Source of the DNA: Embleya hyalina
Lineage (GTDB): Bacteria > Actinomycetota > Actinomycetes > Streptomycetales > Streptomycetaceae
Assembly (NCBI RefSeq): GCF_003967355.1
Contig: NZ_BIFH01000032.1
Span: 76,632 to 140,631 of the forward strand
Direction: 5' to 3'
DNA: 64,000 nucleotides
The notes below the pieces were generated by a model, which was not told where the DNA came from, made no database searches, and was given only the letters and a program-made list of their open reading frames with translations. The first letter of the stretch is position 1; the number at the start of each line of letters is the position of its first letter. The position numbers were made by a program, and so were the translations under genes. Positions 1 through 64,000 of this stretch are shown here, in pieces.

Positions 1-1
1 T

Positions 2-355
2 CGGGTCAAGGTGCTCGACGTCGACATCCCGCGCAAGCGCATCTCGTTGACGCTGCGGCTGGAGGACGAGGCGCCCGAGCGCGGGGGGCGTGACGGGCGA
101 TCCGGGGAGGGGCGGTCCGGGGACGGGCGGTCCGGGGACGGGCGGTCCGGGGACGGGCGCCAGGGTGGCCCGCGACAGGGGCCGGGTGGTTCGCGGCAGG
201 GGCAGGCCGGCTCCCGGCAGGGTCAGGGTCAGGGCGGCGGGGCCGGCGGTGGCCAGGGACGCCGAGGCGCGCCGCCGAAGCAGAGCCGCGGGTCGCAGCC
301 GCCCGCCGGCGGCGCCATCGCGGACGCGCTGCGGCGGGCCGGACTGGTCGAGTAG
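2..355 (+). CDS. tex: Tex-like RNA-binding protein, C-terminal fragment
   Basis: This is the 3' end of a gene that begins left of the window; the frame is open from base 2 to the TAG at 353-355. The first residues, VKVLDVDIPRKRISLTLRL, are the last strand of an S1 RNA-binding domain as found at the end of Tex/YqgF-type transcription accessory proteins. The tail of roughly 95 residues that follows is low complexity, rich in Gly, Arg, Ser and Gln, and includes a five-residue GDGRS repeat encoded by a 15-bp tandem DNA repeat. Such basic Gly-rich tails are common on actinobacterial Tex proteins and probably add RNA affinity (inference). The S1 remnant is clear. Assignment to Tex rather than another S1 protein rests only on this short stretch and its tail. 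Confidence 0.75.
   Translation, partial: RVKVLDVDIPRKRISLTLRLEDEAPERGGRDGRSGEGRSGDGRSGDGRSGDGRQGGPRQGPGGSRQGQAGSRQGQGQGGGAGGGQGRRGAPPKQSRGSQPPAGGAIADALRRAGLVE
95..154 (+). repeat. 15-bp tandem repeat, four units, in the tex tail
   Basis: Four consecutive 15-bp units (95-109, 110-124, 125-139, 140-154) read GGGCGGTCCGGGGAC, the first with two changes. The length is a multiple of three, so copy-number change would keep the frame and only vary the length of the Gly/Arg-rich tail. Confidence 0.85.
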
Positions 356-496
356 GCGGGGTTGTTCGGCTGATCGTGCGCGCGCCGGGTGGGCCTCCGG
401 GCCTGCCCGGCGCGCACGCGGATCCCCGGGCCGGCGCCGGGCCGCTCGCGCTCCGCGCCGCGTACGGGCACCCGCCGCGTACTGGCGCCCCGGGCG

Positions 497-1072
497 TCAA
501 CCCGCCTGGGCCGTCGGCGGCGCCAGCGCCCGGAGTACCGACACGCGGGTCACCCCGTATTCGGCGAGCAGATCGGCCACCACCCCCGGGCCGGACGTGA
601 GCGCGAGCAGGATGTGCTCGTCGCCGATGTGCTTGTCCCCGCGCTCCAGCGCCTCCCGCAGCGACCGCTCCAGCACCCGCTTGGCCCCCTCCGTGAACGG
701 CCCGGGTGCCGACCGCCCGCCGAACGGCCACACCCGCCGACGTCGCGGCGCCACCGCCAACGCGCCCTCGCCGTGCACCTGTTCGACCCTGGCGACGATC
801 TCGTCCACGTCGATCCCGAGGTCGGCGAGCGCGGCCTGATCGGCGGGCGACACCCCGCCGCGCCGGCGCGCCCGGGCCAGCGCCCGCGCCACCTCGTCAC
901 GATGGGCGACGAATCCGATCGTCGCCAGTGCGACGGCCGCCGACGTACCCTGCCCGTCCAGCAACGCCGCGAGCATGTGCTCCTCCCCCACCTCGGTGGC
1001 CTCGGCCCGTTGTGCGTGCTCGACCGCGCCACGCACGACGGCGCGGGCGTCGCCGGTGAACCTCTCGAACAT
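497..1072 (-). CDS. Stand-alone double Clp N-domain protein
   Basis: This 191-residue protein starts with MFERFTGDARAVV and contains two Clp_N repeats. The first is at about residues 3-75 (FTGDARAVVRGAVEHAQ, EEHMLAALL) and the second at about 120-185 (FTEGAKRVLERSLREALERG, DEHILLALT). The AAA+ ATPase domains of ClpA/ClpC are absent, so it cannot unfold substrates itself. Clp N domains bind adaptors and substrates, so a role as adaptor, decoy or sensor for a Clp machine is the reasonable inference. The ATG overlaps the stop of the upstream HTH gene (TGATG) and GGAGG lies just before it inside that gene, so the two are translationally coupled. A longer upstream start is open but would overlap the HTH gene without a ribosome site. 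Confidence 0.88.
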   Translation of the reverse strand: MFERFTGDARAVVRGAVEHAQRAEATEVGEEHMLAALLDGQGTSAAVALATIGFVAHRDEVARALARARRRGGVSPADQAALADLGIDVDEIVARVEQVHGEGALAVAPRRRRVWPFGGRSAPGPFTEGAKRVLERSLREALERGDKHIGDEHILLALTSGPGVVADLLAEYGVTRVSVLRALAPPTAQAG

Positions 1073-1281
1073 CAGTTCCTCCCGTGCTTCTTGTGCACTG
1101 CCTGACGGCTTACTCCCAGCTCGGCGGCGATCTCCTGCCACGACCAGCCCTGCACGCGCGCACTGCGCACCTGCACGGCCTCGAGCTGTTCGAGCAGCCG
1201 CCGCAGCGCGGCCACGGCCCGCAGGCCCACGCGCGGATCACGGTCCCCCGCCCTACTGGCGAGGTCGGTTGCTTCGGTCAT
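1072..1281 (-). CDS. Small helix-turn-helix regulator (69 aa)
   Basis: This is a 69-residue protein. Its C-terminal half, WSWQEIAAELGVSRQAVHKKH, is a textbook helix-turn-helix with the AAELGVSRQAVHKK recognition pattern. The N-terminal half is a short helical stretch (RAVAALRRLLEQLEAVQVR) likely used for dimerisation. It has no ligand-binding domain. It is the first gene of a two-gene unit with the Clp-N protein, joined by a TGATG overlap. Two palindromes with the same half-sites lie immediately upstream, so autoregulation is likely. Any signal may come through the Clp-N partner (inference). The ATG at 1281 was chosen because upstream in-frame sequence runs through the palindromes and looks non-coding. 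Confidence 0.85.
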   Translation of the reverse strand: MTEATDLASRAGDRDPRVGLRAVAALRRLLEQLEAVQVRSARVQGWSWQEIAAELGVSRQAVHKKHGRN

Positions 1282-1285
1282 GTCT

Positions 1286-1301
1286 GTCAACGTACGTTGA
1301 C
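1286..1301. promoter_or_regulatory. Operator-like palindrome 1 (GTCAAC-N4-GTTGAC)
   Basis: Perfect 16-bp palindrome GTCAACGTACGTTGAC, five bases upstream of the HTH gene start. It shares both half-sites and the 4-base spacer length with the second palindrome at 1311-1330. The position over the promoter fits repression by the HTH protein (inference). Confidence 0.7.
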
Positions 1302-1310
1302 GGACACCGC

Positions 1311-1330
1311 GTGTCAACCACAGTTGACAC
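1311..1330. promoter_or_regulatory. Operator-like palindrome 2 (GTGTCAAC-N4-GTTGACAC)
   Basis: Perfect inverted repeat with 8-bp arms GTGTCAAC and GTTGACAC around CACA. The core GTCAAC-N4-GTTGAC is identical in design to palindrome 1, with centres 27 bp apart. It lies between the divergent HTH gene (start 1281) and epimerase gene (start 1379), so it could control both. Confidence 0.7.
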
Positions 1331-1378
1331 GCCAATATTCGACACACGGATTCGCCCGAGCCGATACGGTCGCCAACC

Positions 1379-2341
1379 ATGCGCATTCTTGTATTGGGCG
1401 GCACCGCGTTCGTGGGCCGGGCGATCGTCGAGGACGCACTGCGCGAGGGGGCCGACGTGACCCTGTTCGGGCGGGGACGAACCGGATCGCACCTGTTCCC
1501 GGACCTGCCCCGGCTGATCGGCGACCGCGACACCGGCGACTACGCGGCGCTGCGCGACGGCGAATGGGACGCGGTGGTCGACGTCAGCGGCTACGTCCCG
1601 CGCCACGTGAACCAGGCCATGGCCGCACTCGGCGACCGCGTCGGCCGCTACCTGTTCGTCTCCAGCCACGCGGTATACGTACAGACCGGCGTGGGCCCCG
1701 GCTCGGACGAGGACACCCCGCGCCGCCCACCGCGCCGCGACACCGAAGTGCTCGACAACGACACGTACGGCCCGTGCAAGGTCGCCTGCGAGGACGACGT
1801 CCTGGCCCGGTACGGCGACCGCGCCACGATCGTGCGCCCCGGCAAGGTCGTCGGCCCCCACGACGTCCAGGAAACCTTCACCTACTGGGTCCGCCGAGCC
1901 GCCCGCGGCGGCCGCGTGGCCGTACCGGGCCACCCGGACCAGCCGGTACAGGTGGTCGACTCCCGCGACCTCGCCCACCTGGTCACCCGCCTGCTGACCG
2001 ACGACCGCCCGGGCGCCTTCCACGCCGTCGGACCCGCCGAACCCACCACGCTGGGCACCCTGATCGAAACCTGCGCCAGGGCAGCCGGCACCGACGTCGA
2101 ACTCGTCCCGATCCCCATCGACGCGGCCCCGGCCCACTTCCCCTTGGTCACACCAAGAGCCCAATGGCCCACCCGCCAACGCAGCGCCGCCCGAGCCCAA
2201 GCCGCCGGCATGCCCACCACCCCCCTCCCGATCACGGTGGCCGACGTCCTCACCTGGGACCGCAACCGCGGCGAACCCCCTCTCCCACACGGCCTGTCCC
2301 CAGAGGCAGAAGCAACCCTCCTGGCCACAACCACCCCCTGA
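1379..2341 (+). CDS. NAD-dependent epimerase/dehydratase-like protein
   Basis: This 320-residue extended-SDR protein has an N-terminal Rossmann motif (RILVLGGTAFVGRAIVEDAL, residues 2-21), a beta-strand with VDVSGYVPRHV, the SS-H dyad of the active site (LFVSSHAVY) and a YxxxK pair in TYGPCK. The C-terminal part (about 200-320) is the substrate lobe. The family acts on nucleotide sugars or related metabolites with NAD(P); the actual substrate cannot be read. No clear ribosome-binding site precedes the ATG, so the transcript may be leaderless. It is transcribed divergently from the HTH/Clp-N pair, with the second palindrome about 50 bases upstream. The 3' third shows relaxed, proline-rich coding but no frame break. 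Confidence 0.85.
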   Translation: MRILVLGGTAFVGRAIVEDALREGADVTLFGRGRTGSHLFPDLPRLIGDRDTGDYAALRDGEWDAVVDVSGYVPRHVNQAMAALGDRVGRYLFVSSHAVYVQTGVGPGSDEDTPRRPPRRDTEVLDNDTYGPCKVACEDDVLARYGDRATIVRPGKVVGPHDVQETFTYWVRRAARGGRVAVPGHPDQPVQVVDSRDLAHLVTRLLTDDRPGAFHAVGPAEPTTLGTLIETCARAAGTDVELVPIPIDAAPAHFPLVTPRAQWPTRQRSAARAQAAGMPTTPLPITVADVLTWDRNRGEPPLPHGLSPEAEATLLATTTP

Positions 2342-2477
2342 ACCCCACCACCCCCGACACCCCCGCCCCACCAACCGCCAATCCCCAGGTCAGCCACCCA
2401 CCCCGGTCCGACCCACCCCCCGACCTTTGGTATGGTTCTCCACGTCACCGCAGCAACCCAGGGGCGGCGACCACCCG

Positions 2478-2561
2478 GTCCGGGTGGCGGAATTGGCAGA
2501 CGCGCTAGCTTGAGGTGCTAGTGCCCGAAAGGGCTTGGGGGTTCAAGTCCCCCCTCGGACA
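2478..2561 (+). tRNA. tRNA-Leu (anticodon GAG)
   Basis: Class II tRNA with acceptor arms GTCCGGG (2478-2484) and CTCGGAC (2554-2560) pairing with one G-T wobble, D-arm GGCGGAATTGGCAGACGC, anticodon GAG at 2512-2514 in the loop after TT, long variable arm GTGCCCGAAAGGGCTT and T-arm GGGGGTTCAAGTCCCCC. The discriminator base is A2561 and CCA is not encoded, as is usual for actinomycetes. It lies at the left edge of the restriction-modification island, and tRNA genes are frequent integration sites. Confidence 0.95.
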
Positions 2562-2991
2562 CGTAAGGGCCGCTCTTGTGGTGGCTCGGTTTTGATCGGC
2601 GAGATCCCGTTCGGCCCGTGTGGGTCGGGCGGGATCTCGGCGTTTCAGGAGTCTCGTGGATCCGTCGGGTCCCGAGGTTAATGCCGTCCCTACGGGCGGG
2701 AACCGTTCTCCCGCACGTGACCGCGCCGCCCAGCCGGTCAGCCCGTTGTTTAGGGTATGGCAGAAGGTGAACAGGTTGTCTCGGGGCAACTGTGGTCGCT
2801 GAGTGGGTCGTTATTGCCCAAACCGCCTCCGAAATGGACGCGTGGACATCCTCGACACGGCGTCTACCGCCTCCGCCTCCGATGGGAAGGCGTGACGACA
2901 TCCACAAAGCGTTCGCGGGCGTCGCCGTCTGTTTCATCATCCACGATTCGTGAAACACCATGGTTGGGACCGCTGGGTCTGCCTACGGGCG
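2562..2991. other. Gene-poor stretch after the tRNA
   Basis: About 430 bases without a convincing gene. It holds one strong hairpin (2600-2639). A short plus-strand frame of 81 codons from 2757 has a start but no family-like sequence. The composition is already more A/T-rich than the DNA left of the tRNA, consistent with the start of an island. No integrase gene or second copy of the tRNA 3' end was seen here. Confidence 0.5.
2600..2639 (+). terminator. Stem-loop after tRNA-Leu
   Basis: Perfect 10-bp arms CGAGATCCCG (2600-2609) and CGGGATCTCG (2630-2639), with a loop that can itself pair (GGCCC with GGGTC). It starts 39 bases past the tRNA and has no U-run, as is common for actinomycete terminators. 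It probably ends the tRNA transcript. Confidence 0.6.
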
Positions 2992-3408
2992 TCAGGCCGT
3001 GAGTTCGCGGCACAACGCGAGAACAGTGGCTCTCCACGACTGGTGGTTCGCCGTCGCGGCCCACATCTCATTCAGTTCTGAGTCCGCCGCCACTGTGCGC
3101 TCCAGCGCACGAGCCGCGAGCGCGACGAGTTCCCGGGAAATCGGCGGCAGTCCTGCCGAGCCGAGGAACGCGATCGGCTCTGGGATCACGCCTTCCATTC
3201 CTGTGGCCCGGAACGTCCGCACGATCGCGGCGGCCACGATCGCAGCCTCGGCCTCGTGGCTGTCCAGGAAGTCGTCACTGGGGTCGGCCCCGATACGCAA
3301 CGCGGCTTCGATCGCCGCGAGGCGTCCATCGGCGTCAGTGTCGTACAGGTCTCGGATGAAGTCCGCAGCCGCGTCCGAATCGAACGGACCGACTCTCTGG
3401 AAGTCCAT
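2992..3408 (-). CDS. DUF4259-like protein
   Basis: This 138-residue protein opens with VGPFDSDAAADFIRDLYD, the signature of DUF4259 (G-P-F-x-N/S-D-x-A-x-D-F) normally seen at the very N-terminus. The rest is helical (AIEAALRIGADP, EAEAAIVAAAIVRTF, ISRELVALAARALERTV), with a Trp near the end. No catalytic motif is visible and the family function is unknown. It lies downstream of the Vsr gene on the same strand with a gap of about 110 bases, inside the restriction-modification island. A role in the island's defence or immunity is possible but unsupported. The usual N-terminal MGTW is replaced by MDFQR. Confidence 0.7.
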   Translation of the reverse strand: MDFQRVGPFDSDAAADFIRDLYDTDADGRLAAIEAALRIGADPSDDFLDSHEAEAAIVAAAIVRTFRATGMEGVIPEPIAFLGSAGLPPISRELVALAARALERTVAADSELNEMWAATANHQSWRATVLALCRELTA

Positions 3409-3516
3409 TTCCGACGCCCTCCCGTGGATGCCCGTACCGATCGATACGTCTGCGATCAGCTTGCCAGTGAAAGGCGTCGGTAACGGCGGCGGGGGTACCG
3501 ACCTGTAAATGCCCGG

Positions 3517-4290
3517 TCAACTCTTGGATCGAACTATCCCAGCGATCCGACGCGCGGCCTCGTCGGCGTCCTCATGTTCCCAAACCCGCACCACTGTCCA
3601 CCCCGCCGCCTCCAGAGCGGAGGTGGTCTCCGCGTCACGGATACGGTTACCGTCGATCTTTTGCCGCCAGAAGGCGGTGTTCTTGGAGGATGGTCGATGG
3701 TGTTCGGGGCACCCGTGCCAGTAGCAGCCGTCAACGAACACCGCGACCTGGGATCTCACGAAGACTACGTCGGCGGTACGCCGCAGTTGTTCCTCCGGAC
3801 GTACCGACACCCGGTAGCGCAGGCCTCGCCGGTGCAGGGCCGATCGCAGCCGCAACTCCGGCTTTGTGTCGCGTCCCCGGTTTCCGGTCATCGACCGTCG
3901 CACCGCCGGCGAGGACGCCCAAGACCCCTCGGGGAGCGGTTCCGTGGTGACGAGCTGGTCCGTTTGGGCCTTTCGCCACGCCTGCGCGAGATTCGCCGCA
4001 CGGGTGGGCTGGTCGACCTCGCCGACATAGCGTGTACGGGTCCGTCCTTGATCCGACCAGCGCAGGTAAGCGCGGATGCGACGCGTCTTCGGGTACACCT
4101 TCAGCGCGATCGACGCTCGGGCGAAGTTGCCATCGCCCAGGTTCACGGCGCGCCGCTGGATGCCGCCGGCCGCGCGATCCTGCTCGGCCGACCGCGCCTG
4201 GGGGTTCATCCGAGCGCGCGCCCGCCACGCGCGGCCAGGCGGAGGTTTGTCCTTCCAGCGGCTCGGTGGGTCAACCTTTGTCGCGGGCAC
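3517..4290 (-). CDS. vsr: Vsr-type mismatch endonuclease with N-terminal extension
   Basis: The C-terminal 135 or so residues are a very-short-patch repair nuclease: SMTGNRGRDTKPELRLRSAL, RYRVSVRPEEQLRRTADVVF, VAVFVDGCYWHGCPEHH (metal/Cys-His region), FWRQKIDGNRIRDAE and GWTVVRVWEHE. Vsr nicks 5' of T in T:G mismatches made by deamination of 5-methylcytosine, so it partners the adjacent methyltransferase. In front of the Vsr core is an extension (ARASIALKVYPKTRRIRAY, RWSDQGRTRTRYVGEV) absent from the E. coli enzyme and not assigned here. The start is uncertain. The GTG at 4290 gives 257 residues, overlaps the methyltransferase end by 20 bases and keeps the motif WKDKPPP. The first ATG is at 4209 (230 residues). 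Confidence 0.85.
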   Translation of the reverse strand: MPATKVDPPSRWKDKPPPGRAWRARARMNPQARSAEQDRAAGGIQRRAVNLGDGNFARASIALKVYPKTRRIRAYLRWSDQGRTRTRYVGEVDQPTRAANLAQAWRKAQTDQLVTTEPLPEGSWASSPAVRRSMTGNRGRDTKPELRLRSALHRRGLRYRVSVRPEEQLRRTADVVFVRSQVAVFVDGCYWHGCPEHHRPSSKNTAFWRQKIDGNRIRDAETTSALEAAGWTVVRVWEHEDADEAARRIAGIVRSKS

Positions 4291-5623
4291 GGCGCTTCTT
4301 CGCCCTCTCCTTCGGCTCGACGCCGGCGGCCTCAAGCGCCACCGCGACCGCGTCCGCGAACACCTCGCCCAGTTTGACCGGCACCGCGTTACCGAGCTGG
4401 CGCATCTGCTCGCCTCGCGGACCCTTGAGCTTCCAGTCATCGGGAAACGTCATCACCCGAGCAGCCTCACGGACCGTCATGTAGCGGTAGCCGGTGCCGT
4501 CGTATGTCGGGTCGTCCAGCTCGATAACCGACTCGCCGCCAGGCACCCCGTGGACTCCCGCCTTGACCGTCTTCGCGGGGCGGTCGAGCACGTTGGGGGT
4601 GTGACCAGCGTATTTCCGCGCGCCCGGCCAACCGAAGTGCAGCGGGTCGATCGTCGGGTCGTCGTCGACGTGTCGCTTCGGCTTGAGATACTCCGCCGGG
4701 ACCGGCGGCAACTCGCGTTCAACGTCCTTGCCGTTGTCATGCCAATCGATCCCTTTGAGCGCGTCGCGCAGTGTCCGCCACGGCTTCAGGTTGTCGGCCG
4801 GCAGGTCTTTCGGAAGCGACGCCACGACGCGCTCCCGCACCTCCGGAGGAACGTCCTGGTGCCGCTTCCAGTACTTGCCGCCGACGATGGAGTTGATGAG
4901 TGCGCGCTCCGAATACCGAGCGGTAGGCCTGTGTGACTCCCAGTCGACCCCGAGGTCGGCGCGGAACGCCACGATGATCACTCGGTGGCGGATCTGCGGC
5001 ACTCCGAAGTCGGCGGCGTTCACCGGCATGGGATCGACAACGTATCGCCGGGCCGAGTTGAGCGGTTCGCGGGCAAGGGCGTCGCGTAGCGCGTCGTCGT
5101 GTTCTTCCCAACTCGAGTACCTCGCGCGAGCGACCCACGGGGCCTCCATCGCCTTGAGGATGTATTGGAAGTACGGAGCGAACGAGGCCCGCAACAACCC
5201 GCGCACGTTCTCGCAGATGACCGCCTTGGGGCGCATCTGCTCCATCGCTCGGAACATCTGCGGGAACATGTTCCGTTCGTCCTCATCGCCCTTGTGGACA
5301 CCACCGAGGCTGAACGGCTGACACGGCGGGCCGCCGGCCAGGACGTCCACTTCCTCGTCCAGGAGGTAGTCGAACTCCAAGTCCTTGACGTCGCCTTCGT
5401 ACAGCGGCCACCAGGTGTCCTCGGACTCCGGGATCGGGATATCTTCCTTGCCGAACCGCATGGCGTGGTTCTCGACCAGCGTCTCGCAGGCGCGCTTGTG
5501 GAACTCGTTCACCAGCAGCGGTCGAAAGCCCGCGTTGTGGACGGCCTGCGCGAGCCCGCCGCCGCCGGCGAACAGCTCGACGGAGGTACCCACCTTGCGG
5601 CGGTGATTTCGCTGATCAGACAT
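4271..5623 (-). CDS. C5-cytosine DNA methyltransferase
   Basis: This 450-residue type II modification enzyme transfers methyl from AdoMet to cytosine C5. Motif I is VELFAGGGG (residues 15-23), motif IV GGPPCQPFS with catalytic Cys101, motif VI ICENVRGLL, motif VIII QIRHRVIIVAF, motif IX YRYMTVREAARVMTFPDDW and motif X QLGNAVPVKLGEVFADAV. The target-recognition region lies between VIII and IX (about 250-390). It should protect host DNA from the divergent GIY-YIG nuclease genes, and the downstream Vsr gene overlaps or nearly overlaps it. The sequence specificity cannot be read directly. If the partner is a true Eco29kI relative the site may be CCGCGG-like (inference from family). The ATG at 5623 was chosen because upstream sequence is the divergent promoter region. 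Confidence 0.95.
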   Translation of the reverse strand: MSDQRNHRRKVGTSVELFAGGGGLAQAVHNAGFRPLLVNEFHKRACETLVENHAMRFGKEDIPIPESEDTWWPLYEGDVKDLEFDYLLDEEVDVLAGGPPCQPFSLGGVHKGDEDERNMFPQMFRAMEQMRPKAVICENVRGLLRASFAPYFQYILKAMEAPWVARARYSSWEEHDDALRDALAREPLNSARRYVVDPMPVNAADFGVPQIRHRVIIVAFRADLGVDWESHRPTARYSERALINSIVGGKYWKRHQDVPPEVRERVVASLPKDLPADNLKPWRTLRDALKGIDWHDNGKDVERELPPVPAEYLKPKRHVDDDPTIDPLHFGWPGARKYAGHTPNVLDRPAKTVKAGVHGVPGGESVIELDDPTYDGTGYRYMTVREAARVMTFPDDWKLKGPRGEQMRQLGNAVPVKLGEVFADAVAVALEAAGVEPKERAKKRRARDKG

Positions 5624-5737
5624 GAGCAAAGCGTACCGCGGAGTAACGGGTCGGTTGACGTCGACACGACGGTAGCGGCGCGATCGAGTAGTGTCCCTGG
5701 CGCTTCGCTCGCGCACGATGGGGGAAGGGGCGATCGG

Positions 5738-6538
5738 ATGACGTCGCACACGTACAGCGACAAGGCGAACACTCACCACGCGGAGTTCAAGCTCAGCATC
5801 ACCAAGGCACTCGGCGACCAACTCGCCGCCGCACTCGCGGGCCTGAAGCCTGTGGTACTGACCCTGGCGAACATCCGGGGCCTACGCCCCGAACCCGGCG
5901 TGTATCAGCTCTACCTCGACGAAAGCCTCGTCTACGTCGGGAAGGCCGATCGGTCGCTGCCTCAGCGCGTCGAGAAGCACTTCCACAAGATCGCCGGCCG
6001 CAAGAACATCGACATCGCCGCGATGACGTTCACCTGCCTTTACGTCGACGAGGACTTCGGTGCCGTGGCACCAGAGCGTCTCCTCATCAATCGGCACCGG
6101 GAGCTGGGCGAGGTGCCCTGGAACTACAACGGGTTCGGCAACAACGACCCCGGCAAGCGCCGTGACATGACGGAGGTCGACGACACCCACTTCGATCGTT
6201 TTTACCCTATCGACCTCGACTTCGAGTTCACGACGCTGTCGTACGACACGGACACCCTGGACGGCACGCTCACCGTCGCGGACCTGCTCAAGGCCGTCAA
6301 GGATCAGCTGCCATACCTCTTCAGGTATCAGGCGGACAGCGTCTTCGAGACCATCATCGTCGATCCGCCGGGAGGCCCTGTCACCGCGCACGGACTCCTC
6401 GCCTTGATCGCGAGCCACCTCCCGGCCGGCTGGCAGATCACCGCGCTGCCCGGATACGTGATCATGTACCCCAAGGTTGAGGACTACCCCAGCGGGTCGC
6501 GGTACTACCGAGGCACGGAGATCGTCCACGGAGACTGA
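5738..6538 (+). CDS. GIY-YIG nuclease-domain protein with unknown C-terminal half
   Basis: This 266-residue protein has a complete-looking GIY-YIG domain at residues 50-135: PGVYQLYL (54-56 GVY), VYVGKAD (66-68 YVG), R77 with H81 (RVEKHFH), E113 (APERLLI) and WNYNGFGNNDPG. The last motif matches the GNHDPG of the neighbouring Eco29kI-type protein, so the two are related. Residues 140-266 form a separate domain (FEFTTLSYDTDTLDG, ADLLKAVKDQLPYLF, GYVIMYPKVEDYPSGSRYYRG) that I cannot assign. The gene has a good ribosome site (GGAAGGGG) and runs divergently from the methyltransferase, 114 bases away. It precedes the second nuclease gene by 69 bases and is probably co-transcribed. It may be an extra nuclease subunit or a partner that modulates cleavage (inference). 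Confidence 0.82.
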   Translation: MTSHTYSDKANTHHAEFKLSITKALGDQLAAALAGLKPVVLTLANIRGLRPEPGVYQLYLDESLVYVGKADRSLPQRVEKHFHKIAGRKNIDIAAMTFTCLYVDEDFGAVAPERLLINRHRELGEVPWNYNGFGNNDPGKRRDMTEVDDTHFDRFYPIDLDFEFTTLSYDTDTLDGTLTVADLLKAVKDQLPYLFRYQADSVFETIIVDPPGGPVTAHGLLALIASHLPAGWQITALPGYVIMYPKVEDYPSGSRYYRGTEIVHGD

Positions 6539-6607
6539 GGTCGCGCCCTCACGCACCTCGCACCTTGGTTTACGCCCCTACGGGGCGACCTTTCTCGCGG
6601 AGGAATG

Positions 6608-7366
6608 ATGTCCACAACGCCACCGGGGCCGGCCTCGGAGAGCACACGGCCCGTGGCCCCCAAGCGCCCGTACAAGAAACGGCGCAACATGAAGATGTGG
6701 TCGACCACGGCACAGACTTTCACGCCGTTCAACCCACTCGAACTCGACAACTTGGGCCGTAGCGTGGAGGCGGAACTCCTCAAGCGTCCCGCCGAGCCAC
6801 TGGGGCGGGTGACTCACACGTTTGGCGACGGCGTGTACGCGCTTTACTACGCGGGTCCGCACGGGCTGTACGGGCCGATCAGTTCCGAGGACTGCCTCGT
6901 CCCCATCTATGTGGGCCAGGCTCGCCCCAAGGGCACTCGCAAGGGCTCAGACGATCCGAGCCACGAGTCGACCTCCCTGTGGGATCGCATCCAGGAACAC
7001 AAGGAGTCGATCGAGCAGGCACACGATCTGGAAGTCGACCACTTTCGCGTTCGCTACCTGGTCGCGATCGAGGCTTTCGTCAGCCTCGCCGAACGGGTGA
7101 TGATCAAGCAGTACCGACCGGTCTGGAACAGCGTCGTGGACGGCTTCGGCAACCACGACCCCGGAGCCGACCGGCGCAAGACCGGCAAGAGACCCGCCTG
7201 GGACGAGCTCCACCCGGGTCGATGGTGGTCCCATCCGCTGAATATGCCGACGGGCAGTCTTACGCCGGCGAAAAGGTCCCGCGAACTCGTCCAGGCCCTT
7301 TTCGCAGGCAAGCTGTCGACCGAGGTAATCGAGGCTATGGCCGCCTCCGGCGACGAGCCGGAATAG
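6608..7366 (+). CDS. Eco29kI-family type II restriction endonuclease (GIY-YIG)
   Basis: This 252-residue protein matches the Eco29kI pattern throughout: FNPLELDNLGRSVEAELL (41-58), GDGVYALYYAG with GVY at 75-77, PIYVGQARPKG with YVG at 101-103, LWDRIQEH with R127 and H131, VSLAERVMI with E162, WNSVVDGFGNHDPG with N174 and a C-terminal WDELHPGRWWSHPL. The catalytic set Tyr/Tyr/Arg/His/Glu/Asn is intact, and the Arg-His and Glu-Asn spacings of 4 and 12 equal those I recall for Eco29kI. It is expected to cut unmethylated DNA at the site protected by the divergent C5 methyltransferase. Two adjacent ATGs (6605, 6608) follow GGAGG; the second has the better spacing. Confidence 0.93.
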   Translation: MSTTPPGPASESTRPVAPKRPYKKRRNMKMWSTTAQTFTPFNPLELDNLGRSVEAELLKRPAEPLGRVTHTFGDGVYALYYAGPHGLYGPISSEDCLVPIYVGQARPKGTRKGSDDPSHESTSLWDRIQEHKESIEQAHDLEVDHFRVRYLVAIEAFVSLAERVMIKQYRPVWNSVVDGFGNHDPGADRRKTGKRPAWDELHPGRWWSHPLNMPTGSLTPAKRSRELVQALFAGKLSTEVIEAMAASGDEPE

Positions 7367-7514
7367 CCGACCATAGTCCCGATGTGGAATGTCGGCGGTG
7401 TACGCGGTAGCTATGTAGGTTCGGACTTGTCACGACCGCAGCGTTGAGCTCATTCAGTCGACGCAGGGGCATTTCCACCGCTTGGGAGTCCGCCCGGGAC
7501 AAGGGCCCTCCCGC

Positions 7515-7810
7515 TATCTGGCCGTGAATACCGAGGACCGAGCACGGGACCACGCCCGTCGCTGGCCGTGCCCGCTCGCGACGGTGCGCGGCTTCGCGAC
7601 TTCATGGCCGAGAGGCTCGCCGAGGACTGGTCGCCGCAGCTGGTGGCGCTCGCGGATCAAGGGAGCAGTCTCGATCAGCGAGCGACCCGCCAAGGCGAAC
7701 GATCTCGCGGTTCCTCGTCTCCGGGCAGGAGGCCTTCGCCTCGGGCACGCACCGAACCGAACCACCCCGTCGTGGAACGCTCCGCCCGCTTCACTATGCT
7801 CGTATACATT
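7515..7810 (+). pseudogene. IS30-family transposase relic, frameshifted
   Basis: Pieces of an IS30-type transposase appear in alternating plus-strand frames. First comes DRARDHARRWPCPLA, then in another frame RLRDFMAERLAEDWSPQ, then SISERPAKANDLAVP back in the first frame, then VVERSARFTMLVYI. In intact IS30 transposases these occur in this order (…ERL…WSPEQI…, RPAEAEDRAVPGHWEGDL, VERSTRFTMLVHL). The catalytic DDE residues are not in one readable frame and the C-terminal half is missing. No terminal inverted repeats were found. It is a decayed element. Confidence 0.7.
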
Positions 7811-7960
7811 GTGGAAGCTTATTGCCTAATTGGGTGAAGCCGTCGTAATCAATTGGTACTTGCTCTCCTGAGACTCGAGGATGGTGAGCATTGGCCCACG
7901 GACGCGGGCGAGGCGTTCGGAGTCCGTAGAAGTCCTGGTAGCTCACCCGGCCAACCGGCC

Positions 7961-8775
7961 CTGGTGAGCGTATTGCAGGTCGTCGAGAATCTCACCGACC
8001 GTCAAGCCGCGCACGCGGTGCGGGCCAGAATCGAGGTGAGGTATCGGATCGGTCGGGAGCAGACCGATCCGGGCTTCGATCACACCGCAATGGGACTGGT
8101 CACCTCTGGTGGGCGGCAGCGCGCCGACTCCACGACGTGCCGACCGCAGCATGGATGGAACCGGAGTTGCAGGAACGCTACGGAGGGCTTATCGACGCAT
8201 GCCGGCTCCCCGTCGACGAACGAGAGTGACGCTATGGCCCGGCAGATCGCCGCGGATGGACATCGGCTGCTCGAAGCGGTCTTCGCGCCGGCGGCACTTT
8301 CGTGGTTGCGGGAGATTCCAACCGCCACCGTGTAAGTGCCGCAGTTCACCCATACCATCGGTGACGGCGAACAGGATGTGACCTGGCAGGGGAAGGAGGA
8401 TCTCCCGCCCAACGGAGTACTGCTCGCCTCGCCCCGTGATCCGCAAGCCCGGCACGCGAAAAAGCGCGTATCCGCCTGGGTCGGCTACAAGATCCACATC
8501 AGCGAGAGCTGTGGTCAACGACGCGATGTCCGTCGAGGATGTTCACGACCGTCTCACCGGCAAAAACCTGGAGCCCTCCGAGCACCTCTTGGACGCCGGC
8601 CGCACCTCTGCCGAACTGCTGTTGACGGCACCGTCTCTCCGCAATAACGACGTCGTCGGCCCGGTGCGGTCGAACAACACCGCCAGTTTCACGAAGCAAA
8701 CCGCCTCGGCAAGATCGCCTACATCATCAACTGGCGGACTGAGCACGCCGCCTACCCGACCGGGCCAAGAGCCGA
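7961..8775 (+). pseudogene. IS1182-family transposase relic, several frameshifts
   Basis: A degraded transposase can be followed across the three plus frames: LVSVLQVVENLTDRQAAHAV and RIGREQTDPGFDH, then (other frame) MEPELQERYGGLIDACRLP, then QIAADGHRLLEAVF with LSWLREIPTATV, then DLPPNGVLLASPRDPQ and KKRVSAWVGYKIHISESC, then EDVHDRLTGKNL with EHLLDAGRTSAELLL, then NDVVGPVRSNN, then YIINWRTEHAAYPTG. The order and motifs are those of IS1182-type transposases common in actinomycetes. In-frame stops and shifts break it at least five times, so it is inactive. Together with the IS30 relic it forms the right part of the island. Confidence 0.75.
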
Positions 8776-8796
8776 CGTTGCAGCCGGTGGCGGCTG

Positions 8797-9252
8797 TCAG
8801 GGGTGGACCGGTGGGGTCTCCGGAGACGGTGGGGGTTGGGTGTGGAAGGTCAGGTCGGAGAAGTCGCGGCCCTGGAGTACCGGGCCGTGTTGGGTGCCGC
8901 CGGTGATGGTGTTGGTCACCGGGGCGGCGGGTGTCGCGGCCAGCGGGGTCAGTTCGTCGAGCAGGGCTCGGAGGTCGGCTGCGGCCGCCGGGTCGGCTTC
9001 CAGGGCTCGGCGTAGGCGGGTTCGCCATTCGGCTTCGATGTCGGCGGCCACGACGTCGTTGCCTTCGGCTTGGGCCGTGGTCAACTCGCGTCGGGCGGCG
9101 TCGAGTTCCTGTTCGGTGCCGGTCGGCTCGGAGCCGCCGCGGGTGAAGAAGGCGGCCAGGCGGGTGCGGGCCTGGGTCCAGGATTCGGAGACCATCAGGC
9201 CGACCAGCGTGGTTGCTCCGGACGCCGCCAGCGTCATCAGTTCCGCTTCCAT
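8797..9252 (-). CDS. Hypothetical protein with C-terminal NTITGG-type tail
   Basis: This 151-residue protein begins with a short hydrophobic segment (MTLAASGATTLVGLMV, residues 6-21). A coiled-coil-prone middle follows (EQELDAARRELTTAQAE, EAEWRTRLRRALEADPAAAADLRALLDEL). The C-terminus contains PVTNTITGGTQHGPVLQGRDF. That last motif (N-T-I-x-G-G-x-x-x-G-P-V-x-Q) is recurrent in Streptomyces hypothetical proteins, often next to signalling or NTP-binding modules, but I do not know its function. The ATG at 9252 has GGGGGA upstream; an alternative in-frame ATG at 9297 would add 15 residues. It lies between the insertion-sequence relics and the exporter gene and does not look part of either. Confidence 0.65.
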   Translation of the reverse strand: MEAELMTLAASGATTLVGLMVSESWTQARTRLAAFFTRGGSEPTGTEQELDAARRELTTAQAEGNDVVAADIEAEWRTRLRRALEADPAAAADLRALLDELTPLAATPAAPVTNTITGGTQHGPVLQGRDFSDLTFHTQPPPSPETPPVHP

Positions 9253-9347
9253 CGGATCCCCCGGTGTTCCGCTCCTGGTGATGTGCCGTGTACGCATTGT
9301 CGCGTAGTGGGCGGGCGCGGGGTGCCGGTCGTGGGAAAAGATTGTGG

Positions 9348-10895
9348 TCAGGCCGGAGGCGGCGCCGCGCCGCCCTGGAGGCGTTCCAGGTCGGAGGCGC
9401 GGACCTGGATGACGAACAGGGCGATCACCGCGGCGACCACCGCGAAGATCGCGGCCACGACGAAGGCCGCGGAGACGCCGCTCGTGAGCACCTGGTCGCT
9501 CCACGGCGCGGGCAGCACGCCGGTGCGCTCGAACTCGGCCCGTTGTGTCGGGGTGGCCTGGGCGAGGAAGGCGGGGACCTGGTCCTTGGCCTCGTTGCGG
9601 TTGGCCGTGCCGAACACGGTGACCAGGATCGACAACCCGAGCGAACCGCCCACCTGCTGCATCGCGTTGAGCAGCCCGGAGGCCGCGCCCGAGTCGCGGG
9701 CCCGCACGCCGGAGACCGCCATCAGCGTCAACGACACGAACTGCATGCCCATGCCCACCCCGAACACCAGCGTCGGCCCGAGGATGCTGCCCAGGTATGT
9801 GCTGTGCACGTCGGTCCGGGTGAGCCAGCCCAGCCCCGCCGCCGCGAGCAGCGCACCGCCGACCATGAACGGCTTGGGCCCGTAGCGGGGCAGCAACTGC
9901 GAGGCGAATCCGGCGCCGACCGCGATCACCGCGCTGATCGGCAGGAACGCGAGCCCGGTCCGCAGCGGACTGAAGCCCAGCACGTCCTGGACCCACAGGG
10001 TCAGGAAGAAGAACATCCCGAAGATCGCCGCCGCCAGGCACAACATGATGCCGTACGTACCGGCCCGGTTACGGTCGGCGAACATCTTCAGCGGGGTGAT
10101 CGGCTGCCGGGAGTTGCGCTCGATCGAGATGAAGAGCGCGAGCAGCACCACGGCCGCCGCGAACGCGCCGAGGGTGAACGCGTCGCGCCACCCCTCCTGC
10201 GCGGCCCGGATGAAGCCGTACACGAGCGAGCTGATGCCCAGCGTGGAGGTGAGCGCGCCGAGCAGGTCGAAGTGCCCCGGATGGCGCTCGGATTCCCGGA
10301 TGTAGCGCGGCGTGGCCAGCGCCAGCAACACGCCGATCGGCACGTTGACGAAGAACACCCACCGCCAGTTCAGCCACTCGACCAGGACCCCGCCCGCGAG
10401 CAGCCCGATCGCGCCACCACCGGCGGAGACCGCCGCGAACACCCCGAACGCCCGGTTGCGGGTCGGGCCTTCGGGAAACGTGGTGGTGATCAGCGCGAGC
10501 GCGGTCGGCGACGCGATGGCGCCGCCGACGCCCTGCAGCGCGCGGGCGGCGAGCAACTCCGGTGCGCTCTGCGCGAGTCCGCCGAGCAGCGACGCGACCG
10601 CGAACAACAACACGCCGAAGACGAACACCCGACGCCTGCCCAGGATGTCGCCCGCGCGCCCGCCGAGCAGCAGCAGCCCGCCGAAGGTCAGCGTGTACGC
10701 GTTGAGCACCCAGGACAGGCCGGTGGTGGAGAAGTCCAACGACCGCTGGATGTGCGGCAGGGCGATGTTCACGATGGTGATGTCCAGGACCACCATCAAC
10801 TGGCAGGAGGCGATCACCGCGAGCGCCGCGCCGTTGCCGCCGCTTCGCTTCGGTGCGGCGGCGGTCTGCGAGGGTGTCGCGTTCGGATGCGCCAT
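9348..10895 (-). CDS. DHA2-type MFS exporter (14 TM)
   Basis: This 515-residue membrane protein fits the 14-helix drug:H+ antiporter family. TM1 is ALAVIASCQLMVVLDITIVN, with the VVLDITIVNIALP motif typical of DHA2 proteins. Motif A is GGRAGDILGRRRVF, there is a motif C-like Gly-rich helix 5 (SAGGGAIGLLAGGVL), and further hydrophobic segments run to about residue 495. It would export a drug or a secondary metabolite across the membrane. It is the last of three minus-strand genes (histidine kinase-HTH, serine hydrolase, exporter), separated from the hydrolase by 190 bases, so it may have its own promoter. The substrate is unknown. The ATG at 10895 is followed by a short soluble, polar N-terminus, as expected. 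Confidence 0.9.
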   Translation of the reverse strand: MAHPNATPSQTAAAPKRSGGNGAALAVIASCQLMVVLDITIVNIALPHIQRSLDFSTTGLSWVLNAYTLTFGGLLLLGGRAGDILGRRRVFVFGVLLFAVASLLGGLAQSAPELLAARALQGVGGAIASPTALALITTTFPEGPTRNRAFGVFAAVSAGGGAIGLLAGGVLVEWLNWRWVFFVNVPIGVLLALATPRYIRESERHPGHFDLLGALTSTLGISSLVYGFIRAAQEGWRDAFTLGAFAAAVVLLALFISIERNSRQPITPLKMFADRNRAGTYGIMLCLAAAIFGMFFFLTLWVQDVLGFSPLRTGLAFLPISAVIAVGAGFASQLLPRYGPKPFMVGGALLAAAGLGWLTRTDVHSTYLGSILGPTLVFGVGMGMQFVSLTLMAVSGVRARDSGAASGLLNAMQQVGGSLGLSILVTVFGTANRNEAKDQVPAFLAQATPTQRAEFERTGVLPAPWSDQVLTSGVSAAFVVAAIFAVVAAVIALFVIQVRASDLERLQGGAAPPPA

Positions 10896-11085
10896 GGTGT
10901 GTGTCCTGCGGGGTCCGGCGAGGGGCCCGCCACCGCCGAGGCATCGAGGACGCCCGCCCGCGGTGCGGCCGTGGGCGCGGGCCGTACGGGACGGGCCCAC
11001 TCGTTCGACCGTAAACCCGCACCGGCCGGCCCACCACCGGGCACCGCGCGGGGTCGGGGTGGCGAACCCGCGCGGTGGAACCGGG

Positions 11086-12417
11086 TCAGGACGTCCTGGG
11101 GGTGGCGCGCACGCCCATGTGGACGTACTGACTGCCGTCGGCGAGGCGGTAGAAGACCACGTTGTCCCACAGCGTGGCGCCCTCGCGCTGCCCGACGAAC
11201 GTGGTCTCGTCGACCGGGGTGAGCGTCAGCTCCATGTCCGGCGAGATGTCGGCCAGCTCGCCGGTGGTCTGGATGAGCATGTGCAGCCGACCGTCCCGGA
11301 CCGAGACGGTGGTGCGGTTGCCCACCCGCTCGTAGACGCCGGCGTACTGCTCGACGTCCACCGCGACCGGGGTCTCCGGCGGGCCCAGCTGCGGCGACAT
11401 GGTGACGCCCGCCAGCGTGGCGAACAGCTCGCCGCCGAGCGCGCGTTGCAGAGCCGAGGTCTCGCCGCCGTTGGCCAGCAGGCACACCACGGTGCCGGTG
11501 TCGGGCACCACCCACAACATCGCCGACTGGCCGATGGTGTTGCCCGCGTGCATGATCACCCGGTGGCCGGACCACTCGTCGAGGATCCACCCGATCCCCC
11601 ACTGCGGCGCGAGCGTATACGGGTTCGGCAGGTCCACCTGCGGCTCGGTCATCCCCGTCGGCTCGGCCAACAGCTCGGTCCCCAGGTGCGCCCGGCCGAA
11701 GGCGACCACGTCGCTCGCCCGCGCGCAGATCAGGCCGGCCGGCCCCATCGCCCGCGGCAGACCCCACACGGGGGTCGCCTTGCCGTCCTCCACGTGCCCC
11801 GTCGCCGCGCCGAAGCGCAGTACGTCCTCGGGCAGCGTCCAGGTGTGGGTCAGGCCCAGGGGCTCGCAGATCTGCTCGCGCAGCGCCGCGTCCCAGGTCT
11901 TGCCGGTCAGCCGCTCGATGATCCGGCCGGCGATCACGAAGCCCGTGTTGCAGTAGGAGAAGCTCTCCCCGATCGGGTGGTTCTGGGTCAGGTCCGCGCA
12001 GGCCGCGACGTACTTCTCCAGACAGTCGTCGCCGCGCGAGGTGTCCAGGAACAGGTCGCCGTCTATGCCGGAGGTGTGGGTCAGCAGCTGCCGGACCGTC
12101 ACCGACTTGGTCACCTGGGCGTCGGCGACCTTGAACTCGGGGAGCAGGTCGACGACCGGGGTGTCCAGGGTGAGCCGGCCCTGCTCGGCGAGGAGCATCA
12201 GCTGGGTGGCGGTCCAGACCTTGGTCACCGAGCCGATCTGGAACAGCGAGTCGGGCGAGACGGGCGTACCGGTGTCCCGGTTGAGCACACCGGCGGCGAA
12301 GCTGTGCACCTCGCCGCCGTGCCAGAACGCGAGGCTCGCGCCCGGCACGTCGAACTCGGTGATCAGCTCGGCGAGGCGGGCGTTCCAGTGCGCGGTGTCG
12401 ACGACGGTTCCGGTCAT
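11086..12417 (-). CDS. Class C beta-lactamase-like serine hydrolase
   Basis: This 443-residue penicillin-binding-protein/EstB-type hydrolase has the SxxK motif SVTK at 63-66 (nucleophile Ser63), a YCN motif near residue 155 as the second active-site element, and HAGNT near 285 in the place of KTG. A beta-rich C-terminal domain (about 330-435, YAGVYERVGNRTTVSVRDG) resembles the lipocalin-like domain that follows many of these enzymes. No signal peptide is seen, so it is probably cytoplasmic and acts as an esterase, amidase or peptidase rather than on peptidoglycan. It lies between the exporter and the sensor kinase genes. The ATG at 12417 lies just after GAAAGAAGG-like sequence. A role in self-resistance or drug hydrolysis is possible but unproven. 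Confidence 0.85.
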   Translation of the reverse strand: MTGTVVDTAHWNARLAELITEFDVPGASLAFWHGGEVHSFAAGVLNRDTGTPVSPDSLFQIGSVTKVWTATQLMLLAEQGRLTLDTPVVDLLPEFKVADAQVTKSVTVRQLLTHTSGIDGDLFLDTSRGDDCLEKYVAACADLTQNHPIGESFSYCNTGFVIAGRIIERLTGKTWDAALREQICEPLGLTHTWTLPEDVLRFGAATGHVEDGKATPVWGLPRAMGPAGLICARASDVVAFGRAHLGTELLAEPTGMTEPQVDLPNPYTLAPQWGIGWILDEWSGHRVIMHAGNTIGQSAMLWVVPDTGTVVCLLANGGETSALQRALGGELFATLAGVTMSPQLGPPETPVAVDVEQYAGVYERVGNRTTVSVRDGRLHMLIQTTGELADISPDMELTLTPVDETTFVGQREGATLWDNVVFYRLADGSQYVHMGVRATPRTS

Positions 12418-12531
12418 GGGGCCTTCTTTCACGGGAGTCCGAGAGGCGTACGGGCACGCTACGCGGACGGCGCCCCGCTGCTGATGGCCGCGACGACGAA
12501 CCCGAGCGCCGGTGTTCGTGCGAACGCACAA

Positions 12532-14046
12532 TCAGCGGGCGCGATCGCCCCGCCCCGCCCGGACCAGGCCGGATTCGTACGCCACCACCACCGCCTGGGC
12601 CCGGTCCCGCACGTCGAGCTTGGTCAGCAGGTCCGCCTCCTGCCGCTCCAGTTCGGCCGGCTCCACCCGCAGCGCCGCGGCGATCTCGCCGTCGGCCTTG
12701 CCGGTCGCGAACAGGCGCAGCAGCGCCACCTCGGCCGGACTCAGCCGGGCCGGCCGCCCGGGCTCGGACACGAGACCGGCACCCGCCACCGACGCCGAAG
12801 CGGCCGCCGGCTCCGGCTCCGCCCCCGCCAGCGGCAACACCGCCGCGACCCGGAACCCGCCGTCGGCGGCCCGTCCCGCCTCGAACGACCCGCCGTGCAC
12901 GGCCACCCGCTCGCGCATCCCGACCAGCCCGTGCCCACCACCGGTCATCGCGTAGTCGCCGACGGCCACCTCGCCGCCCCCGTCGTCGCGGATCTCCACG
13001 GCGACCGCGCCCGGCAGGTATTCCAGCCGCACCGTCGCCGTCGCCGCGTCCCCGGCGTGCTTGCGGGCGTTGGTCAGCGCCTCCTGGGTGATCCGGTACA
13101 CCGCCAGACCCACCGGCAGCGGCAACGCGCGCGGCGCGCCCAGGACGCGCAGTTCGGTGGGCAGCCCGGCCAGGCAGGACTCGGCGATCAGTCGGGCCAG
13201 GTCGTCGACGCCGGGCTGCGGCGCGACCGACGCCGCCTGGTCCGGGTCGTGGTCGCTGCGCAGTACACCGAGCAACTGCCGCATCTCGCCGAGCGCCACC
13301 CGGCCGGACGCCTCCAGGGTGAGCAGCGCGGCGCGGGCCGCCTCCGGGTCCCGGTCCAGGCTGGCCCGGGCACCTCCGGACATCAGGTGCATCGTGGTGA
13401 TGTGGTGCGCCACGATGTCGTGCAGTTCGCGGGCGATCCGGCGGCGCTCGTCGGACAGCGCCCGGTCGGCCAGCAGCACGCGGTTGACCTCGACCTGTCC
13501 CTGCCAGTTGCGCACCGCGGCGCTCACCCCGAGCACGAGCAGCGTCGCCACGAGGTCGCCGCTGAACAGCCAGAGGAAAGACTCGGACGCGTTTCGATAT
13601 CCCGTCGCCTGGGCCACCAGCGTGGCCAGCGCCGCGAGCGCCACGGTCCGGGGCCGACCGGCCAGGCCGACCGTGTACAGCGCCACGGCCAGCGCGATCC
13701 CGAAACGTTGCGGCATCGCCAGGAGCAGGTTGAGCACCACCACCAGGGTGAGCACGAACGACAACACGCCGATCGGCGACCGACGGCGCGCGAGCAGACT
13801 CGCGGCCGACGCGAACATGAACAGCGTCCCGACGACCCGCTCCCCCGGTCCGGCGGAGGGAAGGGTGATGAAGAACCCGAAGGTGTCCACGGCCGCCGCG
13901 ACCAGGCAGATCACCAGGTCGGCCCGGGTGACGGCGAGAAACGACCACCGCCCCGGCGTCGACCCGGGGGCGGATTTCGTGCCTGCGAGGTCACGCCCGG
14001 TGACGGCCTTGCCGAGCGCGGCCAAGGACTCGGGGCCGAAGCCCAT
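12532..14046 (-). CDS. Membrane histidine kinase fused to a LuxR-type HTH
   Basis: This is a 504-residue protein. Residues 35-180 carry about five to six transmembrane helices. Residues 197-265 are a HisKA_3 dimerisation domain with the H-box RRIARELHDIVAHH (His209). Residues 300-415 are the HATPase domain (ITQEALTNARKHA, VEIRDDGGG, GGHGLVGMRERV). Residues 437-495 match a LuxR/GerE helix-turn-helix (LSPAEVALLRLFATGKADGEI, LTKLDVRDRAQAVVVAYESGL), somewhat diverged. Normally such kinases phosphorylate a separate receiver-LuxR partner. Here no receiver domain or response-regulator gene is visible, and the output domain is on the kinase itself. The ATG at 14046 has AGGAG seven bases upstream. A 20-bp palindrome precedes the gene. 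Confidence 0.88.
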   Translation of the reverse strand: MGFGPESLAALGKAVTGRDLAGTKSAPGSTPGRWSFLAVTRADLVICLVAAAVDTFGFFITLPSAGPGERVVGTLFMFASAASLLARRRSPIGVLSFVLTLVVVLNLLLAMPQRFGIALAVALYTVGLAGRPRTVALAALATLVAQATGYRNASESFLWLFSGDLVATLLVLGVSAAVRNWQGQVEVNRVLLADRALSDERRRIARELHDIVAHHITTMHLMSGGARASLDRDPEAARAALLTLEASGRVALGEMRQLLGVLRSDHDPDQAASVAPQPGVDDLARLIAESCLAGLPTELRVLGAPRALPLPVGLAVYRITQEALTNARKHAGDAATATVRLEYLPGAVAVEIRDDGGGEVAVGDYAMTGGGHGLVGMRERVAVHGGSFEAGRAADGGFRVAAVLPLAGAEPEPAAASASVAGAGLVSEPGRPARLSPAEVALLRLFATGKADGEIAAALRVEPAELERQEADLLTKLDVRDRAQAVVVAYESGLVRAGRGDRAR

Positions 14047-14080
14047 CCGGGGTCTCCTTCCATGGGGAACGGCGTGCCAG

Positions 14081-14100
14081 TATTCCACCGTGGTGGAATA
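14081..14100. promoter_or_regulatory. 20-bp palindrome upstream of the kinase-HTH gene
   Basis: TATTCCACCGTGGTGGAATA has perfect 9-bp arms with a 2-base centre, and lies 35 bases upstream of the kinase-HTH start codon. It is A/T-edged and not part of a terminator. A binding site for the encoded HTH or another dimeric regulator is the likely explanation (inference). Confidence 0.6.
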
Positions 14101-14156
14101 GGCACGAATCGCCGCAATCACCGCCCGCTGTGTACGGCGGGCGTCCCCATGGACAT

Positions 14157-14205
14157 GCCCTCGTCGGCCCGGACCCGCGGCATGCGGGGCCGGGCCGACG
14201 AGGGC
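14157..14205 (-). terminator. Strong terminator hairpin after the salicylate/gentisate block
   Basis: Perfect 16-bp arms GCCCTCGTCGGCCCGG (14157-14172) and CCGGGCCGACGAGGGC (14190-14205) with an inner stem CCCGC/GCGGG. The hairpin starts 18 bases downstream of the maleate isomerase stop on the minus strand and should end that operon. Confidence 0.85.
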
Positions 14206-14223
14206 TCGCGGAAGGCTCGTGGG

Positions 14224-15021
14224 TCAGGCGCCCGCCGCCGCGCTCCCCGCCCCCGAAGGCGCGTCGGCGAAGGCCCCGGACAGCAGGTGTCCGGCGCCCG
14301 GCGCGAAGGCCGGCAGGTCGAGGGCGCGGAGCATCTGGTGCACCGTGCACACCGCCGCCGAGACGACCGGCTTGCCCAGCCGCTGTTCGGCGTCCTCGAT
14401 CGCGGCGAGCGACGGCATCTGTACGCACGCCGACAACACCACCGCGTCCGCGTCGGCGTGTTCGAGGCGGTCCGCGATGTCGGGCAGGCGCAGCGGGTCG
14501 TGCGCGGCCACGTCGAGGTTGTCCGGGATCTCCAGCGCCTCGAAGTCCAGCACCTCGATCCCCTCGTGTCCGAGGTATTCCACCACCGTGCGGGTCAGCG
14601 GCAGCATGTACGGCGCGACCAGCGCGACCTTGCGCGCGCCGATCGTGTGCAGCCCGTGCACGAGGGCGCCGGCGCTGGTGACCACCGGCGCCGGCGCGCC
14701 GTTCTCGACGGTGCGGCCGTGCAGGCGCTCCTCGGAGACCCGGTGGTAGCCGAGTCCCATGCTCATGATCGCCACCAGGCACGCGTAGCCGAGCACGTCC
14801 ACCCGAGCGTCGGACAGTTCGACGGCGCAGCGGTCGGAGTCGGCGTCCATCGCGGCCAATTGCTCGGGGGTGACGTGGGTCATCCGCATCCGGCTGGAGT
14901 GGAACGTGAAGCGCTCCGGAGCGACCGTCTCGCGGGCCCGCAGGATCGCGGGCACCTCGGTTTCCATCGTGACATTGGAACTCGGCACGATCTGGCCGAC
15001 GCGGTAGGGGTGTTGACGCAC
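14224..15021 (-). CDS. Maleate cis-trans isomerase (Asp/Glu racemase superfamily)
   Basis: This 265-residue protein has the opening RVGQIVPSSNVTMETEVP typical of maleate isomerases. The two catalytic cysteines are in GYACLVAIM (near residue 85) and LSACVQMPSL (near 200), and GARKVALVAPYMLP lies between them. The enzyme isomerises maleate to fumarate without added cofactor. In this operon it would follow hydrolysis of maleylpyruvate to maleate and pyruvate, feeding the TCA cycle. The GTG at 15021 has GGAGG eight bases upstream. It is the last gene of the block, before the terminator. An arylmalonate decarboxylase or other racemase is an alternative reading, but the substrate loop and context favour maleate. 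Confidence 0.87.
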   Translation of the reverse strand: MRQHPYRVGQIVPSSNVTMETEVPAILRARETVAPERFTFHSSRMRMTHVTPEQLAAMDADSDRCAVELSDARVDVLGYACLVAIMSMGLGYHRVSEERLHGRTVENGAPAPVVTSAGALVHGLHTIGARKVALVAPYMLPLTRTVVEYLGHEGIEVLDFEALEIPDNLDVAAHDPLRLPDIADRLEHADADAVVLSACVQMPSLAAIEDAEQRLGKPVVSAAVCTVHQMLRALDLPAFAPGAGHLLSGAFADAPSGAGSAAAGA

Positions 15022-15040
15022 GGGAGGGGCCTCCTGCTGG

Positions 15041-15070
15041 TGCCGGGAAAGCTGATGCCGGGAAAGCTGA
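15041..15070. repeat. Two perfect copies of a 15-bp unit
   Basis: TGCCGGGAAAGCTGA occurs twice head to tail (15041-15055, 15056-15070), followed by a partial third copy. It sits in the 80-base gap between the FAH-family and maleate isomerase genes and has no obvious hairpin. Confidence 0.8.
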
Positions 15071-15101
15071 TGCCGAAGCAAGGGAACGGGGCGGGTTCGC
15101 G

Positions 15102-16007
15102 TCAGCGGGCGTCGATCACCGGGTTGGTCAGCGTGCCGATGCGCTCGACGGTCGCCTCGACCACGTCGCCCGGCCGCAGGTACTGCGGCGGGACCTGGGC
15201 CGCGCCGACCCCGGACGGCGAGCCGGTGGAGATCACGTCGCCGGGCTCCAGGGTCATCCCGGACGAGATGTCGGCGATCAGCCGAGGGATGTCGAACAAC
15301 ATGTGCCGGGTGTTGGACTTCTGCTTGACGTCGCCGTTGACCCGCAGCGACAGGTCGAGGGCCTGGGCGTCGGGGATCTCGTCGGCGGTGACCACGGCCG
15401 GGCCGAACGGGGCGTAGGAGTCCTGGCCCTTGGAGAAGAACCACTGCCCGGAGCGGCGCTGGTCCCGGGCGCTGATGTCGTTCATGATGCTGTAGCCGAA
15501 CACGTGGTCCCACGCGTCGGCTTCGCTCACCTTGTAGGCGGTTCGGCCGATCACCACCGCGAGTTCGCATTCCCAGTCGAGCTGTGCGGTCAGGGCCGCG
15601 TTGTGCAGGATCGGCGCTCCCGGGCCGGTCACCGCGGTGGCGGGCTTCCCGAACAGCACCGGACGGTCCGGGAGTTCCTTCGCGGTGTCGAGGGTGCGGC
15701 TGGATTCGGCGACGTGCTCGACGTAGTTGAGCCCGATGCCGATGATCTTCCCGGGGCGCAGCGGCGCGAGCAGCCGCACCTCGCCCGTGGCGTGCACGGT
15801 GCCGGCCGGGCGGTCGGCGGGCGCGCCGGCGAGCAGTTCGCGCGCGGTGTCGAGCGCGTCGGCGCCCGCCCGGACGAACGACAGCAGGTCGCCGGGGAGT
15901 TCGACGCCCGCGGCGGCGGCCAGGGCGGCCAGATCCGTCACGTGCGCGCCGTCCTCGGCGCCCAGGCGGGGCGACGAGTCGCCGACGGTGTAGGTGACCA
16001 GGCGCAT
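15102..16007 (-). CDS. Fumarylacetoacetate hydrolase-family protein (acylpyruvate hydrolase)
   Basis: This 301-residue protein has the FAH fold. IIGIGLNYVEHVAESS and RPVLFGKP start the catalytic domain. The metal-binding set is WECELAVVIG (Glu residues) together with the downstream Asp in the GYSIMNDISARDQRRSGQWF segment, then KGQDSYAPFGPAVV, and ISTGSPSGVG closes the active site. The family cleaves C-C bonds in acylpyruvates with Mg2+ or Mn2+. After gentisate ring opening, the substrate should be maleylpyruvate (giving maleate plus pyruvate) or fumarylpyruvate (giving fumarate plus pyruvate). The adjacent maleate isomerase argues for the first. It lies 76 bases after the gentisate dioxygenase gene. 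Confidence 0.9.
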   Translation of the reverse strand: MRLVTYTVGDSSPRLGAEDGAHVTDLAALAAAAGVELPGDLLSFVRAGADALDTARELLAGAPADRPAGTVHATGEVRLLAPLRPGKIIGIGLNYVEHVAESSRTLDTAKELPDRPVLFGKPATAVTGPGAPILHNAALTAQLDWECELAVVIGRTAYKVSEADAWDHVFGYSIMNDISARDQRRSGQWFFSKGQDSYAPFGPAVVTADEIPDAQALDLSLRVNGDVKQKSNTRHMLFDIPRLIADISSGMTLEPGDVISTGSPSGVGAAQVPPQYLRPGDVVEATVERIGTLTNPVIDAR

Positions 16008-16083
16008 GGGGTGTCCTCACTGTCTTGCGTCCGGGCGGCGCGGTCGCGGCGCCTCGGGTGGTGGGTGTGCGGGATGAACCGGC

Positions 16084-17199
16084 TCAGCCGGCCGGCGTCG
16101 GCTGGTGGCCGTCGTTGTCGACGTAGGCCTCTTCGCGGAAGAAGCCCAGCGAACGCATCACGGGGAAGTCGTCGAACGAGAACAGCACCGCGTCCTCGCC
16201 CTGATCGAGGTTGGCGTGCTCGTGCCACGCCCACGCGGGCACCGCGAAGACGTCGCCCTCGTGCCACTCGAACCGCTGCCCGGCCACGATCGAGACGCCG
16301 TGTCCCTTGGCCGCGGTGTACACGACCGAGCCGGTGTGCCGGTGTGCCTTCGTCGCCTGGCCGGCGCGCAGGAGTTGGATGTGCGCGCCCATCGTGGGCA
16401 TCACCGAGCCGCCGGTGGCGGGGTTGGTGTACTCCATGATCAGGCCGTCGTACGGCGATCCCTCGCTCGCCTTCGCCAGGTCGAGCAGCGCCTGGTAGGT
16501 GGGCTCCCACGGCCAGGCGAGCAGCGGCGAGTAGGGCCGGGTCCACCGTTCGACGCCGTACGGCACGAGGTTGCCGCCGTAGGTCAGGACGGAGGAGTTC
16601 ACCACCTTGCCGGGCACCTGGTAGACGTCCGGGTGGACCTCGTAGAAGCCCGCGTCGAGCGCGTTGACCAGCGGGATGTCCAGGCCGTCCTGCCAGATCA
16701 CCGGCGTGTCGTCGGACTCGTTGCCGTGCTCGTGCCAGGTCCCGTTCGGGGTGATCGCGAAGTCGCGGGCGCCGACCCGCAGTTTCTCGCCGTCCACGAT
16801 CGTCCAGGCGCCGGTGCCCTCCAGGACGAACCGCAGCGCGGCGGCCTGGTGTCGGTGTGCGGTCATCGACTCGCCGGGGCCCATGATCTGCAGGCCGGTG
16901 TAGAGCAGGCCCGCGGCGGCGCTGACGTCCCGGCGGCCGGGGTTGACCAGCATGACCACCCGGCGGCCGGCGTCGTCGGCCTTGACCAGGTCGAGCGCCT
17001 TGCGCACCAGCGGGCGCAGTTCGGCGTAGCGCCACAGCGTGGGTACCGACTTGGGCTGCGGGTACCAGGGTTCGATCTCGTTTGCCACGGTCCACAGCGC
17101 GCCGGCCTCGCGGTCGGCCAACTCGGCGTAGTAGGCGCTCAGTTCCGGGGTGTCGGTGACTCGGGCCCGGCCCAGCATGTTGTCGTCCTGGGTGGTCAT
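16084..17199 (-). CDS. Gentisate 1,2-dioxygenase
   Basis: This 371-residue bicupin Fe(II) ring-cleaving enzyme carries its N-terminal cupin ligands in MTAHRHQAAALRFVLEG (His-x-His) and TWHEHGN. The C-terminal cupin repeats the pattern with KAHRHTGSVVYTA and WAWHEHANLDQG. VLEGTGAWTIVDGE is typical of the family. It opens gentisate between the carboxyl- and hydroxyl-bearing carbons to maleylpyruvate. The start overlaps the nitrilase stop (ATGA), so it is translationally coupled, and GAGGAG lies just before the ATG. In the Streptomyces sp. WA46 salicylate pathway the corresponding enzyme is SdgD. 1-hydroxy-2-naphthoate or salicylate dioxygenases are related alternatives, but the neighbouring salicylyl-CoA hydroxylase supports gentisate. 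Confidence 0.93.
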   Translation of the reverse strand: MTTQDDNMLGRARVTDTPELSAYYAELADREAGALWTVANEIEPWYPQPKSVPTLWRYAELRPLVRKALDLVKADDAGRRVVMLVNPGRRDVSAAAGLLYTGLQIMGPGESMTAHRHQAAALRFVLEGTGAWTIVDGEKLRVGARDFAITPNGTWHEHGNESDDTPVIWQDGLDIPLVNALDAGFYEVHPDVYQVPGKVVNSSVLTYGGNLVPYGVERWTRPYSPLLAWPWEPTYQALLDLAKASEGSPYDGLIMEYTNPATGGSVMPTMGAHIQLLRAGQATKAHRHTGSVVYTAAKGHGVSIVAGQRFEWHEGDVFAVPAWAWHEHANLDQGEDAVLFSFDDFPVMRSLGFFREEAYVDNDGHQPTPAG

Positions 17200-18260
17200 G
17201 TCTCCTCCTCGGGTACGGGGGTGGCGGCGGGGGCGAGGGGCGTCGCGGTGGCGGGGTCGTGGGTGAACGTGATCGGGGACCGGGGCCGGTTGTCCACGTT
17301 CAGCGCGAAGACGTCGAAGCGGTTGTAGTGGCCGACGATGTCGTGCATCTGCTTGGGCTGGATGCACCTGGCGAGGTCGATGTCGGCGTAGACGATGCCC
17401 TCGTCGTCGATCAGCGGTTCGCCGACGGGGCGGCCGTCCGGGCCGAACACGCCCGAGTAGGCGCTGCGTTCGCGGCCCAGCTGCTTGCGCACCTCCTCGT
17501 CGTCGCCGGCGATGGCGTCGACGATCTCGGGCGAGATGGTCGAGCAGGCCACCACCGAGAACACCTTGCCCTCGAAGCTGTGCGCGGCGGTGCGGACCGC
17601 GATCGCGTCGGCCATGTCGTAGTCGGCGGGCGCCACGGGCAGGGCGATGTAGCTCGCGGCGTGTACGAGTTCGCCCTGGGCGAGCAGGGTGAAGCGGGCC
17701 AGCGTGTTGGTGTTCTCGCCGCACGCGAGCACGCCGAGCGGGCCGATGCCGGTCGGGTGCACCCGCAGCGAGCTGCCGTCGCCGCCGGTCCAGGTCAGCT
17801 TCTCCGCCCAGGTGGGCACCAGCTTGCGGTGCACCCCGATCAGTTCGCCGTCGGCGTCGATGGTCAGCATGGTGTTGTAGAGCACGCCCATGCTGTGCGG
17901 GCCGCGCTCGTTGACGCCGATCACCACCACCGCGCCGGCCGCCCGGGCCGCCGCGCGCAGCGTTTCCACGTGCGGGCCCGGTACGTCCACCGAGGACCGG
18001 TACAGGCGTTCGTACCAGGGTGAGCCCTGGACCGGGTTCATCGTCCAGTTCCAGTACGGATATCCGGGGACGAACGCCTCGGGGAAGACGATCAGTTCGG
18101 CGCCGTTGCCGGCGGCCTCGCGGATCAGCGCGACCGCCTTGGCCACGGTGGCGGCCGCGTCCAGGTAGACCGGCGCGGCCTGGACGGCGGCGGCCTTGAA
18201 CCGGGGCGGGTCGTCGCGTTGGGCGCCGGTGAGCACGATCGGTGGGGTGGGACCTGTCAT
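17196..18260 (-). CDS. Nitrilase (aliphatic nitrilase-like)
   Basis: This 354-residue carbon-nitrogen hydrolase has the catalytic triad Glu61 in VFPEAF, Lys in GVHRKLVPTW (near 143) and Cys in GVLACGENTNTLARF (near 177). The CGENTNTLARF motif is typical of aliphatic nitrilases rather than plant-type or arylacetonitrilases. Such enzymes hydrolyse nitriles to acids plus ammonia. It lies between the salicylyl-CoA hydroxylase and the gentisate dioxygenase genes and overlaps the latter by ATGA, so it is part of the operon. Its substrate is not obvious. It could supply an aromatic acid from a nitrile, or act on something unrelated. GAGGAG precedes the ATG at 18260. Confidence 0.9.
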   Translation of the reverse strand: MTGPTPPIVLTGAQRDDPPRFKAAAVQAAPVYLDAAATVAKAVALIREAAGNGAELIVFPEAFVPGYPYWNWTMNPVQGSPWYERLYRSSVDVPGPHVETLRAAARAAGAVVVIGVNERGPHSMGVLYNTMLTIDADGELIGVHRKLVPTWAEKLTWTGGDGSSLRVHPTGIGPLGVLACGENTNTLARFTLLAQGELVHAASYIALPVAPADYDMADAIAVRTAAHSFEGKVFSVVACSTISPEIVDAIAGDDEEVRKQLGRERSAYSGVFGPDGRPVGEPLIDDEGIVYADIDLARCIQPKQMHDIVGHYNRFDVFALNVDNRPRSPITFTHDPATATPLAPAATPVPEEET

Positions 18261-18316
18261 GGCGGGCTCCTCGTGGTGCGCTGTTCGGTCGGCGGATACG
18301 AGGTCGGGGTGTCGGC

Positions 18317-20707
18317 TCACCTCCGGCCGGGTGCGGTGACCAGGCGGGGGTCGGTCTCCGGCCGCCACCGCCGCGGCACGGTCTCGACCTCCGCGCGCGA
18401 CAGGTGCAGCCGGGGCGGCACTCGATCACTACCCGCGCCGGGCGGTTTGCGACTGCCGGGCCGCCAGGCGTTCGGCCAGGGCGCGCCCGGTCCGGCGTAG
18501 CCCTGGTCGGCGGCGGCGTGCAGCGTCCACAGCGGGTCGTACAGGTGCGCGCGGCCCACCGCGCACAGGTCCGCCCGGCCCGCGAGCAGGATCGAGTTGA
18601 CGTCGTCGTAGGTGGAGATCGCGCCGACCGCGATGGTCGGCACGCCGGTCGCGTTGCGGATCAGGTCGGCGAACGGCGTCTGGTAGCCGCGTCCGTAGGC
18701 GGGTCGCTCGTACGGCACGACCTCGCCCGAGGACACGTCGATGGCGTCCGCGCCGGCCGCCGCGAGCGCCCGGGCGATCCGCACCGCCTCGTCCTCGGTG
18801 GTGCCGCCCTCGGCCCAGTCGCTCGCCGAGATCCGCACCACCAGTGGCTTGTTGCTCGGCCACACCGCCCGCACGGCGGACAACACCTCGATCGGGAAGC
18901 GCAGTCGGCCGGCGAGCGAGCCGCCGTATTCGTCCTCGCGCAGGTTGGTCAGCGGGGACAGGAAACCGGAGAGCAGATGCCCGTGGCCGTACTGGAGTTC
19001 CAGCGCGTCGAAGCCCGCCCGGTCGGCGCGTGCGGCGGCGGCGGCGAACGCGGCGGTGATCGCGTCCAGATCGGCCCGGTCCGCCTCGCGCGGGCGGAAG
19101 TCGCCCTCGGCATCCCAGGGAATCGCGGACGCGGCCACCGTCGGCCACCCGTCCGGACCCAGCGGCGTCCACGCGCCGTCGGCGTTGGGCACCGAACCGG
19201 CCGCGCGGCGCCCGGCGTGCGTGAGCTGAATGCCCAACAGGGACCCGTTCGGGGCCTGTTCGCGCACCCGGGTGACCACCTCGCGCCAGGCCGTCCCCTG
19301 CGCGTCGGACCACAGGCCCGGACAGGCGGCGGTGGCACGGCCGTTGGGCAGTACGGCGGTCATGCCGGCGAAGACCAGGCTCGCCCCGCCGAGCGCGAGC
19401 GCGCCCAGGTGGGCGGCCTCGAACGGGCCGGGGAAGCCGTCGACGGCCGTGTAGGTGGCCATCGGCGGGACCACCACGCGGTTGCGCAGCCGGACCGAGC
19501 CGAGCCGGAAGGGCTGGAACATCGGTGCCGCGTCCACCCGGTCCGGTCGCCCGGCGGTGAACGCCGCGTCCACCTGCGCCACGAACGCCGGGTCGCGCTC
19601 GGACAGGTTGGCGTGGGTGACCCGGCGGCTGCGGGTGAGCAGGTTGAAGGCGAACTGCTCGGGCGCCTGGCCGACCGCCCGGTCGATGTTCTCGAACCAC
19701 TCCAGGCTGGCCTGCGCGGCGCGCTGCGTGGAGGCCACCACCGGCTTGCGCTCGGCCTCGTAGGCGGTGAGCGCGGCCGGGATGTCGGCGTGTTCGTTCA
19801 GGCACGCGGCCAGGGCGAGGGCGTCCTCCATGGCGAGTTTGGTGCCCGAGCCGATGGAGAAGTGCGCGGTGTGCGCGGCGTCGCCGAGCAGGACCACGTT
19901 CTCGTGGTGCCAGGTGGCGTTGCGCACCGTGGTGAACCGGATCCACCGCGAGTTGTTCGGGATCAGCCGGTGTCCGTCCAGGTGCTCGGCCAGCAGCGCC
20001 TCGCAGCGCGCGATGCCCGCCTCGTCACTGGCCCCGCGCGGCAGCTCGCGACCGGCGAACTCGGCGAACCCGCCGCGCCGCCAGGCGTCTTCGGCCAGTT
20101 CGACGATGAACGTGCTGCGCCGGTCGTCGAACGGATACGCGTGCACCTGCACCACGCCGAAGTCGTGCTTGTCGACGATGAAGGTGAACGCGTCGAAGAC
20201 CTTGTCCGTACCCAGCCACATGTAGCGGCAGCCGCGCTCGTCCAGATCGGGCCGGAACACGTCGGCGTAGCGCTCGCGCACGGTGGAGCGCACCCCGTCC
20301 GAGGCGACCACCAGGTCGTGCGTGCGCGCCAGTTCGTCCACGGGCGGGGCCTCGGTGCGGTAGCGCAGGTCGATGCCGAGCGCCGCGCAGCGCTCCTGCA
20401 GGATGCGCAACAGCCGCTCCCGGCCGAGCGCGGCGAACCCGTGCCCCCCGGAGGTGAGCGTGCGTCCGCCGTAGCGCACGTCGACGTCCGTCCAGCGGGC
20501 GAAGCCCTCGGACATCGCGGCGAAGATCTCCGGGTCGGCCTGGGCGATGCCGTCCAGGGTCTCGTCGGAGAACACCACGCCGAAGCCGAACACGTCGTCG
20601 GGTGCGTTGCGCTCCCACAGGGTGATCTCCGACGCCGGCGAGAGCTGCTTGGCGAGGGCGGCGAAGTACAACCCGCCCGGCCCGCCGCCGATGACTGCTA
20701 TGCGCAC
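18317..20707 (-). CDS. sdgC: Bifunctional salicylyl-CoA 5-hydroxylase/oxidoreductase
   Basis: This 796-residue two-domain flavoprotein has at residues 1-390 a class A FAD monooxygenase: RIAVIGGGPGGLYF at the N-terminus, GFGVVFSDETL, and GDAAHTAHFSIGSGTK near 285. Residues 415-750 are an Old Yellow Enzyme-type domain (MFQPFRLGSVRLRNRVVVPPM, ALELQYGHGHLLSGFLSP, REDEYGGSLAGRLRFP, VGRAHLYDP). This architecture is that of salicylyl-CoA 5-hydroxylase (SdgC) and of 2-aminobenzoyl-CoA monooxygenase/reductase. With gentisate dioxygenase in the operon, salicylyl-CoA to gentisyl-CoA is the best reading. The GTG at 20707 has GGAGG five bases upstream; an upstream TTG is possible but overlaps that site. 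It has its own upstream region containing the 19-bp shared motif. Confidence 0.9.
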   Translation of the reverse strand: MRIAVIGGGPGGLYFAALAKQLSPASEITLWERNAPDDVFGFGVVFSDETLDGIAQADPEIFAAMSEGFARWTDVDVRYGGRTLTSGGHGFAALGRERLLRILQERCAALGIDLRYRTEAPPVDELARTHDLVVASDGVRSTVRERYADVFRPDLDERGCRYMWLGTDKVFDAFTFIVDKHDFGVVQVHAYPFDDRRSTFIVELAEDAWRRGGFAEFAGRELPRGASDEAGIARCEALLAEHLDGHRLIPNNSRWIRFTTVRNATWHHENVVLLGDAAHTAHFSIGSGTKLAMEDALALAACLNEHADIPAALTAYEAERKPVVASTQRAAQASLEWFENIDRAVGQAPEQFAFNLLTRSRRVTHANLSERDPAFVAQVDAAFTAGRPDRVDAAPMFQPFRLGSVRLRNRVVVPPMATYTAVDGFPGPFEAAHLGALALGGASLVFAGMTAVLPNGRATAACPGLWSDAQGTAWREVVTRVREQAPNGSLLGIQLTHAGRRAAGSVPNADGAWTPLGPDGWPTVAASAIPWDAEGDFRPREADRADLDAITAAFAAAAARADRAGFDALELQYGHGHLLSGFLSPLTNLREDEYGGSLAGRLRFPIEVLSAVRAVWPSNKPLVVRISASDWAEGGTTEDEAVRIARALAAAGADAIDVSSGEVVPYERPAYGRGYQTPFADLIRNATGVPTIAVGAISTYDDVNSILLAGRADLCAVGRAHLYDPLWTLHAAADQGYAGPGAPWPNAWRPGSRKPPGAGSDRVPPRLHLSRAEVETVPRRWRPETDPRLVTAPGRR

Positions 20708-20760
20708 AGCGTCCTCCAATATTCCCGGCCTATCCGAGCGTATGTAATAAATTCCACGGT

Positions 20761-20779
20761 CGTCAACATCACGCGATAT
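20761..20779 (-). promoter_or_regulatory. Shared 19-bp motif upstream of the hydroxylase gene
   Basis: CGTCAACATCACGCGATAT lies 54 bases upstream of the salicylyl-CoA hydroxylase start, in a locally A/T-rich 126-base gap. It matches 14 of 19 positions with the segment upstream of the CoA ligase gene (23078-23096), in the same orientation and at a similar distance from the start codon. A common regulator of both transcription units is inferred. Confidence 0.6.
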
Positions 20780-20833
20780 CCGAAGGTTCGGATCGCGGGT
20801 GCGATCCGCCCGATCACGCGGGGTGCGCGCGGT

Positions 20834-21343
20834 TCAGGTGTAGGACTCCGGGCGCTGCGGGCCGCCCCGGGACAGCGCGGTCCTGACCTCGTCCGGCCAC
20901 GGCGACGCGCCCTTCTGATCCGGCGGACAGTGCACGACGGACAGCCGGCCGGTCGCGGCCACGCCGTGCTCGCCCCGCACCTCGAACGAGTAGTGCAGCG
21001 AGCTGGTACCCACCCGGTCGATGCGCAGCAGGATGTACGCGGCCTCGCCGAACCACAGTCGTTCGAGGTAGTCCGCCTCGAAGTGCACCCGGGGGATCCG
21101 ACCGAACAGGTCGCCCACGCCCAGTCGGCGCAGCAGTACCGCCTCGGTCGCCTCGACCCAGCGCTGTACGGCCGAGTGGTGGTAGTGGCCGGCCGCGTCG
21201 GTGTCCTGCCACTCGACGCGGCGCTCGACCACGACGGAGGGCGGTTCGGCGCGGTCGTCGACGGCCGGGTCGGTGGGGTCGGTCACGGTGGGCCGGATCG
21301 GGCCGGTCGGGCCGGTCGGGCCGGTCGGGCTGTCTTCGGGCAT
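20834..21343 (-). CDS. Hot-dog fold acyl-CoA thioesterase
   Basis: This 169-residue protein of the 4-hydroxybenzoyl-CoA thioesterase family has VEWQDTDAAGHYHHSAVQRW (residues 45-65) as the active-site strand-helix with the conserved Asp. HFEADYLERLWFGEAAYILL and LHYSFEVRGEHGVAATGRLSVVHC complete the fold. The first 35 residues are disordered and include a GPTGPTGP stretch from a 9-bp DNA repeat. In the salicylate route through CoA esters, gentisyl-CoA must be hydrolysed to gentisate before ring cleavage, and this enzyme is the obvious candidate. It starts 11 bases after the CoA ligase stop, so the two are co-translated. A 125-base gap with the shared motif follows, before the hydroxylase. Confidence 0.88.
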   Translation of the reverse strand: MPEDSPTGPTGPTGPIRPTVTDPTDPAVDDRAEPPSVVVERRVEWQDTDAAGHYHHSAVQRWVEATEAVLLRRLGVGDLFGRIPRVHFEADYLERLWFGEAAYILLRIDRVGTSSLHYSFEVRGEHGVAATGRLSVVHCPPDQKGASPWPDEVRTALSRGGPQRPESYT

Positions 21344-21354
21344 CGTCGCGCCTT

Positions 21355-23013
21355 TCACGAGGCTTTTGGGGCAGGGGAGTTCGGCGCCGGTTCGCCGGCG
21401 TTGGCGGCCCAGGCGCGCAGTTCGGCGCGGCGCAGCTTGCCGTTGCCGGTTCGGGGCAGGGCGGTCACGAACTCGACGGCGCGCGGGTACTTGTACGGCG
21501 CGATCGTGCTCTTGACGTAGGACTGGATGCGCTCGGCGGTGTCCGCGTCGGCCGCGATCCCCTCGCGCAGCACGACGTACGCCTTGACGATCAGCCCGCG
21601 GCGGGGGTCCGGCGCGCCGACCACGCCGCACTCGGCGACGTCGGGGTGTGCGGCCAGGGCCACTTCGACCTCGGGGCCGGCGATGTTGTAGCCGGAGGAG
21701 ACGATCATGTCGTCGCTGCGAGCCTGGTACCAGAGGTAGCCGTCGGCGTCCCGGACGTAGGTGTCGCCGGTGATGTTCCAGCCGTCGCGCACGTAGCCAA
21801 GCTGGCGCGGGTCGTCCAGGTAGCGGCAGCCGGTCGGGCCCTTGACCGCGAGCTGCCCCGGCGTGCCGTCGGGGACCGGCTTGCCGTCGCCGTCCAGGAC
21901 GACGGCCTCGAAACCGGGTACGGCCCGCCCCGTCGCGCCGGGCCGGATGTCCCCGTCGGCGGCGGAGACGAACACGTGCAGCAGCTCGGTCGCGCCGATG
22001 CCGTCGATCAGCTCGATGCCGGTGGCCGCGTGCAGGTCGTGCCAGGTCTCCGCGGGCAGCGTCTCGCCCGCCGACACGCAGCGCCGCAGGCCCCGGAGGA
22101 GATCGGCCAGGCCCGCGGCCATGATCGCCCGGTACGCGGTCGGCGCGGTGAACAGCACGGTGACGCCGTGGTCGGCGACGATCCGGGCCAGCCGCTCGGG
22201 GGTGGCGTGTTCGAGCAGCAGGGTGGCCGCGCCGACGTGCAGCGGGAAGACCACCAGGCCGCCGAGACCGAAGGTGAAGCCGAGCGGCGGGGTGCCCGCG
22301 AACAGGTCGTCCGGGGTGGGCTTGAGGATGTGCCGGGAGAAGGTGTCGGAGTTGGCCGGCACGTCGCGGTGGAAGTGCATGGTGGCCTTGGGCCGACCGG
22401 TGGTGCCGGAGGTGAACGCGATCAGCGCCACGTCGTCGGCGGCGGTGTCCACGGCCTCGAAGCCGGCGCTCTTGGTCGCGCAGCGCCGGGTCAGGTCGTC
22501 GGTCGTGTCGCCGCCGTAGGCCACGGTGGTCAGGCCGGGGACGGCCGCGGCGGTCAGTTCGTCCAGGTAGCGGTGGTCGCACAGCGCGACCGTGGGCCGG
22601 CCGATCTCGCACAGCGTGGTCAACTCGTGCGCCCTGAGCAGCGGCATCGTGGTCACCACGACGCCGCCGGCCTTGAGCACGCCGAACCAGCAGGCGACCA
22701 GCCACGGGTTGTTCGGGCCGCGCAGCAGGACGCGGTTGCCCGGCACCAGGCCGAGGTCCTCGGTCAGCACCCGGGCGACCTGATCGGCCCTGGTTCGCAG
22801 GTCGCCGTAGCTCCACTGCTCGTCCAGGGTGACCAGACACCGTCGCTCGGCACCGAGCCGATCGATGGTGTCGTCGAGCAGGACCCGGGCGCAGTTCAGC
22901 CGGGTCGGATAGCGCAATTCCGGTAGTTCGAAACGCAGTTCGGGCCACTGCTCGGCAGGTGGCAATCGATCACGACAGAACGTGTCGACGTGAGCGGAAC
23001 GGGACAGCTCCAT
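21355..23013 (-). CDS. Aryl-CoA ligase (salicylate- or 2-aminobenzoate-CoA ligase type)
   Basis: This 552-residue acyl-adenylate-forming enzyme has its P-loop-like motif FTSGTTGRPKATMHFH near residue 195. Further motifs are GIGATELLHVF (A5), GDTYVRDADGYLWYQARSDDMI (A7/A8 hinge) and LPRTGNGKLRRAEL (A10, catalytic Lys). TMPLLRAHELTTL and EIGRPTVALCDHRYLDEL resemble 2-aminobenzoate- and benzoate-CoA ligases. It should activate salicylate to salicylyl-CoA, with ATP and CoA, as the first step of the operon. Anthranilate is a fair alternative, because the downstream hydroxylase also has an anthraniloyl-CoA relative. The ATG at 23013 was preferred to one 15 bases upstream because AGGTG is correctly spaced only for 23013. 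Confidence 0.9.
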   Translation of the reverse strand: MELSRSAHVDTFCRDRLPPAEQWPELRFELPELRYPTRLNCARVLLDDTIDRLGAERRCLVTLDEQWSYGDLRTRADQVARVLTEDLGLVPGNRVLLRGPNNPWLVACWFGVLKAGGVVVTTMPLLRAHELTTLCEIGRPTVALCDHRYLDELTAAAVPGLTTVAYGGDTTDDLTRRCATKSAGFEAVDTAADDVALIAFTSGTTGRPKATMHFHRDVPANSDTFSRHILKPTPDDLFAGTPPLGFTFGLGGLVVFPLHVGAATLLLEHATPERLARIVADHGVTVLFTAPTAYRAIMAAGLADLLRGLRRCVSAGETLPAETWHDLHAATGIELIDGIGATELLHVFVSAADGDIRPGATGRAVPGFEAVVLDGDGKPVPDGTPGQLAVKGPTGCRYLDDPRQLGYVRDGWNITGDTYVRDADGYLWYQARSDDMIVSSGYNIAGPEVEVALAAHPDVAECGVVGAPDPRRGLIVKAYVVLREGIAADADTAERIQSYVKSTIAPYKYPRAVEFVTALPRTGNGKLRRAELRAWAANAGEPAPNSPAPKAS

Positions 23014-23077
23014 GTGCGCGCACCTCATCCTGGTGTCAGCGGGAGTCGCGGAGCCAGTATCTATCAATTATGACGAC

Positions 23078-23096
23078 AGTCAATGTTGCGCGATAT
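23078..23096 (-). promoter_or_regulatory. Shared 19-bp motif upstream of the CoA ligase gene
   Basis: AGTCAATGTTGCGCGATAT lies 65 bases upstream of the ligase start codon. It aligns without gaps to the motif upstream of the hydroxylase gene; the five differences include four transitions. Both sites sit in short A/T-rich islands within GC-rich DNA, as expected for promoters with an operator. Confidence 0.6.
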
Positions 23097-23209
23097 ATTT
23101 CCTTCGGCGGGACCGTCGGGACGGGCGGGATCGGCAGACGGCGGGACCGGCTGGACCGGCGGACGGCGCCTCCGGCGAAACGAGGGTCGACGGGCCCGGG
23201 CACACGAAC

Positions 23210-23268
23210 GCCCACCCCGGCGGGCGGTATCCGGGCCGAGGCCGGGATACCGGGGTGCCGAGGTGGGC
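23210..23268 (-). terminator. Nested inverted repeat downstream of glmS
   Basis: Outer arms GCCCACC (23210-23216) and GGTGGGC (23262-23268) enclose CGGTATCC/GGATACCG and GGCC/GGCC arms, giving a long imperfect hairpin. It is about 120 bases past the glmS stop on the minus strand and upstream of the ligase promoter, so it probably insulates the two. Confidence 0.5.
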
Positions 23269-23271
23269 GGG

Positions 23272-23307
23272 ATCGACGCGATCGACGCGATCGATGCGAT
23301 TGACGGG
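23272..23307. repeat. 9-bp tandem repeat, four units
   Basis: ATCGACGCG at 23272-23280 and 23281-23289, then ATCGATGCG and ATTGACGGG. It lies directly next to the nested hairpin in the glmS-ligase gap. It is in non-coding sequence and has no evident function. Confidence 0.75.
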
Positions 23308-23391
23308 ACATGGTCGCGAGAGTCCCCCACTCGGGGGCTCGTACCACCGTGCTTGGACCTTTCGGGTGAGCCGAGAGGCGCCGAAGCCCGG

Positions 23392-25221
23392 CTATTCGAC
23401 CGTGACCGACTTGGCCAGGTTGCGGGGGCGGTCGATGTCCTCGCCGAGGGCTCGGGCCGCGTGGTACGCGAGCAGTTGGGTGGGGATGGTGAGCAGGATC
23501 GGGTCGAGTTCGCGTTCGTTGCGGGGCACGGTGATCCGGTCGGCCTCCAGGTCGCCGAGGTCCACCCCCGGGTGGGTGATCACGGTCAGCCGGCCACCGC
23601 GCGCGCGGATCTCGTGCGCGGCCGCGAGGTTGCGTTCGACCAGGTCGTCGTCCGGGACGACGGCCACGGTCGGCAGATCGGCGTCGATCAGCGCGAGCGG
23701 CCCGTGCTTGAGTTCGCTGCTGGGGTACGCCTCGGCGTGCCGGTAGGTGATCTCCTTGAACTTCTGCGCCGCCTCGCGCGCCACCGGATACCCCCGGACC
23801 CGGCCGATGAAGAACAGGCTGCGCGCGTCCGCGAGCCGCCGCCCCGCCTCGGCGATGGTCTCCTCGTCCGCCAGGATCTCGGCGATCTGGCCGGGCAGCG
23901 CCTGGAGGCCGGCCAGGATCCGCGCGCCGTCCGCGTGCGAGAGGTCGTGCACCCGACCGAGCGCGAGCGCGAGCAGCGCGAAGCCGACCGCCATGTGGGT
24001 CAGCGCCTTGGTCGAGGCGACCGAGACCTCCGGCCCGGCATGCAGATAGATCCCCCCGTCGCACTGGCGCGCGATGGACGAGCCGACCACGTTGACCAAC
24101 CCGACCACCCGGCCGCCCTTGCGCTGGATCTCGCGGACCGCGAAGAGCGTGTCGGCGGTCTCGCCGGACTGGCTGACCGCGACGTACAGCGTGTCCGGCT
24201 CGATCACCGGATTGCGGTAGCGGAACTCCGAGGCGGGCTCGGCGTCGGCGGGCACCCGAGCCAGGTCCTCGATCAGCGTCGCCCCCAACTGGCCGACGTA
24301 GTACGCCGATCCGCAGCCGAGCACCTTGACCCGACGGAATCCGCGCAGCTCGCGCAACTCCATCCGCAGGCCGTCGAGGCGGGCCGAGCCGAACCGGTCG
24401 TCGAGCCGGCCGCCGAGCATGCGCTCCACGGAGGAGGGCTGTTCGTGGATCTCCTTGTGCATGAAGTGGTCGTGACCCGCGAGTTCCAGTTCCTCGACGG
24501 TGAGTTCGACCGTGGTGGGCGTCTTGGCGACGTCGTCCCGCTCGCGGGTGAAGGTCCGGAAGCCGGTGGCGGTCACGCTGGCCAGTTCGCCGTCTTCCAG
24601 GTGTACGACCGAACTGGTGTGCCGAACCAGGGCGGACACGTCGCTGGCCACGAACATCTCGCGCTCGCCGACGCCGATCACGAGCGGCGAGCCGTTGCGG
24701 GCCACCACGATCCGGTCCGGTGTCGCGGTGTCCACGACGGCGATGGCGTACGTCCCGGTCACCTGCGCGAGTGCGGCCAGGACGGCGGCCTCGAGGGTGT
24801 CCCGCGTCCGCGCCGCGCCGGCGATCAGGTGGGCCAGGACCTCGGTGTCGGTGTCCGAGGCGAGGTCGACGCCCTCGGTCGCCAGGCGGGCGCGCAGTTC
24901 GGCCGCGTTGTCGATGATGCCGTTGTGGACGACCTGGATCCGGCCGTCGGCGGAGGGCTGCGGGTGGGCGTTCGCCTCCGAGGGCGCGCCGTGGGTGGCC
25001 CAGCGGGTGTGCCCGATGCCGACCCGCCCGGCGATCCTGGCCGGCACCGCAGCGGCGAGCGCGTGCACCCGGCCCACCCGGCGGACCACCTTGACCGTGC
25101 CGCGCCCGCCGAGCACGGCGATGCCGGCCGAGTCGTAGCCGCGGTACTCCAGTCGTCCCAGGCCTTCGAGGAGGATGGGTGCGGCCTGTTGGGCGCCGAT
25201 GTATCCGACAATTCCACACAT
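23392..25221 (-). CDS. glmS: Glutamine--fructose-6-phosphate aminotransferase (isomerizing)
   Basis: This 609-residue enzyme makes glucosamine-6-phosphate for cell-wall precursors. The N-terminal glutaminase domain starts at Cys2 after Met removal (MCGIVGYIGAQQAAPILL) and contains EYRGYDSAGIAV and GHTRWATHGAPSEANAHPQ. Two SIS sugar-isomerase domains follow: VKVLGCGSAYYVGQL with AVSQSGETADTLFAV and EVSVASTKALTHM, then LFFIGRVRGYPVAREAAQKFKEITY. The C-terminal ELKHGPLALID and the last residues LAKSVTVE are canonical. Full length and all active-site motifs are present, so it should be functional. Some residues of the second SIS domain (GRVRGYPVA, YPSSELKHG) differ from the usual GRGYxYP/AAGELKHG. 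Whether it is the only glmS in the genome cannot be seen here. Confidence 0.96.
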   Translation of the reverse strand: MCGIVGYIGAQQAAPILLEGLGRLEYRGYDSAGIAVLGGRGTVKVVRRVGRVHALAAAVPARIAGRVGIGHTRWATHGAPSEANAHPQPSADGRIQVVHNGIIDNAAELRARLATEGVDLASDTDTEVLAHLIAGAARTRDTLEAAVLAALAQVTGTYAIAVVDTATPDRIVVARNGSPLVIGVGEREMFVASDVSALVRHTSSVVHLEDGELASVTATGFRTFTRERDDVAKTPTTVELTVEELELAGHDHFMHKEIHEQPSSVERMLGGRLDDRFGSARLDGLRMELRELRGFRRVKVLGCGSAYYVGQLGATLIEDLARVPADAEPASEFRYRNPVIEPDTLYVAVSQSGETADTLFAVREIQRKGGRVVGLVNVVGSSIARQCDGGIYLHAGPEVSVASTKALTHMAVGFALLALALGRVHDLSHADGARILAGLQALPGQIAEILADEETIAEAGRRLADARSLFFIGRVRGYPVAREAAQKFKEITYRHAEAYPSSELKHGPLALIDADLPTVAVVPDDDLVERNLAAAHEIRARGGRLTVITHPGVDLGDLEADRITVPRNERELDPILLTIPTQLLAYHAARALGEDIDRPRNLAKSVTVE

Positions 25222-25403
25222 ACTGATGCGCTCCTCGGCAGGTCGACGGGCCGACCGGCGGAGCGGTCGGGGGGATGGGGTGTTGACGGGGCCGGGCCGG
25301 TCGGCCCGCGGGGCGGGTGGACGGGCCCGCCGGGTGCCGCGCCGACACGACGGCGGTCGCGGCCGGGCGGCGGTCGCACCTCGGCGCACCCCGCCCGGTC
25401 GGC

Positions 25404-25664
25404 TCAGCCGTAGATCACGCGGCGCAGTTGGCGTTCGGTCAACTCCGGTGGCGCGACGAGGCGTTCGCCCAGTTCGTCGGCGATCAGGCGATAGATCTGC
25501 GCGTTGCGCCGACCGTAGACCCGGTGATGGCGATGCCGGCGCCGCACATAGTCCTCGACCGGCTCGCGGTACCAGGCCAGCACGTCGTCGACGATTCGCG
25601 CCACCTCGCCGGGTGCGAGGCCGGTCGTCGCCACGATGCGCTCCACCAATTCGCCGTCAGCCAC
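25404..25664 (-). CDS. Small conserved-looking protein (86 aa)
   Basis: This 86-residue, mostly helical, Arg-rich protein (ERIVATTGLAPGEVARIVDDV, DYVRRRHRHHRVYGRRNAQIY, ERQLRRVIYG) starts from a GTG with GAGGG immediately upstream. The regular codon bias and clean start/stop support a real gene. I do not recognise the family. The basic RRRHRHHRVYGRR centre could bind nucleic acid or membranes (inference). It lies upstream of glmS on the same strand with a 180-base gap. Confidence 0.6.
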   Translation of the reverse strand: MADGELVERIVATTGLAPGEVARIVDDVLAWYREPVEDYVRRRHRHHRVYGRRNAQIYRLIADELGERLVAPPELTERQLRRVIYG

Positions 25665-25781
25665 CCCTCGATCCTGGCCCCACTCCGCCCCTACGGCAAG
25701 AATCTGCCCGAATTCGGGCAGATCCGAGCCGGGCGGTCGGCTCGGGCGCCCCGCCTGCCGGTGGGGAAGGGGCTCCCGGGC

Positions 25782-26627
25782 TCAAAGGGGCGCGTCGGTA
25801 CCGGTGGGCCCAGGCCGCCTTGCCCCCGGGGCGCCCACGTCGGCCAGGAGCTTCGCCGTGCCCTCGGGGGACTCCACCGGGAAGTGGTGGCTGCCCAGGT
25901 CGACGAGCACGATGTCGAGGCGGTCACCGTACCGGTCGACGGCCTCGCGGGTCACCAGGTCGCGAACGCCGTACACGGTGATCGGCTGCTTCGTCTCGCG
26001 CAGCGCCGCGTCCATGTCCCAGTGCACCAGGCCCTCCATGGCGCGCAGGCCCGCGGGCTGCCGTACCGCGACCATCTTCTCGAAGTAGGCGTCCTTGCGG
26101 GCCGGTTCCGTTCCGGCCGGTGAGCCCCCTTCGACGAGGCCGCGCACCGCCGCGGCGAAGTCGTCGCGGAAGGCGCCCACCACGGCTTCGGCCTGTTCCG
26201 GGCTCTGCGCCGGGAACAGGGACAGGTAGTGCAGGCCGTCGAGCGCGACCACGTGCGAGACCGTGTCGGGGAGCAGCCGGCCGGTTTCCACGGCGACCGC
26301 CGCGCCGAGGGAGTGCCCGACCACGACGGCCCCGGTCGCCGACTCGGCCTCCAGTACCGCCGCCACGTCGCGGGCGAACTCCTCGATGGTCCACACTTCT
26401 CGCGTCGATCGGGACTCGCCGTGCTCGGCGAGGTCGACGGCGAGGACCCGGTGGCCGTCGGGCAGGTGGGCGGTCACCGCCTCGAAGTCGCCGCGGTCGC
26501 ATCCCCAGCCGTGGACGAGGACCAGGACGGGCCCGTCGGCCGGGCCGTCGGCGGTGTACCGGATCGTCGTGTGGTCCGAGCGCCGGACGGTGAGGTCCCG
26601 GCCGGTCCTGCTGCTTGCGGTCGTCAC
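25782..26627 (-). CDS. Alpha/beta hydrolase
   Basis: This 281-residue single-domain hydrolase has the oxyanion motif VLVHGWGCDRGDF near residue 40, the nucleophile elbow VVVGHSLGAAVAVE (Ser near 105), and a C-terminal acid (Asp in the VYGVRDLV or ALDGLHY region) with LVDLGSHHFPVE carrying the catalytic His. The substrate is unknown; esters or epoxides are typical. The GTG at 26627 has GAGG eight bases upstream. The gene follows the MFS exporter gene by 131 bases on the same strand and may be expressed with it under the divergent TetR regulator. Confidence 0.87.
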   Translation of the reverse strand: MTTASSRTGRDLTVRRSDHTTIRYTADGPADGPVLVLVHGWGCDRGDFEAVTAHLPDGHRVLAVDLAEHGESRSTREVWTIEEFARDVAAVLEAESATGAVVVGHSLGAAVAVETGRLLPDTVSHVVALDGLHYLSLFPAQSPEQAEAVVGAFRDDFAAAVRGLVEGGSPAGTEPARKDAYFEKMVAVRQPAGLRAMEGLVHWDMDAALRETKQPITVYGVRDLVTREAVDRYGDRLDIVLVDLGSHHFPVESPEGTAKLLADVGAPGARRPGPTGTDAPL

Positions 26628-26758
26628 GGTGTCTTCCTCTTTCTCGTGCACGGCTACGGGTCGGTCCTCGGTGCGGAAGGGCGCGGCGGATGCCGCGGGA
26701 TCGGGGGGTGTGGAGGTCGTCGCGGGGGCGATGGGCGCGGCGGTCGCCGGGCGGTGCC

Positions 26759-28024
26759 TCACGTGCCAGGGGCCGTGACGGCGCGACGCCGCGCCCGCAG
26801 TTGGTTCAGGCGCAGGAGGAAGGCCGCGAAGACGATCACCACGATCGCCGCCGCGTAGATCTCGGTGGCGGTCCGCAGTCCCAGGGCGGTGACGGCGATG
26901 CCGCCGAGTACGGCGGGCACGCTGTTGCCGAGGTAGTTGACGATGTTCGCGGAGGCGAAGACCGCGCTGCGCTCGTGTGGTTCGGCGATCCGGGCGAAGG
27001 TGCCGAACGTCGCCAGTACCGAGGCGCCGAAGCCGACGCCCGCGACGACCGTGCCGAGGGCGGCGAGCCAGACCAGGTCCGCCGTGATCCCGGCGAGCGC
27101 GATCAGCACGCCGAGCCCGAGCAGCGCGGACGAGGGGGCGAGCAGCGAGGCGGCGGAACGGGAGCGGAGCACGGCGATCGCCAGCGCCCCGGTGCCCGCC
27201 AACAGGGTCACCACGACGCCGCCGATCAGCCGGCTGTGCAGCCCGAACAACTGGGCCGCGACGGAGGGGCCGAGGGAGAGGAACAGTCCGGCCAGCGCCC
27301 AACTCGCGATCATCGCCGGGACCAGCGGCACGATGTCCGCGCGCAGGTGGGCGGGCAGCGCCGCCCGTGGGCGCAGGGAGGCGACGGCTCCCGGTCGGCG
27401 CGGGGAGGTCTCCGGCAGCAGGGCGGTGACCGCCGCCGCCGATGCCATGGCGCCGAGCAGCAGGGCGTAGACCAGCCGGGTCGGGGCGGGGGCGAACTCC
27501 ACCAGTGCACCGGAGCCGAGGGCGCCGAGGGCGAGCCCGGTCAACGGGGTCACCGAGGTGACGACGCCCGCGCGGCCGGGGGCGTGGGGTGGTTCGAGGT
27601 CGACCAGGGTGGCGCTCAGGGTCGTCGTCGCCGCCCCGGTGGCGACGCCCTGCACCACCCGGGCGGCGGCCAGGACGAGCACGTTTCCGGCGGCGAGGAA
27701 CAGGACGAGCGCGACCGTTTCCAGCGCGATCGCCGCGGCGAGCACCGGACGGCGGCCGAGGTGGTCCGACAGCCCTCCCACGACGAGCAGCGAGCCCAGC
27801 AGGCCAACCACGTACAGGGCGAAGACGACGGTCAGGACCCAGGCCGAGAAGTGCCATTGCCGCTGGTAGATCGGATACAGCGGGGACGGCACGCTCGACG
27901 CGGCCAGGAAGACGACGAAGACGGCGGCCACGCCGGGGAACGCGGCTCGGGGGAGCACCCCGCGCGTGCCCTCGTCGAACGGCACGGTGGATGCGGCGGC
28001 GGATACGGCAGGGTCGATGGACAT
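26759..28024 (-). CDS. MFS transporter (12 TM)
   Basis: This 421-residue membrane protein has about 12 hydrophobic helices. TM1 is FPGVAAVFVVFLAASSVPSP, with the SSVPSPLYPIYQ loop seen in Streptomyces drug-efflux homologues. Motif A-like GLSDHLGRRPVL follows TM2, and ARVVQGVATGAATTTL follows in TM4. The Arg-rich C-terminus is LNQLRARRRAV. It likely exports a small hydrophobic compound. It is divergent from a TetR-family gene with three operator-like palindromes between them, so substrate-induced derepression is the expected control. The ATG at 28024 was chosen over an in-frame GTG two codons upstream. Confidence 0.88.
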   Translation of the reverse strand: MSIDPAVSAAASTVPFDEGTRGVLPRAAFPGVAAVFVVFLAASSVPSPLYPIYQRQWHFSAWVLTVVFALYVVGLLGSLLVVGGLSDHLGRRPVLAAAIALETVALVLFLAAGNVLVLAAARVVQGVATGAATTTLSATLVDLEPPHAPGRAGVVTSVTPLTGLALGALGSGALVEFAPAPTRLVYALLLGAMASAAAVTALLPETSPRRPGAVASLRPRAALPAHLRADIVPLVPAMIASWALAGLFLSLGPSVAAQLFGLHSRLIGGVVVTLLAGTGALAIAVLRSRSAASLLAPSSALLGLGVLIALAGITADLVWLAALGTVVAGVGFGASVLATFGTFARIAEPHERSAVFASANIVNYLGNSVPAVLGGIAVTALGLRTATEIYAAAIVVIVFAAFLLRLNQLRARRRAVTAPGT

Positions 28025-28033
28025 ACACACTCT

Positions 28034-28112
28034 CGCAGTGATCGATGCGTTAGTGGCTGCACGCTAACACAAACGCAGCGATCACTGCGTTTTTAGCGCA
28101 GCGATCAATGCG
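28034..28112. promoter_or_regulatory. Three copies of a 16-bp palindromic operator
   Basis: Copies are CGCAGTGATCGATGCG (28034-28049), CGCAGCGATCACTGCG (28074-28089) and CGCAGCGATCAATGCG (28097-28112). They lie in the 99-base gap between the MFS gene and the tetR gene. The consensus CGCAnYGATCRnTGCG is symmetric, fitting a TetR dimer. An additional imperfect palindrome with GTTAG/CTAAC ends lies between copies 1 and 2. A GATAAT sequence at 28112-28117 could be the -10 element for the tetR gene. Confidence 0.8.
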
Positions 28113-28123
28113 ATAATGGTCGG

Positions 28124-28714
28124 GTGTCCCCTACTGCCGCCCCTCGCTCCCCCCGCTCCCCCGACGCCCGGACCGAGAGCAGGCCCGGAGGCCGCTCCGC
28201 CCGGGTCCGCGCGGCCGTGCATCGGGCCGTCCAGGAACTGGTCGCCGACGAGGCCAACGACTCGCTGACGATCCCGATCGTCGCGGCGCGTGCGGGCGTG
28301 CACGCCACCACCGTCTACCGCCGTTGGGGCACCGTCGCCGACCTGCTCGCCGACGTCACGAGCAGCCGCTTCTCCGGCGACATCGTGGTCCCCGACACCG
28401 GCAGCCTCCGCGGCGACCTGGAGCGCTACGCGTACGACCTCGCCAAGGACCTCTGCGACCCGGACACCCTCGCGCTGGTCCGCGCCACCATCGGCACGGG
28501 CGGAGAACAGGGCGCCGCCGCCTGCCGAGGCGAACGCCAACGGCAACTGGAGGCCATCCTCGAACGCGACCGGGCCCGCGGCGAGAACCCCCCGACCCTG
28601 GAGCGCACCACGGACGCCCTGCTGGCCCCCCTGTACTACCGAGCCGTCTTCACCGACGACCCCCTCACCCCCGATTGGACCCGCGCCCTCGTATCCCACC
28701 TACTACCCGACTGA
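28124..28714 (+). CDS. TetR-family regulator
   Basis: This 196-residue protein has its N-terminal DNA-binding domain at residues 25-70 (VRAAVHRAVQELVADE, IPIVAARAGVHATTVYRRWGTVADLLADV). A helical ligand-binding domain follows (LRGDLERYAYDLAKDLCDP, TLERTTDALLAPLYYRAVFT), with the C-terminal TetR_C-like pattern. The GTG start lies only about seven bases after a GATAAT -10-like element, so the mRNA is probably leaderless, a common arrangement for actinomycete regulators. It should repress the divergent exporter gene and itself through the three operators. The inducing ligand is unknown. Confidence 0.92.
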   Translation: MSPTAAPRSPRSPDARTESRPGGRSARVRAAVHRAVQELVADEANDSLTIPIVAARAGVHATTVYRRWGTVADLLADVTSSRFSGDIVVPDTGSLRGDLERYAYDLAKDLCDPDTLALVRATIGTGGEQGAAACRGERQRQLEAILERDRARGENPPTLERTTDALLAPLYYRAVFTDDPLTPDWTRALVSHLLPD

Positions 28715-28787
28715 CCGCGCCCCCTCCGGGTGCACCCGTCCGCATTCGACCTTGTGGGCGACCGGCCCCATCGGCCAGGTTGAGGGA

Positions 28788-29351
28788 ATGATCCTGCCGT
28801 TCGTACGCGAGGGAAGAACCGGCTCGGTGGCGGTGACCGTCGAGCGTGTCGACGACCCCGCCGCCATCGGACAGACCGTCGAGGCCCGGGACTTCCCCTG
28901 CCTGACCGCCCGGGTCACCTACCCGGAACACGGCTACGGCGCCATGTTCGGCTGGGTGCAAATGGTCCGTTCCACCGACGGCGCGGCGGGCGGCGACGCG
29001 TTCGGGATGGACCCGTTCGTACTCTTCCCCGATTCCCGCTCGCCCTACTGCTACTTCGGCCTGAACCCGACCCTGTTCGATTCCCCGGCCCGGCTCGACC
29101 GCGAGCCGATGTCCTGGCTCGCGCACACCTTCCTGGCCTGGACCCCGATCGCCGAAACCATCGAACGCCACGTCGTCCCGCTGGTCGGCTTCGACTGGGG
29201 CTTCGACGTCGACGCCACCGGGGACGTGGCGATCCGCGACGCCGCGCCCCTCCCCGACAGCGCCTGGACCGACCACCTCCCCTTCCTCGTCGCGCGACAT
29301 CCGACGTGGACCTTCGCCCGACGACCCACCCCGGAAGCCGATTCCGAGTAG
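28788..29351 (+). CDS. Hypothetical protein (187 aa)
   Basis: This 187-residue soluble protein has good codon bias and no recognised domain: MILPFVREGRTGSVAVTVERV, ARVTYPEHGYGAMFGWVQMVR, FPDSRSPYCYFGLNPTLFDSP, VPLVGFDWGFDVDATGDVAI. It is rich in aromatic residues and likely globular. Similar uncharacterised proteins exist in Streptomyces as I recall, but I cannot name a family. The ATG at 28788 has a weak GAGGG very close to it. The frame is open further upstream, but that part overlaps tetR and shadows it. Confidence 0.65.
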   Translation: MILPFVREGRTGSVAVTVERVDDPAAIGQTVEARDFPCLTARVTYPEHGYGAMFGWVQMVRSTDGAAGGDAFGMDPFVLFPDSRSPYCYFGLNPTLFDSPARLDREPMSWLAHTFLAWTPIAETIERHVVPLVGFDWGFDVDATGDVAIRDAAPLPDSAWTDHLPFLVARHPTWTFARRPTPEADSE

Positions 29352-29444
29352 CGCACTCCCGTCGTGGGAGCGCGCGGGAGTGGGGGGTGGCCTGCTTCGC
29401 GCGCCGGGTGTCGGGGCGGGGTGTCGCGGTGCCACGCTGGGGGC

Positions 29445-29768
29445 ATGGATCGCGCACCCGACATCCACCTCGTCGTGACCGGTACCGGCCTGAACGCGCG
29501 GATCACCGACCAGGCCCTCGCCGTCGTCGACGACGACCTCCGCGCCGACTACGAACGCGCGGTCAGCCAGGGTCTGAAGGCCGCCGTCGCGGCCTGGGAC
29601 GCCCACCGTTACGACGACTTCGCCATTCACCTCGCCGCGGCCGCCGACACCCTCACCGAGATCCAACGCATGGCGGTCACCTGCAAGAACCGCGCCGGCT
29701 ACGAGGCCCTGACCGCCCGAGCCCGCCGCCTCGTCACCCTCGATCCGGACGCCCCGGACGCCGACTGA
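29445..29768 (+). CDS. Small hypothetical protein (107 aa)
   Basis: This 107-residue acidic/helical protein contains DDDLRADYERAVSQGLKAAV, which resembles the DDLRMDFEEAYQDAL segment of the next small gene. The remainder is FAIHLAAAADTLTEIQRMAV and RAGYEALTARARRLVTL. The two genes are adjacent (36-base gap), on the same strand, and may be distant paralogues. No function is assigned. The start codon was chosen at the first ATG after the GC-rich intergenic stretch; no strong ribosome site is seen. Confidence 0.55.
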   Translation: MDRAPDIHLVVTGTGLNARITDQALAVVDDDLRADYERAVSQGLKAAVAAWDAHRYDDFAIHLAAAADTLTEIQRMAVTCKNRAGYEALTARARRLVTLDPDAPDAD

Positions 29769-29804
29769 ATCGCCGGCGGTCCCGCCATACGCCACCCTGT
29801 CCCC

Positions 29805-30032
29805 ATGAACGACCGGACACCCCACCGCACCATCCACATCGGCGGCCCGACCCACCCGACCCCCGCCGAACTCCGCGCCGAACTCCCCGACGACCTGCGC
29901 ATGGACTTCGAGGAGGCGTACCAGGACGCCCTGGCCGAGGCCAACGCCAACGGCACCCTGCGACCGTTGGCCGACACCCTCGCGACGTGGCAGGCCGAAC
30001 TCGCCCACCGGCGCGCCCGAGCCGCCGACTGA
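29805..30032 (+). CDS. DUF6247-like small protein (75 aa)
   Basis: This 75-residue protein has the pattern TPAELRAELPDDLRMDFEEAYQDALAEANANG, followed by LRPLADTLATWQAELAHRR. This fits the DUF6247 type of small actinobacterial proteins that often act as antitoxin partners of RelE-like toxins. The antitoxin at 37307-37570 carries the same IRAALPED-RREEFD core. No toxin gene lies next to this copy, so it would be an orphan antitoxin or a regulator. The family call is from motif memory and is tentative. Confidence 0.55.
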   Translation: MNDRTPHRTIHIGGPTHPTPAELRAELPDDLRMDFEEAYQDALAEANANGTLRPLADTLATWQAELAHRRARAAD

Positions 30033-30326
30033 CCCGGGCCCGGCCCCGGCCCCGGGCGAACACATCACCGCCGCCGCGGCGTTCACCCCGAAGCGATACC
30101 CAAGGATGGCCACGCCGCTCGGGGCATCGGCTCCGGGGCCTGTTCTACACGTGTCAACCGGCCGAAATCCGCCTAGGCACGGGGGAGATCGGGGCGGGAC
30201 GATGTGTGCGCAAAGCCGAGTGTCAAGGGTGACGACTGCGGTCGAGGCGGACGAGGCAAGGCCGTTCCGGCTCGGGCATCCCAACGGGGGACGCGGCGTC
30301 CCCACGTCTTCCGAGGAGACCCGCCC
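30033..30326. other. Leader region of the SGNH hydrolase gene
   Basis: These 294 bases hold no convincing gene. They should contain the promoter and a long 5' leader. A perfect hairpin with 8-bp arms GGGGACGC/GCGTCCCC (30287-30303) lies ten bases upstream of the ribosome site GAGGAG (30313-30318). Further upstream, CCGAG and CTCGG segments and GCCG-TTC-CGGC could pair. I could not match it to a known riboswitch class. Confidence 0.45.
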
Positions 30327-31148
30327 GTGCTTCCCATGCCTCGCACCATCGCCGCCGTGGCCGCCGCCGTGGCCGCAGCCGCCATCGGAATCGTCGCACC
30401 GAGCGCCCAGGCCGCGCCCGCGACGACCTACGCCACGAACTACGCCGCCCTGGGCGACTCGTACAGCTCCGGGGTCGGCACCGGCTCCTATCTTCCGGAC
30501 AGCGGCTCGTGCAAGCGCAGCGCCAAGTCCTATCCCGCCCTGTGGAATCAGGCCCACCCGGGCGGCACCTTCGCCTTCGCCGCCTGTTCCGGTGCCAAGA
30601 CCGCCGACGTACGCTCCAGTCAACTGTCCGTCCTGAACAGCGCCACGCAGTTGGTGACCATCAGCGTCGGCGGCAACGACGCCGGATTCGTCAGCACCAT
30701 CACCACCTGCGTGCTCAGTTCGGACAGCGAGTGCGCCGCCGCCGTGAACAAGGCCAAGACGTACGCGACCACCACCCTGCCCGGTGATCTCGACGCCACC
30801 TACGCGCAGATCCGGGCCAAGGCCCCCAACGCCCGTCTCGTCGTGCTCGGTTACCCGCGTCTGTTCGAACTCGGTTCGTGCTTCCTGGGCTTGAGCCAGG
30901 CCAAGCGCACCGTGATCAACCAGGCCGCCGACACCCTGGACGAGGTCACCCACCAGCGCGCGAGCGCGGCCAACGCCGACTTCGCCGACGTACGCTCCCG
31001 GTTCGCCGGACACGGGGTCTGCGCGTCCAACGCCTGGGTCAACGGCGTCACCCTGCCGATCGACGAGTCGTACCACCCCACGACTTCCGGCCAGAGCCAG
31101 GGCTACCTGCCCGCGCTCCAGGCCGTGGTGGGCGTGCGCGCGCACTAG
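30327..31148 (+). CDS. Secreted SGNH/GDSL-type lipase or esterase
   Basis: This 273-residue protein has a Sec signal peptide (RTIAAVAAAVAAAAIGIVAP, cleavage after AQA near residue 29). Block I is ALGDSYSSGVGTG with catalytic Ser45, block III SVGGNDAGF, and block V IDESYHPT with the catalytic Asp/Glu-His pair. Cysteines (CKRS/CSGA, CVLSSDSEC, CFLG/CASN) form the three disulfides typical of Streptomyces extracellular SGNH lipases. It hydrolyses esters or lipids outside the cell. The GTG at 30327 is eight bases after GAGGAG and so preferred; an ATG three codons later is possible. Confidence 0.93.
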   Translation: MLPMPRTIAAVAAAVAAAAIGIVAPSAQAAPATTYATNYAALGDSYSSGVGTGSYLPDSGSCKRSAKSYPALWNQAHPGGTFAFAACSGAKTADVRSSQLSVLNSATQLVTISVGGNDAGFVSTITTCVLSSDSECAAAVNKAKTYATTTLPGDLDATYAQIRAKAPNARLVVLGYPRLFELGSCFLGLSQAKRTVINQAADTLDEVTHQRASAANADFADVRSRFAGHGVCASNAWVNGVTLPIDESYHPTTSGQSQGYLPALQAVVGVRAH

Positions 31149-31189
31149 AACCGGTACGAGAAGCGGCACGAGAACCGCCGAGCGACACC

Positions 31190-31218
31190 GTCCGGGGCGG
31201 CCCCAGGTCGCCCCGGAC
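31190..31218. terminator. Convergent terminator between the SGNH hydrolase and GNAT genes
   Basis: Perfect 10-bp arms GTCCGGGGCG (31190-31199) and CGCCCCGGAC (31209-31218) with a 9-base loop, in the 78-base gap between two converging genes. It should work in both directions. Confidence 0.75.
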
Positions 31219-31226
31219 GCGCGTCG

Positions 31227-32021
31227 TCACCCCCGGCGCGCCACCAGGTAGCCGGCCTCCCGGTCGAAGTCGATCACCCGCGCCCCGGCGTCGAGCAGCC
31301 CGCCCAGCACCTCGCGCAGCGCCGACCGCCAGGCCGCGGCCGCCTCGGGGTCGACCCGACGCAGGGTCTCGATGTCGGAGGGCACCGCGACCCGTACCAC
31401 CTCGGCATCCGTGCGCACCGGCACCGGCCGGCCGTCCCGCTCCACCAGGGCCGACTCGGCCCGCGCGCCCGCATCCGCGTCCCGCACCGCCGGCTCCGCC
31501 TCCCCCACGGCCGCCCGCACCCGGGGGTCGGTCAACCGCCACACCGCCAGCACCCGGTCGCTCCGATCCCCGCTGTTGACCGCGTCGACCATGTCGTCGC
31601 CGTAGAAGTTCGGCAGGTACTCCTCCGGCCGCGCGCCCAGCTTGACCAGGTTGAAGTACGCGTTCCGCCGGACCAGCGGATCGAACGTCCAGGTGATCCG
31701 GCGCAGCCCGCGCGCGAGCGCCCAGTCCCGCTGGTGCCGCTTGAGCGCGAAACCCACCCCGCTCCCGGCCACGGCGCCGGTCGCGTGCGAGTGCAGCGTC
31801 TCGCCGATCGGCGCGCCGAAGAAGGCCACGGTCGCGCCGACGAGCCGGCCGTCGCGATACGCCCCGGCCACGTAGTTGCCGGCATGGTCCAGCGCCCGCA
31901 TCAGCTCGACGGTCAGCACCCGGCCCTGGCCCGCCACCTGCGGCCAGATCTCGTCGTACAGCCGCTCGACCTCCCGGAACTCGTCGAGCTCGTGCAACTC
32001 GCGCACCACCGGATCGCCCAT
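31227..32021 (-). CDS. GNAT-superfamily acetyltransferase-like protein (COG3375 type)
   Basis: This 264-residue protein has the N-terminal GNAT core LDEFREVERLYDEIWPQ, GNYVAGAYRDGRLVGATVAF, and GVGFALKRHQRDWALARGLRRITW (acetyl-CoA loop region). FDPLVRRNAYFNLVKLGA and EYLPNFYGDDMVDAVNSGD are characteristic of the predicted acetyltransferase group COG3375. The C-terminal part (DIETLRRVDPEAAAAWRSALREVL, VIDFDREAGYLV) is also typical of that group. The acceptor substrate is unknown. The ATG at 32021 follows a GGCGGCGGG stretch. It is divergent from the ferredoxin oxidoreductase gene across a 283-base gap. Confidence 0.8.
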   Translation of the reverse strand: MGDPVVRELHELDEFREVERLYDEIWPQVAGQGRVLTVELMRALDHAGNYVAGAYRDGRLVGATVAFFGAPIGETLHSHATGAVAGSGVGFALKRHQRDWALARGLRRITWTFDPLVRRNAYFNLVKLGARPEEYLPNFYGDDMVDAVNSGDRSDRVLAVWRLTDPRVRAAVGEAEPAVRDADAGARAESALVERDGRPVPVRTDAEVVRVAVPSDIETLRRVDPEAAAAWRSALREVLGGLLDAGARVIDFDREAGYLVARRG

Positions 32022-32304
32022 CCCGCCGCCGCCCTTCGCCCGCCGACCACCGCCGTCGCGGTCATGGGCTACCCCGCCACCGGGGCCGCCGAACGGAGCC
32101 CTCACCCCATCGGCCCCCGGATCCCCCGCCCGGACCGACCCTCTCGTGACGTGCTTCACACGCAAACCAATGCCTCCCAGATCGCCTGGGCAGCAAAATC
32201 TTTGCGTCTTTCGAGGGAAAACTCGCAAGGTACTTGCGTCTGGGTCGAGCCGTTGGTGTGCTTACCGCACCCCACCCCACCATCCGGTTTCGACGGAGGC
32301 TCCC

Positions 32305-35300
32305 GTGCGCGCAGATCAGGCTTCCCCGTCGGTGTCGTTGGACGACAAGTACGCCGCCGGCCAGGGCCGCGTGCTGATCTCCGGCGTACAGGCGCTCATC
32401 CGCCTGACCCTCGAACAGCGTCGGCTCGACACCGAGCGCGGCCTGGACACCCGGGTCTTCGTCAGCGGCTATCAGGGCTCGCCGCTGGGCGGCGTCGACC
32501 TGGAGATGGGGCGCGCCAAGCGGTTCCTGGACCCGGCCGGGGTGGTGTTCCAGGCCGGACTCAACGAGGAGCTGGCCGCGACCGCCGTGGCCGGGACCCA
32601 GTTGGTGGACCAGACGCCGGGCGCCCGGCACGCCGGGGTGACCGGGTTCTGGTACGGCAAGAACCCGGGCCTGGACCGGGCCGCCGACGCGATTCGGCAC
32701 GCCACGATGGCCGGCACCGCACCCCTCGGCGGTGCCGTCGCGTGGATCGGCGACGACCCGGGCAGCAAGTCGTCAACGGTGCCCAGCTCGTGCGAGCCGA
32801 TGATGGAAAGCCTGTCGATGCCGCTGCTCGCCCCCGGCACGATCGGCGAGATAGTCGAGTTCGGGCTGCACGCGGTGGCCATGTCGCGCGCCTGCGGCCT
32901 GTGGACGGGCCTGAAGATCGTCGCCGACATCGCCGACGCGTCGACCACGGTGGACGTGTCCGGGTGGGGCAGGGACATCCCGGTCCCGGCCGCGACCAAG
33001 CGCGGCACGCTGCCCACCCTGGTCGGCCCGGCCGCGCTCGACGCCGAGCACGACCTGATCACCCGCCGGCTCGACCTGGCCCGCGCGTACGCCCGTGAGC
33101 ACGGCCTGAACAAGGTCGTGCACGACACCCCCGGCGCCCGGCTGGGCATCCTCGCGGCCGGCGTGTCGTTCTCGGTGGTGCGCCGCGCCCTGACCGACCT
33201 CGGTCTGACCGACGACGCGGCCCCGGACATCCGGCTGATCCGCATCGGCATGCCGTTCCCGCTGGACGACGCGGAACTCGCCGAGCTGACCGACGGCCTG
33301 GACGAGGTCCTGGTGGTCGAGGACAAGGTGCCGTTCCTGGAGGCCCGGCTCAAGGAGGCGCTGTACCGCCGCCCGAACGCGCCCCGCATCGTCGGTCGGC
33401 GCGACGACACCGGCCGCCCGCTGCTCACCGCGCGCGGCACGCTCGGCGCGGACGACGTGGCCCGCGCGATCGCCGCCCGGCTCGGCGCGGACCTGCTGCC
33501 CGAGTCCGCCGGCGCCTACCTCGCCACGCTCGCCCCCAAGCGCCGCGCCCGGATCGCGCTGCCGATGCTGGCCTCGCGCACCCCGTACTTCTGCTCCGGC
33601 TGTCCGCACAACGCCTCCACCCGCACCTCCGACGACACCCTGGTCGGCGTCGGCATCGGCTGCCACGTGATGATCGCGCTCGACGGGAAGGGCCGCGGGC
33701 ACCAGCTCGGCCTGACCCAGATGGGCGGCGAGGGCGCGCAGTGGATCGGCCTGGCGCCGTTCACCGACGACAAGCACTTCGTGCAGAACCTCGGCGACGG
33801 CACCTTCCACCACTCGGGCTCGCTGGCCATCCGCGCCGCCGTCGCGGCCGGCACCAAGATGACCTACAAGCTGCTGTACAACGACGCGGTCGCGATGACG
33901 GGCGGCCAAAAGGCCGAGGGCCGGTTGGACGTACCGGCGTTGACCCGACTGCTCGCGGTCGAGGGGGTGCGCCGCGTGGTGGTCACCACCGACGACCCGC
34001 GCGGCTACCGGGGAGTTCGGCTCGACCCGATCGCGAGCGTCCGGAACCGCGACGAACTCTCGGACGTGGAGCGCGAGTTGTCCGCCCTCGACGGGGTCAC
34101 CGTGCTGATCCACGACGACCGGTGCGCGGCGGAGGAGCGCCGGCTGCGCAAGCGCGGGCAGTTGCCGACCCCGGCCGAGAAGGTCGTGATCAACGAGCGC
34201 GTGTGCGAGGGTTGCGGCGACTGCGGCGACAAGTCGTCGTGTCTGTCGGTGCAGCCCGTGGACACCGAGTTCGGCCGCAAGACGCACATCCACCAGGGTT
34301 CGTGCAACTCCGACTTCAGCTGCCTGAACGGCGACTGCCCGTCCTTCCTGCTGGTCGAGCCGGGTACCCGCAAGACCCGGGCGATACCGGACCTGCCGCT
34401 GGAACCCGCCCTGCCCGAGCCCCGGTTCGGCGCGGACGACCTGCTCGTGCGGATGCCCGGCATCGGCGGCACCGGCGTGGTCACCGTCTCCTCGATCCTG
34501 CAGATGGCCGCCCACCTGGACGGGCTGTACGCGTCCGGCCTGGAGCAGACCGGTCTGGCCCAGAAGGGCGGACCGGTGGTGTCCGACCTGCGCGTGTCCA
34601 CCCGGCCGATCACCGGCGCGCTGCGCGCCTCGCGGTCCGGCGCCGACGTGCTGATCGGCTTCGACCTGCTCGGCGCGGCGGCGGAGAGCAACCTGGCCAC
34701 CGCCGACCCGGAGCGCACCATAGCCGTGGTCAACACCGCGATCGTGCCCACCGCCGCGATGGTCACCAACCAGATCGCGCTGCCCGGTTCGCCGACCGAG
34801 ACGCTGGAGCGGATCGACACCGCGACCCGGCGCGCCGACAACCTGTACGTGGACGCGCTCGGGTTGTCCGAGGCGCTGTTCGCCGACCACATGCCGGCCA
34901 ACATGATCCTGGTCGGCGCCGCTTTCCAGCACGGCTGCCTGCCGCTGGGCGCGGCGGCGATCGAGCAGGCGATCACGCTCAACGGCGCGGCGGTGGAGAA
35001 GAACCTGGCGGCGTTCCGGTGGGGTCGGGCGCTGGCCGTGGACCCGGCCGCGGTGCTGGCCGCCGCCGTCGCCGCGCCGCCGCTCGCGGTGGTCCGGGTG
35101 GACGCGGCCTCGGAGGCTCTGGCCGACCGCACCGGCGGCGACGCCGCGCTGCGCGAGGTGCTCGGGACCCGGATCGCCGATCTGACGGGGTACCAGGACG
35201 CGGCCTACGCCCACCGCTACGCCGACGACGTGCGCGCGATCCGGACCCTGGCGGTCGAACGGGCGGGCGCCGAGGGCGGCGAGCGGGTGGCGGTGGCGTA

Positions 35301-35820
35301 CGCGAGGGCGCTGCACCACCTGATGGCCTACAAGGACGAGTACGAGGTGGCCCGCCTGCACCTCGACCCGGTCGAACAGGCCCGGCGCGACGCCGAGTTC
35401 GGCCCCGACGCGGCGGTCTCGGTGCTGCTGCACCCGCCGGTGCTGCGCTACCTCGGGATGAAGCGCAAGATCCGGCTGCGGCGCACGGCGGTGCCGGCCT
35501 TCAAGGCGCTGCGCGCGGCGCGCGGCCTGCGCGGCACCCGCTGGGACGTGTTCGGCTACGCCGAGGTGCGTCGGGTCGAGCGCGAACTGGTCGCCGAATA
35601 CCGGGCGTTGGTTCACAGCGCGCTGCGCGAGCTGACCGCCGACAACGTCGACGCGGTGATCGCCCTGGTGGCGCTGCCCGAGACGATCCGGGGCTACGAG
35701 GACATCAAGCTCGCCCGGGTCGCCGAGTATCGCACCGCCGCGCGCACCGCCCTGGCCGAACTCACCGCGCCCGCCGCGGCCGCCGATCCGGCCGGTTCGC
35801 CGCTGGTCCCGGCGAGCTGA
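32305..35820 (+). CDS. Indolepyruvate ferredoxin oxidoreductase-family fused enzyme
   Basis: This 1171-residue multidomain enzyme oxidises 2-oxoacids to acyl-CoA with ferredoxin. Residues 15-420 are the pyrimidine-binding/TPP alpha part (VFVSGYQGSPLGGVDLEM, AWIGDDPGSKSSTVPSSCEP). Residues 420-620 are the TPP beta part (YFCSGCPHNASTRTS, GIGCHVMIALDGKG, MGGEGAQW). An iron-sulfur segment at about 630-690 has VCEGCGDCGDKSSC and CNSDFSCLNGDCPSF. A gamma-type domain begins near 710 (VRMPGIGGTGVVTVSSIL, GLEQTGLAQKGGPVVSDLRV). Fusing all subunits in one chain is known in proteobacteria and actinobacteria. GGAGG lies five bases before the GTG. An acyl-CoA dehydrogenase gene follows after 58 bases, suggesting joint breakdown of amino-acid or aromatic side chains. 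Confidence 0.92.
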   Translation: MRADQASPSVSLDDKYAAGQGRVLISGVQALIRLTLEQRRLDTERGLDTRVFVSGYQGSPLGGVDLEMGRAKRFLDPAGVVFQAGLNEELAATAVAGTQLVDQTPGARHAGVTGFWYGKNPGLDRAADAIRHATMAGTAPLGGAVAWIGDDPGSKSSTVPSSCEPMMESLSMPLLAPGTIGEIVEFGLHAVAMSRACGLWTGLKIVADIADASTTVDVSGWGRDIPVPAATKRGTLPTLVGPAALDAEHDLITRRLDLARAYAREHGLNKVVHDTPGARLGILAAGVSFSVVRRALTDLGLTDDAAPDIRLIRIGMPFPLDDAELAELTDGLDEVLVVEDKVPFLEARLKEALYRRPNAPRIVGRRDDTGRPLLTARGTLGADDVARAIAARLGADLLPESAGAYLATLAPKRRARIALPMLASRTPYFCSGCPHNASTRTSDDTLVGVGIGCHVMIALDGKGRGHQLGLTQMGGEGAQWIGLAPFTDDKHFVQNLGDGTFHHSGSLAIRAAVAAGTKMTYKLLYNDAVAMTGGQKAEGRLDVPALTRLLAVEGVRRVVVTTDDPRGYRGVRLDPIASVRNRDELSDVERELSALDGVTVLIHDDRCAAEERRLRKRGQLPTPAEKVVINERVCEGCGDCGDKSSCLSVQPVDTEFGRKTHIHQGSCNSDFSCLNGDCPSFLLVEPGTRKTRAIPDLPLEPALPEPRFGADDLLVRMPGIGGTGVVTVSSILQMAAHLDGLYASGLEQTGLAQKGGPVVSDLRVSTRPITGALRASRSGADVLIGFDLLGAAAESNLATADPERTIAVVNTAIVPTAAMVTNQIALPGSPTETLERIDTATRRADNLYVDALGLSEALFADHMPANMILVGAAFQHGCLPLGAAAIEQAITLNGAAVEKNLAAFRWGRALAVDPAAVLAAAVAAPPLAVVRVDAASEALADRTGGDAALREVLGTRIADLTGYQDAAYAHRYADDVRAIRTLAVERAGAEGGERVAVAYARALHHLMAYKDEYEVARLHLDPVEQARRDAEFGPDAAVSVLLHPPVLRYLGMKRKIRLRRTAVPAFKALRAARGLRGTRWDVFGYAEVRRVERELVAEYRALVHSALRELTADNVDAVIALVALPETIRGYEDIKLARVAEYRTAARTALAELTAPAAAADPAGSPLVPAS

Positions 35821-35878
35821 CCGCGGCCCACCCCCGCCCCACCACCCGCCGCCGACCTCCCCGACCTCCGGAGCAGCC

Positions 35879-37027
35879 GTGACCGTCGACCGCCTCCTGC
35901 CCACCCGGGACGCCGAGGACCTGCTCGACCTCACCCGTACCGTCGCCGACCGCGAACTGGCGCCCGTGGCCGCCCGGCACGAGCGCGAGGAGTCCTACCC
36001 GGAAGGGTTGTTCGCCGTCCTGGGCGAGGTCGGTCTGCTCGGCCTGCCCTACCCGGAGGAGGAGGGTGGCGGCGGTCAGCCGTACGAGGTCTACCTCCAG
36101 GTGCTGGAGGAATTGGCCGCGCGCTGGGCGGCGGTGGCGGTGGCCACGAGTGTGCACACGCTGGCCTGCTTCCCGGTGGCCACGTACGGCTCGGCCGAGC
36201 AGCGGGAGCGCTGGTTGCCCGACATGCTGGAGGGCCGCCTCGTCGGCGGCTACAGCCTGTCCGAGCCGCACGCGGGCTCCGACGCCGCCGCGATCGTGTG
36301 CAAGGCGCGGCCGATCGCCGACGGGTACCGGATCACCGGCACCAAGGCATGGATCACGCACGGCGGAAAGGCCGACTTCTACGCCCTGTTCGTCCGTACC
36401 GGCGAGGGCGGCCGGGGCATCTCGTGCTTCCTGGCGCCGGGCGAGGCGGAGGGGCTGGCCTTCGGCCGGCCCGAGGCGAAGATGGGCCTGAACGCGGTCC
36501 CCACGACCAGCGCGTTCTGGGACGGCGCGGTCCTGGACCGGGATCGGCTGATCGGCGCGGAGGGCCAGGGGTTGGCGATCGCGCTCAGCGCCCTGGACTC
36601 GGGCCGCCTGGGCATCGCGGCCTGCGCCACGGGTCTGGCCCAGGCCGCCCTGGACGCCGCGGTCGAATACGCCAACGAGCGCACCACGTTCGGCCGCCGC
36701 ATCGTCGACCACCAGGGCCTGGGCTTCCTGCTGGCCGACATGGCCGCCGCCGTCGACTCGGCCCGCGCCACCTACCTGGACGCGGCCCGCCGCCGCGACC
36801 TGGGCCGCCCGTACAGCCGCCAGGCCAGCGTGGCCAAGCTGATCGCCACCGACGCGGCGATGAAGGTCACCACGGACGCGGTCCAGGTCTTCGGCGGCGC
36901 GGGCTACACACGGGAGTTCCCGGTCGAGCGCTACATGCGCGAAGCAAAGATTATGCAAATCTTCGAGGGCACCAACCAGATCCAACGCATGGTCATCGCC
37001 CGGGGCTTCACCCAACCGGAGAAGTAG
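35879..37027 (+). CDS. Acyl-CoA dehydrogenase
   Basis: This 382-residue FAD enzyme has signature 1 GYSLSEPHAGSDAAAIVCKA near residue 125, FAD-contacting ITGTKAWITHGG, and signature 2 QVFGGAGYTREFPVERYMREAK near 340. EGTNQIQRMVIARGF at the end carries the catalytic-base region. It introduces an alpha,beta double bond in an acyl-CoA and passes electrons to ETF. It follows the ferredoxin oxidoreductase gene, whose acyl-CoA product may be its substrate, in a probable two-gene operon with a terminator right after. The chain-length preference cannot be read. The GTG start is preceded by CGGAG. Confidence 0.93.
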   Translation: MTVDRLLPTRDAEDLLDLTRTVADRELAPVAARHEREESYPEGLFAVLGEVGLLGLPYPEEEGGGGQPYEVYLQVLEELAARWAAVAVATSVHTLACFPVATYGSAEQRERWLPDMLEGRLVGGYSLSEPHAGSDAAAIVCKARPIADGYRITGTKAWITHGGKADFYALFVRTGEGGRGISCFLAPGEAEGLAFGRPEAKMGLNAVPTTSAFWDGAVLDRDRLIGAEGQGLAIALSALDSGRLGIAACATGLAQAALDAAVEYANERTTFGRRIVDHQGLGFLLADMAAAVDSARATYLDAARRRDLGRPYSRQASVAKLIATDAAMKVTTDAVQVFGGAGYTREFPVERYMREAKIMQIFEGTNQIQRMVIARGFTQPEK

Positions 37028-37030
37028 CAG

Positions 37031-37048
37031 GCGGGCCCGGCGGCCCGC
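37031..37048. terminator. Hairpin between acyl-CoA dehydrogenase and toxin genes
   Basis: Perfect 7-bp arms GCGGGCC and GGCCCGC around CGGC, three bases after the acyl-CoA dehydrogenase stop. The converging toxin gene ends at 37065. A compact bidirectional terminator is likely. Confidence 0.7.
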
Positions 37049-37064
37049 TGCGGAAGCAACCGGC

Positions 37065-37310
37065 CTACAGGGCGACCATGCGCGTGACGGTGACGACCAG
37101 GACGCCCGCGCTGACCGTGTAACGCACGAACACTTCGGTGATCGTGGCCTCCCGGCGGTCCGGGTCGCCACCGACCTGCGTGGAGCCCGCTCCGTAGGGG
37201 GCCCGGCCGATCGTGGCGTCGACCGCGTTCTTGAAGGCTCTGATCCGTCCGGACGACAACGGCTTCAGGCCGTCTTCGGCCTCGTTCGTGTACTGCACGC
37301 GGTAGCTCAA
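37065..37310 (-). CDS. RelE/ParE-like toxin
   Basis: This 81-residue protein has the RelE-fold pattern: YRVQYTNEAEDGLKPLS (strand plus basic helix), RAFKNAVDATIGRAPYG, and strands ATITEVFVRYTVSAGVLVVTVTRM. It would act as an mRNA interferase or related toxin. The TTG start overlaps the stop of the upstream antitoxin gene (TTGA), so toxin synthesis depends on antitoxin translation. The C-terminus is shorter than in E. coli RelE, and the usual basic active-site cluster is not obvious, so activity is uncertain. Confidence 0.75.
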   Translation of the reverse strand: MSYRVQYTNEAEDGLKPLSSGRIRAFKNAVDATIGRAPYGAGSTQVGGDPDRREATITEVFVRYTVSAGVLVVTVTRMVAL

Positions 37311-37570
37311 GGGATCGCGTTCCCATCCCGATCCACGCAGTCGGGGAAGTCGCCGGCCTTGAGACGGGCGTGTACGGCCTCGTCGTCCTCCTGGGCCTCC
37401 GGGGGAAGTGCCCAGTGCAGGATCGCGTCGCGTTCGAGACGATCCAGCGGGGTCTCGTACATGACCTTGTCGAACTCCTCACGGCGGTCCTCGGGCAGCG
37501 CCGCCCGGATCTCGGCAAGGGTGTTCGGCAGTTCGATGCGCTCGCCGCGGACCACGGTCGTTCTGGGCAT
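37307..37570 (-). CDS. Antitoxin of the RelE-like pair (DUF6247-like)
   Basis: This 87-residue protein contains LAEIRAALPEDRREEFDKVMYETP, the DUF6247-like core, then RDAILHWALPPEAQEDDEAV and an acidic C-terminus that could wrap the toxin. It is first in a two-gene unit with a 4-base overlap to the toxin gene. GGAGG is well placed before the ATG at 37570. Its relation to the orphan protein at 29805-30032 suggests a small family in this genome. Confidence 0.72.
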   Translation of the reverse strand: MPRTTVVRGERIELPNTLAEIRAALPEDRREEFDKVMYETPLDRLERDAILHWALPPEAQEDDEAVHARLKAGDFPDCVDRDGNAIP

Positions 37571-37741
37571 GCACGCCTCCTCGGTGTGAGGGTTCCAGGG
37601 TGACAGCGGATCGGTTGCGCACGGTACCCGGCGCGCGCCGGCGGAGGACTCGTCCCGGTCCTTGCACCGGGCGCGGGCCGATCGGTGGTGCGCCGGGGCG
37701 ATGTCTCGCGCGCCCCCGCGAGAACGACGAACCGCCCCGGC

Positions 37742-38710
37742 CTACCCGCCGGGCAGGTCAGGGCGCAGGCGTTGCCAGGTGGGGTGGCGCAGTCGGCCCT
37801 CGGGTGTCCAGCCCGAGGCGGTGACCTCGGCGGCCAACCGGGGGTCGACCCACTGGGCGCCGGGCACGTCCACCATCCCCGCGAACGGCGAGTCCGCACG
37901 CGCCAGCGCGCCCAGGTATTCGCCGAGTTCGCCGCGCTCCGCCAGGGTCGGGCCGTCCTCGACCGTGCCGACGTAGCGCAGGCCGTCGGGTGCGGCGACG
38001 CCGACCAGCAACGCCCCCGGCAGGCCCCGCAGATCGCCCCGGCCCTCGATCCAGCCGCCGATCACCACGTCGTGGGTCTCCACGTGCTTGGTCTTGATCC
38101 AGTCCGGGGAGCGTCGACCGGGGTGGTACTCGGAGGCCAGGCGCTTGGCGACGACGCCCTCGTGGCCCTGGTGCAGGCTGGTCGCCCAGGCCCGCTGCGC
38201 GTCGCCCTCGATCCACTCCGGGGTGGACCAGCGCGGGCCCGCCAGGTCGAGTCCGGCCAACAACATCCGCCGTTCGCGGTACGGGGTGCGCAGCAGCGGC
38301 CGGCCGTCCAGATACATCACGTCGAAGAGCATCAGATGCACCGGCGCGTCGATGGTCAGCCGGGCCACCTTGCGCGGGTTCACCACGCCCATGCGCCGGC
38401 GCAGTCGCGCGTGGTCGGGGCGTCCCCGGTCGTCCAGGACCACGATCTCGCCGTCCAGCACGGCCTGCCGCTGTCCGTGCTGCTCCCCCAGACCGGCCAG
38501 TTCCGGGTACACCCGGGTCACGTCCGCCCCGTCGCGCGCCACCAGGCGCAGTCCCCCGTCCCCCGCGCAGTACGCCACCGTACGGGCCCCGTCCCACTTG
38601 ACCTCGAAACCCCAGTCGAACTGGTGTCCCTCCCCCGGCAGCGACGCCGCGGTGGCCAGCATCGGCGGAATCTCGGGCAACGCGGCATGAACGTGATCGT
38701 GACCGGCCAT
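37742..38710 (-). CDS. ATP-dependent DNA ligase, LigC/LigD ligase-domain type
   Basis: This 322-residue ligase has motif I FEVKWDGARTVAY with the adenylated Lys near residue 40, RDGADVTRVYPEL as motif Ia, VLDGEIVVLDDRGRPDH as motif III, HLMLFDVMYLDGRPLL as IV, EGVVAKRLASEYHPG as IIIa/IV region and SPDWIKTKH as V. An OB-fold follows (DVVIGGWIEGRGDLRGLPGALLVG, RYVGTVEDG), ending with RLRHPTWQRLRPD. The LigD polymerase and nuclease domains are absent, and no ku gene is nearby. It probably acts in repair or backup end joining. The ATG at 38710 is preceded by GAGGC; an upstream GTG at 38737 is open. Confidence 0.92.
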   Translation of the reverse strand: MAGHDHVHAALPEIPPMLATAASLPGEGHQFDWGFEVKWDGARTVAYCAGDGGLRLVARDGADVTRVYPELAGLGEQHGQRQAVLDGEIVVLDDRGRPDHARLRRRMGVVNPRKVARLTIDAPVHLMLFDVMYLDGRPLLRTPYRERRMLLAGLDLAGPRWSTPEWIEGDAQRAWATSLHQGHEGVVAKRLASEYHPGRRSPDWIKTKHVETHDVVIGGWIEGRGDLRGLPGALLVGVAAPDGLRYVGTVEDGPTLAERGELGEYLGALARADSPFAGMVDVPGAQWVDPRLAAEVTASGWTPEGRLRHPTWQRLRPDLPGG

Positions 38711-38903
38711 GCCTCGATCATCGACGGGGCCCGACACCGCCGCCGGCCGAGCGGACGCGCCCGAATGCCCCGAATGGCCGATCCGTCCGGGCGGCCACCC
38801 GCCGACCCGCGTGTTCCGGACCGCCCGACGCCCCTCGAACCCGGGCCCGGGTGGAACCCATTCGAGCGAGCGCCCGGCCGACGGGCACGCCCCTCGGGCC
38901 GCG

Positions 38904-39665
38904 CTACCCCTGTCCGGTCGCCGCCGTGATCGCGTCCGTGATGCGCGCGGTGACCGCCGCCTGGTGGTCGGTCAGATAGAAGTGGCCGCCGGTGAAGGTG
39001 TGCAGCGCGAACGCGCCGTTCGTGTGGTCGCGCCAGGCCGTCGCCTCGTCCATGGTGACCTTCGGGTCCCGGTCGCCGACCAGCACGGTGATCGGGCACT
39101 CCAGCGGCGCGCCGGGGGTGCACCGGTACGTCTCGATCGCGCGGTAGTCGGCCCGCAGCGCCGGCAGCACCATCTGCAGTACCTCGTCGTTCGCCAGCAG
39201 GCTCGCGTCCGTGCCGCTCATCGAGCGCAGCTCGGCGGCGAGGCCCGCGTCGTCGAGCAGGTGCAGCCGTTCCTCGCGCTGCCGGTCCGGGGCCCGGCGC
39301 CCGGACGCGATCAGCGCGGCGGGCGGGACGCGCAACCGCCGGGCCACCTCGAACCCGAGGACCGCGCCCATGCTGTGCCCGAACAGGATCAGCGGAAGCC
39401 GCTCGTCCAGCCAGGGATCCAGGGCCTCGGTGATCCGCTCGGCCAGTGTGTCGATGTCGTCGATGAGCGGTTCGGCACGCCGGTCCTGGCGCCCCGGATA
39501 CTGCACGCCCAGCACCTCGACGCGCTCCTTGAGCGCCGCCGACAGCGGGAACCAGAAGCTCGCCGAGCCGCCCGCGTGCGGCAGGGCGACCAGGCGCGGC
39601 ACCCGATCGGCGGCCGGATGGAACCGGCGGATCCAGGTGTCCGATACGGCGGAGGCGGTACTCAT
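38904..39665 (-). CDS. Type II thioesterase (PKS editing)
   Basis: This 253-residue alpha/beta hydrolase is of the TEII class: RLVALPHAGGSASFWFPLS near the N-terminus, VQYPGRQDRRAEP, nucleophile LILFGHSMGAVLGFEVAR with Ser98, VLVGDRDPKVT with the acidic residue, and TFTGGHFYLTDHQ with the catalytic His. TEII enzymes remove wrong or stalled acyl groups from PKS carrier proteins. It lies 46 bases after the SARP gene on the same strand and marks the left edge of the PKS cluster. The ATG at 39665 has AAAGG upstream. Confidence 0.93.
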   Translation of the reverse strand: MSTASAVSDTWIRRFHPAADRVPRLVALPHAGGSASFWFPLSAALKERVEVLGVQYPGRQDRRAEPLIDDIDTLAERITEALDPWLDERLPLILFGHSMGAVLGFEVARRLRVPPAALIASGRRAPDRQREERLHLLDDAGLAAELRSMSGTDASLLANDEVLQMVLPALRADYRAIETYRCTPGAPLECPITVLVGDRDPKVTMDEATAWRDHTNGAFALHTFTGGHFYLTDHQAAVTARITDAITAATGQG

Positions 39666-39711
39666 GGCAGGGCCTTTCTGATCGTCACCGAATGATCGTG
39701 CTGCGTGACCG

Positions 39712-40494
39712 TCAGCCTGCCATCGAGTCCTTGCGCGCGCCCAGCGGTTCGGCCCCGGTGAGCACCGCGTGCTGGATCTCACGCAGCGCCCGGGACGGTT
39801 CCAGGCCCAGCAGTTCGCGCAGCGCGGTGCGGGTGTCCCGGTACACCGCGAGCGCGTCGCCGCGTCGGCCGCAGTGGTACAGCGCGACCATCAGGTGCCG
39901 TGCGAAGTTCTCGTGCAGCGGATACTCGCCGGTGAGCGCGTACAGCCGGGCCACGGTCTCCCGGTGCCGGCCGAGCGCGAGGTTCGCCTCCACCAGCAAC
40001 TCCAGGCACTCCAGCCGGGACGCCTCCAACCGCGCGGCGTGCGCCCGGACGATCGGCCCGAGGCTCACCCCCGCGTAGGCCGGTCCGCGCCACAGGTCGA
40101 GCGCGCTCGTGTACACCTCGGCCGCCTCGTGGTGCCGGCCGGCGCGCGCGCCCGCCCGGCCACGTTCGACCAGGCCGTGGAAGGCGTCGGCGTCGAGGCG
40201 GTCGGCGCCGGTGTGCAGCACGTAGCCGCCGGCGCAGGTGGCCAGCGGGCCGGTGCGGGCCGGTCCCGGCGCGCCGAGCATCGCCCGCAGCCGGGAAACG
40301 TACACGTGCACCGTGGACTTCGCCCGCTGGGGCCCGGCGTCGGTCCAGATCTCGGCGACGATCTGGTCGACCGTCAGCAGTTGGTCCCGCCGCGCGAGCA
40401 GGGCGGAGAGGAGGGTTTCCGGCTTGGGCGCCGCGATCGTGCGCGGCGTTGCGCCGTCGACGATCCGCACGGGGCCGAGAATCTCGTACCGCAA
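39712..40494 (-). CDS. SARP-family pathway regulator
   Basis: This 260-residue Streptomyces antibiotic regulatory protein has an N-terminal OmpR-type winged helix (RYEILGPVRIVDG, PKPETLLSALLARRDQLLTVDQIVAEIW, AKSTVHVYVSRLRAML). The bacterial transcriptional activation domain covers about residues 95-245 (LDADAFHGLVERGRAG, ALDLWRGPAYAGV, LALGRHRETVARLYALTGEYPLHENF, CGRRGDALAVYRDTRTAL). It should activate the PKS operon. The start is TTG at 40494 with GAGGG nine bases upstream; no ATG or GTG fits the domain start. It is divergent from the metallophosphoesterase gene. Confidence 0.92.
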   Translation of the reverse strand: MRYEILGPVRIVDGATPRTIAAPKPETLLSALLARRDQLLTVDQIVAEIWTDAGPQRAKSTVHVYVSRLRAMLGAPGPARTGPLATCAGGYVLHTGADRLDADAFHGLVERGRAGARAGRHHEAAEVYTSALDLWRGPAYAGVSLGPIVRAHAARLEASRLECLELLVEANLALGRHRETVARLYALTGEYPLHENFARHLMVALYHCGRRGDALAVYRDTRTALRELLGLEPSRALREIQHAVLTGAEPLGARKDSMAG

Positions 40495-40601
40495 CGGCTC
40501 TTCCCTCTCTGTGGCGCTACCTCTGGCGTCCGGTCCTGCTCTCTCACGACGGTGACATATGCCGGGCGTATGGCGTACCCCTGACCAACCCCTACGCCGC
40601 C

Positions 40602-40618
40602 TTGCGCCGGGCTTGCGC
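40602..40618 (+). promoter_or_regulatory. SARP-like direct repeat in the divergent promoter region
   Basis: TTGCGC occurs at 40602-40607 and 40613-40618, an 11-bp period as used by SARP activators. It lies in the 186-base gap between the SARP gene and the metallophosphoesterase-PPTase genes. TATGGT at 40667-40672 is a possible -10 for a leaderless transcript starting at the ATG at 40681. The repeat is short and may be chance. Confidence 0.4.
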
Positions 40619-40680
40619 AGGCCACCCACTCGGCCGCGTCGGCCTTCCCTCGACGGCCCGAATCCGCCTATGGTCGATCG

Positions 40681-41580
40681 ATGAGCACTGCCCGTTCGCC
40701 CGAGCGCGCCCTGTACGCCGTCAGCGACCTGCACTCCGCCATTCCGTCCAACCGCAGACTCGTCGAGGGCATCCGGCCGGGGAACGACGAGGACTGGATC
40801 CTGGTCGCGGGCGACGTGGCCGAGCACGTCGAGGAGACCGCCTCGACCCTGCGCCTGCTCGCCGAGCGCTTCGCCCGGGTGATCTGGGTTCCGGGCAACC
40901 ACGAGTTGTGGTCCACCAACGACGACCCGGTGCAACTGCGCGGCGAGGAGCGCTACCGACATCTCGTGGCGATGTGCCGGGAGTTGGGGGTGCTGACCCC
41001 CGAGGATCCGTTCCCGGTCTGGGACGGCCCGGGCCGAACCGTCACCGTCGCGCCGATGTTCGTGCTCTACGACTACACGTGGTGGCCGCCGGGCGCGACG
41101 ACGCGGCAGCAGGCGTTGGACGCCGCGTACGAGGCCGGCGTGGTGTGCAGCGACGAGTTCATGCTGCACCCGGATCCGTACCCGACCCGCGGCGACTGGT
41201 GCCGGGCCCGGGTGGCGTACACCGAGGACCGGCTCGTGGCGGCGGCCGATCCGGCGGCGCCGTTCCTGATGGTCAACCACTTCCCGCTGGTCCGGCAGCC
41301 CACGGACGTGCTGTGGTACCCGGAGTTCGCCCAGTGGTGCGGCACCGACCTGACCGCCGACTGGCATCGGCGGTTCCCGACCGCCGCCGTGGTGTACGGC
41401 CACCTGCACATCCCGCGCACCACCTGGTACGACGGGGTGCGCTTCGAGGAGGTCTCGCTCGGCTATCCGCGCGAGCGCAAGAACGGGCTGCGCAGGCCGA
41501 TTCCGCGCCGGATCCTGCCGGCCGAGGTCGCCGGGACCGCCGGAGCCGACCGTTCGGGGCAATCGGCGGGTGCCCGATGA
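40681..41580 (+). CDS. Metallophosphoesterase of PKS-cluster type
   Basis: This 299-residue calcineurin-like phosphoesterase has all metal motifs: SDLHS (D-x-H), LVAGDVAEH (GD), VPGNHELW (GNHE), MVNHFPLV (second His) and GHLHIPRTTW (GH-x-H). It is translationally coupled through ATGA to the phosphopantetheinyl transferase gene. This metallophosphoesterase-PPTase pairing is common in actinomycete polyketide and nonribosomal clusters. The phosphoesterase may remove phosphate from intermediates or trim CoA derivatives, but its role is not established. There is no obvious ribosome site before the ATG, consistent with a leaderless mRNA. Confidence 0.9.
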   Translation: MSTARSPERALYAVSDLHSAIPSNRRLVEGIRPGNDEDWILVAGDVAEHVEETASTLRLLAERFARVIWVPGNHELWSTNDDPVQLRGEERYRHLVAMCRELGVLTPEDPFPVWDGPGRTVTVAPMFVLYDYTWWPPGATTRQQALDAAYEAGVVCSDEFMLHPDPYPTRGDWCRARVAYTEDRLVAAADPAAPFLMVNHFPLVRQPTDVLWYPEFAQWCGTDLTADWHRRFPTAAVVYGHLHIPRTTWYDGVRFEEVSLGYPRERKNGLRRPIPRRILPAEVAGTAGADRSGQSAGAR

Positions 41581-42230
41581 CGATGATCGATCGCATCCTG
41601 CCGCCCGAGGTGTTCGCCGAGGAGTGCTTCGACGACCCCGACGGGCCGCCGCTGTACCCGGCCGAGGAGGCGCTGCTCGCGAACGCGGTGGACAAGCGCC
41701 GCCGTGAGTTCACCACGGTCCGACGGTGCGCGCGGCGGGCGTTGGCCCGGATGGGCGTCCCGGCCGCGCCGCTGCTGCCGGGGCTGCGCGGCGCGCCGGG
41801 CTGGCCGACGGGCGTGGTCGGCAGCATGACGCACTGCGACGGGTATCGGGCCGCGGTGGTCGCGGACGCCGCCGCGATATCGACCCTCGGCATCGACGCG
41901 GAGCCGGCCCAACCGCTGCCCGACGGCGTCCTCGAGGCGGTCGCGTCCGAGACCGAGCAAAAACATCTGCGCGAACTCGCCGCGGATCGGCCGGAGATCG
42001 CGTGGGACCGGCTCCTGTTCAGCGCCAAGGAGTCCGTCTACAAGGCGTGGTTCCCGCTCACCTCTCGCTGGTTGGACTTCGCCGAGGCCGAGCTCGAATT
42101 CGACCCGGCGGCGGGCACGTTCGACGCCCGGCTGCTGATCGAGGACCGACCGCTGGACGGCTTCGCGGGACGGTGGCGGGTGGACCTGGGTATCGCGGTG
42201 ACGGCGATCGTGGTGAAGCGGGGCGACTGA
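41577..42230 (+). CDS. 4'-phosphopantetheinyl transferase
   Basis: This 217-residue EntD/Npt-type PPTase has RREFTTVRRCARRALARMG near the N-terminus, SMTHCDGYRAAVV, STLGIDAEPAQPL (Mg-binding Asp/Glu), and LLFSAKESVYKAWFPLT, the ACPS signature KESVYKAW. It attaches the phosphopantetheine arm to the carrier proteins of the PKS. The ATG overlaps the preceding TGA (ATGA). It is expressed on the plus strand, opposite the PKS genes, and ends at a strong hairpin. Confidence 0.95.
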   Translation: MTMIDRILPPEVFAEECFDDPDGPPLYPAEEALLANAVDKRRREFTTVRRCARRALARMGVPAAPLLPGLRGAPGWPTGVVGSMTHCDGYRAAVVADAAAISTLGIDAEPAQPLPDGVLEAVASETEQKHLRELAADRPEIAWDRLLFSAKESVYKAWFPLTSRWLDFAEAELEFDPAAGTFDARLLIEDRPLDGFAGRWRVDLGIAVTAIVVKRGD

Positions 42231-42237
42231 TCCGCTC

Positions 42238-42263
42238 GGGCGGGGCCGTCGCCGGCCCCGCCC
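42238..42263. terminator. Hairpin between PPTase and NTF2-like genes
   Basis: Perfect 11-bp arms GGGCGGGGCCG (42238-42248) and CGGCCCCGCCC (42253-42263) with loop TCGC, in the 62-base gap between converging genes. A bidirectional terminator is expected. Confidence 0.8.
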
Positions 42264-42292
42264 CGGTCCGCCCGTCGGCGTCGCCGTCGGGG

Positions 42293-42775
42293 TCAACTCC
42301 GCGCGAACCGCGCCAGGTTCTCCGCCGTGGGCCGCCACGCCTCGGCGAATTCCGCCGGCAGCTCGACGGCGTCCAGGATCGGATGCCGCGGTACCGAGAC
42401 CCGATACCTGATCCGCCAGCCGCGCGGGGTGTGTTCGAGGATGTCGTAGTAGTCCCCGCCGTGTACCTCGCCGTCGATCAGCGTCGCGATGTATCGGCTG
42501 CGGGCCCGGACCGTACCGCCGGCGTCCACCAGGAGCACGGTGTCGAGCGTCTGGTGGTCGGGGGTGTCGGGACTGCGTCGGCCGGTGAACTGCCGGGCCG
42601 AGGCGATGCCTTCGATCGTGTAGCCGGCGCCGATGGTGTTCTCGATCACCGCGTTGTCCGTGAACACCCGGTCCAGTTCGCCGACTTCGTCGTTGTCGAA
42701 GACGTGCGCGAACCGGGCGAGGGTGTCGTGGATCTCCGCGACGTCCGCCGCGCTCAGCGCGGGTCCGCCGGTCAC
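42293..42775 (-). CDS. NTF2/SnoaL-like protein, paralogue 2
   Basis: This 160-residue cone-shaped alpha+beta-fold protein has a helical N-terminus (DVAEIHDTLARFAHVFDNDEV), ELDRVFTDNAVIENTIG, ARSRYIATLIDGEVHGGDYYDI, and HTPRGWRIRYRVSVPRH, the SnoaL-4/NTF2-like pattern with a central pocket. Members include polyketide cyclases, dehydratases and isomerases. It is homologous along most of its length to the gene just upstream and is joined to it by a GTGA overlap. It is the last gene of the PKS operon. The catalytic role is unknown. A ring-forming or dehydrating step on the released polyketide is the natural hypothesis. Confidence 0.85.
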   Translation of the reverse strand: MTGGPALSAADVAEIHDTLARFAHVFDNDEVGELDRVFTDNAVIENTIGAGYTIEGIASARQFTGRRSPDTPDHQTLDTVLLVDAGGTVRARSRYIATLIDGEVHGGDYYDILEHTPRGWRIRYRVSVPRHPILDAVELPAEFAEAWRPTAENLARFARS

Positions 42776-43236
42776 GGCGCGACCGCTTCCGCGAGTCGGA
42801 CCGCGAGCGGGAAGCCGACCCCGGTCACGCCCGCCCCGGCCTCCCGGGGTGCGCGCGGCAGGCTCAGCCGATAGGCGATCCGCCAGCCGGCCGGGGTCTT
42901 CCGGAGGATGTCCAGGAACTCGCCGCCGGTGATGCGGCCGGCCGGGTTGATCCCGATGTAGCGGCTGCGCGCCTGGACCCGGCCGTGCTCGTCCACCTCG
43001 ACGATCGTGTTGACCGTGTGGTGATCGGGCGTCGCCGCGCTCTTGCCCCGGGTGTACTCGGCGAACTCGGCGATGCCGCGGAAGGCCCGCCGCGGCCCGG
43101 CGCCGATCTCGACCACGACGTCCTCGGTGAACACGAGGTCGAGTCCGTCCACGTCACCGTTGTCGAAGACGTGCGCGAACAGCGCGAGCGTGCGGTGGAT
43201 CTCGGCGAGGTCCACCGGGTTCAATACCTTCGTCAT
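42772..43236 (-). CDS. NTF2/SnoaL-like protein, paralogue 1
   Basis: This 154-residue protein has the same fold and motifs as its neighbour: DLAEIHRTLALFAHVFDNGDV, GLDLVFTEDVVVEIGAG, DHHTVNTIVEVDEHGRVQARS, GGEFLDILRKTPAGWRIAYR. Aligning the two gives blocks AEIH-TLA-FAHVFDN and RARSRYI/QARSRYI, so they arose by duplication. They may form a heterodimer. It starts 61 bases after the terminal PKS gene, on the same strand, so expression with the PKS is expected. A polyketide cyclase-like role is inferred from context; metabolite hydroxylation or isomerisation are alternatives. Confidence 0.85.
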   Translation of the reverse strand: MTKVLNPVDLAEIHRTLALFAHVFDNGDVDGLDLVFTEDVVVEIGAGPRRAFRGIAEFAEYTRGKSAATPDHHTVNTIVEVDEHGRVQARSRYIGINPAGRITGGEFLDILRKTPAGWRIAYRLSLPRAPREAGAGVTGVGFPLAVRLAEAVAP

Positions 43237-43297
43237 GAATGTCCCAGCCTCGAAGTGATGTCGTATCGCAGTGGCAGTGGTGGGGTTGGGGGTGGGC

Positions 43298-46200
43298 TCA
43301 TCGGGCCAACCCGGCGGCCCAGTCGACGATGGTCGCCGCGGTCAGGTCGGCGTGGTCCTCCAGCACGGTGAAGTGGTCGCCGGTGATCTCGATCAGGTCG
43401 TGCGGCAGCGGCCAGTACGCCCGCCAGTCCCACCGGCCCTCGGGGTCGATGACGGTGCCCGCCACCGGCGTATCCGCCTGCGCGACCAGGGTCGGGGTGG
43501 CGATCGGCCGCGGCTTCCAGTCCGCGAACAACCTTTGGTAGAGCCCCATCGTGCTGAGGTTGGTGTCGTCGAGCGTCATGTCGTACTGCGCGACGCGCCC
43601 GAGCATCCCCTCGATCATCGCGGGCAACCACCAGTCCATGCCCGGCACCAGCGCGGTGTCGATCGGGAAAGTGTCGACCAGGCCGAGTCCGACCGGGTAC
43701 ACCCCCTCGGCCTCCAGACGTCGGGTCACCTCGTGCGCGACGCATCCGCCCATCGAGCGGCCGACGACGACGAACGGCTCGTCCCCCACCGCGGCGCGTA
43801 CGGTCTCCACGTGCATCCGCAGCAGCGCGTCCGCGTGGTCCGGCAGCGACTCGTCGGCCGCGAACCCCGGCGTCTGGATCACGAACACGTCCCGCTCGCC
43901 CTGGAACACCTGCCCGAACCGGGCGTATTCGTGCGGCCCGGAGATCGCGCTGAGCGACGGGAAGCAGACGATCTTCGGTCCGGCCGCGCCGGTCGCCAAC
44001 CGCAACACCGGCTTGACGTGCCGATCCCGTTCGGACTCCGGGAAGGACGGCCGCAGCCCCGCCGAGGCCATGATCACCTCCGCGGCCGTGGTGTACTTCT
44101 CGGCCGCGCACAGTTGCACGTAGAACGACGCGAGCGCGCCCTGGACCCGGTCGGACCCGGTCGGCGTCGAACCCGGCTGTTCGTCGGGTGACGCGCCCTG
44201 CTCCGCGAGCGCGGTGCGCAGATGCCGGGCGAGGGCCCGCGGGGTCGGATGCGCGATGGTCACCGTCGCCGGCAGCCGCAGGCCGGTCGCGCCGGCGAGC
44301 CGGTTGCGCAGTTCGACGGCGGTCAGCGAGTCCAGGCCGACCTCCAGGAACGCCTGCTCCGCGTCCACCGATTCGTCCGCGGCATGGCCGAGGACCACGC
44401 CCAACTCGGTTCGGACCAGGTTCACCAGGATCTCGTCCCGCTCTCCCTCGGCGGCCGCCGCGAGCCGCCGCCCGAATCCCGACTCGGCGACCACCGGGGC
44501 GGTACCCGCGACGCGCCGCTTCCGCCGCCCGGCACCGGCGTCGGCCGCCCGGGCGCGCGAACCGGTCCCGTCCGCGAGCGGCCCGGCGGGCACCGGACGC
44601 GACGTCAGCGACCCGACCGAGAGCACCGGCGCGCCGGTCTCGTCCCACGCCGCCACCGCCACCGTGTCCGGCCCGGCGGGAGTGAGCCGAACCCGCAGCC
44701 GGGCGGCCCCGGTCGCATGCAGCCGTACCGCGTTCCACGCGTAGGCCAGGCTCGTCCCGACCTCCTCGCCGGCCGCCTCGGCCCGCCGCAACGCATCGAC
44801 CACCGCCACATGCAGCGCCGCATCCAACAGCGCCGGATGCAGCCCGAACTCCGCGGCCTGCTCCGCCCCTTCCTCGGCCGCCCCGACCTCGGCGAACAAC
44901 GCCTCTTCGGTCCGCCAGGCCGCCCGCAGTCCCCGGAACACCGGGCCGTAGTCGATCCCGGCCGCGGCCAACACCTCGTACGCGTCCTCGACCGGTACCG
45001 ACACCCCGTCGGCGGGCGGCCAACTGCCCGCCTCCGGCGCGACGTCGTCCTCGGCGGTCCCCGGTGCCAGGAAGCCGCCGGCATGCCGCGCCCACTCCGC
45101 GCCGTCCCCCGCCGCCTCGTCCCGGGAGAACACCGCGAATCGCCGCCGCCCGTCCCCGCCCGCCGCGCCGACCGCGACCTGGATGTGCACGCCGGCATCG
45201 GAGTCGGCGGCATCGGCATCGGCATCGGCATCATCGTGGGCAAGGATCAGCGGCGCCTCGATCACGAGTTCGTCCACCACGTCGAGACCGACCTCGTCAC
45301 CGGCCCGCACGGCCAGCTCCAGGAAGGCCGACGCGGGCAACAACACCGTGTCCCGGACCGCGTGATCGGCCAGCCACGGATGTGTACGGAGCGACAGCCG
45401 TCCGGTCAGCAGGACATCATCCCCGTCGCCGGTGCCCACCGAGGCTCCGAGCAGCGGATGCCCCACCGACCGCAGACCCAGCGACGACGCGCCGGCGGCG
45501 GGCCGGTCCAGGGTCTCGCGCCAGTACCGCCGACGCTGGAACGCATACGTGGGCAACGCCACGCGCCGGGGCTGGTGTTCGGTGAAGGCGGCGGTCCAGT
45601 CCACCGGGACTCCACGCACGAAGGCTTCGGCCAGCGAGGTGTACAGGCGCTGCGCGCCGCCCTGGTCGCGACGCAACGTACCGACCACTACGGGGTGTTC
45701 CGGGCCGGCGTCCTCCAACGTGGCCTCGATCGCGGCGGTCAACACGGGGTGCGGGCTCGTCTCGACGAACACGCCGTGTCCGGACTCGGCCAGCCCGCGC
45801 ACCGCGTCCTCGAAGCGCACGGTCTCGCGCAGGTTCGTCGCCCAGTACTCGGCATCCATCCCGGCGGTGTCCAACCAGTCCCCGGTCACCGTCGACCACA
45901 GCGGCACCGACCCCGAAACCGGCACGATCCCGGCCAGATCCGCCACGATCCGGCCCCGGATCTCCTCCACCTGCGCCGAATGCGACGCGTAATCCACCGG
46001 AATCAACCGCGCCCGACCACCCTCGTCCGTCACGACCGCAACCAACTCGGTCAACGCGTCGGGTTCACCGGACACCACCACCTGCCCCGGCCCGTTCACC
46101 GCCGCCACCGAGATCCGCCCACCCCACGCCGCGATCCGCTCACGAACCGTCGGCTCGGGCAACGCCACCGACGCCATCCCGCCACGCCCCGACAGCGCCA

Positions 46201-48250
46201 CGATCGCCCGACTCCGCAACGCCACCACCCGCGCACCGTCGTCCAGCGACAACCCGCCCGCCACCACCGCCGCCGCGATCTCACCCTGCGAATGCCCCAC
46301 CACCGCATCCGGAACGACCCCGAACGAGCGCCACACCTCCGCCAGCGACACCAACACCGCCCAGAGCACCGGCTGGACCACATCCACCCGATCCAACGAC
46401 GGCGCACCCGCAACCCCGGTCAACACATCCACCGCCGACCAGTCCACGAACGGCTCCAACGCTTTCGCGCACTCACCGAACCGCGACGCGAACACCGAAG
46501 ACTGGCCATGGAGTTCCGCCGCCATACCGACCCACTGCGAACCCTGACCCGGAAACACGAACACGGTCCGACCCACCGGACCGACCGACCCCGTGACCAC
46601 CCCGGTCGCCGATTCGCCGTGCCGCACCGCGTTCAGGTTCTCGATCAACCCGCCTCGGTTGCCGATCACGACCGCGCGCTCCGCGAACGCCGCCCGCGTG
46701 GTGACCAGGGAGAAGCCGACGTCGGCGGTCGGTGTCGAGGCGTCCCGGTCGAGCCGGTCCAGCAAACGCGCGGCCTGGGCCCGCAACGCCTCCGGCGTCT
46801 TCGCCGACAGCACCCACGGAAGGACGTCGTCCGTCACCGGTCGCTCATCGGTCGGTTCGCCCTCGGTCGAGGGCTGTTCGAGGATCACGTGTGCGTTGGT
46901 CCCGCTCACCCCGAACGCCGACACCGCCGCCCGCCGAGGCCGATCCACCTCCGGCCACGGCCGAGCCTCGGTCAACAACCGCACCCCGCCCGACGACCAG
47001 TCCACATGCGGCGTCGGCTCGTCCACATGCAACGTCCGAGGCAACACCCCGTGCCGCAACGCCTCCACCATCTTGATCACCCCGGCCACCCCCGCGGCAG
47101 CCTGCGCATGACCGATGTTCGACTTCAACGACCCCAACCACAACGGCCGATCCACCGACCGATCCCGCCCATACGTCGCCAACAACGCCTGCGCCTCGAT
47201 CGGATCACCCAACGTCGTCCCGGTCCCGTGCGCCTCCACCACGTCCACCTCGTCGGCGGACAGGTCGGCACCGGCCAACGCCTCCCGGATCACCCGTTGC
47301 TGCGCCGGGCCGTTCGGCGCGGTCAGGCCGTTGGACGCGCCGTCCTGGTTGACCGCACTGCCGCGTACCACCGCGAGCACCTCGTGGCCCAGACGTTCGG
47401 CGTCGGAGAGCCGTTCCAGGATCAGCACGCCGACCCCCTCGGCCCAACCCGTGCCGTCGGCCGACGCGGCGAACGCCTTGCACCTGCCGTCCACCGAGAG
47501 GCCGCGCTGCCGGGAGAACTCGACGTAGCCCATCGGCGAGGCCATCACGGTGGCCCCGCCCGCGAGGGCGAGATCGCACTCCCCGCCGCGCAGCGACTGC
47601 GCCGCCAGGTGCAGCGCGACCAGCGAGGACGAGCACGCGGTGTCCACCGTCACCGCCGGGCCCTCGAAGCCGAAGGTGTACGAGATCCGGCCCGACGCGA
47701 CGCTGCCGAGCGTGCCCGTGCCGAGATAGCCCTCCAACTCCGCCGGTACCCGGTCGAGCGCGGGCGCGTAGTCGATGCCCGCGATCCCGGTGAACACCGA
47801 CGTGCGACTGCGACGCAGCGCGGTGACGTCGATACCGGCCCGCTCAAAGGCGTCCCACGCGGTCTCCAGGAGCAGCCGCTGCTGGGGGTCGGTGGCCGGT
47901 GCCTCGCGCGGCGAGATCCCGAAGAACGCCGCGTCGAAGTCGCCCGCGTCCGGCAGGAAGGAGCCGGCCACGGTGTAGGTGGTGCCCGGCCGGTCGGGAT
48001 CCGGGTCGTAGAGGTCGCGCAGGTCCCAGCCGCGATCGGTGGGGGCCTCGCCGACCGTGTCGGTGCCGGATTCGACCAGCCGCCACAGGTCCTCGGGCGA
48101 GGTCACCCCGCCCGGCAGCCGGCAGGCCATCCCGACGATCGCGATCGGCTCGCGCCGACTCGCCTCCACCTCGCGGACCCGCTTGCGGGCCTCCCGGACA
48201 TCGGCCAGCGCACGTTTGAGATATCCCCGGAGCTTGTCTTCGTCGGACAT
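43298..48250 (-). CDS. Type I PKS, terminal module KS-AT-DH-ACP-TE
   Basis: This is a 1650-residue protein. The N-terminal docking coil is residues 1-32. The KS spans about 33-460 (Cys near 203 in [36 protein letters not shown]). The AT starts near 560 ([22 protein letters not shown] and [10 protein letters not shown], indicating methylmalonyl-CoA). The DH-like domain covers about 925-1170, with [10 protein letters not shown] in place of the usual HxxxGxxxxP. The ACP Ser is near 1305 ([10 protein letters not shown]). The TE covers about 1426-1650, with nucleophile VVVGRSMGG (near 1499) and [10 protein letters not shown] (His near 1626). No KR or ER is present, so the DH has no hydroxy substrate in its own module. 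This should add one methylmalonyl unit, leave a ketone and release the chain. Confidence 0.94.
45195..45233. repeat. Hexanucleotide repeat inside the DH-like domain
   Basis: The plus strand shows repeated GGCATC units (about four to five copies), encoding an Asp-Ala run ([15 protein letters not shown]) in the terminal-module DH. It inserts a charged flexible loop within the domain. In-frame length variation is possible. Confidence 0.65.
45745..46545. repeat. AT-coding segment nearly identical to 49149-49949
   Basis: The methylmalonyl AT domains of the terminal module and of the preceding KS-AT-ACP module share long stretches of almost identical DNA, for instance 45770-46010 versus 49170-49410 and 46190-46300 versus 49590-49700. 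The offset is about 3.4 kb. Silent positions match too, so this is recent gene conversion or duplication rather than protein-level conservation. Confidence 0.8.
46989..47251. repeat. KS-coding segment nearly identical to 50398-50660
   Basis: These 263 bases in the KS domains of the last two modules differ at only a few positions, such as ACATGC/ACGTGC. The flanking KS sequence diverges abruptly at both ends. The block covers the [14 protein letters not shown] and [10 protein letters not shown] motifs. Confidence 0.8.
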
Positions 48251-48304
48251 GGAGCTGCCTTCCTGAATGATGGTGGGGCCTGGGGTGGTCGGTCGGTCCG
48301 GGGA

Positions 48305-56995
<8,691 letters not shown>

Positions 56996-57062
56996 GGTGG
57001 TTGTGCCTTTCGCGTGGACCGGCCGGTCGGGAGCCACCGGCGGGTCGGGGAATACCGGCGGA

Positions 57063-60000
57063 TCAGGAGATGCCGAACTGCTTGCCGATGAATTCGATGA
57101 GTTCGGCGTCGGTGGCGGCGTCGATCTCCTCGTCGATCGCGCCGACTTCGGGCCCGTCGGGCGCGGTGGCGGGCGCCGCGGCCGCGGCCCAGCGGGCGGC
57201 GATCGTGGTCAACCGCTCCGCCGAGGCCGCGTGTTCGGCCGGATCGGCGGCCGGGTCGCCGGCCGCCTGGGCGAGCAGCGCCTCCAGGCGGTCGATCTCG
57301 GCCCGCACGGTCTCGGCGTCCGGGATCGTCCGCGGGACGAGTTCGCCGTGCAGGAACTCGGCGAGCGCGTTCGGGGTCGGATGGTCGAAGACCAGCGTCG
57401 CGGGCAACTTCAGCCCGGTCTCGGCGGTCAGCCGGTTGCGCAGTTCGACCGCGGTCAGCGAGTCGAATCCCTGGTCCCGGAACGGCTTCCCGGCCTCGAC
57501 CGAGGCGGCGGACGCGTGCCCGTGCACGATCGCCGCCCGGGTCCGGACCAGGTCGACCAGGTGTGGTCGGCGCTGCTCCTCGGGGAGTTCGGCGAGCAGC
57601 GCGGTCAGCCTGCTCGCGGGCGTGTCGGCACCGGCGGTGGCGCCGTGCGTCGCGGCCGCTCGGGCCGCCGGCGCCCGAAGCAGCTCGGCGACCAGCGGGT
57701 GCGGGCGGTCCCGGAACAGCACGTCCCAGTCGATGTCGCAGACCGTCAGGTGGCTCTCGTCGGCGTCGAGGACGTGTCCGAGCGCCTCCGCCGCGCGGAC
57801 CGGGTCCAGCATGGTCAGGCCCTGCCTGCCCAGTCGTTCCTCGATCTCCGGCGCGGCGATCCCGCCGCCGGCCCAGTGTCCCCAGGACACCGAGGTGGCG
57901 GCCCGCCCGGCCTGCCGGCGGCGGGCCGCCAGCGCGTCCAGATAGGCGTTGCCCGGCGCGTAGTTGCCCTGCCCGGCAACTCCGCAGATGCCGGCCACCG
58001 AGGAGAACAGCACGAATGCCGACAGGTCGAGATCGCGGGTGAGTTCGTCCAGGTGCCGGGCGCCGTCCACCTTGACCCGCGACACCCGCTGCTGCTGCTC
58101 CGGAGTCAGGTCCCCGATCACCGCGTCGTCCAGGATCGCCGCCGCGTGCAGCACCGCAGTCAGCGGGAACGGTTCCGGGACCCGGTCCAGTACGGCCGAC
58201 AGCGCGGCTCGATCGGCCACGTCGCACGCGGCGAACGAGACCGTGGCGCCGAGCGCGGTGATCTCCTCCGCGAGACGTGCCGCTCCGGGCGCGTCCGCGC
58301 CGCTGCGACTGACCAACAGCACGTGTTCGGCGCCGCGTCCGGCCACCCAGCGGGCCACGTGTCCACCGAGCGCGCCGGTGCCTCCGGTGATCAAGACCGT
58401 GCCGGACGGCCGCCAGGTTCCGGTCGGCCGTGCCGCGCCGCGCGGCGCGCGCACGAGTCGGCGGCCCCGAAGCCCGCTCGCCCGAACCGCCACCTCCTTC
58501 TCGTCCGCCGCCCCGGCCAGCACGGCCGTCAGTCGGGCCCACACCGGTGCCGCGGCGTCCCCGGTCGGGTACTCGCCCGGCAGATCGATCAGGCCGCCCC
58601 ACGACCCGGGACTCTCCGCCGCGACGACCCCGCCGAAGCCCCACACCTGCGCCTGCTCGGGCACCCGTACCGGATCCCGCGCGTCGATCGACACCGCGCC
58701 GTCGGTCGCCACCCACAGCGGCGCCGACACCCCGGCATCGTCCAGCGCCTGGACCAGCGCCACTGTGGCCGCCGAGCCCCACGGCACCGCGTCGAACCCG
58801 GGCGCCGTGCCGTCGGCGAGCGCCAACAACGAGAGCACGCCGGCGATCGGCCCGCGCGGTCCCGTCACCAGGCCCCGCAGCGCCGCCCGTTCGCCCGCGC
58901 CGCGCGCCACCGGGATCGGCTCCACCCGGGCCCCGGCGGCCGTCAGGACCGCCGTCAGGAACTCCGCCCAGGCCGTCGCCGCCTCCGTCTCCGGGACCGG
59001 GAGCAGCCAGGTGCCGGCGAGCCTGCCGGGCCCGGCATCGCCGACCGGACGCCAGACGACGCGGTGCCGCCACGCGTCGATCGTGGCGTCCGAGCGCCGC
59101 CGGTCCCACCACGACGACAACGCGGGCAATACCTCGCCCACCGACTCGGCCGAGGCGTCCGTCCCCAGCGCCGCCGCCAGTTCGACCCGGTCGCCACGCT
59201 CCACCAGGTCCCAGAACGCGGCGTCGATCGACGCCGAACCCGACGCCGAACCGGTCGCCGAGGCACCCTGCGCGGCGTCCCGAATCCAGTACCGCCTGCG
59301 TTCGAACGGGTAGGTCGGCAACTCGACCACCCGTGCCCGCACCCCGGCGAAGCCGGCCGTCCAGTCCACCGCGACCCCGCGCACGAACGCCTCGGCAAGC
59401 GAGGTGTGCAGGCGCTCCGCGCCACCCTGATCGCGCCGCAACGTGCCGACCACGACCGGGTCTTCCACGCCGACCTCGTCGAGGGTGGCCTCGATCGCGG
59501 CGGTCAGCACGGGATGCGGACTCGCCTCGACGAACACCCCGTGCCCGGCGGCGGCGAGACCCCGAACCGCCTCCTCGAAGCGCACGGTCTCGCGCAGGTT
59601 GGTCGCCCAGTACGCGCCGTCCATCTCCGCCGTGTCCAACCACCCCCCGGTGACCGTCGACCAGAGCGGAATCGTCCCGGAAACCGGCGCCAGCCCGGCC
59701 AAATCGTCGACGATCCGGGCGCGTATCTCCTCCACCTGCGCCGAATGCGACGCGTAATCCACCGGGATCAGCCGGGCCCGGCCGTCCTCCTCGGTCACCG
59801 CCGCCACCAACTCGGCCAACGCGTCGGGCTCGCCGGACACCACCACCTGCCCGGGACCGTTCACCGCCGCGACCGAGATCCGCCCGTCCCACGCCGCGAT
59901 GCGCTCGCGCACCGCCACGAGCGGCTCGGCCACCGAGGCCATCCCGCCGCGACCGGACAGCGCCCCGATCGCCCGACTCCGCAGCGCCACCACCCGCGCA

Positions 60001-63000
60001 CCGTCGCGCAGCGACAATCCGCCGGCCACCACCGCGGCCGCGATCTCGCCCTGCGAGTGCCCGACGAGCGCGTCCGGGACGACCCCGTACGCCCGCCACA
60101 CCTCGGCCAACGACACCAACACCGCCCAGAGCACCGGCTGGACCACATCCACCCGATCCAACGACGGCGCACCCGCGACCCCGGTCAACACCTCCACCGG
60201 CGACCAGTCGACGAACTCCGCGAGCGCGGTCGCGCACTCGGCGAACCGGGCCGCGAACACGGGCGACTCGTCCAGGAGTTCCGCGGCCATACCGGTCCAC
60301 TGCGAGCCCTGCCCCGGGAACACGAACACGGTCTTGCCGACCGGCCCGGCCGTCCCGGTCACCACACCCGTCGGGTGATCACCCCGGGCCAGCGCCTCCA
60401 GGCTCGCCGCTCGATCCGCCGCGCCGACCAGTACCGCACGCTCCACGAACGACGCCCGCGAGGCGACCAGCGAGAACGCCACGTCCACCGGGTTCTCGTC
60501 GAGCACGCCCCGCGCCCGGGCGGCCTGCGCCCGCAGCGCGTCGGGTGTCCGGGCCGACAACACCCACGGGAACACGTCGTCGACGGCCGGTCGTTCGTCG
60601 GCCGGTTCGCTCTCCTGCGGGGACGATTCGAGGATCACGTGCGCGTTGGTCCCACTCACCCCGAAGGCGGACACCGCCGCCCGCCGGGGCCGATCCACCT
60701 CCGGCCAGGCGCGGGCCTCGGTCAGCAGCCGCACGCCGCCCGAGGACCAGTCCACGTGCGGCGTCGGCTCGTCCACGTGCAGCGTCTTCGGCAACACACC
60801 GTGCCGCAGGGCCTCCACCATCTTGATCACCCCGGCCACCCCGGCGGCGGCCTGGGCGTGCCCGATGTTGGACTTCAACGAGCCCAGCCACAACGGCCGG
60901 TCCTCGTCCCGGCCCCGGCCGTAGGTGGCCAACAACGCCTGCGCCTCGATCGGGTCGCCCAACGTCGTCCCGGTCCCGTGCGCCTCCACCACGTCCACAC
61001 CACCGGCGGACAATCCGGCATCGGCCAACGCCGCCCGGATCACCCGCTGCTGCGAGGGACCGTTCGGCGCCGTCAACCCGTTCGACGCACCGTCCTGGTT
61101 CACCGCCGAGCCACGCAGCACGGCGAGCACCCGACGACCCTCGCGCCGCGCGTCCGACAACCGCTGCAACACCACGAGCCCGACCCCCTCGGCCCAGCCC
61201 GTGCCGTCGGCCGCGCCGGCGAACGCCTTGCACCTGCCGTCGACGGACAGGGCGCGCTGCCGGGAGAATTCCACGAGCATGTTCGGCGAGGCCATCACCG
61301 CGACCCCGCCGGCCAGCGCGAGATCGCTCTCGCCCGAGCGCAGCGACCCGGCCGCCAGGTGCAGCGCCACCAGCGACGACGAGCACGCGGTGTCCACCGT
61401 CACCGCCGGGCCCTCGAAGCCGAGGGTGTACGAGATCCGACCCGAGGCGACGCTGCCCGCGTTGCCGGTGCCCAGGTAGCCCTCCAGGCCCTCCGGGGTC
61501 TCGGTCAGGTCGCGCAGGTAGTCCTGGCCGGCCAGGCCGGCGAACACCCCGGTCCGGCTGCCGCGCAGCGTGTCCGGGTCGATCCCGGCCCGCTCCAGCG
61601 CCTCCCACGAGGTCTCCAGGAGCAGCCGCTGCTGCGGGTCCATCGCCAGCGCCTCGCGCGGCGAGATGCCGAAGAAGGCGCCGTCGAACTCGGTCGCGTC
61701 CGGCAGGAAGGCGCCGTTGCGGGTGTACGACGTGCCGGCCCGGTCCGGATCGGGGTCGTACAGCCCCTCGACGTCCCAGCCCCGGTCGGTGGGCAGGCCG
61801 CCCACCGCGTCCGTCCCGGCCGTCACCAGGTGCCACAGATCGGCGGGCGAGGCCACCCCGCCGGGCAACCGGCAGGCCATCCCGACGATCACCACGGGAT
61901 CGTCGGTGGTGTCCACCCCGGAGGCCGCCTCGACCACGTCGACCGCCTCGACCCCGCCCAGCAGTTCGCCGCGCAGGAACTCGGCGAGCGCGTTCGGGGT
62001 CGGGTAGTCGAAGACCAGCGTCGCGGGCAGTTTCAGCCCGGTCTCGGCGGACAGCCGATTGCGCAGTTCCACCGAGGTCAGCGAGTCGAATCCCTGATCC
62101 CGGAGGGGCTTTGCCGCATCCACGGCGGCGGGGCTCGCGTGCCCCTGGACGACGGCGGCCTGGGCCCGCACCGCCTCCACGAGGAAGCGCGGACGGTCGG
62201 CCGCACCGAGCGCGGCGAGTCGGGCGGCGAAGCCGTCGACGGTCGGGGCGTCGAGCGCGGCCGGGCGGGCACCGGTGCCGCCGCCGGTCGCGTCGAGCAG
62301 TTCGCCGACCAGCGGGGCGCGGCGATCGCGGAACAGCACGTCCCAGTCGATGTCGCAGACCGTCAGGTGGCTGTCGCCGGCGTCGAGGACCTGGCCCAGC
62401 ACCCGGATGGCGAGTTCGGGATCGAGCATGCGCAATCCCTGGCGCCCGAGCCGTTCCTCCACCTCGGGCGCGGCGATGCCGCCGCCGGCCCAGTGGCCCC
62501 ACGAGATCGCCGTCGCGGGCAGTCCCGCGGCCCGACGGCGGGCCGCCAGCGCGTCCAGATGGGCGTTGCCCGGCGCGTAGTTGCCCTGTCCCGGCACACC
62601 GCAGATGCCCGCGAGCGAGGAGAACAGCACGAACGCCGACAGGTCGAGATCGCGGGTGAGTTCGTCCAGGTGTCGAGCGCCCTCCACCTTGACCCGCAAC
62701 ACGCGGTCGAGTTGATCGAGGGTCAGATCGGCAATCACCGCGTCGTCGAGCACCGCGGCGGTATGCACGACGGCGGTCAGCGGCAGGTCGGCCGGGATGC
62801 CGGCGAGTACGTCGGCCAGCGCCGCACGATCGCCGACGTCGCACGCGGCGAAGGAGACCCGGGCACCGAACGCGCCCACCTCGGCCGCGAGCGCCGCCGC
62901 TCCCGGGGCGTGCGCCCCGGACCTGCTCACCAACAACACGTGCGGCGCGCCGCGTTCGGCCGCCCAGCGGGCCGCATGCCCGCCCAGCGCCCCGGTGCCG

Positions 63001-64000
63001 CCGGTGACGAGCACGGTCCCCGTGGGCTGCCAGGGCGTCGGTTCCGGGCCGGTGGTCGGCGCGGCCCGGACCAGCCTGCGCGCCCAGAGCGCCGTGCCCC
63101 GCAGCGCGATCTCGGTCTCACCGGTGGCCCCGGAGAGCACGGCGACCAGTCGGTCGGCCGCCGCCGCGGTCGGGATCCGCTCCGGGAGGTCGATCAAGCC
63201 GCCCCACAGGTCCGGGAGTTCGGCCGCGGCGATCCCGCCGAAGCCCCATACCTGGGCCTGTTCGGGCACCCGTACCGGGTCCTCGGCACCGATCGACACC
63301 GCACCGTCGGTCACGGCCCACACCGGGGCGACCACACCCGCGTCCCCCAGGCCCTGGACCAGCGCCAGCGTCGCCGCCGCACCCCACGGCACCGCGGCGA
63401 AGCCGGTCACCGGGCCCTCGGCCAGGGCGAGCAACGACACGATCCCGGCGACGGGTCCGTCCGCCGCCGCGACCGCGTCCGTCAGCCGGTCCCGCAACAC
63501 TCCGCGATCCGCGTCCTCCCGCGCCACGGCCAGCGGCAACACCCGGGCACCGGCCGCCGCGAGCGCATCGCCGAACCACGTGGCCCAGGGCGCGGCTTCC
63601 GCGTCGTCCGGCACCGCGAGCAGCCAGATCCCGCCCGGCCGCGACCGCCCGGCATCCGCCACGGGACGCCATACGATCCGGTGTCGCCAGGACCGGGTCA
63701 CCGCGCCGGACCGCCGCCGCTCCCACCAGGACGACAGGGCCGGGAGTACCGCGCCCAACGGCTCGGCGAGATCACCGTCCACGTCTCCGAGAGCGGCGGA
63801 CAGCCCCGCCGGATCGCCACCCTCGACGAGTTCCCAGAAGGCCGAGTCCGCCGCGGCCTCCACCGGTTCGGTGTGCTCGCCGGTGTCCAGCCAGAACCGC
63901 TCGCGCTGGAAGGCGTAGGTGGGCAGCGAAACCCGCGGCAGGGTGCCCTCGGCGAACGCGAACGCCGCCTCCCACGACACCGGCACCCCACGCACGAAGG
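57063..64000 (-). CDS. Type I PKS, C-terminal part: [AT]-KR-ACP and KS-AT-KR-ACP
   Basis: The gene begins right of the window; about 2312 C-terminal residues are visible. The first fragment is the post-AT linker ([13 protein letters not shown]). It is followed by a KR with structural half ([21 protein letters not shown]) and catalytic half ([45 protein letters not shown] type by the LDD motif), and an ACP ([10 protein letters not shown] near 62085). The next module has KS (61890-60630, Cys near 61390), AT with [10 protein letters not shown] and YASHSAQ (methylmalonyl), a B-type KR ([31 protein letters not shown]) and ACP ([10 protein letters not shown] near 57460). The C-terminus ([16 protein letters not shown]) is a docking domain. 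Each complete module here should leave a beta-hydroxyl. A 67-base gap separates it from the next PKS gene. Confidence 0.94.

Follow-up and report, generated by a model that had tools for sequence, protein, structure and literature searches.

The window analysed here, a 64 kb stretch of contig 32 (C32) of the 12.05 Mb Embleya hyalina genome, contains a gene encoding a sensor kinase that runs on, in the same frame, into a NarL/LuxR-type HTH domain (Table 1). A sequence-only reading of this DNA had listed membrane helices, HisKA_3 with His209, HATPase and a GerE-like HTH in this order, with no receiver, and the open reading frame and its Pfam matches bear this out. In the model of the full-length protein, the putative membrane region is composed of helices at residues 41-61, 67-86, 91-108, 117-129 and 132-147 and the start of that spanning 157-229. 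The HisKA_3 and HATPase_c domains score 64.1 bits and 42.1 bits respectively, and the phospho-acceptor, the H of an ELHD motif, was assigned by position; the GerE domain, at 23.7 bits, barely clears the cut-off, which is 23.5. Pfam found no Response_reg match in the protein, the linker of which, at 25 residues, is too short to house a receiver. Among solved structures, DesK is closest in sequence to the kinase part, and VraR and LiaR to the tail.

Table 1. Features of the fused kinase gene and its surroundings in the window
Feature	Position	Strand	Basis or remark
Fused sensor kinase gene, 504 aa	12532..14046	-	ATG at 14046, stop ends at 12532
Membrane region, residues 41-190	13477..13926	-	Helices of the full-length model; putatively membrane-spanning
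HisKA_3 dimerisation/phosphotransfer domain, residues 200-265, phospho-acceptor His209	13252..13449	-	Pfam
HATPase_c catalytic domain, residues 315-407; motifs ITQEALTNARKH, DDGGG and GGGHGL intact	12826..13104	-	Pfam and orthologue alignment
Variable linker, residues 408-432; site of the lost receiver	12751..12825	-	Orthologue comparison
GerE (NarL/LuxR-type HTH) domain, residues 434-489	12580..12747	-	Pfam, model and fold search
Alpha 9, once the DNA-recognition segment; residues 459-477, invariant Lys replaced by Glu	12616..12672	-	Sequence comparison
Segment of the dimerisation helix, alpha 10, conserved; residues 478-496	12559..12615	-	Sequence comparison
Ribosome-binding-site-like GGAAGGAG, preceding the ATG	14054..14061	-	Sequence
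20 bp palindrome with 9 bp arms and 2 bp centre, core TTCCACCNNGGTGGAA	14081..14100		Sequence
Promoter-like block CGGTGGAATACTGGC	14076..14090	-	Identical in all four orthologues; putative promoter role
Beta-lactamase-family serine hydrolase, downstream neighbour	11086..12417	-	Pfam; same place in genomes G001 and G002

That no response regulator gene lies nearby, as had also been remarked from the sequence, agrees with a genome-wide search for receivers, which gave 114 matches, none of them within the 64 kb window; the sole match on C32 is at 217323-217655, around 127 kb off. The closest other GerE match on this contig, at 153238-153390, likewise falls outside the window. Across the genome there were 110 GerE matches (150 of 197 candidates scored) and 73 HisKA_3 matches (150 of 162 candidates scored), and a comparison of these tables by eye found the two domains in one open frame only here.

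The fused kinase is present at full length in all four Embleya genomes examined, always with the HTH tail and never with a receiver between. The three orthologues are 87, 66 and 63% identical to the E. hyalina protein as a whole, and 91, 63 and 54% identical to its GerE part, with 66, 58 and 59 of the 66 HisKA_3 residues shared. The least conserved part is the linker (52, 20 and 16% identity), which also differs in length among the genomes. The four fusions agree at every residue of the H, N and G boxes, and dN/dS against the three orthologues is 0.00, 0.18 and 0.11 over residues 200-314 and 0.27, 0.68 and 0.26 over the HATPase domain; the kinase is taken to be active because its motifs are intact and its core is under purifying selection. 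The corresponding values for the whole GerE domain, 0.40, 0.51 and 0.41, indicate moderate constraint only.

In Embleya genomes G001 and G002 the gene is flanked, as in the window, by the serine hydrolase and an arylmalonate-decarboxylase-like gene. The fused kinase evolves faster than its seven neighbours in both: its protein identity is 84.8% in G002, against 96.4-98.4% for the neighbours, and 63.7% in G001, against 83.0-94.9%. None of these seven neighbour proteins was found on the 16.7 kb contig carrying the fused kinase in G003, where the gene instead adjoins an ABC transporter that includes an FtsX permease. A putative type I-E CRISPR-Cas operon, recognised from protein starts only, also lies near the fused kinase of this genome (L121, 11514-16641).

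Further comparison revealed the probable source of the two halves. A whole-protein search of 81 relatives (19 candidates scored in nearly all) returned matches at the 1e-95 level in seven: the four Embleya, the Yinghuangia genomes G650 and G669, and G677, another member of the family, in which the kinase likewise has a separate regulator. The orthologous kinase is found beside an intact NarL-type regulator in two of the three Yinghuangia genomes searched (G650 and G669, not G661), one of the two neighbouring regulators having been checked by Pfam as receiver plus GerE. The nearest non-fused kinase among the matches listed, that of Yinghuangia seranimata, is 58% identical and starts with the same MGFGP, and the next gene encodes a regulator with receiver and GerE domains by Pfam. 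These Yinghuangia pairs (L039/L188 and L187) resemble the fusion in having an orthologous kinase, an MGFGP-like N terminus and a regulator HTH of the same clade, but differ in being two separate genes with a complete receiver. A scan of contigs gave at least 80 loci (596 stretches matched), with 84 frames for the kinase part, 83 for the HTH part and, by a script run without a fused positive control, none for both.

In a kinase tree of 23 rows, from which the chosen rows L048 and L054 fell out (no kinase being found by pattern), the four fusions group together (96/94) beside the two Yinghuangia kinases, forming a six-row clade (100/100). In an HTH tree of 32 rows and 66 columns, the fusion HTHs form a group of their own (100/99) on a long stem (0.85); the surrounding clade (94/89) contains the pair regulators of Yinghuangia and Embleya, the order of the fusions relative to these two sets of regulators being unsupported. 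Since the tree relatives of the fused kinases carry no tail, the fusion with loss of the receiver is regarded as derived, and as a single event. Comparison of the sequences thereby gives good support to the view that a kinase gene and a regulator gene became one protein with the loss of the receiver, presumably through a deletion, and of the two origins that the sequence-only reading had considered, it is the fusion that lost its receiver which the intact pair in a related genus and the trees favour.

Both Yinghuangia pairs adjoin a divergent MMPL-type exporter gene, identified by Pfam at L039 and by sequence likeness at L187, and this exporter is a likely target of the ancestral kinase-regulator system. 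The genes lie at 5541-7754 of L039 and 5260-7485 of L187, and by likeness another lies at 5505-7847 of L122, next to a kinase-regulator pair on contig 17 of E. hyalina.

Residues with which such regulators contact DNA have been replaced in the fused tail. The reference set was composed of 84 regulator HTHs, taken from the at least 80 loci (rows scoring at least 20) with four Embleya pair regulators added, in all of which ten positions are invariant: R4, E5, N18, T31, K33, H35, K42, R48, A55 and G59. All four fusions have replaced R4 (by A, A, V and S), T31 (by E, A, A and A) and K33 (by E), and three of the four have replaced N18 (D, D, T and N) and H35 (Q, R, Y and H), both of which are unchanged in G003; E5, K42, R48, A55 and G59 are kept in every fusion. 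A second Glu three residues after the substituted K33 is also identical in all four. The conserved DNA-contact set, consisting of the Arg before Glu in alpha 7 and Thr-Val-Lys-x-His in alpha 9, is not preserved in the fused GerE domain.

K33 aligns with Lys182 of DosR (in the peptide FLAEKTVKNYVSRL), which contacts bases (PMC4082495), and the mutation of which to Gln leaves almost no DNA binding (PMC5861037). Ungapped spacing from G179 of DegU, which was checked on the LiaR alignment rather than on DegU itself, equates R4 with DegU R168, position 30 with K194, K33 with K197, position 34 with N198 and position 48 with R212. A study of DegU describes R168A as the poorest at DNA binding of three mutants (PMC9263151). 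Position 30 is A, A, A and S in the fusions, yet is variable in the 84 regulators too; position 34 is Arg in all four fusions, and the Arg at position 48 is kept. The net charge of alpha 9 is -1 to -2 in the fusions (-2 in E. hyalina) against +2 in five parent-type regulators, whilst that of the whole domain discriminates poorly, being -2 to -1 in the fusions against a mean of +1.4, and a range of -5 to +5, in the regulators. We strongly infer that the fused HTH no longer binds DNA in the manner of NarL.

The following helix has a different history. The dimer interface of DegU is mainly on alpha 10, according to PMC9263151, and this dimerisation helix can be recognised in the fused tail from its sequence alone. 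In the alpha 10 segment 14 of 19 sites are invariant in the fusions, as are 14 of 19 in the five regulators, whereas in alpha 9 the figures are 6 of 19 and 14 of 19; the contrast between the two segments in the fusions has a Fisher p of 0.02, uncorrected and for segments chosen by the analyst. Similarly, comparison with the three orthologues gives a dN/dS of 0.86, 0.85 and 0.73 in alpha 9 and of 0.00, 0.19 and 0.05 in the alpha 10 segment. The method is simple, the segments span 19 and 21 codons, and one dS is saturated, so that only the contrast is meaningful. It therefore seems that the tail has kept its pairing surface and lost the residues that touch DNA. The sequence-only reading had called the HTH diverged and suggested that it might bind protein; the divergence is now clear, with the residues for DNA binding in DosR and DegU replaced in all four fusions and the dimerisation helix kept, whilst the binding of protein is something that we infer.

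A model of residues 425-504 has a mean pLDDT of 85 and four helices, at positions 13-23, 28-35, 39-53 and 58-68 (residues 437-447, 452-459, 463-477 and 482-492), although with 42 true regulators among its 43 aligned rows it demonstrates compatibility with the fold rather than autonomous folding. Its best matches by fold were the DNA-binding domains of VraR, spr1814 and LiaR, those of DegU, NarL and DosR being matched too, with a best Foldseek E of 4.2e-4, and the concern raised from the sequence that this segment might not model as an HTH is answered by the predicted four-helix fold. The full-length model, built with kinases as its other 25 rows, predicts the tail poorly: pLDDT, taken in blocks of ten, is 49-74 between residues 431 and 490, and a single helix takes the place of alpha 9 and alpha 10.

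These features could also be those of a leftover, an HTH without a job that is slowly decaying on an otherwise ordinary orphan kinase. Such an explanation would account for the low GerE score, the long stem in the HTH tree and the relaxed alpha 9, and tail-less kinases of the subfamily with no regulator seen within 1.5 kb do exist in all four genomes of the genus. However, the HTH has stayed in frame in all four species though the linker changed freely, purifying selection acts on the alpha 10 segment, and drift alone hardly explains why the Glu at the Lys position and that three residues further on are the same in every fusion. We consider the leftover explanation doubtful, though its probability is appreciable.

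It is unlikely, given the sequence of the tail, that the protein is a membrane-bound one-component regulator, one whose HTH, controlled by the kinase core, would bind DNA while held at the membrane; the sequence-only reading had entertained such a regulator. The HTH fold given by the model and the fold search, the retained Arg equivalent to R212 and the invariant Arg in the place of N198 would all suit such a regulator. Nevertheless, all four fusions lack the Arg and Lys contacts, the recognition segment has turned from positive to negative charge relative to the parent-type regulators, and the variation of alpha 9 among species is close to neutral, which is not how a recognition helix behaves. 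Nor is the candidate binding site conserved. The palindrome upstream of the gene had been put forward from the sequence as the DNA target, but its core TTCCACCNNGGTGGAA occurs once among the four genus genomes, in E. hyalina only, and the upstream regions of the other three retain at most one palindrome half. As it is perfect in one genome of four, the palindrome was dismissed as a candidate for a conserved operator. Conservation at this place lies in the promoter-like block, which overlaps one palindrome half and is partly recognisable in Yinghuangia, and which is probably a promoter element and not an operator.

A receiver hidden by a frameshift or an assembly artefact is scarcely credible; nothing in its favour came to light, the same fusion is found in all four genomes of the genus, the linker in the window measures 25 residues, and no receiver lies within around 127 kb on the contig; the frameshift for which the earlier reading had allowed was ruled out by Pfam, the orthologue comparison and the receiver search.

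We lean modestly towards an account, built on these comparisons, of an active kinase that would signal in trans and whose retired HTH would serve as a pairing or docking module. In this account the fused protein is a membrane-anchored HisKA_3 kinase descended from the kinase of a pair formed with a NarL-type regulator. The comparisons show that both genes had become one by the time of the common ancestor of Embleya, the receiver of the regulator being lost, such that the kinase now ends in the HTH of the regulator. The kinase core is probably still active and would phosphorylate another protein in trans, most likely, at its receiver, the only close response regulator left in the genome, which is encoded on contig 17. 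The least certain step is the last, in which the retained HTH scaffold and dimerisation helix would mediate contacts between proteins, by holding the two kinase subunits together or by touching the HTH of the contig 17 regulator. Several features speak against the account: some basic residues remain, namely the Arg in the place of DegU N198 and the kept R212 equivalent; N18 and H35 are intact in G003; the moderate dN/dS of the GerE domain fits slow decay as well; the charge of the whole domain does not set fusions apart from regulators; and the full-length model predicts the GerE part poorly.

The contig 17 regulator is encoded beside its own kinase, and each of the four Embleya genomes has one such regulator close to the lost one, these being 100, 100, 95 and 83% identical to the contig 17 copy and all others 56% or less. 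By comparison, at the 1e-95 level the subfamily has three kinases in each Embleya genome, namely the fusion, the pair kinase and an orphan. In E. hyalina, the HisKA_3 domain of the contig 17 pair kinase is identical to that of the fusion at 55 of 66 residues and that of the orphan at 56 of 66. Of five further kinases of the genome, the pattern recognised the domain in one, which shares 32 of 66 residues. These sequences suggest that several kinases may feed one regulator. The further subfamily kinases, which are without an HTH tail and have no regulator seen within 1.5 kb, are at L013, L017, L019 and L020, one in each of the four Embleya genomes.

Proteins that unite a kinase and an HTH are known from the hybrid two-component systems of Bacteroides, in which both are part of one membrane protein with the receiver retained between them; the fusion shares this union, but not the receiver. 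EL222 is a LOV-LuxR one-component regulator that is soluble, has no kinase and binds DNA, and resembles the fusion in that its LuxR-type HTH is attached to something that is not a receiver; we take it to be the protein of PDB entry 3p7n, named 'Sensor histidine kinase'. DesK-type kinases have the membrane helices, HisKA_3 and HATPase_c of the fusion, but the chain of the latter runs beyond HATPase_c into GerE. The tail matches NarL/FixJ-type regulators (VraR, LiaR, DegU and DosR) in its fold and in the sequence of the dimerisation helix, and differs in the absence of a receiver and the replacement of the DNA-contact residues.

A profile search of 394 genomes of the class (8 candidates scored per genome) gave no second fusion among the matches listed: one match spanned both domains, which was the window itself, and another row reached position 156 of 191, through three stops. 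A joined probe of kinase core and HTH, run on 296 genomes, matched even the window fusion only over 1-215 of 282, and is insensitive to fusions. No HisKA_3-HATPase-GerE protein without a receiver was described in the titles and abstracts listed from the literature searched, the scope of which mostly excluded subscription papers and preprints. The available sections of PMC3353115 and PMC8895600 assign GerE to regulators and HisKA_3 to kinases, those of PMC9239133 and PMC1183210 do not contain the receiver-less architecture, and the portion available of a survey published in 2012 of 991 LuxR proteins from actinobacteria (PMC3466318) mentions neither HATPase nor HisKA and names architectures without a histidine kinase. 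The kinase and the HTH are known kinds of parts, and the receiver-less chain with a disarmed HTH was found, among the matches listed, only in Embleya.

The fusion provides a polarised case in which a two-component pair collapsed into one protein by losing the seemingly indispensable receiver, after which the DNA-contact residues were lost and the pairing helix was retained. It cautions that a GerE match on a kinase need not signify a transcription factor, and offers a clean test case for whether the dimerisation helices of HTH domains can be reused as docking modules between kinases and regulators.

Elsewhere in the window, an aromatic-acid cluster adjoins the fused kinase gene at 14224-20719, comprising arylmalonate-decarboxylase-like, fumarylacetoacetate hydrolase, cupin and nitrilase-family genes, the cupin being read as a putative gentisate dioxygenase, along with an 800 aa FAD monooxygenase fused to an NADH:flavin oxidoreductase domain. 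At 43298-63995 there are very long frames on the minus strand, a putative modular polyketide synthase that runs to the end of the window.
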